DNA from: Enterococcus crotali
GTDB taxonomy: Bacteria > Bacillota > Bacilli > Lactobacillales > Enterococcaceae
Length of the DNA: 64,000 bases
Direction of reading: 5' to 3'
Assembly (NCBI RefSeq): GCF_000633635.1
Contig: NZ_AYPQ01000002.1
Location: forward strand, 547,643-611,642
Part shown: piece by piece, positions 1 through 64,000 of the stretch
Numbering within the stretch: position 1 is the stretch's first letter
How the letters are laid out: each line of letters begins with the position of its first letter
The notes under the pieces: model-generated
Told to the model about the DNA's origin: nothing
Database searches by the model: none
The model's input: the letters and a program-made list of their open reading frames with translations, nothing else
Position numbers and translations under genes: made by a program

Positions 1-453
1 GATCGTATCTTTGACCGGAACGCCTAAAATAGCAGCTCTTGTTTCTTGTACTTTTCTATGCAAAGATTTCAATTGAGCTAAGCTGACAAAAGGTCTTGCT
101 CCATCATGAACCATTACGATATTTTCTGGATCGATCAACGCATTTAACCCATTAAAAACACTATACTGACGTTCACTACCACCGGATACAAGCGTTACTG
201 TGCAACTTTTTTTCTTTGCTTCTTTCTTGACCATTGCTGCTAATAAATCCTGTTCATCTTCTTGCGTGACCAAGATAATATGTTTGCATGCTGGATCATT
301 GAAAAAGGTGTTTAAAGAATAAGAAATAACTGGTTTACCGATCAAGTGCAATAAAATTTTATTCCGGCTGGCACCCATTCTCTTCCCTTGACCTGCCGCT
401 AATAAAATGACCTCATAATCCAGCGCTCTATTTCTATTTTCAGCTTTTCTCAT
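1..453 (-). CDS. ispD: IspD, 2-C-methyl-D-erythritol 4-phosphate cytidylyltransferase (partial, C-terminus outside window)
   Basis: Cytosolic enzyme of the MEP isoprenoid pathway that joins CTP and methylerythritol phosphate. The N-terminal 151 codons are visible. They contain the nucleotidyltransferase signature LLAAGQGKRMG near residue 17, with the Lys of NKILL shortly after, and MVHDGARPF near residue 113, all typical of IspD. The ATG lies inside the end of the upstream PIN/TRAM gene (14-nt overlap), so the two are probably translationally coupled. The radA-yacL-ispD order resembles Bacillus, but without disA between. A TarI-type cytidylyltransferase is the main alternative; the neighbours favour IspD. 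Confidence 0.85.
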   Translation of the reverse strand, partial: MRKAENRNRALDYEVILLAAGQGKRMGASRNKILLHLIGKPVISYSLNTFFNDPACKHIILVTQEDEQDLLAAMVKKEAKKKSCTVTLVSGGSERQYSVFNGLNALIDPENIVMVHDGARPFVSLAQLKSLHRKVQETRAAILGVPVKDTI

Positions 454-1582
454 TGGCTCTATGTTCTTCTTTACTGTCGTCGATCCCACGACCTGAGTGA
501 GCTGGTTTAGCAAAAATCATTCGACCAGCTGCCGTTTGTAATGCACTCGTAACAACTACTTGAATATGTTCATTCATATAATGCTGTCCATCTTCAACCA
601 CAACCATCGTGCCGTCATCTAAATAGGCTACGCCTTGCTGACGTTCTGTTCCAGCTTTTACAACCATCACATTCATTGTTTCACCTGGGATCACTACGGG
701 TTTTACAGCATTTGCTAAAGCATTGATATTCAACACAGGAACATTTTGAAATTCAGAAACTTTGTTTAAGTTGTAGTCATTCGTTACTACTACGCCATCC
801 AACAGTTTTGCTAATTTAATCAACTTACTGTCAACTTCTGAAATATCTTCAAAATCTCCTTCATACATTTCAACCGAAATACCAGGTTCTTTTTGCAATG
901 CATTTAAAATATCCAATCCCCGGCGCCCGCGAACACGTTTTAGGCTATCTCCAGAATCTGCAATATATTGTAGCTCGTACAATACAAAATTAGGAATCAA
1001 AATAACACCTTCTAAAAAGCCAGTTTTAGCAATATCGTAGATTCTACCATCGATAATTACACTTGTATCCAAAATTTTGTATTTATGAAAGTGATCTTCT
1101 ATTCTGCGATCAAGAACTTCTCCTTCTGTTTCAACTTGCGCTTTCTTTTGTTTAGGAGTAAAAATTTTACGCCACTCATCAATCCGAGTTGTCCCCATAC
1201 GGAACCCTAGATAACCAAAAACGATCATGACCAAAATTGGTAATACGCTATTTACGAATGGGATATTCAAATTGTACATCGGAATTGAGATAATGGCTCC
1301 GATGATCAGACCGATAATCACACCGACGCTCCCGAATAATAGATACGTCAAACTCATTTCGTTTAATGTTGCTTCTACTTTTTTCACAACTGAAACAATA
1401 TACTTTGCTAACCCTAACGATAAAATAAAGAAAATAAGTGCACCAATCAAACTGTTAGTAAAGTTATTGTTCAGCCATGTATTATCTGCCTGTTTCGCCA
1501 TATCCCAAGCCAGTGGTAGCACTGAGATACCTAGACTTGCGCCAGCGACGACCATCAGCAGTGTGATGACACGTTTTTGCAT
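440..1582 (-). CDS. PIN/TRAM domain membrane protein (YacL family)
   Basis: About 380 residues. Four predicted membrane segments occupy the first ~125 residues, followed by a cytoplasmic PIN-like nuclease domain (KILDTSVIIDGRIYD, then VVTNDYNLN, with conserved acidic residues) and a C-terminal TRAM domain (GETMNVMVVKAG onwards). The family is predicted to bind or cleave RNA; its true substrate is unknown. The start at 1582 is chosen because GGAGG lies 8 nt before it; an ATG 24 nt further upstream has no such site. It follows radA after a hairpin and overlaps ispD by 14 nt, as in the Bacillus yacL neighbourhood. Confidence 0.85.
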   Translation of the reverse strand: MQKRVITLLMVVAGASLGISVLPLAWDMAKQADNTWLNNNFTNSLIGALIFFILSLGLAKYIVSVVKKVEATLNEMSLTYLLFGSVGVIIGLIIGAIISIPMYNLNIPFVNSVLPILVMIVFGYLGFRMGTTRIDEWRKIFTPKQKKAQVETEGEVLDRRIEDHFHKYKILDTSVIIDGRIYDIAKTGFLEGVILIPNFVLYELQYIADSGDSLKRVRGRRGLDILNALQKEPGISVEMYEGDFEDISEVDSKLIKLAKLLDGVVVTNDYNLNKVSEFQNVPVLNINALANAVKPVVIPGETMNVMVVKAGTERQQGVAYLDDGTMVVVEDGQHYMNEHIQVVVTSALQTAAGRMIFAKPAHSGRGIDDSKEEHRANEKS

Positions 1583-1619
1583 AGATTCATCCTCCAATAT
1601 AGTCATACTTAATTTAAAG

Positions 1620-1662
1620 AAAAAGAGGCGAGGCTGACTAACTATTTACTGCAGCCTCTAGA
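1620..1662 (-). terminator. Hairpin between radA and the PIN/TRAM gene
   Basis: On the minus strand GAGGCTG pairs with CAGCCTC across a 15-nt loop, and GCCTCTTTTTCTT follows. This is a modest intrinsic terminator or attenuator just after radA. Some read-through into yacL is likely because the genes are close and co-oriented. Confidence 0.5.
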
Positions 1663-1668
1663 CCCTTT

Positions 1669-3039
1669 TTATTTGAATACTTTTCTCAAGGTTTCACCAA
1701 TCGTCGCAACACCAACGATCTCGATTCCTTCTGGCGGCGTCCAGCCGCCTAAATTGTTCTTTGGCAAATAAATCTTAGTAAATCCAAGCTTTTGTGCTTC
1801 CCGCACGCGTTGCTCAATGCTGTTCACACGACGAATCTCACCTGTCAAACCAATCTCACCAATAAAACATTCTGTTGGTTTTGTACCGTTTTCTTTGTAG
1901 CTGGAAGCAATACTGACCGCCACAGCTAAATCGATGGCTGGTTCGTTGATTTTCACACCACCTGCGGCTTTTAGATAGGCATCTTGATTTTGTAGTAGTA
2001 ACCCCGCGCGTTTTTCTAAAACTGCCATAATTAGAGACACTCTATTGAAGTCCAGTCCAGTCGTCGTTCGTTTGGCATTACCAAACATTGTTGGCGTAAT
2101 CAATGCTTGTACTTCAACTAAAATCGGCCGTGTTCCTTCCATTGCCACAACAATTGCTGAACCAGTAGCGTCAGCCAATCGCTCTTCCAAAAATACTTGA
2201 GAAGGATTTGCTACTTCTTCCAATCCATGCTCCCGCATTTCAAAAATTCCAATCTCATTAGTGGACCCAAAACGGTTTTTTACTGCTCTCAAGATTCTGA
2301 ATGTATGATGTTTGTCGCCTTCAAAATACAAAACGGTATCAACCATATGCTCAAGCATACGGGGTCCTGCAATCGAACCTTCTTTGGTCACGTGACCTAC
2401 GATAAAAATCGCAATCCCATTGGTTTTAGCGATTTTCAGCAATTCAGCCGTTGTCTCTCTCACTTGACTGACACTACCAGCAACACTAGTCACGTCCGGT
2501 TGTGTCATCGTTTGAATAGAGTCTATGATCACGTAATCAGGTTCTAATTTTTCGATTGCTCGAGAAATTTCGTTCATATCCGTTTCAGCATATAAATAAA
2601 ACTCCGTATCGATCGAGCTTAAACGCTCCGCACGCATTTTGATTTGCTCGGCACTTTCTTCTCCGGAAACATAGAGCACTTTGCCGCCAATTTCAGCAAG
2701 TTGCTGCGATACTTGTAAAAGAAGGGTTGATTTCCCAATTCCAGGATCTCCGCCGATCAAAACAAGTGACCCAGGAACAACCCCGCCGCCTAGTACCCGG
2801 TTCAGCTCCACTAGCTTCGTCTTAACTCTTGGCTCTTTCTTTGGAACGACTTCAGCTAAGCGCTGCGGTTGAGTCTTTTTACCTGTTAAACTAACTCTAG
2901 CACGACGATCTGTCGTATCTTGAATGATTTCTTCTGTCATTGTGTTCCACTGCCCGCAATTTGGACAGCGTCCTAAATATTTAGGGGAGATATACCCGCA
3001 CGTTTGACACTCAAATTGAACTTTTGCTTTTTTTGCCAT
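1669..3039 (-). CDS. radA: RadA (Sms) DNA repair/recombination ATPase
   Basis: A 456-residue RecA-like helicase that promotes branch migration during homologous recombination. Features in order: a four-cysteine zinc finger (C11, C14, C25, C28), Walker [11 protein letters not shown] near 96-105, Walker B-like YVIIDSIQT, the RadA-specific KNRFG motif near 255, and a C-terminal Lon-protease-like domain lacking the catalytic Ser. Length and all motifs match the family. A GAGGGGATA ribosome site precedes the ATG. It lies between dut and the PIN/TRAM gene, an arrangement common in Firmicutes. Confidence 0.97.
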
Positions 3040-3142
3040 ATGCTATCCCCTCGTTTTGATGTATTCTTTATTTTACCATAGTTGTGGCCTCTTAGACTAA
3101 GACTACCCACTGTAATATACGCAGTTTTCTAGGGATTTTATC

Positions 3143-3622
3143 TTAGTTTTTACCTGAAGAGCCAAATCCACCTGTCCGTTCGTTTTCTACATCATCAATA
3201 TCTGCTAAAAGAAACGGTTTAAAGATTCCTTGTCCGATTCGTTCGCCTTTTTCGATGACCATCTCATCATAACCGAAGTTAAGAAACTGAAACATGATAT
3301 GTCCTTCATTGCCTTCGTTATTATAATAATCGCGGTCGATCACACCAACACCATTTGCTAACATCAAGAAGCGTTTCAAAGGGTTTGATGAACGGCTCAC
3401 TAATTCTAAATACTCATTTTCAGCCATGTAAGCTTTGATCCCTGTCTTTACCAAAACGGGTTTTGGTGCGATACCTTGTGCTTGTAATTGCCAAATACTT
3501 GGAACAACTACCGTTTCAGCTGCTTCAAAGTCGTAACCAGCAGCGCCTTTTGTGGCACGTTGCGGGATTGCGATTCCTTGGTCTATATAATCAGTGATAA
3601 TTTCAAATCCTCGTTGTTTCAT
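3143..3622 (-). CDS. dut: dUTP diphosphatase-family protein
   Basis: Hydrolyses dUTP to dUMP and pyrophosphate, limiting uracil in DNA and supplying dUMP. 159 residues with the trimeric dUTPase motifs: GAAGYDFEA near the N-terminus, SRSS, GVIDRDYYNNEGN (usually GVIDxDYRG, here with an extra YNNE) and the glycine-rich C-terminal arm RTGGFGSSGK. The start is the ATG after GAGGAG with 7 nt spacing; a TTG just upstream is less likely. It precedes radA, separated by about 100 nt. The altered motif III matches a Gram-positive subgroup and need not impair function. Confidence 0.9.
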   Translation of the reverse strand: MKQRGFEIITDYIDQGIAIPQRATKGAAGYDFEAAETVVVPSIWQLQAQGIAPKPVLVKTGIKAYMAENEYLELVSRSSNPLKRFLMLANGVGVIDRDYYNNEGNEGHIMFQFLNFGYDEMVIEKGERIGQGIFKPFLLADIDDVENERTGGFGSSGKN

Positions 3623-3733
3623 CAAAAATCTCCTCTACTTGTAAACTATTTCTATTTTAACATATTACACCGATCCCCAGTTTACTTTTACAGTATCTTT
3701 AATATTCTCTTGTGCTTTTTTAATGTTTTCACA

Positions 3734-5101
3734 TCATTTGGACTCATTTTGTTCAGGTTTTACTACTTCGTAAAGAATAAAAGCAAAAAATAACATCAAG
3801 CCGACTATACTAATTATATGAATATGCTCCACCAACTGAAGAGCAGCTGGATTATGGGTCTGATGCGCTGTGATCTGTAAAACAGTTTTGACTGGTAACT
3901 GTGCTTGTTTCGCTAACAACCATAAAACGCTCATCAATAACAACTGATGGGTCACACTCCCCTTTGTTTGGGTGCTATATTTCGTAATGATTCGTTGATC
4001 TTGAGGTAAGATTTCTTCTTGATAATACTGCTGGTTCAAGAAATTTCCTGTAGCACTTATGAAACAGCTGAGCAGAAAGATTCCAACTGGAAAAATTGGT
4101 CGAAACAATAATAAGAATAGTGACAACATAAAGCCACACAGATGAATGATTTTAGGATCTACCTTAGGCAATAGACGATATAAAAATTTAATAACGATAG
4201 CTGAGCCGATTATTCCTAAAATATAAGGAACATATAAATTTGCAGTAAGACGATTTAACCCTAAACGTAACGAAACATAGAATGTTCCAAAAAGCAGTAG
4301 AAAGTTCATGCACATGCCATTAGCAAACGTCATTAAATTCAGCCATAATGGGAGTTTCCATGTTTTTCTTTGACTATTCAAATACCAGCCAGCTATTAAA
4401 AACAAAAGAGAAAATCCGATAATAGCAACATCCAGAAGTTGTGTGTCAAATAGCAAACGAGCAGAACGGATAAATAACAACAAAACAAAGAAAAATAAGA
4501 ATAAAAAGAACTCTTTGACCGATATCACTTGTTGATCAACTTCATTAAAATCAATTTCATAGTCAGGATAGTGTGTGACTGTATGATAGGCTGCTATATA
4601 CAACAACGTATACTCCCCTAAAACTAGCGGAATCCTCATACCATTTGTCAACAACAACGATGCGATCACACCACCAAATATCAGTAAGATAAAAAGATAT
4701 TTTCTGCCAGTCAACGCAGAATACCCTTGCTGTTTTTCATGATAATTGACGGTAGTATTGGCTGCTGGCAGCCATGAGGCACTTAGACCGAGTAAAATAG
4801 CTGCAAATAGATACGCCGGAAAATAAAATTGCCCCAGCATCCCGATCAAACAGCCAGCACCTCCAAGCAAAATCGAGATGATCAACACGTTAAAGCTCGT
4901 CAACGCTAATTTGAAGCTTTTTAGCAAGAATATCCCAGTCATTCGAAACGTGTAAAAAAGAACAAAAGGCAAAACTCTCTCCAAAGTCGTACCATCACTT
5001 AGACTCAAAAACAAAAAGTAGGGGATAAAAATAATTGTATTGGATAAAATAAACGGTGCAACTTGCAGACAATTGCGGGCTATTTCTTTTAGTTTAGACA
5101 T
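3734..5101 (-). CDS. Polytopic membrane protein, MFS-like, unknown function
   Basis: About 455 residues with roughly 11-12 hydrophobic segments and no extended soluble domain. The overall shape resembles a major facilitator transporter, but no substrate motif is recognised. The start at 5101 is set by AAAGGAGG 8 nt upstream; 24 further upstream codons lack a ribosome site. The C-terminus is short and charged (EVVKPEQNESK). It stands alone between dut and a PTS gene, so the context gives no function. Family assignment is an inference from hydropathy only. Confidence 0.6.
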   Translation of the reverse strand: MSKLKEIARNCLQVAPFILSNTIIFIPYFLFLSLSDGTTLERVLPFVLFYTFRMTGIFLLKSFKLALTSFNVLIISILLGGAGCLIGMLGQFYFPAYLFAAILLGLSASWLPAANTTVNYHEKQQGYSALTGRKYLFILLIFGGVIASLLLTNGMRIPLVLGEYTLLYIAAYHTVTHYPDYEIDFNEVDQQVISVKEFFLFLFFFVLLLFIRSARLLFDTQLLDVAIIGFSLLFLIAGWYLNSQRKTWKLPLWLNLMTFANGMCMNFLLLFGTFYVSLRLGLNRLTANLYVPYILGIIGSAIVIKFLYRLLPKVDPKIIHLCGFMLSLFLLLFRPIFPVGIFLLSCFISATGNFLNQQYYQEEILPQDQRIITKYSTQTKGSVTHQLLLMSVLWLLAKQAQLPVKTVLQITAHQTHNPAALQLVEHIHIISIVGLMLFFAFILYEVVKPEQNESK

Positions 5102-5180
5102 CACTTGACCTCCTTTGAAACGGTTTGTTCTGTTGTAGTCTACCACGTTCATGGAGAAAGTGAAATAAATCACCCAATTA

Positions 5181-5220
5181 AAAAAGCCGATTACATAAAA
5201 TTATGCAATCGAACTCTTTT
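5181..5220 (-). terminator. Rho-independent terminator after PTS IIC
   Basis: On the minus strand GATTGCATAA pairs with TTATGTAATC (one G-U pair, 2-nt loop), and flanking A and T runs extend the stem before GGCTTTTT. It lies directly after the PTS IIC stop. Confidence 0.75.
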
Positions 5221-5239
5221 TAGATTTATGCTTCAACTC

Positions 5240-6556
5240 CTACAACACTTCATCCACTAATTTCGTTTGATTCTTTTCAAAGACTTTAAAAAATGGATAA
5301 TAAACAAAAATACTCAAAACTACTAAGAAAATGTAGAAAACAATATTACGCCAGTCCATCGTCGCCAAATATGCTTGAGCAAAAAACGGTGTGAAAGATG
5401 GATCAACGATAAACCCTAGTGAAATCAAGCCGATTTTTTGTGCAAAATACGTTAGAAACAGTGAAATGATCGGCATGATCAAAAATGGAATTCCTAATAT
5501 CGGATTAAAGACGATCGGTAACCCGAAAATCACAGGCTCATTGATGGAACAAATGCCTGGGACAAATGACAATTTACCGATTGTACGATATTGTGGTACT
5601 TTACTGAACATCATCAAAATAACTAATCCTAACGTATTCCCTGCGCCACCTAAAACAGAAATCCGAAACATCTGTAAGTTCATCAAATGTGTCATCGCTT
5701 CTCCTGCGGCAGCTTGTTCTGCATTCAGTCCTGTTTGAGCCACACCTAACGTAAAGACGATTGGAAAAATAATCGATGAACCGTTGATACCAAATAACCA
5801 GAGAACATTTCCTAATGTCACGATCAATAACAAACCGCCCAAGCTCCCTGCAATATTCACAGCGGGCGTTAACACAGACATAACTGCATCAGGGAAAGAC
5901 TGATTGATCAATCCTAGAAAAACCAAGTTCAATCCATAAAATAAAACAATATTCGTCAGCAAAGGAATCAACGTATTAATGAACGTCACAACCATCGGTG
6001 GCACGGTATCCGGTAGCGAAATCTTAATATTTTTCACTTCAAAGAAACGACTGACTTCAACAACTAACAGACCTAAAATAATTGCCACGAATAGGCCGTT
6101 TGTTCCTAAATAAGCTAGAGAAATCGTACCGTCCTTAACTGGCGTACATACAAGCAAGTATGTCACCATGCTGACCATTCCATTCATAGCAGCATTCAGC
6201 TTATACTCATTCGATAATGAATAGGTGATCCCAAAAACACTGATCAACCCAATAATCCCCATCGTCAAATTATAAGGCGCCGTAATCACATCATAATTGG
6301 CAACAGCGAATTCTTTCCACGCAGCTAAAAACTTCATAAATACTCCAGCCTTCGCTGGATCATACTGATCTATATTGATGGGGGGATTGGCAAAGATCAG
6401 GAAGAAAGAACCAATCACAATAAATGGTAAACCAAACATCATTCCGGTAGATACAGCCTTAAGATGGCGCTGATTGCCAATTTTATTCGCAAATGGACTT
6501 AAAATGTCGTTCAATCGATTTACAATAGATCCTTTAGCACTCGCTGATTTATTCAT
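5240..6556 (-). CDS. PTS sugar transporter subunit IIC, lactose/cellobiose family
   Basis: 438-residue membrane permease of a phosphotransferase system. It has around ten transmembrane segments, the family motif FGLPFIVIGSFFLI near the N-terminus, and GICSINEPVIFGLPIVFNP, the NEPxIFG substrate-binding signature of CelB-type IIC proteins. The start is the ATG following AAGGAGGAGC. No IIA or IIB gene is adjacent, so it must borrow them from elsewhere. It is preceded by a RarA-C-like gene 13 nt away in one operon and opposed by an RpiR regulator that probably controls it. Substrate is likely a beta-glucoside or related disaccharide. Confidence 0.9.
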   Translation of the reverse strand: MNKSASAKGSIVNRLNDILSPFANKIGNQRHLKAVSTGMMFGLPFIVIGSFFLIFANPPINIDQYDPAKAGVFMKFLAAWKEFAVANYDVITAPYNLTMGIIGLISVFGITYSLSNEYKLNAAMNGMVSMVTYLLVCTPVKDGTISLAYLGTNGLFVAIILGLLVVEVSRFFEVKNIKISLPDTVPPMVVTFINTLIPLLTNIVLFYGLNLVFLGLINQSFPDAVMSVLTPAVNIAGSLGGLLLIVTLGNVLWLFGINGSSIIFPIVFTLGVAQTGLNAEQAAAGEAMTHLMNLQMFRISVLGGAGNTLGLVILMMFSKVPQYRTIGKLSFVPGICSINEPVIFGLPIVFNPILGIPFLIMPIISLFLTYFAQKIGLISLGFIVDPSFTPFFAQAYLATMDWRNIVFYIFLVVLSIFVYYPFFKVFEKNQTKLVDEVL

Positions 6557-6569
6557 CAGAAGCTCCTCC

Positions 6570-7187
6570 TTAAACTTGCCAAGAGTTAAATTCAAAAGCC
6601 GATTCAACGACTTCATTCGGGTCATAGCGATCAATGATTTTTGCATATTCTTCTTTGTAGTTATTGGTTACTTCAGCTTGCGGAATAACAAGACTCGCTT
6701 CATTCAAGAAATGTTTTGAATCTCTACCCATTTCTTTGCCACGTGTTGTATGTTTATCTAAAGCGATATCTGGAATCTCAGGTACATGTCCCATTGCAAA
6801 ACTTTTGATCACGATATTTTTCAATAAATCGGAAGAACGATCTTTTTCAGATTGACATAAATAACGAATCGCATGGAAAAAGAACATCGCACGATCAGAT
6901 TCATTGTATTGAAATTCTTTGCGCATTTGATTTAAATTGTTGACCATGATTGCAGCTTGATCGTTGCCCATCCCGATATCTTCTACTGAGATCGCAAGTA
7001 ATCTACGCCATAATTTTTCCTCAAACTGTGGAGATGTGATATACATTTCATAAGCGAAATCACAAGCTGCACGTTCATTACCGCGACGGATAGACTTTTG
7101 CAGAGCAGAAACGACCTCATCGCCATTTAAATTATTTCTAGTTTTAACTCTTGCCCAGGGATCATTGATATATTCTTGTTCTGTCAT
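6570..7187 (-). CDS. Free-standing RarA/MgsA C-terminal-domain-like protein
   Basis: 205 residues resembling only the C-terminal, non-ATPase part of RarA/MgsA replication-associated ATPases. GDEVVSALQKSIRRGNERAA, then RRLLAISVEDIGMG, and PDIALDKHTTRGKEMGR align by eye with the RarA tetramerisation/C-terminal region. No Walker motifs are present. A GGAG ribosome site lies 9 nt before the ATG. It is the first gene of an operon with a PTS IIC, divergent from an RpiR regulator, so its role is probably metabolic or regulatory rather than at replication forks. The family call is from recalled sequence pattern; the function is unknown. Confidence 0.65.
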   Translation of the reverse strand: MTEQEYINDPWARVKTRNNLNGDEVVSALQKSIRRGNERAACDFAYEMYITSPQFEEKLWRRLLAISVEDIGMGNDQAAIMVNNLNQMRKEFQYNESDRAMFFFHAIRYLCQSEKDRSSDLLKNIVIKSFAMGHVPEIPDIALDKHTTRGKEMGRDSKHFLNEASLVIPQAEVTNNYKEEYAKIIDRYDPNEVVESAFEFNSWQV

Positions 7188-7229
7188 GTTATAATACTCC
7201 TAACTAAATTGATTTTAAGGGTGATTCAA

Positions 7230-7925
7230 GTGAATATCGATAGTCTTGCTGAAAAATACCAATTGAATAAAACCGAAATCCAAATTTTACGGTATATGAC
7301 CGACCATCGTCTGGAATTAAAAAATTTAGGTATCCGAGAAATTGCTAAACAAAGCTTTGTTTCAACTGCAACGATCATCAATATGGCGAAAAAAATGAAT
7401 TTTACAGGCTATAGTGAGCTCGTTTTTTACATCAGTGAATTCAATCTCAGCCAAGAACGTCTGGAAAAACATGATGTGATTAAAGCTTACGGCGATAATT
7501 TTTTGACACTTTTGAAAAAATATCAGGATAAAAACATCATGATCTTAGGTTCTGGATTTTCGCAAAATTTAGCCAACTATTTTTCTGAATACCTGAATCT
7601 TTATGGATTTAGAGCTACTTCTAACAGTCATTTAGAATTTTTAAGAGAAAGTCATAAAGATGATGTACTGCTGATTTTCATCAGTAATTCCGGTAATACT
7701 GGCAGGATGTTTGAACTAGCAGAAATTGCTCAGACGAATGAGTTAGAAAGCATCTGCTTTGTTGGCAGTGATCAGTCAGCGATTAGTAAACTTTCTACAC
7801 TTTCCATTAGTACAAATACCTACTCTCCAAGCTCCCATCAAGATTTTTATCCTCAATTATTTTTTGGTACTGTTTTGATCCAATTTGAATTATTAATGAG
7901 TTATACACTTCAAAATCTACAGTAG
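7230..7925 (+). CDS. RpiR/MurR-type transcriptional regulator (HTH + SIS)
   Basis: 231 residues. An N-terminal RpiR helix-turn-helix (IREIAKQSFVSTATIINMAKK) is followed by a SIS sugar-phosphate-binding domain (MILGSGFSQNLANYF; IFISNSGNTGRMFELAE). Such regulators sense phosphosugars. Start: GTG at 7230, preceded by AAGGGTGA at a good distance; the GTG 9 nt upstream has no ribosome site. It is transcribed away from the RarA-C-like/PTS IIC operon with only about 40 nt between start codons, so the promoters must overlap and it probably controls that operon. Confidence 0.88.
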   Translation: MNIDSLAEKYQLNKTEIQILRYMTDHRLELKNLGIREIAKQSFVSTATIINMAKKMNFTGYSELVFYISEFNLSQERLEKHDVIKAYGDNFLTLLKKYQDKNIMILGSGFSQNLANYFSEYLNLYGFRATSNSHLEFLRESHKDDVLLIFISNSGNTGRMFELAEIAQTNELESICFVGSDQSAISKLSTLSISTNTYSPSSHQDFYPQLFFGTVLIQFELLMSYTLQNLQ

Positions 7926-7937
7926 AAGAACGATTCG

Positions 7938-7979
7938 GCCGATGTTTCTTCATGACGTATTATAGTGGAAAACATCGGC
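7938..7979. repeat. Inverted repeat after the rpiR-type gene
   Basis: GCCGATGTTT (7938-7947) is repeated inverted as AAACATCGGC (7970-7979) with a 22-nt loop. No T-run follows, so this may be an RNA hairpin or an operator rather than a classical terminator. A cre-like sequence (AAGAAGCGCTTTCA, 7983-7996, about 11 of 14 consensus positions) follows directly. Confidence 0.5.
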
Positions 7980-8005
7980 GATAAGAAGCGCTTTCAGCCA
8001 TATAT

Positions 8006-8035
8006 AAACATGTTTACCGATTTATAAACATGTTT
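8006..8035. promoter_or_regulatory. Tandem palindromes upstream of serC
   Basis: The perfect palindrome AAACATGTTT occurs at 8006-8015 and 8026-8035, centres 20 bp apart (two helical turns), within a 13-nt direct repeat. This is the geometry of a dimeric-repressor double operator. It lies about 100 nt upstream of the serC -10 box. The binding protein is unknown. Confidence 0.5.
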
Positions 8036-8118
8036 GCTTTAAGCTTACAGAGATGAAAAAATCTGTGAAAATAATTACGAAACTTACTTTTAATCTTTTT
8101 TTAATCTAAGCTTTCTGT

Positions 8119-8124
8119 TATAAT
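8119..8124 (+). promoter_or_regulatory. -10 element of serC-serA operon
   Basis: A perfect TATAAT lies about 60 nt upstream of serC in an AT-rich tract. The matching -35 is poor (T-rich), which suits a regulated promoter. Confidence 0.5.
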
Positions 8125-8184
8125 GGTTTTCACATTTACTATAAAAAAGTAGATGAATGATCATATCGAAGGAGAGATAGATGT

Positions 8185-9276
8185 ATGAAAACTGTTTACA
8201 ATTTTTCAGCTGGTCCCGCCGTTTTACCTAAAAGTGTATTGGAAAAAGCACAATCCGAATTGGTGAATTACGAGAACAGCGGCATGTCCGTGATGGAGTT
8301 GAGTCATCGTTCCTCCCTTTTTGAAACGATCATTGAAAATGCCGAAACCTTACTCAGAGAATTGATGAATATACCTGATAACTATAAAGTGCTCTTTTTA
8401 CAAGGTGGCGCTAGTATGCAATTTACCATGGTTCCATTGAATTTGGCGCAAAATAAAACAGCCTTATATGTCAACACTGGGTCTTGGGCAAAAAAAGCCA
8501 TCAGTGAAGCGAAAAAAATCGATAATGTTGATGTTCAAGTGATTGCTTCAAGTGAAGACAAAAATTTCACGTATATTCCTGAAATCCATAAAGAAGATAT
8601 CCCGCAAGATGCAGCCTATGTCCACATTACGACCAATAATACGATAGAAGGCACAACCATTTATGATCTACCTGATACAGGTGACGTACCGATTGTTGCG
8701 GATATGTCTTCTAATATCTTATCGATCGATTATAATGTCGCTGATTTTGGCTTGATCTATGCCGGAGCACAAAAAAACATTGGCCCCGCAGGACTGACGG
8801 TTGTCATCGTTCGTGATGATCTAATCGGTCAAGCAGATGTTCTTAGCGCTATGCTAGATTATGATATCCATGCGAAAAACGGCTCAATGTACAACACACC
8901 GCCGACCTACAGCATTTACATGGCTAAACTTGTCTTTGAATGGATCAAAGAACAAGGCGGAGTTCGTCAAATGGAAAAACAAAATAAAGAAAAAGCAGCT
9001 ATTTTATATGATGAGATCGACTCATCTGACCTATTTTCTTCACCAGTAAATCCAAAAGACCGTTCGATCAACAATATTCCTTTTATTACTGGAAGTGATG
9101 AACTAGATAAAAAATTCAATCAAGATGCTTTAGCTGCAAGCTTTGAGAACTTAAAAGGACACCGTTCTGTAGGTGGTATGCGTGCAAGTTTGTACAACGC
9201 ATTCCCGAAAGCTGGTGTTGTAGCTTTGGTTGATTTGATGAAAAAATTCGAAGCAGAAAATGGAGGAACAAAATAG
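8185..9276 (+). CDS. serC: Phosphoserine aminotransferase
   Basis: Converts 3-phosphohydroxypyruvate and glutamate to phosphoserine with PLP. 363 residues, the normal length. The start [16 protein letters not shown] and the active-site region [12 protein letters not shown], whose Lys binds PLP, are typical of SerC. A GAAGGAGAG ribosome site precedes the ATG. serA begins at the next nucleotide after the stop, and a DUF1015 gene follows, so this is one three-gene serine operon with a TATAAT box and paired palindromes upstream. Confidence 0.97.
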
Positions 9277-10464
9277 ATGTATGATATTAAAACATTCAAT
9301 GCAATTGCACCAGTTGGTTTAGCTCGTTTTAACGAAGAAAATTTTACGATCAATAAAACGGAAACACCTGCTGGCATCATTTTACGCAGTGAAAAACTCC
9401 ATGACTATGCTTTTCCTGCTTCTGTTTTAGCCGTTGCTCGTGCGGGCGCTGGAACGAATAATGTTCCAGTTAAACAATGTACCGAAGACGGTATCGTTGT
9501 GTTTAATACACCAGGTGCCAATGCTAACGCGGTCAAAGAATTAGTCATTGCTTGTCTACTTTTATCTGTCCGTCCAATTTTAAAAGGCTCTAACTGGGTA
9601 CAAACTCTGACCGGAACAGATACTGAAGAACAGGCCGAAGCGCAAAAAAAACAATTTGCTGGTACTGAATTAGAAGGTAAAAAGTTAGGTGTGATCGGCC
9701 TTGGTGCCATCGGAGCGATGGTTGCCAACGATGCCTATCGTTTAGGGATGGAAGTCACAGGATTTGATCCTTTTGTTTCTGTTGACACCGCTTGGAGTAT
9801 TTCACGACGTGTCAAACGAGCACAAAGCATGGAGGAAGTCTTAAAAACTTGTGACTTTATCACTGTTCACGTTCCTTTATCTGAAAATACTCATCATTTG
9901 ATTGGCAAAGAACAATTAGCGCAAATGAAAAACAATGCTGTTTTGCTTAACTTTGCTCGTGGTGAATTAGTCGAAACAGAAGCCGTGATCGAAGCCCTAG
10001 CTCAAGGAGAAATCAGCAATTTTGTTACTGATTTTGCCGATGAACGTCTTTTGCACAATGAAAAAATCTTAGTCCTTCCTCACTTAGGCGCATCAACAGA
10101 GGAAGCAGAAGTCAATTGTGCAAAAATGGCTGCTCGGACCCTGAAAAAATTCTTAGAAACAGGGAATATCAAACGTTCTGTCAATTTCCCAACAGTTGAA
10201 ATGGCCTTCAATTCTCCATTCCGTTTCACCATCGTACACAGAAATGTGCCAAATATGTTAGGACAAATCTCAACTGGTATTGCGAATTTAGATATCAATA
10301 TCGATACGATGATCAACCGCAGTCGTGACGATTACGCCTATACGATCGTTGATATTGCAGAAACAGACGAAGCAAAAATCAATGCCGCAGCGGAGAAAAT
10401 CCAAGCAGCTGAAAACATTATTCGCGTCCGGACAATTAAAAACGCCGAGGCGGTGAGCTACTAA
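9277..10464 (+). CDS. serA: D-3-phosphoglycerate dehydrogenase
   Basis: Oxidises 3-phosphoglycerate with NAD, the committed step of serine synthesis. 395 residues: the NAD-binding loop LGVIGLGAIGAMVAND near residue 146, NFARGELVETEAV, the catalytic His in LPHLGASTEEAE, and a C-terminal ACT domain (FRFTIVHRNVPNMLGQIS) that may give serine feedback. This is the short form without the extra ASB domain. The ATG abuts the serC stop and the stop overlaps the DUF1015 start by one base, so translation is coupled. Confidence 0.95.
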   Translation: MYDIKTFNAIAPVGLARFNEENFTINKTETPAGIILRSEKLHDYAFPASVLAVARAGAGTNNVPVKQCTEDGIVVFNTPGANANAVKELVIACLLLSVRPILKGSNWVQTLTGTDTEEQAEAQKKQFAGTELEGKKLGVIGLGAIGAMVANDAYRLGMEVTGFDPFVSVDTAWSISRRVKRAQSMEEVLKTCDFITVHVPLSENTHHLIGKEQLAQMKNNAVLLNFARGELVETEAVIEALAQGEISNFVTDFADERLLHNEKILVLPHLGASTEEAEVNCAKMAARTLKKFLETGNIKRSVNFPTVEMAFNSPFRFTIVHRNVPNMLGQISTGIANLDINIDTMINRSRDDYAYTIVDIAETDEAKINAAAEKIQAAENIIRVRTIKNAEAVSY

Positions 10465-11708
10465 TGGTTATGATCCATCCATTTAAAAGTATTCGACCAG
10501 CAATTGAGTTTAGTGACAAGATTGCTACATTACCTTATGATGTTTTAAGTTCTGCTGAAGCGCGTGAACTAGGCGAAAATAATCCTTATTCATACTTGCA
10601 TATCGACAAGGCAGAAATCGATTTACCTGAAACACTTTCGCCTTATGATGATCAAGTCTACGAAAAAGCGGCTAGCAATTTACAAACATTTTTACAAAAA
10701 CAATGGCTGATCCAAGATGAGCAACCACTTTTATACCTTTACGAATTAACAATGGATGGACGCGCTCAAACGGGCCTTGTAACCTGTACTTCGATTACTG
10801 ACTATTCAGATGGGAAAATCAAAAAACATGAATTTACCCGTCCAGAAAAAGAAGTCGATCGTATCCGTCATATTGAAGCATGCGATGCTAATACTAGCCC
10901 GATTTTTCTAACTTACCGAAAAAATGAACAGATTCAAACACTGACAGATGAATGGAAAAAATCACACGATCCAGTCTATGACTTCACTAGTTTTCATGAA
11001 GTCACTCACCGTGTTTGGCTTGTAGATAAACCAACCGTGATCGAACAACTAGTTACAACTTTTGCTCAAGATGTGCCCGCTTTATATATTGCAGACGGCC
11101 ATCACCGGACAGAATCAGCGGTCAAAGTTGGACAAAAGAAAAAAGCTGCTCATCCTGAAGCTGCTGAAACAGCGGAATTCAATTACTTTTTATCCGTGAT
11201 TTTTCCAAAAGAAGAATTGGAAATTTTAGATTATAACCGTGTTGTGAATGTTCCGATCGATACTGATTTCTTCGATCGTTTAGAAAAGAGTTTTACGGTT
11301 ACAAAAACAGACACAGGAAAACCCACTCAACCGAAAACGTTTGGTATGTATTTGGATGGCCAGTGGTACACACTTACTGCTAAAAAGGCAATTCTATCAG
11401 ACGACCCAGTTGATCGTTTGGATGTTTCTATACTGCAAACTCATGTATTTGCTACTATTTTTGATATTCAAGATGTACGTACAGATAAACGAATCGATTT
11501 TGTTGGCGGGATTCGTGGCATGAACGAATTAGAGCAACTAGTGGATAGTGGACAATGGACCGCAGCTTTTGCCGTTTATCCAACAACGATGGATGATTTA
11601 CTAAATGTAGCGGATGCTGGTAAAATCATGCCGCCAAAATCAACTTGGTTTGAACCTAAATTGTTAAGTGGACTATTTGTTCACGATTTAGAGACAAATA
11701 ACACATAA
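10464..11708 (+). CDS. DUF1015 family protein of the serine operon
   Basis: 414 residues of the DUF1015 family, cytosolic. Recognisable motifs: KSIRPA near the N-terminus, KKHEFTRPEKEVDRIRHIE, and ADGHHRTESAV, a ParB/sulfiredoxin-like signature. It overlaps the serA stop by one base; an in-frame ATG 6 nt later is also possible. A terminator hairpin closes the operon. Because serC and serA are present without serB, a role in handling phosphoserine or serine phosphorylation is a reasonable inference; no activity can be read directly from the sequence. Confidence 0.85.
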   Translation: MVMIHPFKSIRPAIEFSDKIATLPYDVLSSAEARELGENNPYSYLHIDKAEIDLPETLSPYDDQVYEKAASNLQTFLQKQWLIQDEQPLLYLYELTMDGRAQTGLVTCTSITDYSDGKIKKHEFTRPEKEVDRIRHIEACDANTSPIFLTYRKNEQIQTLTDEWKKSHDPVYDFTSFHEVTHRVWLVDKPTVIEQLVTTFAQDVPALYIADGHHRTESAVKVGQKKKAAHPEAAETAEFNYFLSVIFPKEELEILDYNRVVNVPIDTDFFDRLEKSFTVTKTDTGKPTQPKTFGMYLDGQWYTLTAKKAILSDDPVDRLDVSILQTHVFATIFDIQDVRTDKRIDFVGGIRGMNELEQLVDSGQWTAAFAVYPTTMDDLLNVADAGKIMPPKSTWFEPKLLSGLFVHDLETNNT

Positions 11709-11732
11709 AACTGTAAAATAGAAGAATAAAAG

Positions 11733-11775
11733 CTAAGCTTGGACAAAAGCCAAATTTTTGTCCAAGCTTTCTTGC
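11733..11775 (+). terminator. Terminator of serC-serA-DUF1015
   Basis: AAGCTTGGACAAAA (11735-11748) pairs perfectly with TTTTGTCCAAGCTT (11756-11769), with TCTT after it. The core resembles several other hairpins in this window. Confidence 0.85.
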
Positions 11776-11849
11776 AAATAAACTGAAAAGACTAGATAAT
11801 AGTTTTATCTAAAATAATCTGGAAAAGTTAGGAAATAGCGAGGTCAACC

Positions 11850-12643
11850 ATGCGAAAACAATTAAAAGCAGCAAAACGAATCGTCATCAAAGTTGGGACA
11901 AGTACGTTGATTTATCCCAATGGTAATATCAATTTAAGCGCCATCGATCAATTGGCCTTTACCTTATCCGATTTGCGTAACCAAGGCAAAGAGATCATCT
12001 TAGTATCATCTGGTGCAATCGGTGTCGGCTTGAATAAGTTAAACATGGACAAACGCCCACCGACCATTCCAGAACAACAAGCAGTAGCAGCGGTTGGGCA
12101 AGCGGAGTTGATGAATATTTACAATCAACGATTTTTGACTTACAGCCAGCAAATCGCTCAATTATTATTGACTAGAGACGTGATCGAATACCCTGAAAGC
12201 CGTAAAAACGTCACAAACACAATAGAACAACTCCTAAAGATGGGCATCATTCCTGTTATCAATGAAAATGATACGGTAGCTATCGATGAACTAGATCATT
12301 TAACAAAATTCGGCGATAACGATCAATTATCTGCAATCGTAGCCCAACTGATCCAAGCAGATGCGTTGATCATGTTATCTGATATCGATGGATTTTTCTC
12401 GGATAATCCGAATACAAATAAAGAAGCCACCCTCTTTTCTGAAATCAACGAAATCAATGAAGAGCTTTTACAGTTAGCTGGTGGCAAAGGCAGTCGCTTT
12501 GGAACTGGTGGTATGTACAGTAAATTAAAAGCAGCAGAACGTGTATTAGAGCATCATGCGCCATGATTTTAGCGAATGGACGGCAACCAAAGATTATCTT
12601 TGATATTTTAGACGGTGAAATGATTGGTACATTATTTATTTAA
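11850..12643 (+). pseudogene. proB: Glutamate 5-kinase, frameshifted near the 3' end
   Basis: First step of proline synthesis (ATP + glutamate). RIVIKVGTSTL, LVSSGAIGVG, NENDTVAID and FGDNDQLSA are canonical. The frame stops at 12566 after ...LEHHAP, but the next frame continues MILANGRQPKIIFDILDGE to a stop at 12643, the expected ProB C-terminus. Adding one base near 12561 (reading GCG GCC ATG) restores a 264-residue protein without a PUA domain, the usual length of the short form. proA follows 22 nt later. One-base loss is more likely sequence error than decay. Confidence 0.85.
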
Positions 12644-12665
12644 TTCAAAGAAGGAGGAACATTCC

Positions 12666-13913
12666 ATGACTGATTTAATCCAACTAGGTAAGCAAGCCAA
12701 AGAAACAGCTTATCAACTAGGTTTGATGGACACAAAAGTGAAAAATGATTTATTACTGCATATGGCAGATGAACTGGAAAAAAACTCTGCTAAAATCTTA
12801 CTAGAAAATCAAAAAGATTTAGATACAGCCAAGGAAAACGGCATTACAGATGCGATGTTAGATCGTTTGCGTTTAACAGATGAGCGGATCAAAGAAATGG
12901 CGGATGGCATCCGACAAGTTGCAACTTTACCTGATCCAATCGGTGAAGTCGATAAAATGTGGAAAAATGAAGACGGCTTGATGATCGGTAAACAACGTGT
13001 ACCACTAGGCGTGATCGGCATTATCTATGAATCTCGACCAAATGTAACGACCGATGCTGCAAGTCTTTGTTTCAAAACAGGAAATGCGGTGATTTTACGT
13101 GGTGGAAAAGAAGCCTTCCATTCAAACAAAGTTTTAGTCACTGTTTTACAACAAGCGTTAGAACAAAAAGGTGCTTCCCCTTTTGCGATCCAGTTTGTCG
13201 ACGACACTTCTCGGGAAACAGCGCAAAAATTGATGAAATTAAATGATTATCTAGATGTTTTGATTCCTCGTGGTGGGGCAAATTTGATCAAAACAGTTTT
13301 AACAACAGCAACTGTTCCAGTGATCGAAACGGGAACTGGGAATTGTCATGTGTATATCGATAAAGACGCGCAACTAGAGATGGCAACAAATATCATCGTC
13401 AACGCAAAATGCCAACGTCCTTCTGTTTGTAACTCAGCAGAAACATTATTGATCCACCAAGACGTGGCAGCTGATTTCCTACCTATTATCGAAAAAGCGC
13501 TGAATGAATATAATGTAGAATTACGAGCAGATGAGCGAGCACTAGCTATTTTTGAACAATCGATCCCAGCCACTGAAGAAGATTGGGAAACGGAATTCAA
13601 TGATTATATTTTAGCGGTGAAGGTCGTGGATTCTTTAGAAGAAGCCATTCAGCATATCAATCGCTACAACACCAAGCATTCGGAAAGTATCATTAGTGAT
13701 AATTATTTTGCTACACAACAATTTTTGCAACAGGTTGATGCAGCAGCGGTTTATGCTAATGCATCTACACGCTTTACAGATGGGTTTGTGTTTGGCTTTG
13801 GAGCTGAAATCGGGATCAGTACGCAAAAACTACATGCACGTGGTCCGATGGGCTTAGCGGAACTTACTTCTACGAAATATATTGTTTATGGTGACGGGCA
13901 ATATCGAAAGTAA
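12666..13913 (+). CDS. proA: Gamma-glutamyl phosphate reductase
   Basis: NADPH-dependent second step of proline synthesis. 415 residues: [44 protein letters not shown] and the catalytic Cys in [12 protein letters not shown] are all present. The start at 12666 is chosen for GAAGGAGGAAC 7 nt upstream; earlier in-frame codons overlap the proB tail. It is transcribed with proB and ends at a strong bidirectional terminator. Confidence 0.96.
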
Positions 13914-13924
13914 ACAACTGATAA

Positions 13925-13990
13925 ATAAATGACCAATAAAATGACTCAGATAGTCAATTATCTTGAAAAAATTTTATTGGTCACTTATTT
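13925..13990. terminator. Bidirectional terminator between proA and an HTH gene
   Basis: TGACCAATAAAAT (13930-13942) pairs perfectly with ATTTTATTGGTCA (13971-13983), with A- and T-rich flanks on both sides. It serves the convergent proA and HTH-membrane genes. Confidence 0.85.
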
Positions 13991-13997
13991 TATGGTA

Positions 13998-14678
13998 TTA
14001 ATGGTGAATCGGCTCATCCTCATCTTGTGGAACTTCTTCATATTCTTTATGCATGATATCTCTGTACATTCCTGGAATTGAATCCCAAGACACAAAAGAT
14101 ATACGCCGTACGTATAGTCCTTTATGTTGTATTAATGCATAATTTTTGCCTTTTGGAGATTGCCCTCCTTTAAAATCCAATCTCGTTCCTTCACCAAATG
14201 GATCATCCGTAACCCAAATATTTTTGTAAGGATCTGGAATTTGCAGCTCTTTACTATTTTCTTCATACTCGTTTCCTTCATTATAAGTAACTTCAGTCGG
14301 TAATGTAGCATATCCTATTTTCATGTCCATAAAAGGATTGAATCTATCTACCCACTGATTCTTATATTGGTACGTATTAAAAAAAATAACTGTTCCTAAA
14401 AAAATAGTTACAGTAGCTATCAGTGCATACCTATAGACTTTTTTTAATTTTAAATCCGCATCGATCCTTTTTATCATTTTGACGTCCCCTCTCATAAATT
14501 CATCTAAAGTAATGCCAAATAATTCACTGAGAGTAATCAACATCGCAACATCTGGATATGTACGACCTGTTTCCCAGCTAGAAATTGTTTTATCTGAAAC
14601 ATTAACTTTTTCTGCTAATTCTTTTTGAGTCCATTCGTTCGCAATTCGATATTTTTTCAATTGAGTTCTTAGCTCCAT
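13998..14678 (-). CDS. XRE-family HTH protein with one membrane segment
   Basis: 226 residues. An N-terminal XRE helix-turn-helix (residues ~5-60; WTQKELAEKVNVSDKTISSWE) leads to one transmembrane helix near 83-105 (YALIATVTIFLGTVIFF) and a ~120-residue C-terminal domain predicted outside the membrane. No enzyme motif is visible. The architecture suggests a membrane-tethered DNA-binding sensor. It is monocistronic, convergent with proA and divergent from the PHP phosphatase gene. The ribosome site GAAAGGAGC precedes the ATG. Confidence 0.75.
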   Translation of the reverse strand: MELRTQLKKYRIANEWTQKELAEKVNVSDKTISSWETGRTYPDVAMLITLSELFGITLDEFMRGDVKMIKRIDADLKLKKVYRYALIATVTIFLGTVIFFNTYQYKNQWVDRFNPFMDMKIGYATLPTEVTYNEGNEYEENSKELQIPDPYKNIWVTDDPFGEGTRLDFKGGQSPKGKNYALIQHKGLYVRRISFVSWDSIPGMYRDIMHKEYEEVPQDEDEPIHH

Positions 14679-14846
14679 TAATTAAGCTCCTTTCTAATCA
14701 CAATATAAAATGAGAGAAGTCCCTACGCTACCTTGTATGTGTAGAATGAGGAATATAAGAAAATCTATAGTTTGTAGAATGCCTATAAATCAATGTTTGT
14801 ATATTGGTTTATTATACCAAACGCATCCAACTCAAACATTGCTGTT

Positions 14847-14875
14847 TTTACTTTTAAAACACATTTTGCTACACT
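14847..14875 (+). promoter_or_regulatory. Promoter of the PHP phosphatase gene
   Basis: TTTACT (14847-14852), 17-nt spacer, TACACT (14870-14875) with a TG one base upstream (extended -10). It lies about 50 nt before the start codon. Confidence 0.5.
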
Positions 14876-14923
14876 GTCTATAAATAAATGCAAAACTTAT
14901 ACACAACAAAAGGAGGATACTTC

Positions 14924-15751
14924 ATGAAACGTGATGGTCATACTCATACAGAATTTTGTCCCCATGGAAAAGTCGATGATACAGAATTACTGATCAAACG
15001 TGCAATCAGTCTCGGTTTTAAAGAATACAGCATTACAGAGCATGCGCCTTTACCTACAGGCATAGAAAAATGTGCAGCTGGAGATCCAAAGGTGTGGACA
15101 ACTGCTTCGATGGCTTTGAATGATGTGGATAACTATTTTAAAAGAATGGACTATTTGCGGAAAAAGTACGCTTCTGACATTATAATCCACATTGGTTTTG
15201 AGCTGGATTACTTTTCAGAATTTGAAGGATGGACGAAGGACTTTTTGGCCGAATATGGACCGCAGACAGATGACGGAATTTTATCCGTACATTTTCTTGA
15301 AGGAAAAGATGGCTTACGTGGAATCGACTATTCTTTTGAAGAATATCAAACTGGAGTCGTTGACTATTTAGCTAGCTTTGAAAAAGCTCAAAAACGTTAC
15401 TATCAAAAGGTTTTAGCATCTTTAGAAGCAGATTTAGGTCCGTGGAAACCCACCCGTTTAGGACATATTTCTTTGTGCCAAAAATTCGAACGTTTCTTTG
15501 ATGAATCCACTGACTATTCTTCCGAAAATCAAGAACTTGTCCACACCCTTTTAACACGTGTGCAGCAAGAAAAATACAGCTTAGATTTAAACACTGCTGG
15601 ATTTTATAAACAGGGTTATCAACAGAGTTATCCACAGGTGTGGATAACTAAAAAAGCGATTGAATTAGGAATCCCTTTTATTTATGGATCGGATACCCAT
15701 TCATTAACTGAGGTCGGTCAAGGGTATGAAAAAATCAAACAATGGCTTTAA
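14924..15751 (+). CDS. hisK: Histidinol-phosphatase, PHP (HisK) family
   Basis: 275 residues of the polymerase-and-histidinol-phosphatase fold. The metal-binding DGHTHTEFCPHG at the N-terminus, EHAPLP, GFELDYF, ILSVHFLEG and the C-terminal YGSDTHS define HisK-type phosphatases that hydrolyse histidinol phosphate. The start is the ATG after AAAGGAGGATAC; upstream codons have no ribosome site. No other his gene is near, so another phosphoester substrate is possible. Stand-alone gene with its own promoter and a shared terminator. Confidence 0.85.
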   Translation: MKRDGHTHTEFCPHGKVDDTELLIKRAISLGFKEYSITEHAPLPTGIEKCAAGDPKVWTTASMALNDVDNYFKRMDYLRKKYASDIIIHIGFELDYFSEFEGWTKDFLAEYGPQTDDGILSVHFLEGKDGLRGIDYSFEEYQTGVVDYLASFEKAQKRYYQKVLASLEADLGPWKPTRLGHISLCQKFERFFDESTDYSSENQELVHTLLTRVQQEKYSLDLNTAGFYKQGYQQSYPQVWITKKAIELGIPFIYGSDTHSLTEVGQGYEKIKQWL

Positions 15752-15752
15752 A

Positions 15753-15800
15753 AAAATACTAAGATTCGCAGAAGTGTTGCTCGCGAATCTTAGTATTTTT
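15753..15800. terminator. Bidirectional terminator between hisK and the choloylglycine-hydrolase-family gene
   Basis: AAAATACTAAGATTCGC (15753-15769) pairs with GCGAATCTTAGTATTTT (15783-15799), flanked by A and T runs. It serves both convergent genes. Confidence 0.88.
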
Positions 15801-15803
15801 ATT

Positions 15804-16814
15804 TTAATTCAAGGCTTTATACTGCGGTGTTTTCACTAAATCATAGGTCTTGATCTGTTCACCATCTCTAGCTGCTTCATCGAAATGGATGGTTTGGATC
15901 GTAAAATTATCGTACATTTTAACATATAATTGTTTTTCACTTAAATCATAAATAGACGTATATTGCGTATATTGACGATCTTGTCCGGCTGGTTCATCCA
16001 GCTTGACTACACCTTTGACGATATCAGATGTGGATAAAATATGAAATGCTTTGTTGATGCTCTCTTTATCCCCAACTGGATCACTAAATTTCAATAAATA
16101 TGCCGCTCGAACAAAGCGAGAGGTAGCCGTGTAATCTCCTGGAATACCATGCATACCAGACCCCTTACCTGCCGATAAAACGTGATGTTCGTGGAACATT
16201 GCCTCTTTTGCATTTACATCAGATAATCCTGTATAGTTTTCCAAATTAGTCATATGCCAATCAAACTTGGGGCTGTTAGTCATCACACCAATTGGGTTTT
16301 CATATACATCAAAGCCTAGTTTTAGTGAAGGTTCAACAACAATTGTACGACCAGCAGCATCTGTAAACATAAAGTGCTGTGGCAACCCTGGTGCTTTACC
16401 ATTTGTTGAAAGATCAGCAATCGCCACTGTTGAAATCTTTTCTTCTACTTCCTGTGTATCCTTACAATTTGCTAATACCCAAAAAACAAATTGCTCTGCT
16501 AGTAGCGGTAATTTACCGGCATGTTTAATTTCTTCAATGGTCGAATATCGGTTAAACTCCGCAAAGTATTGCGTGATTCCTCCAAGTCCATGTTCATTGA
16601 CGCCATCAACCACACTCTGAGCGCCAGTCTGTTGATTTTCTTTGATTCCCATTCCTAATACTGAATACAGAGTTTGCCATTGTTCAATCCCCTCCGTAAT
16701 TTTCAGCTTTCTAGGAATTTGCACACCAATATAATCAAAATTGATATTGTATTCTTGGGTTCTTCCAAGATAATGATTTCTTTCTATTGAGCTCAAATGA
16801 ATACCTGTACACAT
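15804..16814 (-). CDS. Linear amide C-N hydrolase, choloylglycine (bile salt hydrolase) family
   Basis: 336-residue Ntn-hydrolase. The start at 16814 gives MCTG, so Met removal exposes the nucleophile Cys2; AGGGAT lies upstream. Arg18 (GR), the Asn of MTNSPKFDWH and the Arg of TSRFVRAAYL fit the family catalytic set. Position 21, normally Asp in bile salt hydrolases and penicillin V acylases, is Glu here (GRTQE). Family members hydrolyse conjugated bile salts, penicillin V or acyl-homoserine lactones; the substrate cannot be decided here. No signal peptide, so cytosolic. Confidence 0.85.
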   Translation of the reverse strand: MCTGIHLSSIERNHYLGRTQEYNINFDYIGVQIPRKLKITEGIEQWQTLYSVLGMGIKENQQTGAQSVVDGVNEHGLGGITQYFAEFNRYSTIEEIKHAGKLPLLAEQFVFWVLANCKDTQEVEEKISTVAIADLSTNGKAPGLPQHFMFTDAAGRTIVVEPSLKLGFDVYENPIGVMTNSPKFDWHMTNLENYTGLSDVNAKEAMFHEHHVLSAGKGSGMHGIPGDYTATSRFVRAAYLLKFSDPVGDKESINKAFHILSTSDIVKGVVKLDEPAGQDRQYTQYTSIYDLSEKQLYVKMYDNFTIQTIHFDEAARDGEQIKTYDLVKTPQYKALN

Positions 16815-17034
16815 GAATATCCCTGACTTTCTATATTGATAGTTATATAGATTAATTATACTCGGGTTTTGATTTTTTACACAATAAAATATCAAAACAA
16901 CTAGTTAAACTATTTTTTCAATTTAGCCCCTAACAAATTTTTCGATTTTCTTTAATTTTTCCTTTCTAGCAATCAATTTTTCTAAGGATATGCTAAACTA
17001 TATATATTCTATTTATTACGTTGTGAGGTTGATT

Positions 17035-19669
17035 ATGAAGAAAAAAATACAGGCATTTATTAAAGAAAACTGGCCTTATATGACCGCTAGTTTTTTCATA
17101 CCATTTTTTGTGATGGTCATTGTTTATTTAAGTTTAGGTATTTATCCTGGGAGTAGCCGTAGTGTGATGGCGAGCGATTCCTTTTCACAATTCTCCAATT
17201 TCCACGCTAGTTTTAACAATGTATTGCATGGTAAGCAAAGCATTTTTTATACGTGGAATGCATCGCTGGGCTTAAACTATCTTTCACTGATTTCCTATTA
17301 TCTTGGTGGCTATTTACGCCGCTCGTTATCTTTTTTAAAAACCAGAATATTCCTGATGCGCTGTATTTGATCACTTTATTAAAAATTGGTTCAGCCGGCT
17401 TATCTTTTTGGGTGTTTGCTCGGAACACCTATAAGATACCCAAATGGGGCCATGTCATGCTTAGTGTTCCATATGCGTTGATGTCATTTGCTACGGCACA
17501 TTCAGAAATCATCATGTGGTTAGACGCTTTTACTTACCTTCCTTTGGTTATTTTAGGTATACATCGTCTGATGGATGAACGAAAACCAACGCTGTTATTT
17601 GTAAGCTATCTGCTATTATTTATCTCGAATTTTTACATGGGCTTTATGATCGGTGTCTTCTCTTTCCTATACTTTATTGCCCGAATGTTGACGAATTGGA
17701 AAGTTTATAAAACGCGTATCCTTTCTTATGGAATCACCTCTCTTTTAGCTGGCGGGGCTTCAATGATCTTAGTATTGCCAGCGGTCCTTGATTTACGAGC
17801 AAATGGGGAGACCTTATCTCAAGTCACCCGGTTTAAGACTGAAGCAACTGCTTTTTGGGACATCGTGATGAAAAATATGATCGGTGTCTATGATACAACA
17901 AAATATGGTTCGATTCCTTTTATCTATGTGGGTCTATTACCTTTGATTTTCTGTATCTTTTATTTTGTCACAAGAGACGTTCCAAAGAAAAATAAACTCC
18001 TGTTTGGGAGCCTATTTCTTATTTTGATTGCTAGTTTTTATATCACACCACTAAATCTATTTTGGCATGGGATGCATGCGCCAAATATGTTTTTGTTTCG
18101 CTACAGCTTTTTATTTTCTTTCTTAGTTGTTCTGTTAGCAGGTTACGGATTTGAAAAATTTAAAACAGATGATTTAGGCTTACTAGCCGGCTCCACGATC
18201 ATGCTGATTGCACTTTTTGCTTTAGCTGAAGGAACAAAAGATGCAAAAAGTTATGACTATATTCCGCTTTCAGCCTTTGTTATCACAGTTTTATTTTTAC
18301 TGCTGTATCTAGCTGGGATCGTCTTTTATCAATTAAAAAAAATTCCTATGCATTATTTGATCATACTATTGGTATTACTGGTTTCGACTGAAGCATTTAT
18401 CAATACAAATACAATGTTACAAGGTATTTTAGATGATTGGAACTACGCTTCTCGCAGTCTTTACTCTGAACCTTATCCATCTATCAAAAAGCTTGTCGAT
18501 AAGACAAAAAAAGACAATGACACATTTTATCGGTTAGAAAATTTAAATCCAGTTTCTTCCAATGATAGTATCAATTATGGCTATAGTGGCGTCAGCTTGT
18601 TCTCTTCTATCAGAAATCGTCATTCATCTTCTTATTTAAATGACTTGGGCTTCCGAGCTAGAGGAACTGGTTTGAATATTCGTTATCCAAACAATACATT
18701 GTTGATGGATTCTCTAGTTGGGATCAAATATAATATTTCTGAAAGTGATCCGTTGAAATTTGGCTTTTTCCCGACTGACAAAGCTGGAAAATTTCATTGT
18801 ATGAAAACAGTAATGCACTACCGTTAGGCTTTTTAGCAGATAAAGATATCTACAAAGTCAAACAGCCAGCCAACGATAATTTGAGCAGCCAAAGCGAATT
18901 ATTCAATGCACTAGCGGATCAAAAACAAAATTATTTTAAATTCTATCAACCTACTATCATCAATAAAAATAATGTCAAAATCGAACAAAATGCGAGTTCT
19001 GTGACCTATCGCGAAGTTCAAAGCAACGTAGCGAAAGATATTACATGGACAGTGGACGTGCCTGCGAATACTCAAGCTTATCTTAGCTTGTTCCCAACAG
19101 ACTTTGGGCAATTAGAAAGTTCGACTGCTACAATGTCAGTGAATGGGACGAGTCAAAAATCGCAAATCAATATCACTGGGCAATATTACAATATCGGTTA
19201 TTATGATAAACCTACAAGTGTTACCTTTACTGTCAGCTTTTATGGTACAACTGCTGTCAGCTTTATGGAGCCTAAAGTAGTCGGGTTAGATACAACAGCT
19301 TTTGAAACATCCGTCCAAGCGATTCAAAATAAAGGGGCTGATCTAACGGCTAAGGGACGCAAAGCGGTTGGAACTGTGAATGCAGAGAATGATCAAGTCC
19401 TCTTAACAACGATTCCTTATGATAAAGGTTGGAAAGCTTATGTCGATGGGAAAAAAGTACCGATCGAACCGTTTAAAAAAGCCTTTGTTAGCATTCCAGT
19501 CACACAAGGTGAACATACGATTGAATTTGTTTATTTACCAGAAGGTTTTGTACTTGGTGTGATGCTGTTTATTATTTGTATTGGCGGGTTTGTAGTCTAT
19601 GTCAAAGTAATCAATAAACCTAGACTTGCATTAGTACCACCGAAAAAACGTAACCGGAAAAAACGTTAA
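17035..19669 (+). pseudogene. YfhO-family membrane protein, two frameshifts
   Basis: Large membrane protein of the YfhO family, linked in other Firmicutes to glycosylation of lipoteichoic or wall teichoic acids. Three consecutive pieces in different frames join at ~17310 (LISYYLGG to FTPLVIFFKNQ) and ~18798 (TDKAGKF to YENSNALPLGFLADK). Adding one base at each site (a C in GGCC and a T in CATTTG) gives one protein of about 878 residues: many N-terminal membrane helices, a large extracytoplasmic region and a final helix with a basic tail (PPKKRNRKKR). GAGG precedes the ATG at 17035. Probably intact in the organism. Confidence 0.85.
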
Positions 19670-19676
19670 ATTCGTT

Positions 19677-19728
19677 AAGAGACGTAGACAAAACTGATCT
19701 TTAGTTTTGTCTACGTCTCTTATTTTTT
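19677..19728 (+). terminator. Strong terminator after yfhO
   Basis: AGAGACGTAGACAAAACT (19678-19695) pairs perfectly with the inverted copy at 19703-19720, a 7-nt loop, then TATTTTTTG. The stem shares GACGTAGACAAAA with the terminator after mprF. Confidence 0.92.
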
Positions 19729-19988
19729 GTTGTAGGGATTTATTGTCGATAAAATAAGCCACATTTGCCTCTTGATGTATTTTTGCCTCTCATTTAATGA
19801 AGTATTAAATATTTATAACCAGTTGACTAGAAAAAGTGTATCCAGTATGATTAGCATAAAAAAGAAAGATTGCTCAACTAGGCAAAAAGGTCTGAGTTTA
19901 GTCAATCAATGCGAACCCAATATGCTCAAAATTGAAAACGCTATCGTGGGATGGACGGTCTTGACTGATATGAATGGAGGGAATAAAC
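19729..19988. other. Non-coding leader containing a promoter
   Basis: About 260 nt with no convincing gene. A near-consensus promoter is present: TTGACT (19823-19828), 17-nt spacer, TATGAT (19846-19851), giving a leader of about 130 nt before the small membrane protein at 19989. No riboswitch was recognised. Confidence 0.5.
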
Positions 19989-20276
19989 ATGAATGAAACA
20001 AAACATATCTCTATTTTTGGGACTAACTTAGCTATACTTATTTATTACTTTTTACCCCGAATGCACATTACAACACTGTCTCCTTATTGGAATATGTTTT
20101 TCAATTTCAGAAGTATTTGTGTAACTATTATTACGCTAATGATGCTATTCATTACTTTTCAAAAAACCTATGCTAATAAATGGCCTAGTGTAAATTTAAG
20201 TAGGATGGTTACAGGCGCATATATTTTATTTTTACTAGCTACACCGTTTTATTTTATGATGCTTGAATTTATATAG
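19989..20276 (+). CDS. Small membrane protein, unknown
   Basis: 95 residues with about three hydrophobic segments (IFGTNLAILIYYFL; SICVTIITLMMLFITF; MVTGAYILFLLATPFYFMM). The start at 19989 follows AATGGAGGG at good spacing; an ATG 15 nt upstream overlaps that ribosome site. First gene of a small cluster with a UPF0145 protein and another short membrane protein. No family recognised. Confidence 0.65.
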   Translation: MNETKHISIFGTNLAILIYYFLPRMHITTLSPYWNMFFNFRSICVTIITLMMLFITFQKTYANKWPSVNLSRMVTGAYILFLLATPFYFMMLEFI

Positions 20277-20307
20277 TGAGTAAATGGATAAAAGCAGGCT
20301 AGATATT

Positions 20308-20619
20308 ATGCTAGTTACAACAACAGAAAAGATTCCCAACCAAGAATACGAAATTATTGGAGAAGTTTTTGGTTTAACTACACGTTCAAAAAATATGTTT
20401 AAAGATCTTGGTGCAGGGTTAAAATCTGTCGTTGGTGGTGAAATCAAATCTTACACAGAAATGCAACGAGAAGCGCGTGACCAAGCAATCGAGCGCTTGA
20501 AAATTGAAGCAAGCCATTTAAATGCGGATGCAGTTGTGATGATGCGTTTTGATTCAGGTACAATTGGTCAAGATATGCAATCAGTTGTTGCATATGGAAC
20601 AGCGGTCAAATACATTTAA
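20308..20619 (+). CDS. UPF0145 (YbjQ-like) family protein
   Basis: 103 residues. The start [19 protein letters not shown] and the conserved [21 protein letters not shown] match the YbjQ/UPF0145 family, a small oligomeric cytosolic protein of unknown function sometimes described as a putative heavy-metal-binding domain. The internal ATG at 20308 is preferred because family members begin at this point and GCAGG lies upstream. It sits in a cluster with two small membrane proteins. Confidence 0.85.
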
Positions 20620-20636
20620 TTACAAGAGCTACTTCA

Positions 20637-20923
20637 ATGGATTATATAATTTTAGTAGGAATTATAGTTGTAGGTGTGGGCTTGCTATCATTATTTTTAA
20701 AGCAAAAACGAGTAGTCACTTGGGGTAATGTATCCTGTCAAGATTTGAAGGACATGATAAACTATTCTACTTTAAAGTTTCACCAAATCCTGTTAACGAC
20801 TGTGTTTGAAAGATTGTCTCCAGTCCACCAACACGACAGCAAACGATACTTAAAAACATTGAAGACATCTTAGCACCATGCAAAGAAGAGGATGGGACAG
20901 AAGTGTTTAATCCCGAGAAATAA
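20637..20923 (+). pseudogene. Short membrane-anchored protein, frameshifted
   Basis: One N-terminal membrane helix (IILVGIIVVGVGLLSLFL) and a soluble tail. The first frame ends at 20873, but from ~20825 the next frame reads PPTRQQTILKNIEDILAPCK and continues acidic to a stop at 20923. One extra C in the CC at 20825-20826 joins them into a 95-residue protein. The restored tail looks more protein-like than the current end. Unknown function, same strand and cluster as the UPF0145 gene. Confidence 0.55.
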
Positions 20924-20966
20924 GAAGGGATTGCTTCTGCTCCCACCGTTTATCCGGATTCCACAT

Positions 20967-21001
20967 GAGTGGGATATGACTCGAAGAGTTATGTCTCACT
21001 C
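20967..21001. repeat. Intergenic hairpin
   Basis: GAGTGGGATATGACTC (20967-20982) and GAGTTATGTCTCACTC (20986-21001) form an imperfect 16-bp stem with a 3-nt loop. Upstream, GGATGGGACAGAAGTG (20891-20906) resembles a sequence often seen in enterococcal intergenic terminators. No other function can be assigned. Confidence 0.5.
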
Positions 21002-21089
21002 ACTTTGTTATGGAAAGAAATGGAAAAATGATTCTACATAGCTTGATCAATGATTTGAAAATTGAGAATGGCTGTTCATTATAATTCGA

Positions 21090-22013
21090 TCAATCACACT
21101 TCTTAATCGCTGCTAAAAACCATTGTTTAAATTGTTCTTCATCAATATCCACACAAACCCGACAGTTCGCCTCTTGTCCCAGGTATCCGTCTAAATCGAC
21201 TAACGTCGCTCCAGCAGTCAACGCCCCTTGTGTTTCAACTGCAACATAAGACTCTCTTACTTCAAACATTTCAGGCTCTAGCAGATATGCAATTGCACAA
21301 CCATCATACATCTTCAGTCCAGTATTTAAACTACCACCACGATATGTGCTAAACAAATGATCGATCATATCCCCCGTTTTATTCATCTTTTGGATTTGTT
21401 CACGTTCTTTAGGTAGAACCAGTGCTTTTTCTCCTACATCTAATCCAACCACTGTTAAAGGCATTTTACTTTCAAAAACGATTTTTGCCGCTTCTGGGTC
21501 AGCAGCGATGTTAAACTCTGATAATACCCCATAATTTCCTCTAGCTAACGAGCCGCCCATAATGATCAGTTCTTCGACTCTTTCTACACATTCAGGATAC
21601 ATTCTCAGCAAAAGAGCGATGTTCGTTAATGGCCCGATCCCAACGAGAGTAGTTTTTTCTTTTGACTCCATCAATACTTTATACATCTCAATCACTGCAT
21701 GATTTTTTGTTAGTAATTCATACTTGGATTCTGGAAATTCATAGCCATCCATCCCTGTACTTCCGTGAATGTCGCTAGCATTGATCGCTTCACGCAGCAA
21801 AGGGCGATCAGAACCAATCGCTACAGGAATCTCTTTATCCCAAAAGGCCAGCAACTTAAGGAGGTTTTTTGTTACTTTATCCACACTAACATTCCCCGCA
21901 ACTGTGGTAAAAAGTTTGATATCCAACCGTTCATCAAACAATGCTGCGGCAATTGCAACTGCATCATCGATCCCTGGATCTGTATCAATGATGACTTTTC
22001 TTGATTTTTTCAC
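21090..22013 (-). CDS. Inosine-uridine-preferring nucleoside hydrolase family
   Basis: 307 residues. The N-terminal DTDPGIDDAVAIAAAL is the metal/ribose-binding aspartate cluster of the family, with EELIIMGGSLARGN, EFNIAADPEAA and a C-terminal acidic motif (MYDGCAIAYLLEP). It cleaves ribonucleosides to base and ribose for salvage. GTG start at 22013 after AAGGAAGG. Closest in style to RihC/RihA proteins but the exact base preference cannot be set. It is isolated, without an adjacent nucleoside transporter. Confidence 0.9.
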   Translation of the reverse strand: MKKSRKVIIDTDPGIDDAVAIAAALFDERLDIKLFTTVAGNVSVDKVTKNLLKLLAFWDKEIPVAIGSDRPLLREAINASDIHGSTGMDGYEFPESKYELLTKNHAVIEMYKVLMESKEKTTLVGIGPLTNIALLLRMYPECVERVEELIIMGGSLARGNYGVLSEFNIAADPEAAKIVFESKMPLTVVGLDVGEKALVLPKEREQIQKMNKTGDMIDHLFSTYRGGSLNTGLKMYDGCAIAYLLEPEMFEVRESYVAVETQGALTAGATLVDLDGYLGQEANCRVCVDIDEEQFKQWFLAAIKKCD

Positions 22014-22097
22014 TTTCTTTTTTCCTTCCTTTAGACTTTAGCCTTGTAAAATAGCGATTCTCCCATGCTCATTATACGCCACCAAAGCCTCTCCTTT

Positions 22098-22146
22098 TTT
22101 TATATAAAAAAGCGGAAAACAGAAAAAGTAACTGCTCTCCGCCTTC
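22098..22146 (-). terminator. Terminator after the small 110-residue gene
   Basis: On the minus strand GGCGGA and the later TCCGC pair around an interrupted stem with CAG/CTG, followed by TTTTTT. Imperfect but well placed just after the stop at 22155. Confidence 0.6.
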
Positions 22147-22154
22147 TTCTATTT

Positions 22155-22487
22155 TTAATAATCTAACTGTTTTAAATGTAATAGAAATGACTCTGATGTC
22201 AAGCGTTGGATCTTATATAAGCGCTCAATTTGTCTGTGGATTTTTTTGTCTTCTTTACTTGTTGAATCAAAAATATCCAGCAACTTGCTAACTCCGTATT
22301 CTACCAAAATACCTACGCCGCCACTACCAACTGTAAAACCCATCATTTCAGTATCGTTTAATTGGCCCTTTTTGATTTCTGCGATAATTTGACTGAAATC
22401 GCCTTCAACGATAATTTCATCTACCTTTTTATCTAAGGCGGCTGCTAGTTCTGCTTTCGTTTGTACAGTTACTTGCTCCAAACTCAT
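22155..22487 (-). CDS. Conserved small protein, unknown
   Basis: 110 residues with no clear membrane anchor. The N-terminal half is acidic (VDEIIVEGDFSQIIAEIKKG), followed by a glycine-rich segment (MMGFTVGSGGVGILVEYGVSKLL) and a basic helical C-terminus. Ribosome site AAAGGAGG precedes the ATG. A glycine-rich amphipathic middle could be membrane-active, but nothing is recognised. It is monocistronic with its own terminator, upstream of nothing related. Confidence 0.6.
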   Translation of the reverse strand: MSLEQVTVQTKAELAAALDKKVDEIIVEGDFSQIIAEIKKGQLNDTEMMGFTVGSGGVGILVEYGVSKLLDIFDSTSKEDKKIHRQIERLYKIQRLTSESFLLHLKQLDY

Positions 22488-22550
22488 TCAAAAACCTCCT
22501 TTGTCCCTTGTTAATTATTATACGCTATTCCGATTTTTTTACTAGAGGTA

Positions 22551-22621
22551 CTTAAGACGTAGACAAAAAGGATGAAAAGAACCCATTTTCTTGGCCACTT
22601 CCCATCCTTTTATTTCTACGA
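22551..22621 (-). terminator. Terminator after mprF
   Basis: On the minus strand CGTAGAAATAAAAGGATG pairs with CATCCTTTTTGTCTACG around a ~30-nt partly structured loop. The stem contains the same GACGTAGACAAAA as the yfhO terminator on the other strand. Confidence 0.75.
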
Positions 22622-25206
22622 TTCAAATATTACTTCTTCGACTATAGAGACTGCTTTGCCCTTACTACGTTCAATCAACAAAGTAAGCTGAATAAAAGCA
22701 AATAGTACATTACTTTGTTTTGAATAAGCAAAATATCTAGCTTCCCAGTTTGTTACATAAGGCTCTTTCTCTTTTCTTGCATCTTTGAACCTATAGACCT
22801 GATCACCATACTTATAAAAAATATTAATCAAACGTTCATTTAAAAACGAATACTTTGTTTCCCCCACATTTGATAACGGAGCCATGCCTAAATCAACAGA
22901 ATGATATCCTTGTTTTTGGTACGCTTCAATGAAATGAGTCAACAAGAAATCCGTAATATGCTGAGGTGCTGTTTCACAATAACGTAGTAAGTCATACGAC
23001 ATTTCACGATTTTGGACGATCGGCTTAGCGGTAATAAACGCAATCACTTCATGCTGGTCATTCCGCACAATACCGATATCACTTAATTCAAGATACTCTT
23101 TATTAAAATGACCACCCACAAAATTCCGTTCCCTTTGAGTTCCTAACCATTCTTCAGATACACGAGCCAATTCCCGAAATAGCTCATCTGACACAGGATC
23201 ATGATACAACGTAAATCGATAACCTAAATTAGTTAAATGCTGCAATTCCATGCTGTTGGTTGCCAAAGAGACATGCGCCTTGTCGATACTGGAAAAATCA
23301 ACGATCCCTTCCTCTCCAACTTTCATAAAGTCAAAACCTAAATCATGCAGAAGCATTGTATACTTTTCACTGATTCGATAAAATGCTGCTTGATAGCCTA
23401 GCAAATCAGCAGCATCCATAAATGCCAGTGTGGCTTGCGCCCATTTTTCTTTATTCCCGATCGGGTCAGTCAAGATAAAACATTTATTTCCTTTGATTTG
23501 GTATGCGAACAAGACCTGATCTTCTCCATGTTCCTGATAGTAATAATAGGTATAATTTTTTAAATAAAGTAAATGACTACCTGGTGTTCCGCCATATTGA
23601 TCGATCAATGCCGTTAAACGTTCTTCCTGATAGGATTCACCTAAACTTTTTGAAGTATCTGCTAGATATTGATAAAGTGTAATCAAACCAAGCATCGAGA
23701 TTCCTAGCCCAATCAAACCAGAAAACCAGACATCATCAGATGGAAATAGTAAAAACATATGAGGAAGCGGCCCTGTTTTGTCAGGATGGGAGCTATAATA
23801 CCCTGCAACTGCATAAATAATAAATAAGAAGCTAAACAAGACACCATCAACTGCAAGAGCACCCCAGGAGTAAACAAATTTTCCCGGTAAAACTCTTTTC
23901 TCGCTAAAAACACCGCTGAAAGGATCACCAGATACACTAAAATCAACTGCCATGAAGCTGTTCTGGAGATGGTATTAACAATTCCAAAAATCAATAGACT
24001 GATTGTTGGCCAGTAAGCTTTCCGAACTTTCATCGAAATCCCTCTTGCTAGACCCAACAGCAAAAAACCAATCAGCATGTTGAATGTTTGATCTAAAAAA
24101 TCAAAAGAAAAAGGTAATAAAAACTTGAACAATCGACTAACATTGGATAAATTTGTGATCGTCGACAGCAAAACCATCATAATCCCAGCAAAATAAAGTG
24201 CTGCCACTAGGATAAAATGAGCGACTTTCTGCGAAAAAATTCGAGGTAAATCATCAAAAAAGCGATTGATTTTAATACCTGTTTGATGAATAAATAGAAT
24301 AATTCCTGTAATAAAAGGTAAAACATAATAAAATAATCGATAATAAATCAACCAAACAACTGCTGTCGATTGTCCTACTCCTAATTGCGCTAAGCCTAAA
24401 ATCATCAAAACATCAAAAGTTCCCATACCGCCCGGCACCATTGTCAACATGCCAATCAATGTCGCAATCACAAACATTGGATAAACAGAAACCAATGAGA
24501 CCTTAACATCCATCAACGCACCCACACTTAAAAAGGCGAGCATCGCACCTAACCACTGCCCTAATGAAGCCCCAAATAAAAGAAAAATGCCCTTTGGGAA
24601 AAAATCTTTGAACAGTGTATATTTTTTAATTTGAGTAAACAGCAACAGTGCTGGCGCAATCAAACTGCCAGCTAATAACCAGACCCAATACTCTCTAAAC
24701 AAACTCTCCGGACGAATAAAAAAAACATCGATAAACGCAATAAATGCTAAAATGGATAAACCAGAAATCATAAATAGAGCAACCTTAGAAACCGTTGCGA
24801 CCACTTTTTTACGCGGTGCGTCCTTGCCATAAAAATTAGCCCGCAATGTTGCGCCAACCACACCGCCAAAACCTGCTAGATTGTTGATCGTATTTGTGAC
24901 CCAAGCAGAAACAAACCACTCCCAGCGATTCATTTTCGGCTTTCCTTGCTCTTCTAATACCTTCACTACGACCAAATCATATAATAGCATTGGCAAAACA
25001 CCGATCAATCCGACCAGAATCATCCCAATAATTCGAAAGCGATTTTGTTGTCCCATCGTATGAAAAACATCCTGCCATGTCATTCCTTGCACAATATGCG
25101 TCACCTGATTCGCAACAAAAATCAAAACAGAACCCAGAAAAATCAATTTCAATAATAAACTATGGGCTTTCATCCAATGGAACAATTGGCTTATTTTATT
25201 TTTCAT
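22616..25206 (-). pseudogene. mprF: MprF phosphatidylglycerol lysyltransferase/flippase, frameshifted
   Basis: MprF transfers lysine (or alanine) from tRNA to phosphatidylglycerol and flips the product, giving resistance to cationic peptides. An N-terminal polytopic flippase domain (contains MVPGGMGTFDVLMILGL) and a C-terminal GNAT-like LPG synthase domain (LFAYQIKGNKCFILTDPIG; YHSVDLGMAPLSN) lie in two frames that overlap. Adding one T in the run near 23872 gives ENLFYSWGALAVDG and a single ~863-residue protein, the usual length. Start at 25206 after GAAGGCGGTG. Likely functional, the break being sequence error. Confidence 0.9.
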
Positions 25207-25498
25207 TTGTTCACCGCCTTCTTTAACCACTCACTAAAAAAATTACAGCTATTTTCTTTTATATGTTAGCTTATAACTGATTATTTTTCCACTATTGATT
25301 TTTTGCTTATTTTTGCGCAACCAGCATCGTCTCCTTTAAATTGATCGATCCACGCATCATCTACCATCAATTTTTCGTTTTTTTAACGTTACATAGTTAC
25401 ACATCGTTGTGAATCAGCGGATTGTGACATATCTGCACTTTCTTTTCGCCACTATGTATATTATCATTTTCAACATAAATCACGAAAGGATGATCACT

Positions 25499-25873
25499 TT
25501 GAAGATTGGACAACGGCTAAAAGAAGCCAGAACTGCTAACAACTACTCTCAACAGGAGGTTTCTGAAATACTCCATGTTTCTCGTTCAACCATTTCAAGT
25601 TGGGAGATTGGTAGAACCTACCCTTCAATTGAATTGCTCGTTGAATTAAGCAAATTATACGATCTATCTCTTGACCAACTATTAAAAGAAGACGAAGAAA
25701 TCATCAAAGAATTTAAAAAAGACCAACAATATAAAAAATGGGTCGTCATTCTTGGGATTGTTATCGCAATTCTCTTATTAATCCTTTTAATAAGTAGTTT
25801 TAACGTTTCAGAAAAAGCTATGGCACCAAACGATTTACTAACTATCTTTACACAGGAGGGTGCTTTTGACTAA
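25499..25873 (+). CDS. XRE-family HTH protein with C-terminal membrane helix
   Basis: About 124 residues: an N-terminal XRE helix-turn-helix (LKEARTANNYSQQEVSEIL; SRSTISSWEIGRTYP) and one membrane helix near residue 84-105 (WVVILGIVIAILLLILLI). The TTG at 25499 is preferred since GAAAGGA lies 8 nt before it; an ATG 9 nt upstream overlaps that site. The stop overlaps the start of a CPBP protease gene, so the two form an operon, divergent from mprF. Such pairs are common near bacteriocin or stress loci. Confidence 0.8.
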   Translation: MKIGQRLKEARTANNYSQQEVSEILHVSRSTISSWEIGRTYPSIELLVELSKLYDLSLDQLLKEDEEIIKEFKKDQQYKKWVVILGIVIAILLLILLISSFNVSEKAMAPNDLLTIFTQEGAFD

Positions 25874-26519
25874 ACAAAAAAAAGGAATTATTTTATATCT
25901 AGTTATTTATGTAGCTGTTTTTCTTTTTAATATTCCGAGTTTACTGTTAGAAAAAACAGCTTTAACAAATGTAAATATAGCGGCATATATACTTCTCTTC
26001 GTTATCGGTATTGTCTTGTATCATACGACTCTTATAAAGAATTTAAGCTGGATCGCTCATAATAAACTCAAATCATTGCTCATTTTAATTCTTGGTTATG
26101 TAGGAGATAACCTTGCTCTTCTTCCAGGTTTTTTCTTAATTCATTCCCTTGGTATTACCGCAACACTCACGAATGATTCAGACATTATCACAGTTAGCCA
26201 GTTACTTTCACCATTAACGACGATTTTCATCTTAGGAATAATCGGACCGATTGTGGAAGAACTATTCTATCGGCAAATGCTAATCTCTAGCTTATCTACA
26301 TATATTCCTTCATGGGTTGCGATCATTATTTCTAGCCTGTTCTTCGCCTTTTTACACATGGATATTATTACAATGAATGAAGGGCTACTTGTACTACCTT
26401 ATTTTTTCTCAGGAATCATTTTTGGTGTTCTCTATAAAAAAACAGATAATATACTTTTTACAATCATTCTGCATGTGTTTTTCAATATAACAGGACTGAT
26501 CCCGTTATTAATGAATTAG
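25866..26519 (+). CDS. CPBP (Abi) family intramembrane glutamic endopeptidase
   Basis: 217 residues and about six membrane segments. The three CPBP motifs are present: IVEELFYRQ (EExxxR), FFAFLHMD and the C-terminal HVFFNITG. The family includes Rce1-like proteases and bacteriocin-immunity proteins. TTG at 25866 is chosen because AGGAGGG ends 6 nt before it; the GTG just upstream falls within the ribosome site. It overlaps the HTH-membrane gene by 8 nt. Substrate unknown. Confidence 0.88.
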   Translation: MTKQKKGIILYLVIYVAVFLFNIPSLLLEKTALTNVNIAAYILLFVIGIVLYHTTLIKNLSWIAHNKLKSLLILILGYVGDNLALLPGFFLIHSLGITATLTNDSDIITVSQLLSPLTTIFILGIIGPIVEELFYRQMLISSLSTYIPSWVAIIISSLFFAFLHMDIITMNEGLLVLPYFFSGIIFGVLYKKTDNILFTIILHVFFNITGLIPLLMN

Positions 26520-26531
26520 ACGATTTTTGAT

Positions 26532-26585
26532 AAAAAAACTGAGCGATAAATCCAATGTTGGCTGGATTTATCGCTTAGTTTTTTC
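26532..26585. terminator. Bidirectional terminator between CPBP gene and gldA
   Basis: AACTGAGCGATAAATCCA pairs with TGGATTTATCGCTTAGTT with one mismatch and an 8-nt loop, flanked by A and T runs. It serves both convergent genes. Confidence 0.9.
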
Positions 26586-26601
26586 CTAACTACTAACTTT
26601 T

Positions 26602-27729
26602 TTAGTGTTTCTTGTACTCTTTTCCAATTTGGTCAGCTACAATAATCGCTGCTTTTACTTGATCCACTGTAATTGGAAATGGCATTGAATGAATCGATTC
26701 TTCTGGAATACATGATTTTTCAGCAACTTCTGTTAACTCAGCATCCGAAATTTCTTTCACTCCTAAATCTGCTAAACAAACGGGTAAACCGATCGATAAA
26801 GCAAAGTCTAATACTTCATATAATTCAGCTTTTGGCGCATTTTCTAACACTAGCTGACAAATCGTACTGAAGGCTACTTTTTCACCATGTGTTGCGCCAT
26901 GAGCATCATGTAAAACGGTCAAACCATCATGGATCGCGTGAATTGCAGCAAGTCCTGCACTTTCAAATCCTAAACCTGACAGTAAAATATTCGCTTCAAT
27001 AATGTTTTCCAATGCTGGTGTCACTACGTTATTATCTGACGCTTCTTTCGCTTTTAACCCATCTTCTAAAATCGTTTCGTAACATAATTTGGCTAATGCT
27101 AGTGCTGTATTCGTTCCCTTAGCTGGTGGGCAGACACCTTCACGCGCACCACAAGGCAAGCCCGCATTTACATTAGAATAAGAATTATGCGTGGCTCTTG
27201 CTTCAAAATAAGTGGATAAGGCATCTCCCATACCAGATACTAAGAAACGTGTGGGTGCATTTGCAATAACGACCGTATCAATCAAAACGACACTTGGACT
27301 TTGAACAAAGTAAGCATAATCGTCAAATTGACCATCTTCTGTATAAAGAACTGCCGAATGACTTGTTGGTGCATCTGTAGCAACGATGGTTGGTACAATA
27401 ATCAAGTTATGACCTTCTGCCACACATTTTGCCGTATCGATCGCTTTACCACCGCCAAGACCAATGACACAATCACACTCATTCTCTTCAGCCACTTTTT
27501 GCAGACGAGCCACTTCGATACGTGATGCTTCTCCATGAAAGTTACTTTCTACAAAGGAAATATCAAATTTTTCAGCCGTCTTATCCAGTTTATCTTTTAC
27601 CCGATTCACATCATCTGCATGGGCGATCAGTAAAGCTTTTTTCCCAAATGTCGTGACAAAATAACCTAAATTCAATAACTCATCTTCACCTTGAACGTAT
27701 TTCGTTGGACTAATAAACGCTTTTCTCAT
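26602..27729 (-). CDS. gldA: Glycerol dehydrogenase (NAD, zinc)
   Basis: Iron/zinc-dependent alcohol dehydrogenase oxidising glycerol to dihydroxyacetone. 375 residues: NAD-binding GLGGGKAIDTAK near residue 93, VPTIVATDAPTS, and zinc ligands in SGMGDALSTYFEA and in the His-rich HAIHDGL/HDAHGATHGEK. It is the last gene of dhaK-dhaL-dhaM-gldA, where its product feeds the dihydroxyacetone kinase. A glycerol uptake gene is not seen here. Confidence 0.93.
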   Translation of the reverse strand: MRKAFISPTKYVQGEDELLNLGYFVTTFGKKALLIAHADDVNRVKDKLDKTAEKFDISFVESNFHGEASRIEVARLQKVAEENECDCVIGLGGGKAIDTAKCVAEGHNLIIVPTIVATDAPTSHSAVLYTEDGQFDDYAYFVQSPSVVLIDTVVIANAPTRFLVSGMGDALSTYFEARATHNSYSNVNAGLPCGAREGVCPPAKGTNTALALAKLCYETILEDGLKAKEASDNNVVTPALENIIEANILLSGLGFESAGLAAIHAIHDGLTVLHDAHGATHGEKVAFSTICQLVLENAPKAELYEVLDFALSIGLPVCLADLGVKEISDAELTEVAEKSCIPEESIHSMPFPITVDQVKAAIIVADQIGKEYKKH

Positions 27730-27753
27730 GTTTGAAAACTCCCATTCTTATCT

Positions 27754-28121
27754 TTATTTTATTTTTAAAGGCGCTAATTGCTCCTTTATAGTTTCGATTG
27801 GTGTATCTACTTGTAACAAAGCGGCCGCTGTATAAGCGCTTTCTACTAAGGCTGTATCAAATAGCAGCACTTCTTTTTCCGTCATATCGATGGCCATTTC
27901 TAAATTCATTTTAGCGCTACCTAAGTCATAAAAGGCGAGTAATGTTTGCGCAGAATTCGTTTCAAACGCCTCCATAATTTTTTCAAATGATGTGCCACTG
28001 CTCCTTGGTCTAAGCCTGCTGCAACAGTGATCGGCACATCTTTTGCGACTTCTTTGATCAAACGATCCACACCTTCGCCGATTTCCTTCACATGAGATAC
28101 GATCACGACACCTTTACTCAT
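27754..28121 (-). pseudogene. dhaM: DhaM, PTS-dependent dihydroxyacetone kinase phosphotransferase, frameshifted
   Basis: EIIA-mannose-like phosphocarrier that passes phosphate from HPr to DhaL. The N-terminal frame holds VVIVSHVKEIGEGV, whose His is the phosphorylation site. It breaks at ~27995; the next frame continues MEAFETNSAQTLLAFYDLGS. Adding one G in GTGGCACA gives GTSFEKI and a 122-residue protein of normal length. The ATG overlaps the dhaL stop by 8 nt. The operon would not work without it, so sequence error is likelier than decay. Confidence 0.85.
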
Positions 28122-28701
28122 CAAACACACCTGCTTCCACTAAAGATTGAAAGAAATACATACTAGACATCGCACCTGGATCGATATGACCGATAGAACG
28201 CTCGCCAACATATGAAGCACGTCCTTTTGTCGCAGCAATATCTTTTGTTGCTTCTACTGCTGTTTCTAGTGCGGCATCTGTTAACGTGCCTTTTTTGATT
28301 GCTTCAATTGCAGGTGCCCATTCATCCAACATTGTTTTTTCGCCTGGCTGACTGTTCCCACGTTTTTCGATTCCTGCCAATCCAGCTTCTAAAATAGGTA
28401 GTGCATCAGATGTTGTTGCAGAAGCTTTTGCCATCTCCATCATCGCTGTTCCATAAAGCGGACCTGAAGCGCCGCCCACTTTGCTGATCAAAGCCATCGC
28501 AGTCACTTTGAAAATATCTTGCACCGTTTCCGGCTCTTTGCTCTGTAAACTTTCACTTACAGCTTCCATTCCTCGGGCCATATTATTACCATGATCGCCA
28601 TCACCGATCGGCGTATCCAGTTCACTTAAATAGTCTTTATTCTTATCGATTTTGTCTTTGAATAATTGTAGTGTTTTCTTTAAATTATCTACAGTAAACA
28701 T
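28114..28701 (-). CDS. dhaL: Dihydroxyacetone kinase subunit DhaL (ADP-binding)
   Basis: 195 residues. DhaL holds the ADP/ATP used to phosphorylate dihydroxyacetone bound by DhaK. TPIGDGDHGNNMARGM contains the aspartates that coordinate Mg-ADP; GGASGPLYGTAMM and GERSIGHIDPGAMSS are further nucleotide-site motifs. Length is normal. It sits between dhaK and dhaM, overlapping dhaM, as expected for PTS-dependent DhaKLM systems. Confidence 0.95.
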   Translation of the reverse strand: MFTVDNLKKTLQLFKDKIDKNKDYLSELDTPIGDGDHGNNMARGMEAVSESLQSKEPETVQDIFKVTAMALISKVGGASGPLYGTAMMEMAKASATTSDALPILEAGLAGIEKRGNSQPGEKTMLDEWAPAIEAIKKGTLTDAALETAVEATKDIAATKGRASYVGERSIGHIDPGAMSSMYFFQSLVEAGVFDE

Positions 28702-28756
28702 TTAAATTCCTCCATTTTCCAAACTATACTTATCAATGCTCGATCTATATCAGCCT

Positions 28757-29740
28757 TTACCAAGCCACCGTACCTACCTCTTCATTCAAAGCCTCTACCC
28801 AATCATCTTCCACCTTCAACAATGTTATAGAAAGCCCAGCCATTTCTAAAGAAGTCATATAATTACCGACTTTAGAAAAAGAAACCTCTACACCCTCTAT
28901 ATCCAATAACTTCATTGCATCATCATAAAAAATATATTGTTCCATCAATGGTGTGCCGCCTAATCCATTGATCAAAATAGCGAACTTATCGCCTTTACTC
29001 CATTGGAATGCCGCTTTTAGTTTTGAAACTAATTCTTCGGCCATCTCCTTAGACGTTTTGATTTTTTCTCGCTTGTAACCGGGCTCTCCATGGATACCGA
29101 CACCGAATTCAATCTCATCCTCTTTTAAAATAAATCCAGGTCTGCCGACTTCTGGAACCGTTGCACCCGTTAAGGCCACACCAATCGTTTTCAAATTTTT
29201 AACAACTTGTTCACCTAATGCAACTAATTCATCTACTGATGCCCCATTCCGTGCTGCTGCTCCTAAAATTTTGTGGACTAAGACTGTACCAGCTACTCCG
29301 CGTTTGCCCTGTGTATACGTACTATCTTCCACAGCAATATCATCGTCCACCACAACTGTGCCAACTTTGATATCTTCCATTTCTGCTAGATCCTTTGCCA
29401 TGTCAAAATTCATAATATCGCCAGAGTAGTTTTTCACAACCATTACGACACCTTCACCTTGATCCACGGCTTTGATTCCTTCAAAAATTTGGTCAGGTGT
29501 TGGTGATGTGAACACTTGTCCGCAAACTGCCGCTTGTAGCATACCAGACCCAACAAATCCAGCGTGGGCCGGCTCATGACCACTGCCTCCTCCACTGATC
29601 AAAGCAACTTGTTTGCCAATTTCTTTTTGCTTTAAAACAAATGTTTCTGGAACTTGTTCTATTGTTCCATGATGAGCTCGGACAAATCCTTGTACCATTT
29701 CTGGAACGACATTTTGCGCTTGATTGATGATTTTTTTCAT
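28757..29740 (-). CDS. dhaK: Dihydroxyacetone kinase subunit DhaK (substrate-binding)
   Basis: 327 residues. ALISGGGSGHEPAHAGFVG near residue 47 and GVGIHGEPGYKRE near 213, whose His217 forms the hemiaminal with dihydroxyacetone, define DhaK. Ribosome site ACAGGAGGG. First gene of dhaKLM-gldA. Its promoter lies about 190 nt upstream next to a DhaS-type operator, so expression is likely induced by dihydroxyacetone through DhaS/DhaQ. Confidence 0.95.
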   Translation of the reverse strand: MKKIINQAQNVVPEMVQGFVRAHHGTIEQVPETFVLKQKEIGKQVALISGGGSGHEPAHAGFVGSGMLQAAVCGQVFTSPTPDQIFEGIKAVDQGEGVVMVVKNYSGDIMNFDMAKDLAEMEDIKVGTVVVDDDIAVEDSTYTQGKRGVAGTVLVHKILGAAARNGASVDELVALGEQVVKNLKTIGVALTGATVPEVGRPGFILKEDEIEFGVGIHGEPGYKREKIKTSKEMAEELVSKLKAAFQWSKGDKFAILINGLGGTPLMEQYIFYDDAMKLLDIEGVEVSFSKVGNYMTSLEMAGLSITLLKVEDDWVEALNEEVGTVAW

Positions 29741-29929
29741 GATATTCCCTCCTGTTTTTCTGTCAAGACTAGATAAGCTTGTTGCTCTTTTGCTTTATCT
29801 AGCTTCACAAGCTAATCTCTCGGAAAAAAGATAAAATCTGAGTGAGGCAAAAAGCACCTCAATCATATTTTCCTATTTTTCTGTCGAGACTGAACGAGCT
29901 TGTTCAGCTTTCACTTTTTGTATACGTTT
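29741..29929 (-). other. Structured leader of dhaK
   Basis: About 190 nt between the predicted promoter and dhaK. It contains two short hairpins on the minus strand: CTGAAC/GTTCAG around 29890-29910 and CTAGATAA/TTATCTAG around 29768-29806. Two imperfect direct copies of a TTTTTCTGTC-AGACT-AGCTTGTT pattern occur near 29755 and 29875. No known riboswitch was recognised. Confidence 0.4.
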
Positions 29930-29958
29930 ACAATACTCGCATATGGAAAATGTTGCAA
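29930..29958 (-). promoter_or_regulatory. dhaK promoter
   Basis: On the minus strand TTGCAA (-35, 29953-29958) and TATTGT (-10, 29930-29935) are separated by 17 nt. The -35 directly adjoins the DhaS-type operator, a class II activator geometry. Confidence 0.6.
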
Positions 29959-29959
29959 C

Positions 29960-29981
29960 GGACAAACAACGAAATGTGTCC
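29960..29981. promoter_or_regulatory. DhaS-type operator
   Basis: GGACAAAC-N6-ATGTGTCC. The recalled Lactococcus lactis DhaS site is GGACACAT-N6-ATTTGTCC; this matches its reverse complement at 15 of 16 defined bases. It lies between dhaK and dhaQ, next to the dhaK -35. A cre-like TGTGTCCGCTTTCA (29976-29989, about 11 of 14) overlaps it, suggesting carbon catabolite control as well. Confidence 0.75.
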
Positions 29982-30073
29982 GCTTTCATTTTGTTCTACC
30001 TAAAGATTGTAGTTTTCAGATAGAATACAGCGTATAATGGAGACAGATATTATTGAAAAGGAGCGAAGGCTCA

Positions 30074-31066
30074 ATGAAACAATTGATTAATTCCCGCGGG
30101 CAAATTCGCCAGCAACTACTAGCTGGGCTTACTTATACATATAATGACAGACTTGATTGGCAAGCAGAAACTGGGATCGTCACTAAAAAAACGATTGCTG
30201 AAAATAAAGTAGTCCTGATTAGTGGAGGTGGCTGTGGTCATGAACCCGCTCATGTCGGTTACATCGGAGAAAACATGCTAGATTGTGCTGTGATGGGTAC
30301 TATTTTTGAACCTCCTGCTAGCGATGAAATTCTTCAAGCTATCGAAAAAACGTATAATGGTAAAGGAACTTTACTGATCATCAAAAATTTTGAAAAGGAT
30401 TTGACGAATTTTTTAGAAGCAGAACGCTTAGCAAAAGCAAAGGGATTCCTTGTTTCTCATGTGATCGTAGATGATGACTGTTCTATTGAGAGCGGCACAT
30501 TTGAAAAGAGACGACGGGGAGTTGCTGGAACTGTTTTTGTCCACAAAATTATTGGGGCAGCCGCAACCCAAGGATACTCTTTAGATGAATTACAAGCACT
30601 AGGTGAACAATTAATTCCTCAGATCAAAACATTAGGAGTTGCTTTTTCGCCTGCGTCACCGATTGGTGTCATTCCCCAACAATATGAATTAGCAGAAAAT
30701 GAAATGTACTTTGGCATTGGTATCCACGGAGAACCTGGCTACCGCATTGAAAAAATGCAATCTTCTGAGAGAATCGCGATTGAGCTGGTAAACAAACTAA
30801 AACAGCAATACTCAAAAAAGGACCTGACCCAAGCAGCTGTATTAGTGAACGGCCTAGGTAACATTCCATTGCTAGAACTTGGTGTTTTTATGAATGACGT
30901 TCAACAATTAATGGACATTGAAGATATTCAAGTAGTCTATAAACGAATGGGCAATTTTTTAACGGCTTATAATACAAATGGTCTTTCTTTAACTTTGTTA
31001 GCAATCAAAGACGATAAATGGCTGGATTATTTAAGTACCCCGACCGATGCTTTTGGCTGGAGATAA
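30074..31066 (+). CDS. dhaQ: DhaQ-like DhaK paralogue, coactivator of DhaS
   Basis: 330 residues homologous to DhaK, including LISGGGCGHEPAHVGYIG and GIGIHGEPGYR with the substrate-binding His218. In L. lactis a DhaK paralogue, DhaQ, binds dihydroxyacetone and acts with the TetR-type DhaS to activate dhaKLM. Here the gene is divergent from dhaK and convergent with a dhaS-like gene, the expected arrangement. Start at 30074 after GGAGCGAAGG. A second catalytic DhaK is the alternative, but no second dhaL accompanies it. Confidence 0.8.
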   Translation: MKQLINSRGQIRQQLLAGLTYTYNDRLDWQAETGIVTKKTIAENKVVLISGGGCGHEPAHVGYIGENMLDCAVMGTIFEPPASDEILQAIEKTYNGKGTLLIIKNFEKDLTNFLEAERLAKAKGFLVSHVIVDDDCSIESGTFEKRRRGVAGTVFVHKIIGAAATQGYSLDELQALGEQLIPQIKTLGVAFSPASPIGVIPQQYELAENEMYFGIGIHGEPGYRIEKMQSSERIAIELVNKLKQQYSKKDLTQAAVLVNGLGNIPLLELGVFMNDVQQLMDIEDIQVVYKRMGNFLTAYNTNGLSLTLLAIKDDKWLDYLSTPTDAFGWR

Positions 31067-31125
31067 AAAAAGACAATGAACAACAACGTAAATTCCATGT
31101 GTACGTTGTTATTCATTGTCTTTCT
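31065..31125. terminator. Bidirectional terminator between dhaQ and dhaS
   Basis: AAAGACAATGAA-AACAACGTA pairs with TACGTTGTT-TTCATTGTCTTT (one mismatch, 11-nt loop). It overlaps the last codons of the dhaS-like gene. Confidence 0.8.
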
Positions 31126-31661
31126 TCAAACCCCATTAGAAAGGCGATTTTCATTTGCTCAGCAAAACGATGCGAATCAATCGTGCAGCCATCAATAATC
31201 CATTTTGTCGTTAAGGAAACAAATGCATTCGCATAAAATTCTTCCAGAAATAAGCGATCCCCATCTTCCAGACTCTCGTCTGTTTGCTTTTTAACCACTA
31301 AAACTTGATGGATCAATACTTTTAAATGTTGTGTATAATATTCTTGAAACGAGTTTTGTCCCTCAAAAGTCAGAATCCTGCGATAAAAGACCTGATTTTC
31401 CTCAAAGTAGACAAATAAATTCTCCACAATAAACTGCCAGCCTTCATAAGCCAGATTATCTTCGATTTTTTCGATTGCCTCTTGCTGAAAAATCCAATCT
31501 GCTAATTCATATTTATCTTGAAAATAATCATAAAATGTTTGACGCCGCATGTTACTTTCCTGCATGATTTTTGCGATCGTCACTTTTTCAAACCCAATAT
31601 CTGACACAAGTTTTTTAAATACCTTCGCTATTTTCTTTTTTGTAATTAATGATCCCGTCAT
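31113..31661 (-). CDS. dhaS: DhaS-like TetR-family regulator
   Basis: 182 residues with an N-terminal TetR helix-turn-helix (GFEKVTIAKIMQESNMRRQTF, then YDYFQDKYELADWI), typical of DhaS-type activators. No conventional C-terminal ligand domain is obvious, consistent with DhaQ doing the sensing. Placed beside dhaQ and dhaKLM, with a matching operator in between. The regulatory role is inferred from family and context. Confidence 0.85.
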   Translation of the reverse strand: MTGSLITKKKIAKVFKKLVSDIGFEKVTIAKIMQESNMRRQTFYDYFQDKYELADWIFQQEAIEKIEDNLAYEGWQFIVENLFVYFEENQVFYRRILTFEGQNSFQEYYTQHLKVLIHQVLVVKKQTDESLEDGDRLFLEEFYANAFVSLTTKWIIDGCTIDSHRFAEQMKIAFLMGFEERQ

Positions 31662-31743
31662 TTGTCTGCACCTTTAATTTCATTAGTCCTTTTATTGTAC
31701 CAGTAAATGAACATTTAGAAAATCAATGATTCTGCGAGCAAAC

Positions 31744-31793
31744 AAAAATAAGCTGAAGCAGAAGAATGACTCCTACAGTTTCAGCTTATTTTT
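31744..31793 (-). terminator. Terminator of the coiled-coil protein gene
   Basis: AAAAATAAGCTGAA (31744-31757) pairs with TTCAGCTTATTTTT (31780-31793). The T-run is at the correct end for the minus-strand gene that stops at 31814; it could also act on the plus strand. Confidence 0.85.
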
Positions 31794-31813
31794 ACGGTTT
31801 ATTCTATGGGTTC

Positions 31814-34066
31814 TTATGCATTTTGACGTGCCAAGAATGTTTCTAGATATTCACTCAATAATTTATAGCCTTCCATTTTTTGTTCCACTTCTTTTGGACA
31901 ATAAATCCATTTACCCATGACTTTTCTTTTCTTAGATAAGACTTTGACCTCTTCTAAAAAGTCACCTAAATCATCGATCAAGTGCTGCGTGCTTAACTCG
32001 TTGCCTAACAGGATGTCTTTCTTTTCCCGCTCATAAACCGAGGCCCATAAATACGGCAAGACTTCGATTTTACGAATATTCGTATGAAAATCATCTTTGG
32101 GCAACATACCTTTATGTCCTAGCCCTCGTCCTTGCTGGAAAAATGAATGGATATCCCATTCTAATTTTTTCAATCGGCGTAATGATGGTCCTTGTGGATC
32201 TAAGGCATTCTTATTATCGTAACCTTCATCTAATGTCCAAGAGCTCCTTGTTTCTGTTGTTTGAGGGTGCTTTTCTGAAACTCGATCAAGCATTTCTTCA
32301 ATTGCTAATGTCACTGTAGGTCTTTCTTCTATCGTTTCTACAACTGGTTTCATCGGTCGATTAGCTTGTAAAAAAGTCTCTTTCGATGGGAAACTTCTAG
32401 TTGCTTGTGTAACTGGCTGTTGTGACGGCACAGCTCTTGTAGGTGGCGCAGCGGGTCCCATTACTGTATTATTGACTCTTGCTTCAGAAGCTTGCTGAAC
32501 TATTGTAGTAGCTTCTTTTTTCGCTATTGATGCGGTTTGTGTCGTTTGACGCATCTTTTGTTCTAACTCGGCTATTTTTTGATGCGCTTTGATTAATTGA
32601 ACATCTACTTTACCCACGGTTTGTGTTAGTTTCTTAATTTCAGTAGCATTTGATTTTAACTGCTCCTGATCTTTTTGGTGTTGTTCAGCTAGTTTCTTTG
32701 CTGAATCACTTTTAGTCAGTTTGACTGTGGGTACTTTTTTCTTTTCGCTTTTAACGATGGTCAATTCTGCTTCAACGCTTTGCAGTTTTGTGGTCAGGTG
32801 ATCGATCTCTTTGTTCAATTTAATTGTTTCCGAAGCGGTCTCTTGTAATTGACCATGGTCTTTTTCTATTCTTGCTATTGCTGCTGAATCTGGTTTCACC
32901 TCTAAAACAGTTGATTCGACAGTGTTCAATTTATCATTGATCTGCTGTATTTGGCGAGCAATCGTGCTGACTTCCTCACTGGTTGATGTTAATTTATCTG
33001 CTAATTTATTTTGTTCATCAACAGGTTTTCTTGCTGTAGAGAAGTTAAGTGCTGGTCTTTTTTCTTGTTTATTTTTTTCAATCGTTTTGTTCAATTCTAC
33101 TACTTGTTGATCTGAACGATCCATTCTTTGCACAAGCAGATCGATTCTTTGTAATGTTTCGTCCAGGCGATGTTCTAAAGTTGGACCTGCTTTTTCATCT
33201 GGTCCAAAAATAATTTTAAATTTTGGCGGTGTTTTAGGCTTTGGTATATTGGTTAATTTTTTATCTACCGCCGTTTTAAATGTTGCAAACTCTTCCTCCA
33301 AGTGTGCTATTTTTTCATTTACTACTTTTAATTGTTTGGCATTCTCAAATTCCAACGCCTCTTTTGCGGCAACTTTACTTTGCACTACCTTGACAACAGG
33401 TGGTGTCCGTTTGTCTTTGACAGCTTGGACTTCTTTATAAATATCATTCAGATTTTCACTAAATTGATTCATCATCTCTGTCAAAAGTAAGACTTCGCTG
33501 TTCGTCTCCTGTAACCCTTTAACCATCTCAATGGGTATATCCTCAGAAAAACTTGAGACGTGCTCTAGCGGTAACTCTGGAACTTCTAAGCTACTGATCC
33601 ACGTACGTAGATCGCTTATTTGCAACTTACTGAGTGGATGTGCTAATGCTAACAGCAATGTGATATACACAGCTTTTTGCGTCACGCGTACGTAAAGGTT
33701 CTTTGCAACACAATCCTCAAATTCATGATTAAATTGCTCTGGAAGGTCCTCTAATAGTCCTTCAAATTGCTCTGGTTGCTCATAATCTGTCGATAGCTCA
33801 AATTTTCTCAATAGATAAACGGAATATTGACTCAATACCTCATCCGAATATAGCTCTTCGCCTAAACGATTTGCTTCGATTTCTTTTCTTAAAAAAACTT
33901 TTTTACTCTCTGTGCTATTTTTCGTAAGATTCAACTTTTCCATATGTACTAACGGCCCCTTTTTTACTTGTACCTTACCTTTTTTATTTAGAAATACCCT
34001 TGTTATAATCAAAGAGGCTGGAGTTAACGTTTCACTTTGAAAATCAAGACCATCGACTATACGCAA
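31814..34066 (-). CDS. Large coiled-coil protein, unknown function (N-terminus probably frameshifted)
   Basis: About 709-750 residues, cytosolic, no signal peptide or membrane helix. An N-terminal globular region (to ~200) is followed by a long Lys/Glu-rich coiled-coil zone (~200-560), a Pro-rich linker (MGPAAPPTRAVPSQQP) and a ~150-residue C-terminal domain (GRGLGHKGMLPKDDFHTNIR). An ATG at 33943 is one start. However, upstream codons look coding, and adding one base near 34081 joins them to SRSLGVAEVTSIINDPL up to about 34143, so the true start is likely there. A scaffold or cytoskeletal role is only a guess. Confidence 0.75.
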   Translation of the reverse strand: MRIVDGLDFQSETLTPASLIITRVFLNKKGKVQVKKGPLVHMEKLNLTKNSTESKKVFLRKEIEANRLGEELYSDEVLSQYSVYLLRKFELSTDYEQPEQFEGLLEDLPEQFNHEFEDCVAKNLYVRVTQKAVYITLLLALAHPLSKLQISDLRTWISSLEVPELPLEHVSSFSEDIPIEMVKGLQETNSEVLLLTEMMNQFSENLNDIYKEVQAVKDKRTPPVVKVVQSKVAAKEALEFENAKQLKVVNEKIAHLEEEFATFKTAVDKKLTNIPKPKTPPKFKIIFGPDEKAGPTLEHRLDETLQRIDLLVQRMDRSDQQVVELNKTIEKNKQEKRPALNFSTARKPVDEQNKLADKLTSTSEEVSTIARQIQQINDKLNTVESTVLEVKPDSAAIARIEKDHGQLQETASETIKLNKEIDHLTTKLQSVEAELTIVKSEKKKVPTVKLTKSDSAKKLAEQHQKDQEQLKSNATEIKKLTQTVGKVDVQLIKAHQKIAELEQKMRQTTQTASIAKKEATTIVQQASEARVNNTVMGPAAPPTRAVPSQQPVTQATRSFPSKETFLQANRPMKPVVETIEERPTVTLAIEEMLDRVSEKHPQTTETRSSWTLDEGYDNKNALDPQGPSLRRLKKLEWDIHSFFQQGRGLGHKGMLPKDDFHTNIRKIEVLPYLWASVYEREKKDILLGNELSTQHLIDDLGDFLEEVKVLSKKRKVMGKWIYCPKEVEQKMEGYKLLSEYLETFLARQNA

Positions 34067-34364
34067 AAGCCGATCAGATTGAGTGGGTCATTTATTATCG
34101 AAGTAACTTCCGCAACACCGAGTGATCTGGATTTAGGCAACAATAAGTAAATGCGCCAATCCCCTCTATATCCTTTTTATAATTCTATGTTTATTACGTT
34201 CTTTTTTTAAACAATCATTTTTAATTTTACCCTATAAAAGATAATAATTTTTCCAAAAAATGTCATAATTCAAGAAAAATTTGAGAATAGTAATCGAAAA
34301 TCAAAAAAACCGGAATAAAACTATATAAATAGCTTCATCCAGTTTCTCTCATTACATTAAAGCG
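34067..34364. other. Intergenic region, partly lost N-terminus of the coiled-coil gene
   Basis: 34070-34143 on the minus strand encodes a likely continuation of the coiled-coil protein in another frame. The remainder to 34364 is AT-rich with no gene seen. Confidence 0.4.
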
Positions 34365-34943
34365 TCACTCTTTGTATTGCTTTTCAATTCGCCGATCAGG
34401 AATGATCCACATAACCAAAATACTAATATTTACAATTAATACAAAATAAGGATGGATCAGCCAACCTAAGCATATACCTAAAATATTTAAAAAAATCGTT
34501 AAATAGGATTTATTATACCGCCGAAATAATTCGCTCAATGTAGAATCACTGCCATTTACCCGAATTAACTCTCGAGTCAGTATCAAATAGGAAATATTTG
34601 CTAACAGCGTCATCACACCATACGTCAGTTGTGGCACTAAGCTATCAATAAAATCGCCTACCCATGCAGTCGCGAAGGGAACCAGCGTTAAGGTGAAAAT
34701 AAAAAAATTATTTGCCCACAGCACACGTCCGTCAATTTTTTGAACTAATTGAAACATATGATGATGATTATTCCAATAAATTGCTAGCATTACAAAACTA
34801 ACAATATAAATAAATAATTTTCGCTCAATACCAATTAAACCAGCTAAAGTATCTGTTGTGGGCTGATGCAACTCTAGAACTAGAATCGTCATCACGATTG
34901 CAATAACCGCATCTGTAAAAGCTTCGACTCTTGATTTTGACAT
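34365..34943 (-). CDS. TMEM175/DUF1211 family membrane protein
   Basis: 192 residues and about six membrane segments. The N-terminal SRVEAFTDAVIAIVMTILVLEL is the RxxxFSD-type signature of TMEM175-like potassium channels (here FTD). Bacterial members form tetrameric K+ leak channels. The start is placed at 34943 because GAGGAG lies 8 nt before it; the ATG three codons upstream is too close. It is a single gene. Confidence 0.85.
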   Translation of the reverse strand: MSKSRVEAFTDAVIAIVMTILVLELHQPTTDTLAGLIGIERKLFIYIVSFVMLAIYWNNHHHMFQLVQKIDGRVLWANNFFIFTLTLVPFATAWVGDFIDSLVPQLTYGVMTLLANISYLILTRELIRVNGSDSTLSELFRRYNKSYLTIFLNILGICLGWLIHPYFVLIVNISILVMWIIPDRRIEKQYKE

Positions 34944-35059
34944 GTTCCTCATCTCCTCTTTTTCATTTTACGTCCTTTTTAGGCAAATGCAATGAAAATG
35001 ACCCGCCTTAGGATGGAGAGAAAATCAGCCTAAAGGTGGATTCTTTGGTCAAAGATTCT

Positions 35060-35068
35060 TGCTATACT
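35060..35068 (+). promoter_or_regulatory. Extended -10 of the small membrane protein gene
   Basis: TGCTATACT is an extended -10 element; no strong -35 is visible. It lies about 40 nt before the start codon. Confidence 0.4.
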
Positions 35069-35107
35069 TTATTCATAGAGAACAAGAAAAAAATGGAGGT
35101 TTTTATA

Positions 35108-35308
35108 ATGAGACAACGGTCAATGGTAATGAATATATTAATGGTAATCGGGTTATTTTTCGTAGGGAGCATTGTTTTAAGTATTGTACTTGGGATTTTA
35201 GGCGGTTTGTTATGGTTCGCAATCAAAATCATGATTCCAGTTGCTATCGCGGTTTGGTTAGTACGTATGATCTCTGGATCATCAAATAATCGTCGTAGAT
35301 ATTACTAA
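35108..35308 (+). CDS. Small membrane protein, unknown
   Basis: 66 residues with two hydrophobic stretches (MNILMVIGLFFVGSIVLSIV; GGLLWFAIKIMIPVAIAVWL) and a basic, Ser/Asn-rich tail ending RRRYY. Start at 35108 after ATGGAGG; the upstream part of the frame lacks a ribosome site. It looks like small envelope-stress membrane proteins but has no named family. Own promoter and terminator. Confidence 0.7.
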   Translation: MRQRSMVMNILMVIGLFFVGSIVLSIVLGILGGLLWFAIKIMIPVAIAVWLVRMISGSSNNRRRYY

Positions 35309-35348
35309 GCATGACAGCTAGTTCAGCCAATAGGCTTCTTATATAAAT

Positions 35349-35393
35349 AAAAAGCACCAAAAATCAGATGAATTTTCTGATTTTGGTGCTTTT
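35349..35393 (+). terminator. Terminator of the small membrane protein gene
   Basis: AAAAGCACCAAAAATCAGA pairs with TCTGATTTTGGTGCTTTT with a single bulged A and a 7-nt loop. Confidence 0.9.
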
Positions 35394-35579
35394 CTATGAT
35401 TCAATCAATAATTAATTTCTGTATTTCAATAACTCTGCACTAGATGAAACCAGATAAACGACTCCTAAAATCATAAGTATTCCCCGCTTCTACCTCTACT
35501 TTAGGCTTTGTCATTATTAATTACAAACAACGGGTGGTTTACAAAGGAAGTTTAACTGACTACTTTTAGTGTACTTGTA

Positions 35580-36671
35580 CTATTTACTAATATCTCCGCG
35601 GAAAGCTTGCTCAAGGCTATCAAAATAATTGATTGACCCTTTTGTTTGGATTTCCCATTTGTCGTCTTTTTTCTTCATTATTAATTTAAATCCATCACCA
35701 TAATCATCAATACTCACAGGTTTGGTATTTTTGAAGATTTCAGGTAACTTGTCTAATTCTGCTTTTTGAGCAGCTTTGCTTCTCTCATCATAATCTTGAT
35801 CTCTGTGCGCTTCATAATATTCTTTATTAGCAGCTTCCATATCATCTTTCATTTCTTTAAATGATAAACCTTCTGTATTTATCGTTACTTCCGCTACATC
35901 AGGGAAATAAGAAGCAATTTGATAATCAACTGTAGCTACTTTCGCATTGTCTTCTCTGAATACTTTTGCAAGTGCTAATCCTTCTTCATCTGTCACTTTA
36001 TAGTCATAGAATTTTTTCTTGATGGCTTTATTGAAGTTTTCATCAAAATTTTTGACTGCTTCATCACGATCATTCGCAACAAGTTTATTGTAATCCTCAT
36101 TTTCAGTAGCTAAAAAGACTTCATCAATAAAAGCTGTGGCTACTTTCGTTGCATCTTCACTATGATCTTTATATTCTGACGCATCAACATCAAGAATAAT
36201 CGGCTTCGGCTCTTTTTCTACTTCATAAATTCTAGGCTCAAAGTGTAGTTTGTATTTTGCCTTTTTTTCTACAGGAAATACGATATAACCCGTTTTACTT
36301 TTCTTGGCAGAAATTTTTTCATACGCAAGTAACGGTGTTTTACTATCATCTAGATAAAGACTTAATGCTTCGATTTTGCTGTCGTCTTCATCATAAAGCA
36401 TGATGTCTGTAGCACTCATGTCTAAACTCTTATCTGTGACATTTTTGATTGTTACTTTTAATGCAAGGAAGCCTTCCCCATCTTCTACTTCCTCATCCTT
36501 TGGTACCACATACTCACCTTCATCGATCGAAAGAGAGGCGATTTTGGATTTTGATGCTTTTGTTTCAGTTTTGCTATCGTCTCCACTTTTTTTAGACGAC
36601 CCTGTTCCTCCGCATGCAGCTAATGAAATAATAGCCACTGCTGATAAAAAGACTAACCCCAGTTTCTTCAT
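35580..36671 (-). CDS. Lipoprotein, DUF5105/DUF4352-like
   Basis: 363 residues. A lipoprotein signal peptide ends in ISLAACGG (lipobox AAC), followed by a low-complexity Ser/Lys linker. An Ig-like DUF4352-type domain (FLALKVTIKNVTDKSLD) precedes a C-terminal DUF5105-like region (ATKVATAFIDEVFLATENEDY) that may bind a ligand. Start at 36671 after AGAAGGAG. Surface-anchored; the ligand is unknown. It stands alone. Confidence 0.8.
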   Translation of the reverse strand: MKKLGLVFLSAVAIISLAACGGTGSSKKSGDDSKTETKASKSKIASLSIDEGEYVVPKDEEVEDGEGFLALKVTIKNVTDKSLDMSATDIMLYDEDDSKIEALSLYLDDSKTPLLAYEKISAKKSKTGYIVFPVEKKAKYKLHFEPRIYEVEKEPKPIILDVDASEYKDHSEDATKVATAFIDEVFLATENEDYNKLVANDRDEAVKNFDENFNKAIKKKFYDYKVTDEEGLALAKVFREDNAKVATVDYQIASYFPDVAEVTINTEGLSFKEMKDDMEAANKEYYEAHRDQDYDERSKAAQKAELDKLPEIFKNTKPVSIDDYGDGFKLIMKKKDDKWEIQTKGSINYFDSLEQAFRGDISK

Positions 36672-36785
36672 TCTATATTCTCCTTCTAACATTTATTGAA
36701 CACCCTTTTAATTTTACTACAGTCAGGAGGCGACTTTATCTCAATCTTCTTAGAATTAGTCTAACTTTTTGAGAATTTAAACTGA

Positions 36786-37565
36786 TTATTTTGTATACAT
36801 TTTGTCCCGGTATAGCACCAACTGCTGCTCTTTGATTTTTTCAATAGCTTCAACGGCATACTCGATCCCCATATGATAATCTTTGTGCACTTGCTTAGAG
36901 ACAGTGACGAGATTGCTTTCATGGTCACTTCCGCCAGCTGAAACAAAAATCAAATGATGGATTTCTACTTGATGATCACTTGCAGGAATTCTGACACCAA
37001 AGCGATTAGTACGTGCTAAATCTGCTCCCGTTACTCTGCAATAAAATTGATCTCGACTCGCTATTCTGTATGGTAATGTGGAGATGCCTCGTTTAAAAAA
37101 TGTGGCTTTTCCATAATTACGGCTGCACCGATCCGAACAAAAGGATCTTCGTCTGCCTTCTAGTTTTTGATTACACCACTTACATAACCGTTTATCTTTT
37201 CTAAAATCGATTGTCTCAAAACCAAGTTCTTCTCCAAATGCTTTTTCATATTCATAAAGACTTAACCAACGTCTTGTATACGTTTCAGTTTTTTCTTCTA
37301 AGCGTAACTGGCTTCCTTTTGCCTTATAAATATATTTGTCAGGAATCGTTTCAACCGCCTGCTGGATCTTTTTTTTTCTTGTTTCAGAAAAGGATGAAAA
37401 ATCATTTTGAGGTAGCTCTCCGACGCCGAATTGCCCGATCGTTTTACATTTGAAACAAATATAAAACTGAGCCTGATCAGAAGTTTCCTCTGAAAAAAGC
37501 AGCTCCACTTTCCTTGAGCATTTAGGGCAATAAGCCTTTGGTAGTTTAAAGCGATGATAATCCAT
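36786..37565 (-). CDS. HNH endonuclease-type protein with zinc ribbons
   Basis: 259 residues. An N-terminal CPKC...CFKC zinc ribbon (residues ~13-42), a central CKWC...CSDRC ribbon (~130-155) and a C-terminal HNH-like core: HHLIFVSAGGSDHESNLVTV with a following His (VHKDYH). The order matches ββα-metal HNH nucleases of the restriction or homing type. No partner methylase or integrase gene is adjacent, so it may be a host nuclease or a domesticated mobile nuclease. The ribosome site is GAAGGAATG. Confidence 0.75.
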   Translation of the reverse strand: MDYHRFKLPKAYCPKCSRKVELLFSEETSDQAQFYICFKCKTIGQFGVGELPQNDFSSFSETRKKKIQQAVETIPDKYIYKAKGSQLRLEEKTETYTRRWLSLYEYEKAFGEELGFETIDFRKDKRLCKWCNQKLEGRRRSFCSDRCSRNYGKATFFKRGISTLPYRIASRDQFYCRVTGADLARTNRFGVRIPASDHQVEIHHLIFVSAGGSDHESNLVTVSKQVHKDYHMGIEYAVEAIEKIKEQQLVLYRDKMYTK

Positions 37566-37687
37566 AGTCTCATTCCTTCGTGTTTCTTTCTATTATAACT
37601 TATTTTTTCAATCACATTGCCGAAACCAAAAAAGCAAACGGCAATCATGATGATCACCGTCTACTTCTTATCATTTTTATAGGATGT

Positions 37688-38089
37688 TTAGCCTAACTGA
37701 TCTGTTTTTTTAACAATTTTTTTAATTTCGTGAATCGCCTTTTTTTGTTCTAAATAGCTTTTCACTTTATTTTCATCGCTATCGATTTTTCCTAAAGTTG
37801 TGTCTAGTTTGTCAATTTCAGTATTGATTTGATAGACTAATGACTCTTGATCATCAATCCAGTTTTCAGCATTTTCGACTGCTTTATCATGTGCTTTTTG
37901 TTCTTCTTTTTCAATCTTATTTTCTTTGCGGATAATTGATTTTACTTCATGCAACGCTTTTTCTTGTTCATAAAAATGTTTGATTTTGCTATCAGTATCT
38001 TCCATTTTTTCAAGAGTCACGTCTAACTTATCCATTTCTTTACCGATTTTTTCTACTAATTTTGCTTCTTTTTCTGCATAATTTGCCAT
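37688..38089 (-). CDS. Helical protein with two tandem repeats
   Basis: 133 residues, Lys/Glu-rich, all helical, no signal. Two copies of a ~48-residue unit are visible: LVEKIGKEMDKLDVTLEKME (residues ~11-58) and LVYQINTEIDKLDTTLGKID (~84-131), each ending HEVK/HEIK. Ribosome site GAGGAACAAG. Next to an HdeD-family membrane protein on the same strand with 18 nt between, so probably co-transcribed. Unknown function. Confidence 0.65.
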   Translation of the reverse strand: MANYAEKEAKLVEKIGKEMDKLDVTLEKMEDTDSKIKHFYEQEKALHEVKSIIRKENKIEKEEQKAHDKAVENAENWIDDQESLVYQINTEIDKLDTTLGKIDSDENKVKSYLEQKKAIHEIKKIVKKTDQLG

Positions 38090-38107
38090 TACTTGTTCCT
38101 CCTTGTC

Positions 38108-38635
38108 TTATCTAAATGCATAAACGATATGTGTGATACCAAAAAGCATAAAATAAAATCCAACTAGAAAACTTAATGTTAGCGCAGAAGATAGAGGATT
38201 CATCAATAACATGACCCCTAAAATGATTCCCAAAACATCCACGACTAATGTAAACCAAAAGTAGCCAGTACTAACTGATTTCGCCAAATCTAAAGCCAAT
38301 AATCCAAAAACAGAATCTAAGATAAACCAAATCGCAAATATAAACGGTAATGCTGCAACACCGATATTTAAGTTAAATAAGAAATATATACCGATTATAA
38401 TGTCGATCACACCTAAAATAATTGGCGCATAGGCTTTGTAACCTGTTAATTCCTTCATTCTATTGCGAACAAAAATTTCAAAGATCCCTTTAAGAATCGC
38501 AAAAATAGCAAATACCATCACAATTGCAATCAAGTTTCCAGCTGGATCTTGGAATGATAATAACGCTGTTAAGACAAATAGAATTCCCAGAATCAAAGAT
38601 CCCCAGTCTATACCTCTTTTGCTTGTTTCATTCAT
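38108..38635 (-). CDS. HdeD/DUF308 family membrane protein
   Basis: 175 residues with six hydrophobic segments in pairs (GSLILGILFVLTALLSF; PIILGVIDIIIGIYFLF), the pattern of the HdeD-like DUF308 family. HdeD is linked to acid resistance in E. coli; here the role is unknown. It is followed by the repeat-helical protein. Confidence 0.8.
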   Translation of the reverse strand: MNETSKRGIDWGSLILGILFVLTALLSFQDPAGNLIAIVMVFAIFAILKGIFEIFVRNRMKELTGYKAYAPIILGVIDIIIGIYFLFNLNIGVAALPFIFAIWFILDSVFGLLALDLAKSVSTGYFWFTLVVDVLGIILGVMLLMNPLSSALTLSFLVGFYFMLFGITHIVYAFR

Positions 38636-38887
38636 ATTATCCCACTTCTTCCTGTTTTATTTATTTCTTTCTACATTTTTATGGTACTCCTAAAAATTGG
38701 TATAGTCAAAATAAACGACTCTAAAAATAACAAATAATTTTCTTATTACAAAAATTTTAAAGCATTATTTATTATATATATAATTTATTTAAGAAGTTAG
38801 ATATAAAAAAATCGATTATCTTTCTTATTCTAAACAGCAGTCTTACATTCCACAGTTTAGAATCAGAAATCAATCGATAATGTATCT
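38636..38887. other. AT-rich intergenic region
   Basis: Very AT-rich, with a run of alternating AT near 38770-38785. It contains the terminator of the HxlR gene (next entry) and the promoter zone of the HdeD-family gene. No gene is seen. Confidence 0.4.
38810..38880 (-). terminator. Terminator after the HxlR gene
   Basis: On the minus strand ATTCTAAAC pairs with GTTTAGAAT inside an outer TCGATT/AATCGA stem, followed by TTTTTTT. Confidence 0.65.
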
Positions 38888-39232
38888 TTAATTCATTTTA
38901 TTTGTACCCTTGTCTATCACTTCTAACCCCCAGTCTTTAATAATCATCAACGCTGGTAATAATTTTAAACCGTTTTCTGTCAATGAATATTCAACATGAG
39001 GTGGTATATTCGAATATTGAACTCGTTTAAGTAAATAATTTTCTTCTAATTCTCTTAGCGAACGCGTCAACATAATATTCGTAATTCCAGTCAGCTGTCT
39101 TTTTAACTCATTATACCGTACAGGGCCATTTGCCAATTTCCAAATGATCGGAATACGCCATTTACCTCCAATTATTTTCAAAGCCGTGGTTACAGGACAA
39201 GGATCTTCATATCTTACAGGATATTCTTCCAT
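38888..39232 (-). CDS. HxlR-family transcriptional regulator
   Basis: 114 residues. CPVTTALKIIGGKWRIPIIW, ELKRQLTGITNIMLTRSLRELEE and YSLTENGLKLLPAL match HxlR/YodB winged-helix repressors, some of which sense electrophiles through the N-terminal Cys (here Cys12, DPCPVT). It is divergent from a monooxygenase-like gene, which it probably represses. Confidence 0.88.
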   Translation of the reverse strand: MEEYPVRYEDPCPVTTALKIIGGKWRIPIIWKLANGPVRYNELKRQLTGITNIMLTRSLRELEENYLLKRVQYSNIPPHVEYSLTENGLKLLPALMIIKDWGLEVIDKGTNKMN

Positions 39233-39346
39233 TTAACTCCACCAACTTTCTAAGGCACAAAAAAGTGCGTACTTGTTTACATGTTCTTTTAAAATTATAC
39301 TTACTTTAACACACTAGTGCTGATATAAATATAGGAGGAGTGCAAA

Positions 39347-39673
39347 ATGAATAATAAATTAATCAACAGAATCAATGCTACAAATGCGAAAAACTTTGTC
39401 TACAATACAGCATGTTTGAGTGCTACTGCAGGAACTGATTACACGGATGTTTATCAACAACTATTACATTTTGCAGAAGAAACAGCTAAAGAAGAAGGTA
39501 GTGTCGAATTTTTCTTTGTACCGAGTAACCCTGAAAAGGGCGAGTTTATGCTCTGGGAAGTTTGGACTAACCAGGCAGCGTTGGATACTCATATGACTAT
39601 GAATTATACAAAAGATATTTTAGGGAAAAATATTATTACGCTTAAGTGGAACCACTTAGTTACAGAATTCTAA
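39347..39673 (+). CDS. Antibiotic biosynthesis monooxygenase (ABM) domain protein
   Basis: 108 residues. The C-terminal two-thirds (YQQLLHFAEETAKEEGSVEF; FMLWEVWTNQAALDTHMTM) has the ABM ferredoxin-like fold of YgiN/HmoA-type quinone or antioxidant enzymes. Ribosome site TAGGAGGAG. Divergent from an HxlR regulator, the usual pairing for quinone/electrophile stress. A terminator follows. Confidence 0.82.
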   Translation: MNNKLINRINATNAKNFVYNTACLSATAGTDYTDVYQQLLHFAEETAKEEGSVEFFFVPSNPEKGEFMLWEVWTNQAALDTHMTMNYTKDILGKNIITLKWNHLVTEF

Positions 39674-39703
39674 CCTGCGTTGTTCGAATAAATTAAATGA
39701 TAT

Positions 39704-39742
39704 AAAAAACCACTATGTTGCTTTACAACATAGTGGTTTTTT
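39704..39742 (+). terminator. Terminator after the ABM gene
   Basis: AAAAAACCACTATGTTG (39704-39720) pairs perfectly with CAACATAGTGGTTTTTT (39726-39742), 5-nt loop. Confidence 0.93.
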
Positions 39743-39786
39743 GGTACATTGTATTACAAGATACTTATTGAAAAGGAGGGCCCTAA

Positions 39787-40116
39787 TTGGATTCTACTCA
39801 AATGCTAAAAGGAGTACTAGAAGGCTGTATCTTAAAAATCATTCAAAAAAAGACAGTTTATGGTTATGAAATGATTACCTTATTAGCCGAATATGGTTTG
39901 AACATGGTCAGCGAGGGCAGCATTTACCCCATCTTACTCAAACTCCAAAAACAGCAGTTGATTATAGGTGAAATGCGCCCGTCTTCTGAAGGACCGAAAC
40001 GAAAATACTACTCTTTGACCCTAACTGGCGAAGCCTACTTACAGCAATTCGAAAAACAATGGTCTTTGATCTCCACAGGTGTGAATAACATTATGAAAAA
40101 AGAAAATGAGGGCTGA
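39787..40116 (+). CDS. PadR-family transcriptional regulator
   Basis: 109 residues. LEGCILKIIQKKTVYGYEMI and SEGSIYPILLKLQKQQLI with GPKRKYYSLTLTGEAYL are classic PadR winged-helix motifs. TTG start at 39787, 6 nt after AAAGGAGGGC. Three bases separate it from a DUF1129-like membrane gene, the usual PadR partner, which it likely represses together with itself. Confidence 0.9.
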   Translation: MDSTQMLKGVLEGCILKIIQKKTVYGYEMITLLAEYGLNMVSEGSIYPILLKLQKQQLIIGEMRPSSEGPKRKYYSLTLTGEAYLQQFEKQWSLISTGVNNIMKKENEG

Positions 40117-40118
40117 AA

Positions 40119-40925
40119 ATGAACAAAAAAGACATGATCAAACAAAATAACGAATTACGAAAACAACTTACTCCAGAAAATAAAAAATACTATGAAGAAA
40201 TTCTTGTCTATATACGTGTCAATATAAATAAAGAGGAACAGCAAACAGAGGAAATTCTCTTAGAAATTCTACAAGATATTTTAGACGCACAAAAAGATGG
40301 CACTTCAGCTCAAACATTTTTCGGAAAAAATCCCAAAGAAATCAGTGATCATATTTTAGCCGAATTGCCTAATAACTCTGGAAGATCTTTAATAAAATTT
40401 GTTCTGTTGATTTTCGTTTTATTGTTGCAGTTTAATCTATTTACGATTCTTCTGGAGCCTGTAATAGTGATCAGTTTTTTCAAAACGGGCCTTCCACTTT
40501 TATTATCCTTAGCATCTATTTTATTCATTCTCGCCGCAATAAAATACAATAGCTTTTCAAAAAAAACGAGTTATTCCTTTGCTCTGCTAGCCCTTATTTG
40601 TTGGCTTGCTACTTTTTTGATACCAATAATCGATAGTAAAATGAATGGACTCGGAAAAACAATAATATTATCTCATCAAATGTTTGCTTTGATTCTACTA
40701 ATTCTATCCGGCATTGTTTTAGTTGGATATTACTTAGAAAAAAGTAGTTTTTTTGAGACCATACCTACCGTTATTCTAGCTGTTTTAGAATTTACTGTTC
40801 TGATCGGTTTGGTAAATCCAGCTACCTTGTCTCTAGGAAGCAAAGCGATTTTCTCAACGCTATTGTTACTGATTATGTTTGTATTGCCTGCTATTCAGTT
40901 TAATACGGAAGAAAAAAAACGTTGA
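40119..40925 (+). CDS. PadR-associated membrane protein (DUF1129/DUF1700-like)
   Basis: 268 residues: a soluble helical N-terminus (~85 residues with KYYEEILVYIRVN and an acidic patch) and about six membrane segments. Such N-terminal helical domains fused to membrane bundles accompany PadR regulators and are often annotated DUF1129 or DUF1700. No catalytic motif. Ribosome site GAGGGCTG. Function unknown, probably membrane stress. Confidence 0.7.
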   Translation: MNKKDMIKQNNELRKQLTPENKKYYEEILVYIRVNINKEEQQTEEILLEILQDILDAQKDGTSAQTFFGKNPKEISDHILAELPNNSGRSLIKFVLLIFVLLLQFNLFTILLEPVIVISFFKTGLPLLLSLASILFILAAIKYNSFSKKTSYSFALLALICWLATFLIPIIDSKMNGLGKTIILSHQMFALILLILSGIVLVGYYLEKSSFFETIPTVILAVLEFTVLIGLVNPATLSLGSKAIFSTLLLLIMFVLPAIQFNTEEKKR

Positions 40926-40944
40926 TCCTATTCCTATCTAAAAT

Positions 40945-40997
40945 AAAAAAGTTGCTCATTCAAAATAAACCAATGTTTTGAACGAGCAACTTTTTAT
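40945..40997. terminator. Bidirectional terminator between the PadR operon and the DUF956 gene
   Basis: AAAAAGTTGCTCaTTCAAAA pairs with TTTTGAAcGAGCAACTTTTT (one mismatch, 10-nt loop). In the current sequence it lies inside the 3' end of the DUF956 gene; it would be cleanly downstream if one base were missing at 40997-41004. Confidence 0.85.
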
Positions 40998-41367
40998 TTT
41001 TTTTACCGATTGAGCGAAACGCACGCTTGATCACATCAAAGAATCCTAATGACTGCACCATATGATCGGGTGCTACATATTCCTGCATCTCTCTAAGCAC
41101 TTTTTTCGGTTGTCTAGAAGAAAATGTAAATGTCCCATTTTTCTTCGTTTGGATTGCATAACGCGGAATCCATTTCCCTTTAAACATGACCGATGCGATC
41201 ACATAATCAACTTCTTCCCACGGGATTTGAACAAATTTTCGGCTATCACGAGAATTATAAAATTCAAACCCCTTGTCGCCGATCATAATTTTTCCATAAT
41301 CCGTAAGTCCTGTAAAAGCGGTGGCATCTGTTATGAAATCTACTTGTGTATTCAGTGATTGAACCAT
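40960..41367 (-). CDS. DUF956 family protein (ManO-like), last gene of mannose PTS locus
   Basis: 135 residues as read; DUF956 proteins accompany mannose-type PTS operons and may regulate the permease. SLNTQVDFITDATAFTGLTDYG and IPWEEVDYVIASV are typical. The last ~11 residues (KKLLVQNIGLF) are encoded by the terminator hairpin. With nine instead of eight A in the run at 40997-41004 the protein would end ...SIGKKK before the hairpin, so a one-base deletion is suspected. It follows the IID gene after a partial terminator. Confidence 0.8.
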   Translation of the reverse strand: MVQSLNTQVDFITDATAFTGLTDYGKIMIGDKGFEFYNSRDSRKFVQIPWEEVDYVIASVMFKGKWIPRYAIQTKKNGTFTFSSRQPKKVLREMQEYVAPDHMVQSLGFFDVIKRAFRSIGKKNKKLLVQNIGLF

Positions 41368-41443
41368 TTTATTTGCTCCATTTCTTCCGTGATTTCTATT
41401 CTTTATTATATGTGTTTTTAATGAATTAAGCTATGTAAATGAA

Positions 41444-41477
41444 GCTTGGGACAAAACCGAATGGCCTTATCCCAAGC
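41444..41477 (-). terminator. Hairpin between IID and DUF956 genes
   Basis: GCTTGGGACAAAA (41444-41456) pairs imperfectly with TTATCCCAAGC (41467-41477). It probably reduces read-through into the DUF956 gene; no long T-run. Confidence 0.55.
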
Positions 41478-41507
41478 ACTGAGTGAATAAACTTTACTTA
41501 CTTTAGC

Positions 41508-42419
41508 TTATAACAAGCCAATATAGTGTCCAGCAACACCGACTACGAACAAACCAAGAATGATGACAATTGGAGAAACTTTTTTCTTCAATAACCACAT
41601 ACATAAGAATGTAAGTAACAATGCAGCTAAACCAGGAATCAATTGATCTAAGTTATCTTGAAGTGTCGTAACTTTGTCAGCTGAAAGTGCTAGACCTTGA
41701 TTAACTTGTTCGAAAGCACTCTTGATACCTTCTCCGCCAGCAGGAAGTTTATCCCACTCGATATAAGCACCTTTATCTAGTTTAACTGTAGAAACGATTG
41801 GCAGGAATTTAATCGATACCCACCGCTGTACTAAAGCTGCCAGAACGAACATTCCGAGAATCGATGCACCTTTTGTTACATCTTGCAACAAGCCGCCTGA
41901 AAGGTCTTCTGTGATTTTAGAACCAGCTTTATAGCCAAATTCTTGGGTATACCACATAAATGCCCAACGAATCAAGTTCCATGCAACGAAGAAAATAATT
42001 GGACCTAAGATGCTGCCACCCATTGCTAGTGAGGCACCTAAAGCACCTAACATCGGACGAACAGTAAACCAGAATACTGGATCACCAACACCGGCTAATG
42101 GTCCCATCATCCCAACTTTTACCCCTTGAATTGCTACGTCATCAACAGGTGCTCCATTAGCCCGCTCTTCTTCAAGTGCTAATGTCACACCAAGAATTGG
42201 TGAAGCAATGTATGGGTGTGTATTAAAGAACTCTAAGTGACGTTTTAACGCCGCTGAACGATCTTCTTTTGTTTTATATAATTTTTTGATCGCTGGGATC
42301 ATTGAGAATGCCCATCCACCATTTTGCATACGCTCATAGTTCCAAGAACCTTGAATAAAGGTAGAGCGCCATGCAACGGCTAAACGATCTTTTTTAGTTA
42401 ATTCAATTTTTTCTGCCAT
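41508..42419 (-). CDS. mptD: PTS mannose/fructose/sorbose family IID
   Basis: 303 residues. LTKKDRLAVAWRSTFIQGSWNYERM at the start, GPLAGVGDPVFWFTVRPMLG and a membrane-anchored C-terminus are the IID-man signature. With IIC it forms the membrane channel of the glucose/mannose permease, also the receptor of class IIa bacteriocins in related bacteria. Ribosome site AGGAGGAG. Order IIB-IIAB-IIC-IID-DUF956 matches the E. faecalis mpt locus. Confidence 0.93.
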   Translation of the reverse strand: MAEKIELTKKDRLAVAWRSTFIQGSWNYERMQNGGWAFSMIPAIKKLYKTKEDRSAALKRHLEFFNTHPYIASPILGVTLALEEERANGAPVDDVAIQGVKVGMMGPLAGVGDPVFWFTVRPMLGALGASLAMGGSILGPIIFFVAWNLIRWAFMWYTQEFGYKAGSKITEDLSGGLLQDVTKGASILGMFVLAALVQRWVSIKFLPIVSTVKLDKGAYIEWDKLPAGGEGIKSAFEQVNQGLALSADKVTTLQDNLDQLIPGLAALLLTFLCMWLLKKKVSPIVIILGLFVVGVAGHYIGLL

Positions 42420-42440
42420 GTCTATTCTCCTCCTCTTGTT

Positions 42441-43259
42441 TTAATAGTCGTTTAAGATATCGCCGAGTGGATCGCCAGTATTGCTTCCGCCTCCGCCATT
42501 TGAAGAACCGCCCATTTTAGATAGGTTCAAGTAGATCAAGGCTAACGCAACGCCTAAAGCTCCTAATGCGATCAATGTTAATTGAGAAATCGCAGCGACT
42601 ACAAAACCGATAACAAAGAATGGCCATACTTCTTTTGTCGCCATCATATTGATTACTAGAGCGTAACCTACGGCAACGACCATCCCACCACCAATAGCCA
42701 TACCATCCGTTAACCATGCTGGCATTGATTCCAATGCACCTTGTACTGATTCTGCTGGGATGAATAAAAGTGCAGCTGCTGGGATTGCAATACGAACACC
42801 TTGCATACATACTGCTAAAATATGCAATGCTTCGATTTTTCTGATATCTCCTTTTTCTGCAGCTGAGTCCATCATGTGAACGATCGGTACGGCTAATGTA
42901 CGAACGATCATCGTTAAGAAAAGACCTGCTACTGCTAGAGGAACAGCGATTGCGATTGATGAAGATACTGCATCTTTGATAGAAATACTTTGTGCGCCTA
43001 GTGCTTTAACTAAAATAATTGCTGATGCTACCGATGCTAATGCGGCATCTGGTGCTACGGCTGCTCCGATATTTGCCCATCCAAGTGCGATCATTTGTAA
43101 TGTACCGCCCAAAATGATTCCTGCTTCCAAGTGACCAGTAACTAATCCGATCAACGTACATGCCACTAGTGGTTGATGAAATTGAAATTCATCTAGAATC
43201 CCTTCCATACCAGCTAGAAAGGCAATAAAAATTACTAGAATAATTGATATAATAGACAT
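42441..43259 (-). CDS. mptC: PTS mannose/fructose/sorbose family IIC
   Basis: 272 residues, about seven to eight membrane segments, with GMEGILDEFQFHQPLVACTL near residue 17 and GLVTGHLEAGIILGGTLQMIALGW, typical IIC-man. The C-terminus ends in a Gly/Ser-rich tail (GGSSNGGGGSNTGDPL). Together with IID it forms the transport pore. 21 nt separate it from mptD. Confidence 0.93.
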   Translation of the reverse strand: MSIISIILVIFIAFLAGMEGILDEFQFHQPLVACTLIGLVTGHLEAGIILGGTLQMIALGWANIGAAVAPDAALASVASAIILVKALGAQSISIKDAVSSSIAIAVPLAVAGLFLTMIVRTLAVPIVHMMDSAAEKGDIRKIEALHILAVCMQGVRIAIPAAALLFIPAESVQGALESMPAWLTDGMAIGGGMVVAVGYALVINMMATKEVWPFFVIGFVVAAISQLTLIALGALGVALALIYLNLSKMGGSSNGGGGSNTGDPLGDILNDY

Positions 43260-43293
43260 GATAAGCCTCCTATTTTCATTTAAATTTTTTTAA

Positions 43294-44292
43294 TTATTTT
43301 GATTTTGCTTGCTCTAATTCATGTTTTGCTTTTTTAAGGATTTCATCCATGTTTGCGCTAGAATCATTTGGAACTTTACGGACGTCAAATTTAACACCTA
43401 AGTTTTCTAGTTTTTCAAATGCTTCAACGTCTTCTTGTCCCATCGATAATACTTTACTTACAACGACTTTGCCGACTGAATGTGCCATAGAACCAACGTT
43501 TACTTCTTTGATGTCTACGCCTGCTTCAACCACTTTTACCACATCTTCAGGGTTTTCAAATAATAATAATGCTTTAGTATTACCGAAACGTGGATCTTTT
43601 GAAATTTCAATCATTTTACTGATTGGAATAACGTTTGCTTTAACCCCAGGAGGAGCCGCTTGTTCGATCAGTTTTTTACGAAGATCATCTTTAGAAACCG
43701 CATCGGAAACAACGATGATTCGATTTGGTAAAACTGATTTTGTCCAAGCTGTCGCTACTTGTCCATGTAACAAACGAGAGTCGACACGTGCTAAAACGAA
43801 CTTGATTTTGCCATCACCGACAACCGTTCCTTCAGGTAATGCACCTTTGGGTTGTGCATCTTCCACAGCAGCTTTTGGTGCTTCTGCTGGTTCTAACTCT
43901 TCTGGTTTGATTCTTACGCCTTCTTTTGCTGTTTCAAGAATGTGCGTTGCGATTTCTTGCGCAGAGTTCATTGAAAAACGAGAAGCATATGCTTCGATCA
44001 ACATTGGTAAGTTCAATCCGCTAACGATCGCCCATTTGTCTTTATGTTCTTCAAAAAGACTATTTGCTTGGTTAAACGGTGTTCCTCCCCACAGATCGAC
44101 TAAAAATAGTACTTCATCTTCTTCATCAAACGTTGCGATTGCTGCTTTTAATTTGGCTTTTAAATCATCTGGGCCTTCGCTAGGCATCAATACAACTGCT
44201 TGTACTTTTTCTTGTTCGCCAAAAATCATGGAACCGGATTGTAAAATGCCTTGAGCGAACTCTCCATGGCTAGCAATAATAATTCCTACCAT
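43294..44292 (-). CDS. mptA: PTS mannose/fructose family IIAB fusion
   Basis: 332 residues. The IIA domain (1-~140) has phospho-His in [12 protein letters not shown] and [13 protein letters not shown]; an Ala/Pro linker ([17 protein letters not shown]) leads to a IIB domain with [14 protein letters not shown], whose His is the second phosphorylation site. It takes phosphate from HPr and passes it to the incoming sugar. Ribosome site AGGAGGT. A separate, homologous IIB gene precedes it. Confidence 0.93.
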
Positions 44293-44568
44293 AATTTGAT
44301 ACCTCCTATATTTTTTTCAAACTACTTATCACTAAATCAACAACAGATGAAAACACCAACTGGAAAATAGAAAAAGAAAAAATGCGTTACTCGATTCGTG
44401 TTTTCAATTGCTTCTTACGATCTGTCAGCTGATTTTCGATGATCACTATTACTCAACGATACTATCTTAATATTCGATCGATCGGATCACTCCTTCCAAT
44501 TCTACGCATAAGTTACGACAATGAACATCGAGTCTGTCTCACCATTTATATAGAATCTGAAAAAAGAG

Positions 44569-45063
44569 TTATACTAGCTGTTCTTTTTTCAGCAATTCCA
44601 TCAAATCAACTTGATTATCTGCAACGACTTTGCGGATTTCCAATTGAATCCCTTGATCATGTAGATACTTGAATGCTGCTATATCCTCTTGATTAACAGC
44701 AACTGCATTTGTGATCATCCGTTTTCCACTGGTAAAGCTCATACCGCCAATATTTACGGATTTGAATACCACCTTACCTGCTACTACACGTTTCACATCT
44801 TCAGGATTTGTAAACAACAACATGACCTTTAGACTATCAAAACGTTCATCTGCAAACGTCTCGATCATCTTATCGACTGTGATAACATTTACCTTTACAC
44901 CTGGTGGAGCCGCTTGTACCAACAGGGCTTTTCGTAGCGTATCATGGGCAACGGCGTCACTAATGACTAAGATTCGGTTGACATTGGTGCTTTTAGTCCA
45001 GACAGTCGCTACTTGTCCATGGATCAACCGATCATCGATCCGTACTAAACGAATATCCATCAT
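44569..45063 (-). CDS. mptB: Stand-alone PTS mannose-type IIB
   Basis: 164 residues, homologous to the IIB half of the adjacent IIAB protein. IDDRLIHGQVATVW holds the phosphorylated His15, and the central [20 protein letters not shown] is highly similar to the IIAB copy. In E. faecalis the first gene of the mpt operon is also such a IIB; it may tune permease activity or regulator phosphorylation. Ribosome site GAAGGAGA; the adjacent second ATG (45060) is also possible. A sigma-54 promoter lies ~165 nt upstream. Confidence 0.9.
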   Translation of the reverse strand: MMDIRLVRIDDRLIHGQVATVWTKSTNVNRILVISDAVAHDTLRKALLVQAAPPGVKVNVITVDKMIETFADERFDSLKVMLLFTNPEDVKRVVAGKVVFKSVNIGGMSFTSGKRMITNAVAVNQEDIAAFKYLHDQGIQLEIRKVVADNQVDLMELLKKEQLV

Positions 45064-45226
45064 GTATTGTTCTCCTTCATCTCATTTGTTCACTTGGCAA
45101 ATTCTTAATACTTTATTAATAAAATACTATGCCTAGTCATTTATTGCCAAAATTACGACTAGTAAAATAAACAAAAGGATTAAAAAATGATTGAATAACG
45201 AACAGATTTCATCCTCGATCTATTTA

Positions 45227-45244
45227 AAGCAAGTTTCGTGCCAA
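45227..45244 (-). promoter_or_regulatory. Sigma-54 promoter of the mannose PTS operon
   Basis: On the minus strand TTGGCACGAAACTTGCTT contains the consensus TGGCAC-N5-TTGC, the -24/-12 elements of RpoN promoters. It lies ~165 nt before the IIB start and downstream of a cluster of TACAC/GTGTA motifs. The LevR-type activator gene ends just upstream. Confidence 0.9.
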
Positions 45245-45289
45245 AACTAGTGTATTGCAAATTTAAAGGGAAAACTAAGGGATTATTTA

Positions 45290-45330
45290 AGAAAATACAC
45301 AAAAAATACACTTTTTCAGTGTATTCTTTT
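45290..45330 (-). terminator. Terminator of the LevR-type gene, overlapping a putative activator site
   Basis: On the minus strand AATACACT-gaaaa-AGTGTATT is followed by TTTTTGTG, a short intrinsic terminator for the regulator that stops at 45362. The same dyad carries the ATACACT/AGTGTAT motif that also occurs at 48255-48293, so it may double as an upstream activating site. Confidence 0.6.
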
Positions 45331-45361
45331 TGTGTATCCCTATTAGTGTATTTTCTGTATT

Positions 45362-48208
45362 TTACAGTTGGTTCATCTGAGTATTTTTGATCAGCTGAAT
45401 AATATAATAGATTTCTTCCATCGGTACTTCTATTTTAAATGTCTGTTTTAAATAGTATGAGGCTTTCATTACAACTTCGTAGCTAGGCTCTGCTTCTATC
45501 TGCTGTAATTCTTCTTCTGTCAGCGTTAATGTATCATGTTGCAAAACTCGCTCTAACATCCCAGCCAAGTGCATAACTAAATTGACATAAAACGTATACT
45601 CTAATTCTAAATTTAGTTTAGTTCTGATGATATCGGCAAAACTCCACAACGGATCGATCACTTTCTTAGGATTGATAAATGTAAAGCTTTCCTCCATGTA
45701 ATCGATACAGATTTTTTTAGCTGCCGTTTCGTCCATTTCATGTGTCTCCACGTAAATGTCACTGTCCATCAATAGTTGGTCGATCACAGATTCAGCTTCA
45801 CCTGAGAAGAAGGTTTCCATCGGGATAAAAGGCGCAGCAATTTTAGGATCAGTAATACCAGTTGCCGCAATGACACGATATTCTTCTTGAATCGTTGCAA
45901 GCTCTTCTTTCATATCAATAATGGACAATGGCAATACTTCTAACTCTAATCCTAATTGTGGTGGGACAGCGGCTTCGATCATTTCTTTCATTCGTTTGGC
46001 CGTTCCTTCGCCAGAAGCGCAGATTGCAATGATCACACGTTTTTTCCAAGGTGCTAACGGATCAAGTTCTTTTTCTTGTTGAATCTCCGCATAGCCTTGG
46101 AAGTTTTTCAATGATTCATATAGTGTATCTAACTGTGTATCGATCAATGTCGTTTTGCGAGCAGTCTCTAAAACAATTGGTGTTGTGACCATATCTACAG
46201 TCCGAACGTCGATCCCTGTTTGACGCGTGATTTCATCTGAAAAGGTAGCTAATGAACCCATATCAACTAAAAGAATCACCCCATTATCTTCATGAACTTC
46301 TTTCACCACATTGATGATTTGGCGTAATGCTTCTTTCGGTTGCATTTCTAATGGCATATCAACTGCTCTTAAATTATCAACATTCAATAGTTGTGATACA
46401 ACTTGCACCATACTTGTGGCTGTACTCTTTCCATGTGCTGCTACCACAATTCCGATTCGTCCAGCATCTTTATTTTCTCTCAATGAGATCAAAAGAACGG
46501 CTAAATAATACGTCTCAAAATCTGGGATTTTCATTTGATAATTGACTTCAATGATTCGTTTGATATCTTGCGCTGTCTCAAATTCTACCGGATAATCCAA
46601 CACCATATTCCTGATATTTTCATTTAATTGATGTTGGCGCTCTTCACCATTTTGAATTCGTTTTAAAAATGAGCTGATATGTAAACTCATCGCATAGATA
46701 AAGTTCGATTGAAAATTGTAATTTAACTTTTGTTTCGCAAAATTATAGATTTCTTTGGTGACATCGATAATGCGTTGGTCAACGATTTCAGCTAATTTAT
46801 TTTCAGTATCAAACGTGAATCCATGATCTTTATAGAATGATTTCAAATGAACATTGATATCTGTTGTAATAAAATTATTGATGACCTCCTGCTCTAACCC
46901 ATCTGCCTTTAACAAAGCGGCTTTATCGCCAATGATTTCGTATAAATTATACGGCAGCTCATACGAATCAGACTGTATCGTCACTAAAGGTTCATTTGGC
47001 GCTACAATCATTTGCGGTTCCAAATATTTTGATAGTTCAGCTAACGTATCCCGATTACTTGCCAACTGCATCATGCCTTCTTTGATACTGTCCGTTAATT
47101 CATCGATTGTAATCGCCAGTTCATCTTGGTCGATATGATTTAAGAAACCTCTAGCTGTCACTAACTGAACATTTGATTTCAACTGACCAACATTCCCGTA
47201 AGAAACACTGCCAATCAAAGCTTTGACCACATCTTCAGACAACGATATTTTTCGTTGGATTCGCGAAGCTTCCATTGAAATCATAACTCTAAGCAAATCG
47301 ATTTTCTCTTTGGCTGGACGATCAATAAAATTCGGCAATTGAATAATGATCGGAATTCTACGTACAAACGTATTCAACAAAGATGACGTTGGGTTTTCTG
47401 TTGTAGCACAAATGATCCGCACATCAGCTCGGCGATTTTTAACTGTTTCGCCTAATCTTGAATACGTCCCGTGATCCATAAAATAAAAAACCATCTCTTG
47501 CCCTTCAGGTGGTAAACGATGCACCTCATCAAGAAATAAAATACTACCGTCCGCTTCATGGATGATTCCCTCTTTGGCTTTTGTTGCGCCAGTAAATGCT
47601 CCTTCAGCATATCCAAACAAATGGGACATCAATAACTCCGGATTGTGGGCATAATCAGCACAATTAAAGACAACCAGCTTTTTATCTGAACCGATCACAT
47701 GATTTAATAAGGCAAATTGAAACATCGCATGCGCAAAATACGTCTTCCCAGATCCAGTTGGTCCTGTAATCAAACAGTTCAAGCCCTTTGGCGGATAGAG
47801 AATTGCAGCTTTGGCTTGTTCAACTGGTGTTCTCATACTACCAGTTGAGCCGATCATTCCTTTAAAAATATCTTCTCCGGCAAATTTTTTTGTTGTTTTA
47901 TGTAGTTGCTCAGCGTTAGTTGTCTGTCCTTTTACTAGACTATGTTCACGATAACTCATCACAGGCTTAGACAATGGTTGATATTTAAAAATCGCTTTAT
48001 CAACATATTTGACTGGACGCCCGTCTATTTTCTCTAGTAAACCTTCTCGAACAAGCTGATTCAAGTCTTTACTGGTATTGGTTCTTTGAATCCCTAGTGC
48101 TTCTGAAACATTTCCTGTTGTCACTCCGCCGCCCAAGGAAACGTCGCTAGGCGTTAAATGCTCTGTCTGTTCTTTTACATAAAGATAAATTCGTTCGATA
48201 CGTTTCAT
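45362..48208 (-). CDS. LevR-type sigma-54 transcriptional activator (ManR/MptR-like)
   Basis: 948 residues in the order winged HTH (1-75), sigma-54 AAA+ domain (Walker A GPTGSGKT at 149-156; GAFTGA 203-208, which contacts sigma-54), PRD1, IIA-man-like domain (GIVVAAHGKSTATSM), IIB-like domain (VIIAICASGEGTAKR) and PRD2. PTS phosphorylation of the PRD/IIA histidines would tie its activity to sugar supply. Start at 48208 after AAAGGAGAAGC. It lies directly upstream of the mannose PTS operon and its sigma-54 promoter, so it surely activates it. Confidence 0.95.
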   Translation of the reverse strand: MKRIERIYLYVKEQTEHLTPSDVSLGGGVTTGNVSEALGIQRTNTSKDLNQLVREGLLEKIDGRPVKYVDKAIFKYQPLSKPVMSYREHSLVKGQTTNAEQLHKTTKKFAGEDIFKGMIGSTGSMRTPVEQAKAAILYPPKGLNCLITGPTGSGKTYFAHAMFQFALLNHVIGSDKKLVVFNCADYAHNPELLMSHLFGYAEGAFTGATKAKEGIIHEADGSILFLDEVHRLPPEGQEMVFYFMDHGTYSRLGETVKNRRADVRIICATTENPTSSLLNTFVRRIPIIIQLPNFIDRPAKEKIDLLRVMISMEASRIQRKISLSEDVVKALIGSVSYGNVGQLKSNVQLVTARGFLNHIDQDELAITIDELTDSIKEGMMQLASNRDTLAELSKYLEPQMIVAPNEPLVTIQSDSYELPYNLYEIIGDKAALLKADGLEQEVINNFITTDINVHLKSFYKDHGFTFDTENKLAEIVDQRIIDVTKEIYNFAKQKLNYNFQSNFIYAMSLHISSFLKRIQNGEERQHQLNENIRNMVLDYPVEFETAQDIKRIIEVNYQMKIPDFETYYLAVLLISLRENKDAGRIGIVVAAHGKSTATSMVQVVSQLLNVDNLRAVDMPLEMQPKEALRQIINVVKEVHEDNGVILLVDMGSLATFSDEITRQTGIDVRTVDMVTTPIVLETARKTTLIDTQLDTLYESLKNFQGYAEIQQEKELDPLAPWKKRVIIAICASGEGTAKRMKEMIEAAVPPQLGLELEVLPLSIIDMKEELATIQEEYRVIAATGITDPKIAAPFIPMETFFSGEAESVIDQLLMDSDIYVETHEMDETAAKKICIDYMEESFTFINPKKVIDPLWSFADIIRTKLNLELEYTFYVNLVMHLAGMLERVLQHDTLTLTEEELQQIEAEPSYEVVMKASYYLKQTFKIEVPMEEIYYIIQLIKNTQMNQL

Positions 48209-48254
48209 TACAGCTTCTCCTTTCACTTTAAATAATCTACGAGTTGATAGCCAA

Positions 48255-48293
48255 ACGATACACTAATTTCATGTGTATCATACAGTGTATCGT
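48255..48293. promoter_or_regulatory. Dyad upstream of the LevR-type regulator
   Basis: ACGATACACT (48255-48264) and AGTGTATCGT (48284-48293) are a perfect 10-bp inverted repeat with a 19-bp spacer that itself contains TGTATCATACA. The same TACACT half-site recurs at 45306-45351, near the sigma-54 promoter. Candidate operator or autoregulatory site. Confidence 0.55.
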
Positions 48294-48409
48294 TTTAAAA
48301 GTACACTAATAACCTTTTATTAGAATGTTCCACATGAAACACTTCTTTTTCTAAAGTAGCTTTATTTTAGGAAAAACTATAAGGTATTTCTGAAAAAGTC
48401 TGAAATTCC

Positions 48410-48438
48410 TTGAAAAATATGGGTTTCCTCGCTATAAT
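48410..48438 (+). promoter_or_regulatory. Promoter of the ABC-F gene
   Basis: TTGAAA (48410-48415), 17-nt spacer and a perfect TATAAT (48433-48438), about 40 nt before the TTG start codon. Confidence 0.8.
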
Positions 48439-48479
48439 GCAGAGAGGTTTAACTATTCTATATGAAGTGAGGAAAACAA

Positions 48480-50111
48480 TTGATTACTGTAAATGATGTA
48501 AGTTTGCTATTTTCTGACCGCAAACTTTTTGATGATGTAAATATTAAATTCACACCAGGTAACTGTTACGGTTTGATCGGTGCTAATGGTGCTGGTAAAT
48601 CAACCTTCTTAAAGATTTTATCTGGCGATATCCAACCAACGACTGGTAATGTTGCTTTAGGTCCCGATGAACGTTTGGCTATTTTGAAACAAAATCATTT
48701 TGACTTTGAAGATAATACGGTTTTAGAAACGGTTATCATGGGTCACAAACGCTTATATGAAGTAATGAAAGAAAAAGATGCTGTTTACATGAAAGAAGAT
48801 TTCACTGATGAAGATGGGATCAAAGCGGCTGAGCTTGAAGGGGAATTCGCTGAGTTAGATGGTTGGGAAGCTGAACCAGAAGCGGCTGTTTTACTGCAAG
48901 GATTAAACATTCCTGAAAGTTTACATGACCAAAAAATGAGTGAACTAACTGCTGGCCAAAAGGTCAAAGTATTGCTTGCGCAATCGCTGTTCGGTAAACC
49001 AGATGTTTTACTACTAGATGAGCCGACCAATGGTTTGGACACTCGTTCGATCAATTGGTTAGAAGAATTTTTGATCAATTTTGAAAATACTGTTATCGTC
49101 GTTTCCCATGACCGTCACTTTTTAAATAAAGTATGTACGCACATGGCCGATCTTGATTTTGGTAAGATCAAATTATATGTTGGGAACTATGATTTCTGGT
49201 TGGAATCAAGCCAATTAGCGGCAAAATTACAATCAAATGCTAACGCGAAAAAAGAAGAGCAAATCAAAGAATTACAAGACTTTATCGCTCGTTTCAGTGC
49301 CAACGCATCGAAATCAAAACAAGCAACATCTCGTAAGAAAATGCTAGACAAAATTACCTTAGATGATATTCAACCATCATCACGTCGTTATCCATTCGTT
49401 GGGTTTACTCCCGAAAGAGAAATCGGAAATGACTTACTACACGTGGAAAATGTTTCTGTAACGATTGACGGTAAGAAAATTTTAGACAATATCTCATTCT
49501 CTTTAAATAATGTTGATAAAGTAGCTTTCATTGCAGATAATGATATCGTTACAACGACGTTATTCAAAGTGATCATGGGTGAAATCACACCTGACACTGG
49601 TAGCGTACGTTGGGGTGTTACGACAACTCAAGCTTACTTACCAAAAGATAACAGCAAAGACTTTGATACTGATTTAACGATTTTAGATTGGTTACGTCAA
49701 TTTGCAAGTAAAGAAGAAGATGACAATACGTTCTTACGTGGCTTCTTAGGAAGAATGTTATTCTCTGGAGAAGACGTACTGAAATCAGTCAACGTGCTTT
49801 CTGGGGGCGAAAAAGTTCGTGTAATGTTATCTAAATTGATGCTTTCTAAATCAAATGTACTTGTTTTAGATGATCCAACGAACCACTTGGATCTAGAATC
49901 AATTACCGCTTTAAATGATGGGTTGATGGCTTTCACTGGCGCAATTTTATTCGCTTCACATGACCACCAATTTATTCAAACATTAGCAAATCGCATCATC
50001 GCCGTTTCTGACAAAGGTGTTGTCGATCGTGCGGATACAACGTATGATGAATTCTTAGAAAATAAAGACGTTCAAAAACAATTGGATGAATTGTTTTCTG
50101 GTGAGTATTAA
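48480..50111 (+). CDS. ABC-F ATPase, YkpA/YbiT type
   Basis: 543 residues with two nucleotide-binding domains and no membrane part. NBD1: Walker A GANGAGKS at 34-41, signature ELTAGQKVKV, LLLDEPTNGLD. A charged linker follows, then NBD2 with LSGGEKVRVML and LVLDDPTNHLD but a degenerate Walker A (FIADNDIVTTTLF, no Gly-Lys-Ser). ABC-F proteins act on ribosomes; this type is probably a housekeeping translation factor rather than a drug-resistance protein. TTG start after GTGAGGAAA. Monocistronic with strong promoter and terminator. Confidence 0.9.
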   Translation: MITVNDVSLLFSDRKLFDDVNIKFTPGNCYGLIGANGAGKSTFLKILSGDIQPTTGNVALGPDERLAILKQNHFDFEDNTVLETVIMGHKRLYEVMKEKDAVYMKEDFTDEDGIKAAELEGEFAELDGWEAEPEAAVLLQGLNIPESLHDQKMSELTAGQKVKVLLAQSLFGKPDVLLLDEPTNGLDTRSINWLEEFLINFENTVIVVSHDRHFLNKVCTHMADLDFGKIKLYVGNYDFWLESSQLAAKLQSNANAKKEEQIKELQDFIARFSANASKSKQATSRKKMLDKITLDDIQPSSRRYPFVGFTPEREIGNDLLHVENVSVTIDGKKILDNISFSLNNVDKVAFIADNDIVTTTLFKVIMGEITPDTGSVRWGVTTTQAYLPKDNSKDFDTDLTILDWLRQFASKEEDDNTFLRGFLGRMLFSGEDVLKSVNVLSGGEKVRVMLSKLMLSKSNVLVLDDPTNHLDLESITALNDGLMAFTGAILFASHDHQFIQTLANRIIAVSDKGVVDRADTTYDEFLENKDVQKQLDELFSGEY

Positions 50112-50127
50112 ACTTAGTTAAAAAATA

Positions 50128-50186
50128 GAAAAGGCCACAAAGTAGTTATTGGAAAAACTCCCCCAATTCTACTTTGTGGCTTTTTT
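50128..50186 (+). terminator. Terminator after the ABC-F gene
   Basis: AAAAGGCCACAAAGTAG pairs with CTACTTTGTGGCTTTTTT across a ~24-nt loop, T-run included. Confidence 0.9.
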
Positions 50187-50277
50187 ATCTTTAAAAGGGA
50201 ACATGCGTAGATGATTTCTTAACAACTATTTAACTATGACTCGTAGTACAATTTTATTTAAGCTGATTACAACTATT

Positions 50278-50951
50278 TTAAAACGTACGAAGCCATTCAT
50301 GTTCTTTTTGCCGATATTCTAGTTCAACAGCAATTAGGAACGCATTCCTGCTTCCTTTTTTATCAGACTGATAACGAATGCAATCAACATGATTTTTAGC
50401 AACTTTCAAACACAATCCCAGATTCGCCTGCATCATTTGAATCAAGCGTCCAGAAAGATGATTCTCTGAAATCTCAAAATGATTGGATAATTGAGCGAGG
50501 CCCCACCCTTTTTTCAAAAAATGAACAAGCACACGATCTGGATCAAGATTGCTGATGCGCCTATATTAGCTTGAAATTCGCGTAACTCCTTATGAGCAGA
50601 GCTTTGTATATCTTTGTGTGAGTCTACAAAAACCACGTTTTCATCAGTCTTATGAAATAAATAATGAACGATTTCATGGCTAATCACAAATTTTTTATTT
50701 TGGTTATTCAATTGTTGATTAAATACGATCGTCGTTTCCAAGCTATCTTGAAACAGCATGCCAGAAATACGTTTACTCGCAATCCCTTCAAAATCAAAGC
50801 CTCTGATTGCTACACCTTGAGATTTTACAACCTCCCAGACATGAGTATAACGATACTCCTCACAGCTAATTTTGTTCTCCCTCATAATTGTTGAAATATA
50901 GTCATTTATCTTTGTAGAAAAAGCGATATATTCGTTTAAATAGTTGAACAT
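50278..50951 (-). pseudogene. ImmA/IrrE-family metallopeptidase, frameshifted
   Basis: The N-terminal frame (from 50951) contains KKFVISHEIVHYLFHK, an HExxH zinc site of ImmA/IrrE proteases, with GIASKRISGMLFQD and FQANIGASAILI. It breaks at ~50541; the next frame runs LVHFLKKGWGLAQLSNHFEI to 50278. Adding one C (ATC CCA GAT) restores a 224-residue protein. Such proteases often sit beside phage repressor genes; here it is next to the phage lysis end, but no repressor is seen. Ribosome site GGGGATTGAGAG. Confidence 0.75.
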
Positions 50952-51184
50952 CTCTCAATCCCCCTATCCTTCTATTTTCTAATTTAGTCAGTCAAACAAA
51001 AATAAATAAAAACCATTAAATTCTTTTAGACGTTTTCTTTTATCTACAGCTTAATGCTCATTGGAATTCCCAACCAATGAAGATATCTATAACGTTACTG
51101 ATTTTATAAATTTCTTTTTGTAAACTAATTGTAATATCGATGTAATGTTTTTGTAATCAGTCTTAAGACCTATTTTTCTACCTA
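50952..51184. other. Intergenic region at the left edge of the phage block
   Basis: AT-rich, 233 nt, no gene seen. It holds a short hairpin CATTGG/CCAATG near 51058-51078 without a T-run. This is where an attachment site might be sought; I see no clear direct repeat to support one. Confidence 0.35.
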
Positions 51185-51931
51185 CTAGTTGAAGAAGCCC
51201 GTTCCCCAAGTTGTATCTATTTTTCCATCATCTGGCCCAACTGCCACATATCGACGAATTCCTTTGCTAGATATATAACTAATCCAGACATAGCCATTAC
51301 TATGGATGTAACGATCATAGCGGATCGCCATACCGGGTAAATAGTAATCGAGTGCCGGGCTAGCCTGATCATCTGGATTTGTATCTGCACTGACCGCTAA
51401 CTGTCTATCTGGATAAAATGTACCAATCATCGAGATACCTTCAGATGGCGTGTGTTGAGGAGTCGGACTTGGCTTTGGCGTTGGATTGTTACTACTAGTC
51501 CCATAACGATAAATCGAAATTGCAGGACAGCCATTTAACGACCAAATCGTGTCATGATCGTTAACTGTTATTCCATTATAGCCATAATTACAATGAATGA
51601 TCGTATCTTGATTATCTATAAATATCCCTGTATGCCCTGCTGCTCCTCCAGAAGCACCACGAGTGCCCCAGATAAAGATATCTCCTCTTTTTGCTGGGTA
51701 ATTGCCTGTTGCATCGGCTTGGACGGCTTTCCAACCAGCATTTTCTAAGTGAGAAAAAAGAGTATCTGTATTCCCCATCGTTTGTGCTGATAAAAATTCA
51801 CCATTAATCAAAGCAAAATAGACTGCACTAGAGCAATCATAACTATTTGGCCCTAATCTTGCGTTCATCGAGTAAGTAACATTTCCTTTGCGATCCATCA
51901 TCCATTGCAACATTTTTTCTAAATTAGCCAT
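51185..51931 (-). CDS. Phage endolysin: Amidase_5 (NlpC/P60-like) + SH3
   Basis: 248 residues. An N-terminal peptidase/amidase domain with the catalytic Cys in LGPNSYDCSSAVYFAL and His in GAAGHTGIFID, similar to pneumococcal-phage Pal amidase (Amidase_5). A Pro-rich linker (NPTPKPSPTPQHTPSE) joins a C-terminal SH3-type cell-wall-binding domain (YVWISYISSKGIRRYVAVG). It would degrade peptidoglycan at lysis. It overlaps the holin by 8 nt and closes the phage operon. Its catalytic domain is paralogous to that of the tail-tip protein at 55006-57585. Confidence 0.9.
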   Translation of the reverse strand: MANLEKMLQWMMDRKGNVTYSMNARLGPNSYDCSSAVYFALINGEFLSAQTMGNTDTLFSHLENAGWKAVQADATGNYPAKRGDIFIWGTRGASGGAAGHTGIFIDNQDTIIHCNYGYNGITVNDHDTIWSLNGCPAISIYRYGTSSNNPTPKPSPTPQHTPSEGISMIGTFYPDRQLAVSADTNPDDQASPALDYYLPGMAIRYDRYIHSNGYVWISYISSKGIRRYVAVGPDDGKIDTTWGTGFFN

Positions 51932-52166
51932 TTTCTTTCAACTCCTTCAAAATTTCATCTGCTTTAATTGCTTCATAAGTAAAACTGTTATTTTTCCACC
52001 AATTCATACCTGTTGACATAACGGTAAAAAATAAAGACACCAATTGATAAATTGTATCTTCTACAATATCAATTGTGCCTTTACCCGTGATTGCTAAAAT
52101 TTGATTTAATAATGCTAAAACTAGAATAATCGTTCTAGCAATTGTATCAGAGGATACTTGTTTCAT
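51924..52166 (-). CDS. Phage holin, SPP1 family
   Basis: 80 residues with two membrane segments (TIILVLALLNQILAIT; LVSLFFTVMSTGMNWW) and the family ending WWKNNSFTYEA. It forms the membrane hole that releases the endolysin. Overlaps the endolysin start; 2 nt after the XhlA-like gene. Confidence 0.9.
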   Translation of the reverse strand: MKQVSSDTIARTIILVLALLNQILAITGKGTIDIVEDTIYQLVSLFFTVMSTGMNWWKNNSFTYEAIKADEILKELKENG

Positions 52167-52168
52167 TC

Positions 52169-52498
52169 CTATTGCCCCTTTCTAAATAAGGTTTTGATTC
52201 GTTCATCATGTTTAATGACGGTATCTTCTATTTCTCCAATTTTTTCTTCATGATCATCTAATCTATCGACTACTTCAGAATAGCGCTCATGCAACAATTT
52301 AGTCTCTTCTGCTACATTTTTTGATAAATGGGTGATTGCTTCTGATAACCCATCAAGATTATGCTTCATCGGATCGGAAATATTATGTTTGATTGCCTCA
52401 TATGCCTTTTTCGCTAGCCAAATGACCCAAGCACCAAAAGATCCTGTGATAGCAAGCAATGTGGCAATTTCTGCAATCGTAAAACCTAAAAATTTCAT
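52169..52498 (-). CDS. XhlA-like phage membrane protein
   Basis: 109 residues: one N-terminal membrane helix (IAEIATLLAITGSFGAWVIW) and a charged coiled-coil C-terminus (RYSEVVDRLDDHEEKIGEIE). Resembles hemolysin XhlA or similar proteins that accompany phage holins. Adjacent to the holin, so probably part of the lysis cassette. Confidence 0.7.
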   Translation of the reverse strand: MKFLGFTIAEIATLLAITGSFGAWVIWLAKKAYEAIKHNISDPMKHNLDGLSEAITHLSKNVAEETKLLHERYSEVVDRLDDHEEKIGEIEDTVIKHDERIKTLFRKGQ

Positions 52499-52519
52499 AA
52501 CTCACCATCTTTCTATTTT

Positions 52520-53689
52520 TTATCCAGTTATATAGGTCATATGAATAAAATGAGTATTGCCTACTCTAAAGTTGTATGCGGAACCGATCGAAACATCCGA
52601 AGTATTAACCAGCATAATATCACCATTGGTTTCAACGATGATTGCCGTATTGGCATAAATTGCTGATTTTGGATTCTCTGTGACCATATTAACGGCCGTT
52701 TTAATTCTTGGAAATAATTCTGGATCTGATAATTTTCCGACTTTGAATTTGCCATTTCTTGAAAAAGGAAAGGCCTTTATACTCGCTAAATTTACGCTGA
52801 AAAAGACTGTTTGATCTTGCTGGATCACATATCTATCTTCGATTGCAAAATACTCCGTCTCATCAAACGTAACAGCTGCAGACTTATTCACATATTCAGA
52901 ACTCTCACTCGTTTTAGTATTCAAAAGCTTAAATAAAGGGGTTAAATCTAATGTGTAAAATAATTCATTGACCCCATCTTTTATATAGTAAAACTCTACC
53001 ATTGTTTGACTTCTTTCTACACTCATTTGGTCAAATACGATCTTTCCTGTAATACTTGTAGCCAGCTTAGACAATAGTACCTCTTGATTGTCAAACATAA
53101 CCTTGTAATGTTTGGCAGCATCCTTAATCGCTATATTAAAAATAAGCTGGTCATCAGCTAGGTTGCTCAATTCATAGTAAACGTTGGGATACGTAAATTT
53201 TTTGAGCCATTGACCATCTTGACGAATATATGGATTTCCATCTAAAGGTGCTTCAGGAAACACGGCACTCAGTGTTCCCTCTTTATCGATCGTGATCGTT
53301 TGTCCATCTGGCTTTACAACACCAACTGTATCAATCGTCCCTTTAGGGATATCCATCTTTTCTTTGACTAACGCTATGACCTTCTCTGTCTTTAAATCAG
53401 CTGTCACGTTATACGTGCCGCTGCCATGAATACTCAGGTACCCATCTGTATTATTGATTCGTGTCGCTTGTGCAGTTCCATTTTCTCCACTATTCGTTAC
53501 TTGGGCAAAGCTTTTCCCGTCATATGCCAATACCCAAACAGAATTATCAGGTAAAATATAGGCATGATCACGATTCGGTTGTTTAATTTCTGATAAATCA
53601 GTGACAGGAACTTCCCAATCCCCATAGTCACAAAAATCTGGAACTGTCGGCTGTTTCTTATTATCATTACAAATACTTGGTTTAACCAT
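52520..53689 (-). CDS. Phage tail fibre/baseplate protein, putative
   Basis: About 389 residues. The start at 53689 follows GGCGGAGAAAA and overlaps the upstream gene by 8 nt. A short Cys-containing N-terminus (SICNDNKK...DFCDYGDWEVP) is followed by a repetitive, Gly/Thr-rich beta-type region (IPKGTIDTVGVVKPDGQTIT) as in adaptor or fibre proteins, and a distinct C-terminal domain. No enzymatic motif. Between tail genes and the lysis cassette, the usual place for fibres or receptor-binding proteins. Confidence 0.6.
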   Translation of the reverse strand: MVKPSICNDNKKQPTVPDFCDYGDWEVPVTDLSEIKQPNRDHAYILPDNSVWVLAYDGKSFAQVTNSGENGTAQATRINNTDGYLSIHGSGTYNVTADLKTEKVIALVKEKMDIPKGTIDTVGVVKPDGQTITIDKEGTLSAVFPEAPLDGNPYIRQDGQWLKKFTYPNVYYELSNLADDQLIFNIAIKDAAKHYKVMFDNQEVLLSKLATSITGKIVFDQMSVERSQTMVEFYYIKDGVNELFYTLDLTPLFKLLNTKTSESSEYVNKSAAVTFDETEYFAIEDRYVIQQDQTVFFSVNLASIKAFPFSRNGKFKVGKLSDPELFPRIKTAVNMVTENPKSAIYANTAIIVETNGDIMLVNTSDVSIGSAYNFRVGNTHFIHMTYITG

Positions 53690-54167
53690 TTTTTTCTCCT
53701 CCTTTGATGATGTCTGCAAAGCACGCAGCACATTCTGTTACTTCCACACCTAAAAATTGCGTCAATGCTTTGATAAATAATTTATTTTTAGCTAAAGCTG
53801 CCGATAGTAATGCTTCGTCACCAGCGCTGGCTTGCCAAGCTTCAAAGGCTGTCATCATTGCAATAGCAAGATGTTTGACTGTACACCATTTTTCCTTATC
53901 CCCACGACGCCCATATAGCTCAAAAAGATACAGCATATCTGCCCGTCGTAATTCAGCAAGACTGGTGATTTCTTCCTTGTATTCGACAATCTTTTGCAGT
54001 TGTAGTTCTAATTCCGTTTCAAGATCGATCAACCCATTCTCTAATTCCGACACTCGTTTTTCCAGCAGTGTTTTGGCATGCATTTCAGCACTTGCTACTT
54101 GGACAAAGCTTCTGATCAAATCTTCAGCGATACCGTCTGTTGAGTGTTTATTTTTCACTTTTTTCAC
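53682..54167 (-). CDS. Phage protein, coiled-coil with C-terminal CxxC
   Basis: 161 residues. A helical/coiled-coil first half (LLEKRVSELENGLIDLETEL) and a second half with Cys in KWCTVKHLA and ECAACFADI. GTG start at 54167 inside the end of the upstream gene (20-nt overlap). Short, between baseplate and fibre genes. Unknown function; the CxxC recalls the Cys-rich proteins upstream. Confidence 0.6.
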   Translation of the reverse strand: MKKVKNKHSTDGIAEDLIRSFVQVASAEMHAKTLLEKRVSELENGLIDLETELELQLQKIVEYKEEITSLAELRRADMLYLFELYGRRGDKEKWCTVKHLAIAMMTAFEAWQASAGDEALLSAALAKNKLFIKALTQFLGVEVTECAACFADIIKGGEKNG

Positions 54168-54339
54168 CAGCTTTCTGATATTTTGCGATTTCTCTTAACA
54201 TAAGATATTTACTTTTTTGTTGTTCATAAAGAATCGAGTCACTTTCAACTTTAAAAAGACTGATTACTGTTTGATAATCTTTGGGATGGTGTTGTAAATG
54301 GTTTTTCATTTTTTGTGCTTGTTGTTCATATTTATTCAT
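54148..54339 (-). CDS. Small phage protein, unknown
   Basis: 63 residues, charged, helical (YEQQAQKMKNHLQHHPKDYQ), no membrane part. ATG preceded by AGGTGATGGT. Nested tightly in the operon between two overlapping genes, like XkdX-type small tail ORFs. Function unknown. Confidence 0.55.
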   Translation of the reverse strand: MNKYEQQAQKMKNHLQHHPKDYQTVISLFKVESDSILYEQQKSKYLMLREIAKYQKAGEKSEK

Positions 54340-54343
54340 ACCA

Positions 54344-55006
54344 TCACCTATTCACGTGGGAATATTTCAAATAGTTCACCAAGGTTGCGTTGAAAATCCC
54401 AGTCCCTTTCAATTCGACTTTTTTATAGCCTGGTGTTAGAATCGCACCTCTTTGCCAGTTTGGCATAAATCCCACAGCTTTCAATAGGTCATAATTAGAC
54501 AAGCCTTTTACTGGAAATACACCTTCTCCTTCGATCCATGCTCCATTATATTGGGCTTTTAAATACGGAGTAACATCAATACCTTCGATCCAAACTTCAA
54601 AATCAGACACGCTACTAGTAAATAAAGAGACACCTGCACTTAGCGAATGATTATGCGGTATAGTTGTATGCTTATGAGGATTTGGGCTAACTGTGTTTTG
54701 GTTTACAGTTAAACTTGTTTCATTGATCTGAACAGCGGTTGAACCTGTTGCACCACCTGCAGCGATCGGCATAGCAAATGGCTGAATAATGATTTTGAAT
54801 TCAAATCGCTCATAATAAATCAAATCGGGACTAACTGAGATATAAAAAGTGGCAGGATGATTGGTATCACCCTGCCTCGTAAATTCCATCCCGTAAATAT
54901 CGACTACTTGGTTTCGTCTTTGAAGCTGACCTTGCTTGCTTTCGCTCGTCCGATCAGCAATTCGTTCAGCCATTTTGTTTAAGGCTGAATCATATGTCAT
55001 TTTCAC
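54344..55006 (-). CDS. Phage tail/baseplate protein with His-rich motif
   Basis: 220 residues, beta-rich. An N-terminal helical part (LNKMAERIADRTSESKQGQL) leads to a beta region, then the His-rich PNPHKHTTIPHNHS at ~110, resembling metal-binding HxH motifs of phage spike tips, and a further domain ending in GYKKVELKGTGIFN. One-base overlap with the upstream tail-tip gene. Probably part of the baseplate or tail tip. Confidence 0.6.
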   Translation of the reverse strand: MKMTYDSALNKMAERIADRTSESKQGQLQRRNQVVDIYGMEFTRQGDTNHPATFYISVSPDLIYYERFEFKIIIQPFAMPIAAGGATGSTAVQINETSLTVNQNTVSPNPHKHTTIPHNHSLSAGVSLFTSSVSDFEVWIEGIDVTPYLKAQYNGAWIEGEGVFPVKGLSNYDLLKAVGFMPNWQRGAILTPGYKKVELKGTGIFNATLVNYLKYSHVNR

Positions 55007-57585
55007 TACTGACCACTCTCCCTGTCTACTTTTAAAAATTTCTCTAAGACAATATTATTCGTTTCTACACCGCTTTGATCGATGGAGTAGTTCATACTAG
55101 TAATATAAAACCAGTCATCCATTTTTAGGATTTTTTTCATATAATTTGAACATTCCTCAACCATTAACAATTGATTATCATAAAGCAAACGGACTTTATC
55201 GCCTACATTGATTTCTTCCGGCAGTTCTTCTACTGTCAATTCGACCTGATAGGTACGTCTAGACTGTTTCAACTTTTTGACAGCTGCATCATAAGCAGTT
55301 TTAGCGGCTTTTGCCCGGTCTTCATCAGTAATTTCCTCTTCATTTGTATTAAATGGCGCTAAATCATTGAATGAAAATGCTCCTTCGATCACTTTAGCTG
55401 ACTCCAATGCGACACTTTCCGTATCGATCACGGAATATTCGATATTTCCATTTGGAGCCAGCTTTGAAAACTGAATATAATCATAGCCACGTTCGTTATT
55501 GATTCCTTTTCTCAAAATCACTACTGGAAACTTTGGATCTTGACTCGCTTTATCTTCATAGATTTCTCTAAGACTCATGCTAGACATTCCAGAATCTGAC
55601 TTCTCACCATAAACAGTTGCGATATTGATGACATGGTCAAAACTATGATTGATTGTTGGTTCAGCGATGATTCGAATATTTTGTTTACTACTAGGCTTGG
55701 TAGAAAATACATACGGTTTTTTCTCTCCGAAAGAACCAATTTCCAAGGCACGTCCAAAATGAAAACCCACTCGCCAAAAAAGATCTGGTGTCAATTCGCA
55801 GGTTTTCGTCAAGCCTTCTAGCTTATTTTGACGACTATACACATAATCGATCACACGCATCGCTGAATCCTGCCGATAATTTACATTCCAGCCTGGATAA
55901 CGAAAATCTAAGGTACTGTATATATCATTGACTGTTCGGCTCTTCGCCGCTAAGTTCGTAGACACTTGCCGATATTCCCATTCAGAAACCACATGAGCCA
56001 AGTCGACAGATAGCGTTTCATTCTCCTTATCTAACGTAAAGCCCGTGACAATGCCATGGAAAACCTTTTGGTTGATATACAACTTGATCTCTTCACGCCC
56101 ATTGATCCATTCAGTATATTCAATCGGTAAATCGATTTGAGTCGTTGGCACATACATCAACTCATTGCTCCAACTAAGGGTATTCAAAATTTTAGTGCCC
56201 CGTTTGATCACTTTTCCGTGTTCTAGAATTTCAAAAAAGAATTTCGTATTGCTTTTTGCATAAGGATCGATCTCAACATCAAACGCTTGTTCAAAGATGA
56301 TGATTTGATCAAAAATCAGTTCATCCTTAGCTGTTCCATCCGTACGTATTCCTTTGATATACACAGCCGTCCCGTTTGGCACTTTAAGCTTAACCTCAAA
56401 ACCAGATTTTTCCACACCGATAACTTTTGGATAGGCTTCTTTGACGTCTGGGCGGTCAATAGGTGTGGCTTTGATACGCCCTAATTCTTGGTCTGTTTCA
56501 GCGTTGATAAAAGCGATATATTGATCTCCTTTATCTGAACTAAAATGCCAACCAGAAGCATGAATTTCTCCTTCTTTGATTCCTAAAAAATCCAAAGAGC
56601 CCACATTCGTCATCGTTTCAAAGGTCTCTAATTCTCCTAAATCAGAAGGTAATTTATTCAAAAAAGTGTGCCAGCGTTTAGCTGCATCAAGTCTTCTTTG
56701 TAGATGCTCCGTTCCAGCTCGTTCAAAATTTTTGAGAAAAGCAATTGTAGCTTGTTCCACATCCGTGGCATTTTTAAATCCTTCTACAGATTTAGGTTCA
56801 ACTACGCCGATCCATTGCCCATTGAACATACACCAGTCGATCAAACGAGTTTGAACTTCCACGCTAGTATAGTTTCCATTAATACTTGCATGGGCTAATA
56901 AACGTTGGACGTATTCTCGACCACTGGAGGTTGGGCTGCCTACTAATGGATAAGATGAACCATCCCATTGAACAAGCCCATAAGCTGGACCACCATGAGT
57001 TTGATCCGTATCTGGATTCATCGATCCACCGGTTTCAACATCGATATTTCCCAATAAACCAGCGATTGCAATCATATTGTAGCCAGCCTTATTTAATAGT
57101 TGGGCAATCGACCAAGCTCTGCGCTCTTCTTCTGATGTTATTTCTGGTGCAGGTGTTGAACCGCCACTAGCTCCTTTGGGATTATGATAAATGGTTGCTG
57201 GCGGATTACCATTATAGCTGCGGATAGAGGCATAATTATCTACAGTAATCCCATTTGAACCATAATTACAATGAATAATACTAGTATTATCAACAAATAT
57301 CCCTGTATGACCACTATCTCCACCAGAAGCACCTCTTACTCCCCAGATAAAAACATCTCCTCGTTGAGGACTACTGACTTGCTTCCAGCCTGCTTCTTCC
57401 AAATGCCCAAACAGAGTATCTGTATTTCCCATCATACCAGCAGACAATATGCCTGCAGCAATCAAGGCATAGTAAACGGCTGAACTACAGTCATAACTAT
57501 TTGGACCTAATCTAACAGCCTGACTATAGGTCACTTTTCCTTTGCGCTGATCCATCCAATTGATCGCTGTTTCAATACTTGACAT
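55006..57585 (-). CDS. Phage tail tip protein with two N-terminal peptidoglycan hydrolases
   Basis: 859 residues. 1-~145: Amidase_5/NlpC-P60-like domain (LGPNSYDCSSAVYYAL; DSGHTGIFVD), paralogous to the endolysin. ~155-310: phage-lysozyme-like domain (YNMIAIAGLLGNIDVETGGS; GPAYGLVQWDGSSY). Remaining ~550 residues: tail hub-like region (prophage endopeptidase tail type) containing VSEWEYRQVSTNLAAK, DVDRESGQ at the end. It would pierce the wall during DNA entry or act as a tail lysin. Hydrolases are normally at the C-terminus or in separate proteins in such Tal proteins. Confidence 0.82.
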   Translation of the reverse strand: MSSIETAINWMDQRKGKVTYSQAVRLGPNSYDCSSAVYYALIAAGILSAGMMGNTDTLFGHLEEAGWKQVSSPQRGDVFIWGVRGASGGDSGHTGIFVDNTSIIHCNYGSNGITVDNYASIRSYNGNPPATIYHNPKGASGGSTPAPEITSEEERRAWSIAQLLNKAGYNMIAIAGLLGNIDVETGGSMNPDTDQTHGGPAYGLVQWDGSSYPLVGSPTSSGREYVQRLLAHASINGNYTSVEVQTRLIDWCMFNGQWIGVVEPKSVEGFKNATDVEQATIAFLKNFERAGTEHLQRRLDAAKRWHTFLNKLPSDLGELETFETMTNVGSLDFLGIKEGEIHASGWHFSSDKGDQYIAFINAETDQELGRIKATPIDRPDVKEAYPKVIGVEKSGFEVKLKVPNGTAVYIKGIRTDGTAKDELIFDQIIIFEQAFDVEIDPYAKSNTKFFFEILEHGKVIKRGTKILNTLSWSNELMYVPTTQIDLPIEYTEWINGREEIKLYINQKVFHGIVTGFTLDKENETLSVDLAHVVSEWEYRQVSTNLAAKSRTVNDIYSTLDFRYPGWNVNYRQDSAMRVIDYVYSRQNKLEGLTKTCELTPDLFWRVGFHFGRALEIGSFGEKKPYVFSTKPSSKQNIRIIAEPTINHSFDHVINIATVYGEKSDSGMSSMSLREIYEDKASQDPKFPVVILRKGINNERGYDYIQFSKLAPNGNIEYSVIDTESVALESAKVIEGAFSFNDLAPFNTNEEEITDEDRAKAAKTAYDAAVKKLKQSRRTYQVELTVEELPEEINVGDKVRLLYDNQLLMVEECSNYMKKILKMDDWFYITSMNYSIDQSGVETNNIVLEKFLKVDRESGQ

Positions 57586-57589
57586 CCCC

Positions 57590-58372
57590 TCAGCCTCCTA
57601 TCTTACTTTGTGCTTTCCATGTTCCACCTTTGCGGATTTGATTGGCACTTTTGTTAGGTTTACCATCATCACTAAATGACGTTTTTGAACTATCGACCCA
57701 TTTACCTGACTTGCGAATCTGCCAAAATCCACCCGTATTGTCAAGAGACTTCCAATCGCCATTTTTTCTAATCGCCATCGGTCGGTAGTCATCAATGATA
57801 TCTTTAAATCGGATATAGCTGTATTCAAGAGGAAATGTATCATCCCCATATATTGTTATTTTTAGCCAAGTAATTCCTGTCGCATCAAACGTATTTCTTG
57901 TAACATCGTTGTACCATGTTCCGCCAAAATTATTTGAAGCGTGCGGATTGTTCCAACCAGACATTGCATATAAAGGCTGAGATCCATAATATCTTTGCTT
58001 TAGAGTCTCAGTAAACGCATGGGTATACGGTGCACTCGCTGGATCTTCTGTCTGTACAGATGTCTTAGCCACAATCAGCTGCCAATCGTATTCTGCAGCT
58101 AGTGTACCTGCATAAACATAAGGTGTATAAAGTCCTGTTGCTGCTCTAGTTCCATAAGCAACCAGTGAAAGACGTAATCTATAGAGACTACCGTTAACAT
58201 TTTCAGCAGTAACACCTTCTCCATGTCCACTTGCTTTAGGAAAGCCGGGCGGATTTCCTGGCATCGCTTGAAATTGTGCTGCTGTTGGCGCCCCAGCGAG
58301 GTAAACATCTCCTGGAACACCAGGATCATGTCCCCAACTACCACGAATTGGCGCATAATTTTTATTTGGCAT
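57590..58372 (-). CDS. Phage tail protein, C-terminal IRKxGxW repeats
   Basis: 260 residues. No enzyme motif. The first 180 residues are Gly/Tyr/Trp-rich, beta-type (FGGTWYNDVTRNTF). The C-terminus has three copies of an IRK-G-W pattern (IRKNGDWKSL, IRKSGKWVDS, IRKGGTWKAQ), likely a repeated binding or folding unit. Placed between the Cys-rich paralogues and the tail-tip protein, so structural or adsorption role is likely. Confidence 0.6.
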   Translation of the reverse strand: MPNKNYAPIRGSWGHDPGVPGDVYLAGAPTAAQFQAMPGNPPGFPKASGHGEGVTAENVNGSLYRLRLSLVAYGTRAATGLYTPYVYAGTLAAEYDWQLIVAKTSVQTEDPASAPYTHAFTETLKQRYYGSQPLYAMSGWNNPHASNNFGGTWYNDVTRNTFDATGITWLKITIYGDDTFPLEYSYIRFKDIIDDYRPMAIRKNGDWKSLDNTGGFWQIRKSGKWVDSSKTSFSDDGKPNKSANQIRKGGTWKAQSKIGG

Positions 58373-58374
58373 AC

Positions 58375-58965
58375 TTATTCACCCTCTTTTAATTCGGCTG
58401 TTAGTTCTTCCTTCAATTCGGCTTTAAGCTGTTTCAGTAAGGCTGCATTGATTCCGCCAGCCAAATCATTTTCTGTTGATTGATTATTCGTTCGGATATA
58501 ATGAGCCCCATCCGGAGAACCGCCAAACAAGTTGATATTCCCACCTGCAATCCCTTTACCAGGAATAAAGCCACCTTCAAGTCCGCCTTCCCAAACACCG
58601 ATTTCTTTTAATTTTTCAATGATTTTCAACAAAGCATCTAACATTTTTTCGATCAAGTCCCACCGACCACAATCTGAGCAAATCAGAGCTTTATTCATCA
58701 GTCGTTGATTGTTTAAGAAATCTTGAATAAATTCTTTGATATCACACATATCGACTGCTGGAAGTTCTTCGCCTAAATAGCCCAATAAACAATCATTCAT
58801 ATCGTTTAAATCTTCACAGTTGTTATGCAGAACTGGTAATTTAGGATTTAACCCTGTATTTTTCTTCAAGCTTTTACACTCTTTATCTGAGATCCCATTT
58901 AAAACAAATTCTGGGTTATCCGTTTTTAACTTTTCGCACGCTTGGCAATCTGTCATTTTTTTCAT
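58375..58965 (-). CDS. Cys-rich tail-module paralogue 3
   Basis: 196 residues. The N-terminal ~100 residues match the two upstream paralogues with Cys at 7, 10, 30, 50, 59, 74, 96 and 99 (first CxxC TDCQACEK; last CSDCGRW). After that it is shorter, with a Gly-rich region (GGLEGGFIPGKGIAGGNIN) and a helical C-terminal tail (KQLKAELKEELTAELKEGE). Possibly a fibre tip. Overlap/spacing of 2 nt with the next gene. Function unknown. Confidence 0.65.
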   Translation of the reverse strand: MKKMTDCQACEKLKTDNPEFVLNGISDKECKSLKKNTGLNPKLPVLHNNCEDLNDMNDCLLGYLGEELPAVDMCDIKEFIQDFLNNQRLMNKALICSDCGRWDLIEKMLDALLKIIEKLKEIGVWEGGLEGGFIPGKGIAGGNINLFGGSPDGAHYIRTNNQSTENDLAGGINAALLKQLKAELKEELTAELKEGE

Positions 58966-59003
58966 CCTCTCTTTTGACTCTTCTTTTACATAACCCTAAC
59001 TCT

Positions 59004-59924
59004 CTAAACATATGGAGAAACGGGCGCTTTATTTTTATTGGCAAACTGAATTTTTACATTGGCACGATCATCTAACGAACTTGATACGCTATCGTTAAAG
59101 ACTTCGAGAAATTGAATCCAACCACTGTCGCTACCTGGTGCAAGAACACCTTTCATCCCGATGTTAATTGTTTGGTTAATGCCCCATGTTTTATCCTCTG
59201 TCGTGTTATGTTTCACCTGAAATATGCGCGCTTCTTTATCACTTTTAACATATAAATTGATCACAAACTCATTAACATCACTAACATGTTCGGATTTATA
59301 TGTACAGTTATTCACTGTCACACTTCGTATTTGCCATTTCGCAGACAACCCACTTTCTTGCCCCATTCCAAAATTTACTTTGCCCGTTACACGACCTCGA
59401 CCTAATCTTGTAGTGTAGGAACTATTTAACCAATCGGTCCAGTTAAAAACAAAATTCCCTGTACTTCTATCAATCGAAACACTCATTTCTGGTGTGGAAT
59501 AGTCAATTGTGTAAGTCGCATTTACCTCCCAATTTTGAGCGGCTAAAGCGTCTAATGCTGCCTCGACTTTTGCCATTTTTTTCCATAATTTATTGATTGA
59601 ATCTTCCAGTTCATGAATTTTAAGCCACTGCCCACAATCACTACAAACCATCGCATTATTCATCAATTGTAGGTTTGTCATTAATTGATCCATAAATTCT
59701 TTCCAATCGCATACGCTCTGATCTGCTAAGGTATCTTTTAAAGCGCCGATCAAACAATCGTTAAGATCATTTAAATCCTCACAGTTGGTATGCAGGACAT
59801 CTAAATCAGGATTTAACCCTGTATCTTTTTTCAAACTGTTACATTCTTTTTCTGTAATACCGTTTATGATAAAATTCGCTGCATAGTCTTTTAAATTCTC
59901 ACATGCTGCACAATATTCAGCCAT
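59004..59924 (-). CDS. Cys-rich tail-module paralogue 2
   Basis: 306 residues. N-terminal domain (1-~125) with eight conserved Cys (5, 8, 28, 48, 57, 72, 94, 97), two of them CxxC pairs, followed by a helical stem (SINKLWKKMAKVEAALDALA) and a ~170-residue beta-type C-terminal domain (FVFNWTDWLNSSYTTRLGRG) shared with paralogue 1. The C-terminal halves end in the same NKN..PVSPYV-type tail. Probably a trimeric fibre or receptor-binding protein; metal-binding is only inferred. Confidence 0.68.
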   Translation of the reverse strand: MAEYCAACENLKDYAANFIINGITEKECNSLKKDTGLNPDLDVLHTNCEDLNDLNDCLIGALKDTLADQSVCDWKEFMDQLMTNLQLMNNAMVCSDCGQWLKIHELEDSINKLWKKMAKVEAALDALAAQNWEVNATYTIDYSTPEMSVSIDRSTGNFVFNWTDWLNSSYTTRLGRGRVTGKVNFGMGQESGLSAKWQIRSVTVNNCTYKSEHVSDVNEFVINLYVKSDKEARIFQVKHNTTEDKTWGINQTINIGMKGVLAPGSDSGWIQFLEVFNDSVSSSLDDRANVKIQFANKNKAPVSPYV

Positions 59925-59954
59925 TCTCTTTCTCTCCTTTTCTAACTTACTTGT

Positions 59955-60872
59955 TTAAACATACGGTGGAACTGACGTTAAATTTTTATTGGAAAAACAT
60001 ACTTGTCCATTCACAATACTACTTAGTACTTTTCCTTGATCTTTAAATGTAAATGCCTGTAGCCATCCACTGTTCTGTCCAGAACTTAAGACTCCTTTTA
60101 AATTGATAGGAATCGTTTTATTGATTTTATCAGTAAAACTCTTCATGCTATCATGGGGTCTTTCGTATTCCAGCGTTCCGCCTGTAATCGTCGGCACATA
60201 AAACTTGATGATAAATTCCAAACTTCTGACTTTCAGTGATGTATATGACACAGTGTCTAGGGTGACACTTCTAACTTGCCATTTCGCATTCATCCCATTC
60301 TCCTGAGCCATTCCGAAGTTGATTCTACCTGTCAATTTCCCTCTGCCCATTGGATTCGTGATGACAGAACCGTTCATGTCCCAATCCGTCCAATTGAATT
60401 CAAAATAGCCGGATCGATTAATATGAATTTTCAGCTCCGGTACTTCTGATTGCACTAATGTTCGAGCATCGACTTCCCACTTTTGAGCAGCTAATGCATC
60501 TAAGGCCGCTTCGACTTTTGCCATTTTTGTCCATAATTTATTGATTGAATCTTCAATTTCATGAAGTTTTGCCCATTGTCCGCATTCGCTACAAATCAAT
60601 GCTTTTTGGATCGTGTATAAATTGTTTGTCAGTTCTTTTGTATACTCTTTCCAATCGCATACACTATAGGCCGGCAGTTTGTCTTGTAACGAACTGAGTA
60701 AGCAATCCAATATATCATTGAGATCTTCACAATTTTTATGCAACTTTTTCAAATCTGAATTTAAGCCAGTATCTTTTTGGAGGCTTTTACACTCTTTATT
60801 AGTAATCCCATTCTCCACAAAATTCGGTGCATATTCCTTTAATGCGCCGCAAGCTGTACAATAATCAGCCAT
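59955..60872 (-). CDS. Cys-rich tail-module paralogue 1
   Basis: 305 residues, homologous over its whole length to paralogue 2. Cys at 5, 8, 28, 48, 57, 72, 94, 97; stem SINKLWTKMAKVEAALDAL; beta C-terminus with FEFNWTDWDMNGSV and end ...NLTSVPPYV. Tandem gene duplication is clear. Directly downstream of the Cys-rich distal tail protein. Function unknown, likely baseplate/receptor binding. Confidence 0.68.
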   Translation of the reverse strand: MADYCTACGALKEYAPNFVENGITNKECKSLQKDTGLNSDLKKLHKNCEDLNDILDCLLSSLQDKLPAYSVCDWKEYTKELTNNLYTIQKALICSECGQWAKLHEIEDSINKLWTKMAKVEAALDALAAQKWEVDARTLVQSEVPELKIHINRSGYFEFNWTDWDMNGSVITNPMGRGKLTGRINFGMAQENGMNAKWQVRSVTLDTVSYTSLKVRSLEFIIKFYVPTITGGTLEYERPHDSMKSFTDKINKTIPINLKGVLSSGQNSGWLQAFTFKDQGKVLSSIVNGQVCFSNKNLTSVPPYV

Positions 60873-60888
60873 TGATTTCCCTCCTTTT

Positions 60889-61971
60889 TTAAATCGTTAA
60901 TCTGTCAACTTTGACATACACACAGGTCATTTCACAACAGTTATTGGTTTCTACGATGATGCCGTTCGTTCCATGATGGACAGTGAAGCCGAATGTATGA
61001 CCTGTCGGTATGACTAGTTGATTGATATTGATCGACTTTTCTGAGCAACACTTATCTTCTAGATAATAAATCTCGCCGCTAGCGGTCAAGGTCAACTTAC
61101 CGTTATATTCCCCTAAAATCTGCATCTTATTACCGTTTAAGGTGATCACTGGATCTTTCATTGCTCCAATCAAGGTGATCGTGATTTTATCACTGTCCAT
61201 GATCGTGTCACTATAAAATTGCCCGGCAATAATATCTTTACAGGGTTTCGCCTTGCAGATTTTGTGGCCTAACATTTTTTCTTCAGACCAAATCTTTTTC
61301 CCTGCCTCGCAGTTATAAATGATCTGATACGTATCGCCACATTGGCTATAAAAAGCACTAGAAACTTCCTTTTTCAATTCGCAAAGTGAATTTTCACCAG
61401 TTAGAAAGTCACATTCACAGACACATTTTGGACACGGTTCATGTTTGGTTTGACTGCACGAAATACAACAATCTTGGCACTCATCGACTTCTTGAAAGTC
61501 TAAACACTCCATAAAATTACAAGCTACATAAGGTTTTAGGAAAACCTTTTTCGTGTCTGCTTTATGCCAAATTCCTTCGTACAGCACAAGGTCGATGTCG
61601 ATGTTGACCACGTGTCGTTCCATAGAATAAGATTCACTGAAATCTTTGATAAAAGCATTCGTCCATAAAAGCTGTTCGCCTTCGATCGCCCATAACTTTC
61701 CTGCTTTGACAATGTTCATAAAAACATAGTCTTTATAAAATTTCTTTTGATCACCACTCAATTTTCTTGTGTCGAGTTTTAGTGTCATGCTTAAGGATTG
61801 CTCCATGGAAAACTGCTGCTTAGCTTTAAAATTCGCGTAGCTTCCATGACCGAAGCTGTATTCTGTTGTGTTCGTTTTGAATCCACCGCTTAAATCGGCG
61901 GATTGCAGCATTTCGTAGTTGTCGATCACGAGATCGTTGAATTGGATGTATTTTCTGTTTAATATTGTCAT
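60889..61971 (-). CDS. Phage distal tail-like protein with a Cys-rich insert
   Basis: 360 residues. The N-terminal ~145 residues match distal tail (Dit)-type proteins (NRKYIQFNDLVIDNYEMLQS; FSMEQSLSMTLKLDT). From C151 onward comes a Cys-rich insert: C151, C156, C165, C168, C169, C172, C180, C183, C185, C187, C197, C211, C221, C239, C244, with more near the C-terminus (KCC, NCC, MTC). The last ~100 residues look like a galectin-type tail domain. It would form the baseplate hub ring. The Cys count is far above that of usual Dit proteins. Confidence 0.72.
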   Translation of the reverse strand: MTILNRKYIQFNDLVIDNYEMLQSADLSGGFKTNTTEYSFGHGSYANFKAKQQFSMEQSLSMTLKLDTRKLSGDQKKFYKDYVFMNIVKAGKLWAIEGEQLLWTNAFIKDFSESYSMERHVVNIDIDLVLYEGIWHKADTKKVFLKPYVACNFMECLDFQEVDECQDCCISCSQTKHEPCPKCVCECDFLTGENSLCELKKEVSSAFYSQCGDTYQIIYNCEAGKKIWSEEKMLGHKICKAKPCKDIIAGQFYSDTIMDSDKITITLIGAMKDPVITLNGNKMQILGEYNGKLTLTASGEIYYLEDKCCSEKSININQLVIPTGHTFGFTVHHGTNGIIVETNNCCEMTCVYVKVDRLTI

Positions 61972-62006
61972 GGTTTACTCCTTTCTTTTGGGTTGTTTGG
62001 GTATAT

Positions 62007-62050
62007 AAAAAAGAACAAGAACAGCTGAGAGGCTGTTCTTGTTCTTTTTG
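62007..62050 (-). terminator. Terminator downstream of the phage lipoprotein module
   Basis: AAAAAGAACAAGAACAGC (62008-62025) pairs perfectly with GCTGTTCTTGTTCTTTTT (62032-62049), 6-nt loop. It lies between the tape-measure/lipoprotein side and the distal-tail gene, so it could also split the tail operon; read-through or a separate promoter downstream is implied. Confidence 0.92.
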
Positions 62051-62266
62051 TTATTTATTGTTGTTGTAATACCATTGAGCGAATTCTAGGATTTCTTTAT
62101 CGGAATAATCTAGGCTTTTCTCTCTAGTAAAATACACATAGTTTCTTGATGTTATTTCTACACCTTGTTCTCCTAAATCTTCTTCCATTTTTTGATCTTC
62201 ATTGTTAACTATCTCTACTGCATTTTTTATTATTCTATTGATTTTTGTTATAGTACCATTGTGCAA
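62051..62266 (-). pseudogene. Partial duplicate of the phage lipoprotein C-terminus
   Basis: The frame ends VYFTREKSLDYSDKEILEF and AQWYYNNNK, nearly repeating the lipoprotein's YFTREK...HSDKEILEF and AQWYYNKNQ, preceded by MEEDLGEQGVEI like MEEDLEEKGVEI. The middle of the lipoprotein is missing, so this is a tandem remnant with an internal deletion. The listed ATG overlaps the upstream gene in another frame; real translation, if any, probably starts later or not at all. Confidence 0.6.
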
Positions 62267-62722
62267 ACTCTAAGATTTCTTTGTCAGAATGGTCTAGACT
62301 TTTGAGAACTTTAGCCATGTCATTTATACTAGTGTTATCTACCGATGACTCAACTATCCTTCCTTTACTCACTTCATAATATAGAGTGTCTTTATCTTTC
62401 CCACTAATATTTCCCTTTAATCTGAGCATAATATTACGAATTTCATCTGGGTCATGCAACACATCAAACGTCATATCAAAATAATCATAGTCTATTCCTT
62501 TTTCTCTAGTAAAATATAAACTGTCATCTATACTATTGATATTAATTTCTACGCCTTTTTCCTCTAAGTCCTCTTCCATTTCTTTCATTTTCTTATCTTT
62601 TTTGTAGAAGAATCTTCTGTGCTTACGGCTGTTTCTTTTTTTGAATTTTTCCCTGTAGAACCACATGCGCTTAGTCCTAGAAGTGCTATTAATGTTAATA
62701 CAAATACTATTGTTTTTTTCAT
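62235..62722 (-). pseudogene. Phage-carried lipoprotein, frameshifted
   Basis: Start at 62722 after AGGAGGAG. Signal peptide KKTIVFVLTLIALLGLSACG with lipobox LSAC, then a Ser/Lys linker. The frame breaks near 62598-62603, in a run of six A on the coding strand; with seven A it joins KKDKKMKEMEEDLEEKGVEI and gives ~162 residues. Located between the tape measure and distal tail genes with its own -10 box and a downstream terminator: a moron. Phage lipoproteins of this type can block superinfection; that is inference. Confidence 0.75.
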
Positions 62723-62756
62723 TTTCTCCTCCTGTAACGTAAAAATAACTATTTGT

Positions 62757-62762
62757 ATTTTA
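62757..62762 (-). promoter_or_regulatory. Extended -10 of the phage lipoprotein gene
   Basis: On the minus strand TGTTAAAAT (TG one base before TAAAAT) lies about 35 nt upstream of the lipoprotein start. No good -35. This supports independent expression. Confidence 0.5.
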
Positions 62763-62830
62763 ACATATATTACTATAGAAAGAAACTCATTTTATGGTTA
62801 ATATCTAGTATCAGTTTACGCCTTAGATAC

Positions 62831-64000
62831 TTATCTTAAATATCGACTCGCACGTTTCATCATATAATCAGCATTTCCGCTAACGACATTTTGCGTTACT
62901 TTATTTGAATTGTTAGTTGTATGAGTAATGTTGTTAATAACTGTCGAAACATCGGGGATCCGCATTGACTGAGTATTAAATCTACCTGTCAATGCACTGA
63001 ATGCTCCACGAACATCAAGATTGTTTACTTTATTCATAAAATCAAGCCCAAATGTATGAACTGCAGCTTTGCGCTGTACGAATTCGCCAGGTGTTAACAT
63101 CGCTGGTACAGTATCTGTACCTTTCTTCTTAAAAATACCCGCTAACCCACCAGAAGCATGAAACTCGACTTCGCCACCTTGTGATTTAGTTGTTGCTGCT
63201 TTAACATTACTAAGCTCTTCGTTAATTGCTGTAGCCATTCCTCTGATTCCTTCTTTGAAACCATCAATTAAAGATGTTCCTAGTGTATTTCCTAGTGTGT
63301 TAAGAGGTACAGAAAATTGTGCTCTAGATTCTTCTGTTGTAATCTTGTTAATTGCATCTGTTAGTGATGAAATCATACTTGCTACGCCCTCTGCAAAACC
63401 TGTTTTTAGGTTTTCACCGTAGGTTCTACCAATTCCTGTAAATTCCTCATATTTCAATTTGAGATCTGAAATAAGTGTGTTAACTTTTTCCATAATTGCT
63501 CCTGTTGGATTAATCTCATTGAATTTATTTAACAGACTATTAGCGTAACTAGTTCCAACCACTTCAAAATCTCCTTTTAGCGTTGCTAGTTGCTCGACCA
63601 TATTACTAAAAGCTGTTATACTATTTTGAATGGATTCCACATTACCTATGTCCTTAGTATCAATAATAAATTGTCTGATTTGATTTAAACACTTAGTCAG
63701 AGCTAATAGTTTTTGATTGAGTAATTCTGGATCAATCGAAGAATTTGTTATTTTATCAATTTCTGTCATTAATTTTGTTATTTGTTCTATTTTTGCTTTT
63801 GTAGTTCTGGCAGTTTCTGTAAAGTTTTTATCATTGGATTTAGAATTACCACTTGTGGTACCTTCCTGTAGTGGTCCAATAAATTCAAAATTAAACTGCG
63901 TAAGACTCTGAACTGCACTTTTAAGATGTCCGAGTGTTTTCTTAAACTCCTCTATTTTTTCTTCATTGAATGTAAATCCTAATGCCGTTTCAAGTTGTTT
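62831..64000 (-). CDS. Phage tail tape measure protein (C-terminal part; N-terminus outside window)
   Basis: About 389 residues visible and open to the window edge. The C-terminus has the classic tape-measure ending ASGGLAGIFKKKGTDTVPAM then LTPGEFVQRKAAVHTFG, preceded by Ser/Thr-rich helical sequence. It sets tail length and is a typical siphophage or tail-like-particle gene. The frame stays open from 62831 to 64000 without a start, so the gene continues further. A short ORF ATG at 63769 is internal. Confidence 0.88.
   Translation of the reverse strand, partial: KQLETALGFTFNEEKIEEFKKTLGHLKSAVQSLTQFNFEFIGPLQEGTTSGNSKSNDKNFTETARTTKAKIEQITKLMTEIDKITNSSIDPELLNQKLLALTKCLNQIRQFIIDTKDIGNVESIQNSITAFSNMVEQLATLKGDFEVVGTSYANSLLNKFNEINPTGAIMEKVNTLISDLKLKYEEFTGIGRTYGENLKTGFAEGVASMISSLTDAINKITTEESRAQFSVPLNTLGNTLGTSLIDGFKEGIRGMATAINEELSNVKAATTKSQGGEVEFHASGGLAGIFKKKGTDTVPAMLTPGEFVQRKAAVHTFGLDFMNKVNNLDVRGAFSALTGRFNTQSMRIPDVSTVINNITHTTNNSNKVTQNVVSGNADYMMKRASRYLR

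Follow-up and report, generated by a model that had tools for sequence, protein, structure and literature searches.

Disulfide bonds occur throughout the tail and baseplate of the Agrobacterium phage Milano and are proposed to stabilise the particle (PMC10811340). Two other described systems are close to the locus considered here, namely the Listeria monocin, an F-type tailocin (PDB 9j1k), and the Lactococcus phage P087 group, whose members are complete virulent phages. The locus lies in a 64,000-nucleotide stretch of the Enterococcus crotali genome (the window) and, like the monocin, consists of a headless non-contractile tail cluster. The reading that we regard as probable is that its Cys-rich genes encode the baseplate of a headless non-contractile tail kept by the bacterium, most likely an F-type tailocin, and that the cysteines are mainly half-cystines.

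The tape measure, Dit, arm and Tal genes are all on the minus strand. The 3′ part of the tape measure gene, recognised by tail-length tape-measure PHROG matches, occupies 62831..64000 and runs beyond the window edge, the whole protein being 1470 aa long. The distal tail protein (Dit, 60889..61971; 360 aa, 20 Cys) is encoded between the tape measure and the tail-associated lysin (Tal, 55006..57585), which carries Amidase_5 and Phage_lysozyme2 domains; three paralogous genes, the putative baseplate arms, and one further gene separate Dit from Tal. The arm paralogues are P3 (59955..60872; 305 aa, 9 Cys), P2 (59004..59924; 306 aa, 9 Cys) and P1 (58375..58965; 196 aa, 8 Cys). A single PHROG, phrog_35125, takes in P3 and P2 nearly whole (residues 1-304 and 1-301) and P1 by its N-terminal domain (residues 6-120), while residues 105-180 of P1 match phrog_17155. 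P3 and P2 end in a BspA-variable-like domain (PF18220) at 60036..60416 (E 1.8e-9) and 59082..59468 (E 7.9e-7), both above the curated cutoff, and the C-terminal module of P1 is a different one. The gene at 57590-58372, within the range examined, encodes no Cys.

The sequence-only reading had described three tandem genes sharing an eight-Cys N-terminal domain beside a distal tail protein with about 20 Cys, and both descriptions are borne out by the translated open reading frames and their alignment. The N-terminal domains of P1, P2 and P3 carry eight Cys at identical spacing, including two CxxC pairs (C5, C8, C28, C48, C57, C72, C94 and C97 in P3), and those of the two other paralogues are 66% and 49% identical to the P3 domain. 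In Dit, 15 of the 20 Cys fall within residues 151-244, among them the motifs ECQDCC and PCPKCVCEC, in a segment (61234..61524, approximately residues 150-246) flanked by N-terminal and C-terminal beta domains. The background was taken from 39 ORFs of the window, each 150 aa or longer and starting before position 50000, which together hold 83 Cys in 13565 aa (0.61%). Against it, the Cys counts have Poisson probabilities of 3.7e-13 (Dit), 3.7e-5 (protein at 58375), 1.5e-4 (59004) and 1.4e-4 (59955). Because one background ORF, at 36786, equals the paralogues in Cys content (9 Cys among 259 residues), the evidence for the latter is the conserved spacing and not the count alone. Elsewhere in the tail cluster the Cys content is low in the tape measure (1 in 1470 aa) and in Tal (5 in 859 aa), and the protein at the tube position has 8 Cys in 440 aa.

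Dit proteins consist of an N-terminal belt domain and a C-terminal galectin-like domain. The AlphaFold2 model of the protein encoded at 60889..61971 (pLDDT 77, with low confidence at residues 150-186) matches the Listeria monocin tip, chain K of PDB 9j1k, as its best PDB hit (E 3e-10), as well as SPP1 Dit and the 80alpha and NF5 tail-tip chains. By sequence, its profile has no significant match among PDB chains; the protein is about 25% identical to proteins from 15 Lactococcus phage records and matches phrog_16596, a PHROG of unknown function. The predicted fold, together with the gene position between tape measure and Tal, identifies it as a Dit. The baseplate identity proposed from the letters thus stands, given a gene position flanked by the tape measure and Tal/lysin and a Dit model that resembles the monocin, 80alpha and SPP1 tail-tip proteins.

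The eight-Cys arm domain, located at 60474..60872 in P3 (residues 1-133 as modelled) and, by alignment with P3 and P1, at 59526..59924 in P2, is modelled by AlphaFold2 as all-helical (pLDDT 94) and forms a previously undescribed family. Searches of the model against PDB folds and BFVD viral folds return nothing at E 0.001 (best E 1.6 and 0.92), those against PDB sequences nothing significant (best E 0.76), and P3 and P2 have no match in phage records. The earlier remark was that no name fits the shared domain; the domain already belongs to phrog_35125, a sequence cluster without assigned function. Genome samples contain matches to it in 8 of 395 genomes at order level, all within the window's genus, in 1 of 299 at class level, this being the window's own genome, and in 2 of 398 at phylum level, where one match is again the window's own and the other is a fragment interrupted by an internal stop. 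Between relatives, the C-terminal parts of the arm proteins have been exchanged, which is what arms of a baseplate would be expected to show. If this interpretation is right, the domain defined here would be a new anchoring module for exchangeable arms.

Comparison among relatives indicates which cysteines go together. In 77 distinct arm domains (hits of at least 85 residues, none contained in another), exactly C28 and C94 are missing together in 10 and exactly C48 and C97 in 6, while a single member of either pair is missing in none; 9 of these 16 pair-lacking domains came from loci retrieved via Dit and not via the arm domain. On a tree built with the Cys columns masked, C28 and C94 account for 6 changes and C48 and C97 for 2, with the partners changing on the same tips. 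Two truncated rows, the first copy of L072 and L085, were set aside from separate Fisher tests, which used 61 of 63 rows, and from another tree. In Dit sequences of 320 to 420 aa (n = 44), C239 and C350 are both missing in 12 and both present in 32, with 3 changes. Cysteines are thus kept as pairs at arm C28/C94 and C48/C97 and at Dit C239/C350, and joint loss of this kind points to disulfides between them. Eight Dit Cys are unchanged in all 44 sequences, and most of the variable ones (e.g., C156, C169, C244, C308 and C309) show no clean pairing, which counts against the disulfide reading. In the arm domain, C5, C8 and C57 show a single change, namely in a variant subfamily with the CxxC displaced upstream, so that the pairing of C5 and C8 with C57 and C72 rests on elimination. 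This subfamily, with members from E. pallens, Floricoccus and IMG/VR, is extended upstream by a stretch that has a Cys motif of its own, and its loss of C5 and C8 was dropped as pairing evidence, being that of a rearranged subfamily. Bonds between paralogues were rejected as a rule, since the near-identical loci L144 and L146 each have one full copy and one lacking C28/C94; both copies lack the same Cys pair at six loci (L005, L007, L076, L150, L151 and L157).

The sequence-only reading had offered a metal cluster as well as a disulfide-locked adhesion module. The pattern of loss disfavours the metal cluster for C28, C48, C94 and C97: a four-Cys zinc site there does not fit the 16 of 77 domains that lose two of the four and keep the other two. 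A single eight-Cys cluster was rejected, since each of the two pairs disappears without the other and without the remaining Cys. Structural zinc bound in the cytoplasm at C5, C8, C57 and C72 of the arm domain and at the paired CxxC motifs of Dit, with disulfides elsewhere only, is an unlikely alternative, which draws on the co-occurrence of C5, C8, C57 and C72 in each of the 66 domains (of 77) that do not belong to the variant subfamily and on the invariance of C165xxC168-x11-C180xxC183 (44 of 44). Such joint presence fits a zinc site and disulfides alike, the CxxC-linked sets C28/C94 and C48/C97 act as separate pairs, implying disulfides there and by analogy elsewhere, and the low confidence of the Dit model at residues 150-186 lends a metal-site fold no support. 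The adhesion module gains from the joint Cys losses and the exchanged C-terminal domains, both of which are consistent with it. Disulfides could also act as a redox switch that locks the baseplate until reduction at the target cell surface, and the density of Cys in both ring and arms, together with the report that Milano tails treated with guanidine in vitro contracted only with reductant (PMC10811340), speaks for this. Yet no sheath gene is recognised in the cluster, and the dispensability of one arm bond in 16 of 77 domains suits stabilisation better than gating; a switch is very unlikely.

Another question is whether the locus is still of use to its host. It lacks capsid, portal and terminase genes and does not amount to a complete prophage, so that the word phage in the sequence-only reading needs changing. 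Of the 11 other Enterococcaceae genomes in which the locus was found, 9 likewise lack head genes; two proteins at the head-gene positions of a relative with a head (G007) have matches in no more than 2 of 12 genomes, G000 not being one of the two, and a very divergent head gene could escape such a search. A decaying prophage remnant, whose Cys-rich baseplate would be a trait taken over from the phage and now functionless, would account for the missing head, for two genes that look split in the window (62235-62666, with the lipobox in another frame, and 50278-50951, a single ORF of 203-228 aa in relatives) and for the Cys-rich Dit of relatives with heads, which makes the trait older than head loss. 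We nevertheless consider decay improbable, since the tail genes are intact and, in the species sharing the site, are constrained by purifying selection as strongly as the adjacent DegV gene. In five genomes with the locus at one common chromosomal site, dN/dS of Dit and the arm genes is 0.02-0.06; by this measure the tail genes are under strong purifying selection, i.e., maintained in the host. The probable identity of the locus is an F-type (non-contractile) tailocin or some other domesticated tail. Of the 10 headless loci, the window included, 6 carry the window endolysin or a homologue (5 of the 9 others read), and this patchiness counts against a tailocin because release needs lysis.

Under the favoured reading of a retained tail with half-cystines, Dit would form the ring beneath the tail tube, and the three paralogues would be arms attached to the baseplate by their common all-helical domain and tipped with interchangeable C-terminal domains, of which two resemble adhesins. 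The predicted bonds are C28-C94 and C48-C97 in the arm domain, where C5 and C8 would pair with C57 and C72, and C239-C350 in Dit. The cytoplasm in which tails are assembled is reducing, so the bonds would form once the cell has lysed, hardening the particle, which may serve to kill related bacteria. A more specific proposal, tentative and rather doubtful, is a headless killing particle of a previously undescribed kind, whose baseplate is set by disulfides only outside the cell, whose tape measure carries a warhead in its variable region near the C-terminus, and whose producer is protected by matching surface lipoproteins. In the relative G086, four displaced tape-measure C-termini lie interspersed among 18 lipoprotein genes of this type, an arrangement like that of orphan toxin-immunity cassettes, and this nearby array suggests immunity cassettes.

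With the P087 group, the locus shares a similar tail gene order, a Dit at about 25% identity, a Cys-rich head-tail adaptor and an 8-Cys protein at the tube position; the P087 Dit has 9 Cys, and P3 and P2 have no match in the phage collection. The comparison with the Listeria monocin was made by fold, and no Cys-rich arm family was seen in those of its entries that were covered. It had been claimed that a disulfide-locked module would be new, which is too strong: the literature searches listed no example from a Gram-positive phage or a tailocin, but the principle of a disulfide-bonded tail is known from Milano (PMC10811340). If the favoured reading is true, the locus would point to an enterococcal tail particle that is conserved and, it seems, new to the literature, perhaps accompanied by an immunity system of tape measure and lipoprotein. 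Milano likewise has Cys-rich tail and baseplate proteins, yet it is contractile, infects a Gram-negative host and has intersubunit bonds seen in structures (PMC10811340), whereas the tail described here is non-contractile, headless and from a Gram-positive host, with bonds deduced from sequence. Disulfide armouring of tails would then extend to non-contractile Gram-positive tails and tailocins, with the individual bonds named.

The baseplate arm paralogues P1 (58375-58965), P2 (59004-59924) and P3 (59955-60872) carry eight identically spaced cysteines, and the adjacent distal tail protein, Dit (60889-61971), holds 20, of which 15 fall within residues 151-244; the common spacing and the Dit cluster claimed in the sequence-only reading are both borne out. 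Against a background of 83 Cys in 13565 aa over 39 other ORFs of the window, the excess in Dit has a Poisson chance of 3.7e-13 and that in each of P1-P3 a chance of 3.7e-5 to 1.5e-4, one background ORF (9 Cys in 259 aa) being of similar density to the latter. Cysteine-richness reaches the head-tail adaptor of headed relatives (those with head genes) and tube-position proteins, and not the tape measure. The adaptor has 15 Cys in 230 aa in the headed genome G007 (L109:11390-12079), 17-18 Cys at three other IMG/VR or genome loci and 11 Cys in 240 aa in P087 (locus L003). Tube-position proteins have 6-10 Cys in 12 sequences (8 in 440 aa in the window cluster) and tape measures 0-2 in 24 sequences; in the window cluster, the tape measure and the tail-associated lysin, Tal, are Cys-poor.

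Dit matches phrog_16596 and is ~25% identical to proteins in 15 records of Lactococcus phages from the P087 group. Its model, built on a 28-row alignment, has a pLDDT of 77 (below 50 at residues 150-186) and is best matched by a monocin tip chain (E 3e-10), followed by 80alpha, NF5, Douge and SPP1 chains. The arms belong with phrog_35125, of unknown function, which matches P2 and P3 over almost their full length and P1 over residues 6-120. The P2 and P3 C-termini match PF18220 (BspA variable domain), P1 ends in another module, and in relatives the arm N-terminal domain is joined to yet other C-termini. A fixed anchor with exchangeable tips is the usual baseplate arm layout, and the constant N-terminal domain and varying C-termini of P1-P3 fit such arms, with attachment as the putative role of the domain. 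AlphaFold2 (46-row alignment) models this domain as all-helical, with a pLDDT of 94 and a long helix at 71-131; Foldseek returned no PDB or BFVD match to the fold at E 0.001, and a profile of the domain found nothing below E 0.7 among PDB sequences.

What the cysteines might do is best seen in how they are lost. Of 77 distinct versions of the arm domain, drawn from IMG/VR, Enterococcus genomes and contigs of Clostridia and Floricoccus, 50 keep all eight (P3 numbering), ten lack exactly C28 and C94, six lack exactly C48 and C97, and a variant subfamily of 11 has no cysteine in the C5, C8 and C57 columns; not one of the 77 has lost a single member of either pair. On a tree built with the Cys columns masked, C28 and C94 each change six times on the same tips, and C48 and C97 each twice, again on the same tips; nine of the 16 paired losses were found only in loci fetched by Dit. 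Across 44 sequences of Dit, 32 keep both C239 and C350 and 12 are missing both (three changes). Eleven sequences have an N-terminal Cys and 29 have one at position 73, but no sequence has both, and the window Dit and three others have neither. Such paired patterns are what disulfides would produce in both proteins. The metal cluster proposed earlier is disfavoured as a four-Cys site at C28/C48/C94/C97, because relatives exist without two of these cysteines, a loss that would destroy it. However, a simple disulfide picture is countered by Dit C156, C169, C244, C308 and C309, which vary with no clean partner, and by eight Dit cysteines that are invariant in the 44 sequences; metal could be bound at arm C5/C8/C57/C72 or at the invariant CxxC-x11-CxxC of Dit.

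Past the window edge the cluster runs on through the tape measure, the tube-position protein and small genes, as far as a protein whose PHROG matches are transcription regulators; beyond it lie DegV, PurA and DnaB; an ABC-F ATPase forms the opposite flank. No capsid, portal or terminase was recognised in the window cluster or its extension. The arm domain occurs in 12 of 105 Enterococcaceae genomes, the window's included, and Dit in the same 12; head genes are absent from ten (35-55 kb stretches for nine, plus the extended window). In the other two, G007 and G014, the head positions are occupied by further genes: PHROG names the G007 connector and portal, and two G007 proteins at capsid and terminase positions, with no PHROG function name, find matches in just these two of the 12 genomes. 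Six of the ten headless loci, as read, have an endolysin, and five headless clusters, including the window's, share one chromosomal site. When the window is compared with the four further genomes at this site, with some dS values near saturation, Dit has a dN/dS of 0.02-0.03, the arms 0.03-0.06, Tal 0.04 and the adjoining DegV 0.02-0.04; the tape measure, comparable in three of the four, has 0.21-0.39. The low ratios of Dit, arms and Tal at headless clusters favour a kept function, which would most simply be that of an F-type tailocin. A putative tail fibre gene adjoining the lysis genes (52520-53731) is more variable than the baseplate genes (64-66% same-site identity where compared), and at the cluster end (50278-50951) a Peptidase_M78 (IrrE/ImmA-like) gene is present as two ORFs, being one ORF of 203-228 aa in the four same-site relatives.

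In two of the four same-site relatives, G071 and G073, tape-measure identity is 70-100% over residues 1-850, 70-86% over 1351-1450 and 16-56% in between; in the remaining two, G078 and G077, the differences spread more widely, into the first half too. In G086 (G086:C12:67139-91531; loci L107, L108 and L115), a full tape-measure gene is followed downstream by 18 putative lipoprotein genes (lipoboxes called by eye), interspersed with four tape-measure fragments, each of which ends at the tape-measure C-terminus; the arrangement suggests putative orphan cassettes of warhead and immunity genes. A profile built from five of these lipoproteins has matches at E 0.001 in 90 of the 105 family genomes, and below 1e-30 in only eight, all with a headless cluster whose tape measure the match adjoins; headless G085 and G093 gave no profile match below 1e-30. 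A passage of PMC3952083 describes a Streptococcus phage lipoprotein, Ltp, that targets the tape measure and thereby shuts out other phages; a literature search combining tape measure, immunity, tailocin and polymorphic found no paper. The window relative of the G086 lipoproteins (62235-62666) has no in-frame lipobox and looks split, because a lipobox lies just upstream in another frame; its relatives are single-frame. Outside the window, upstream of the tape-measure gene, a putative lipoprotein gene in opposite orientation (L091:4817-5524) flanks the tape-measure start, and G073 has two related genes at the same place.

By titles and abstract openings, among the matches listed, literature on Cys-rich or disulfide-linked Gram-positive tails and on enterococcal tailocins held nothing describing such a system. 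Disulfide-linked tails are known elsewhere: a passage of the phage T1 paper describes inter-ring disulfides in the tail tube of this E. coli siphophage, and passages of PMC10811340 describe disulfides across all tail components of the contractile Agrobacterium phage Milano, which in guanidine contracts only once reductant is added.
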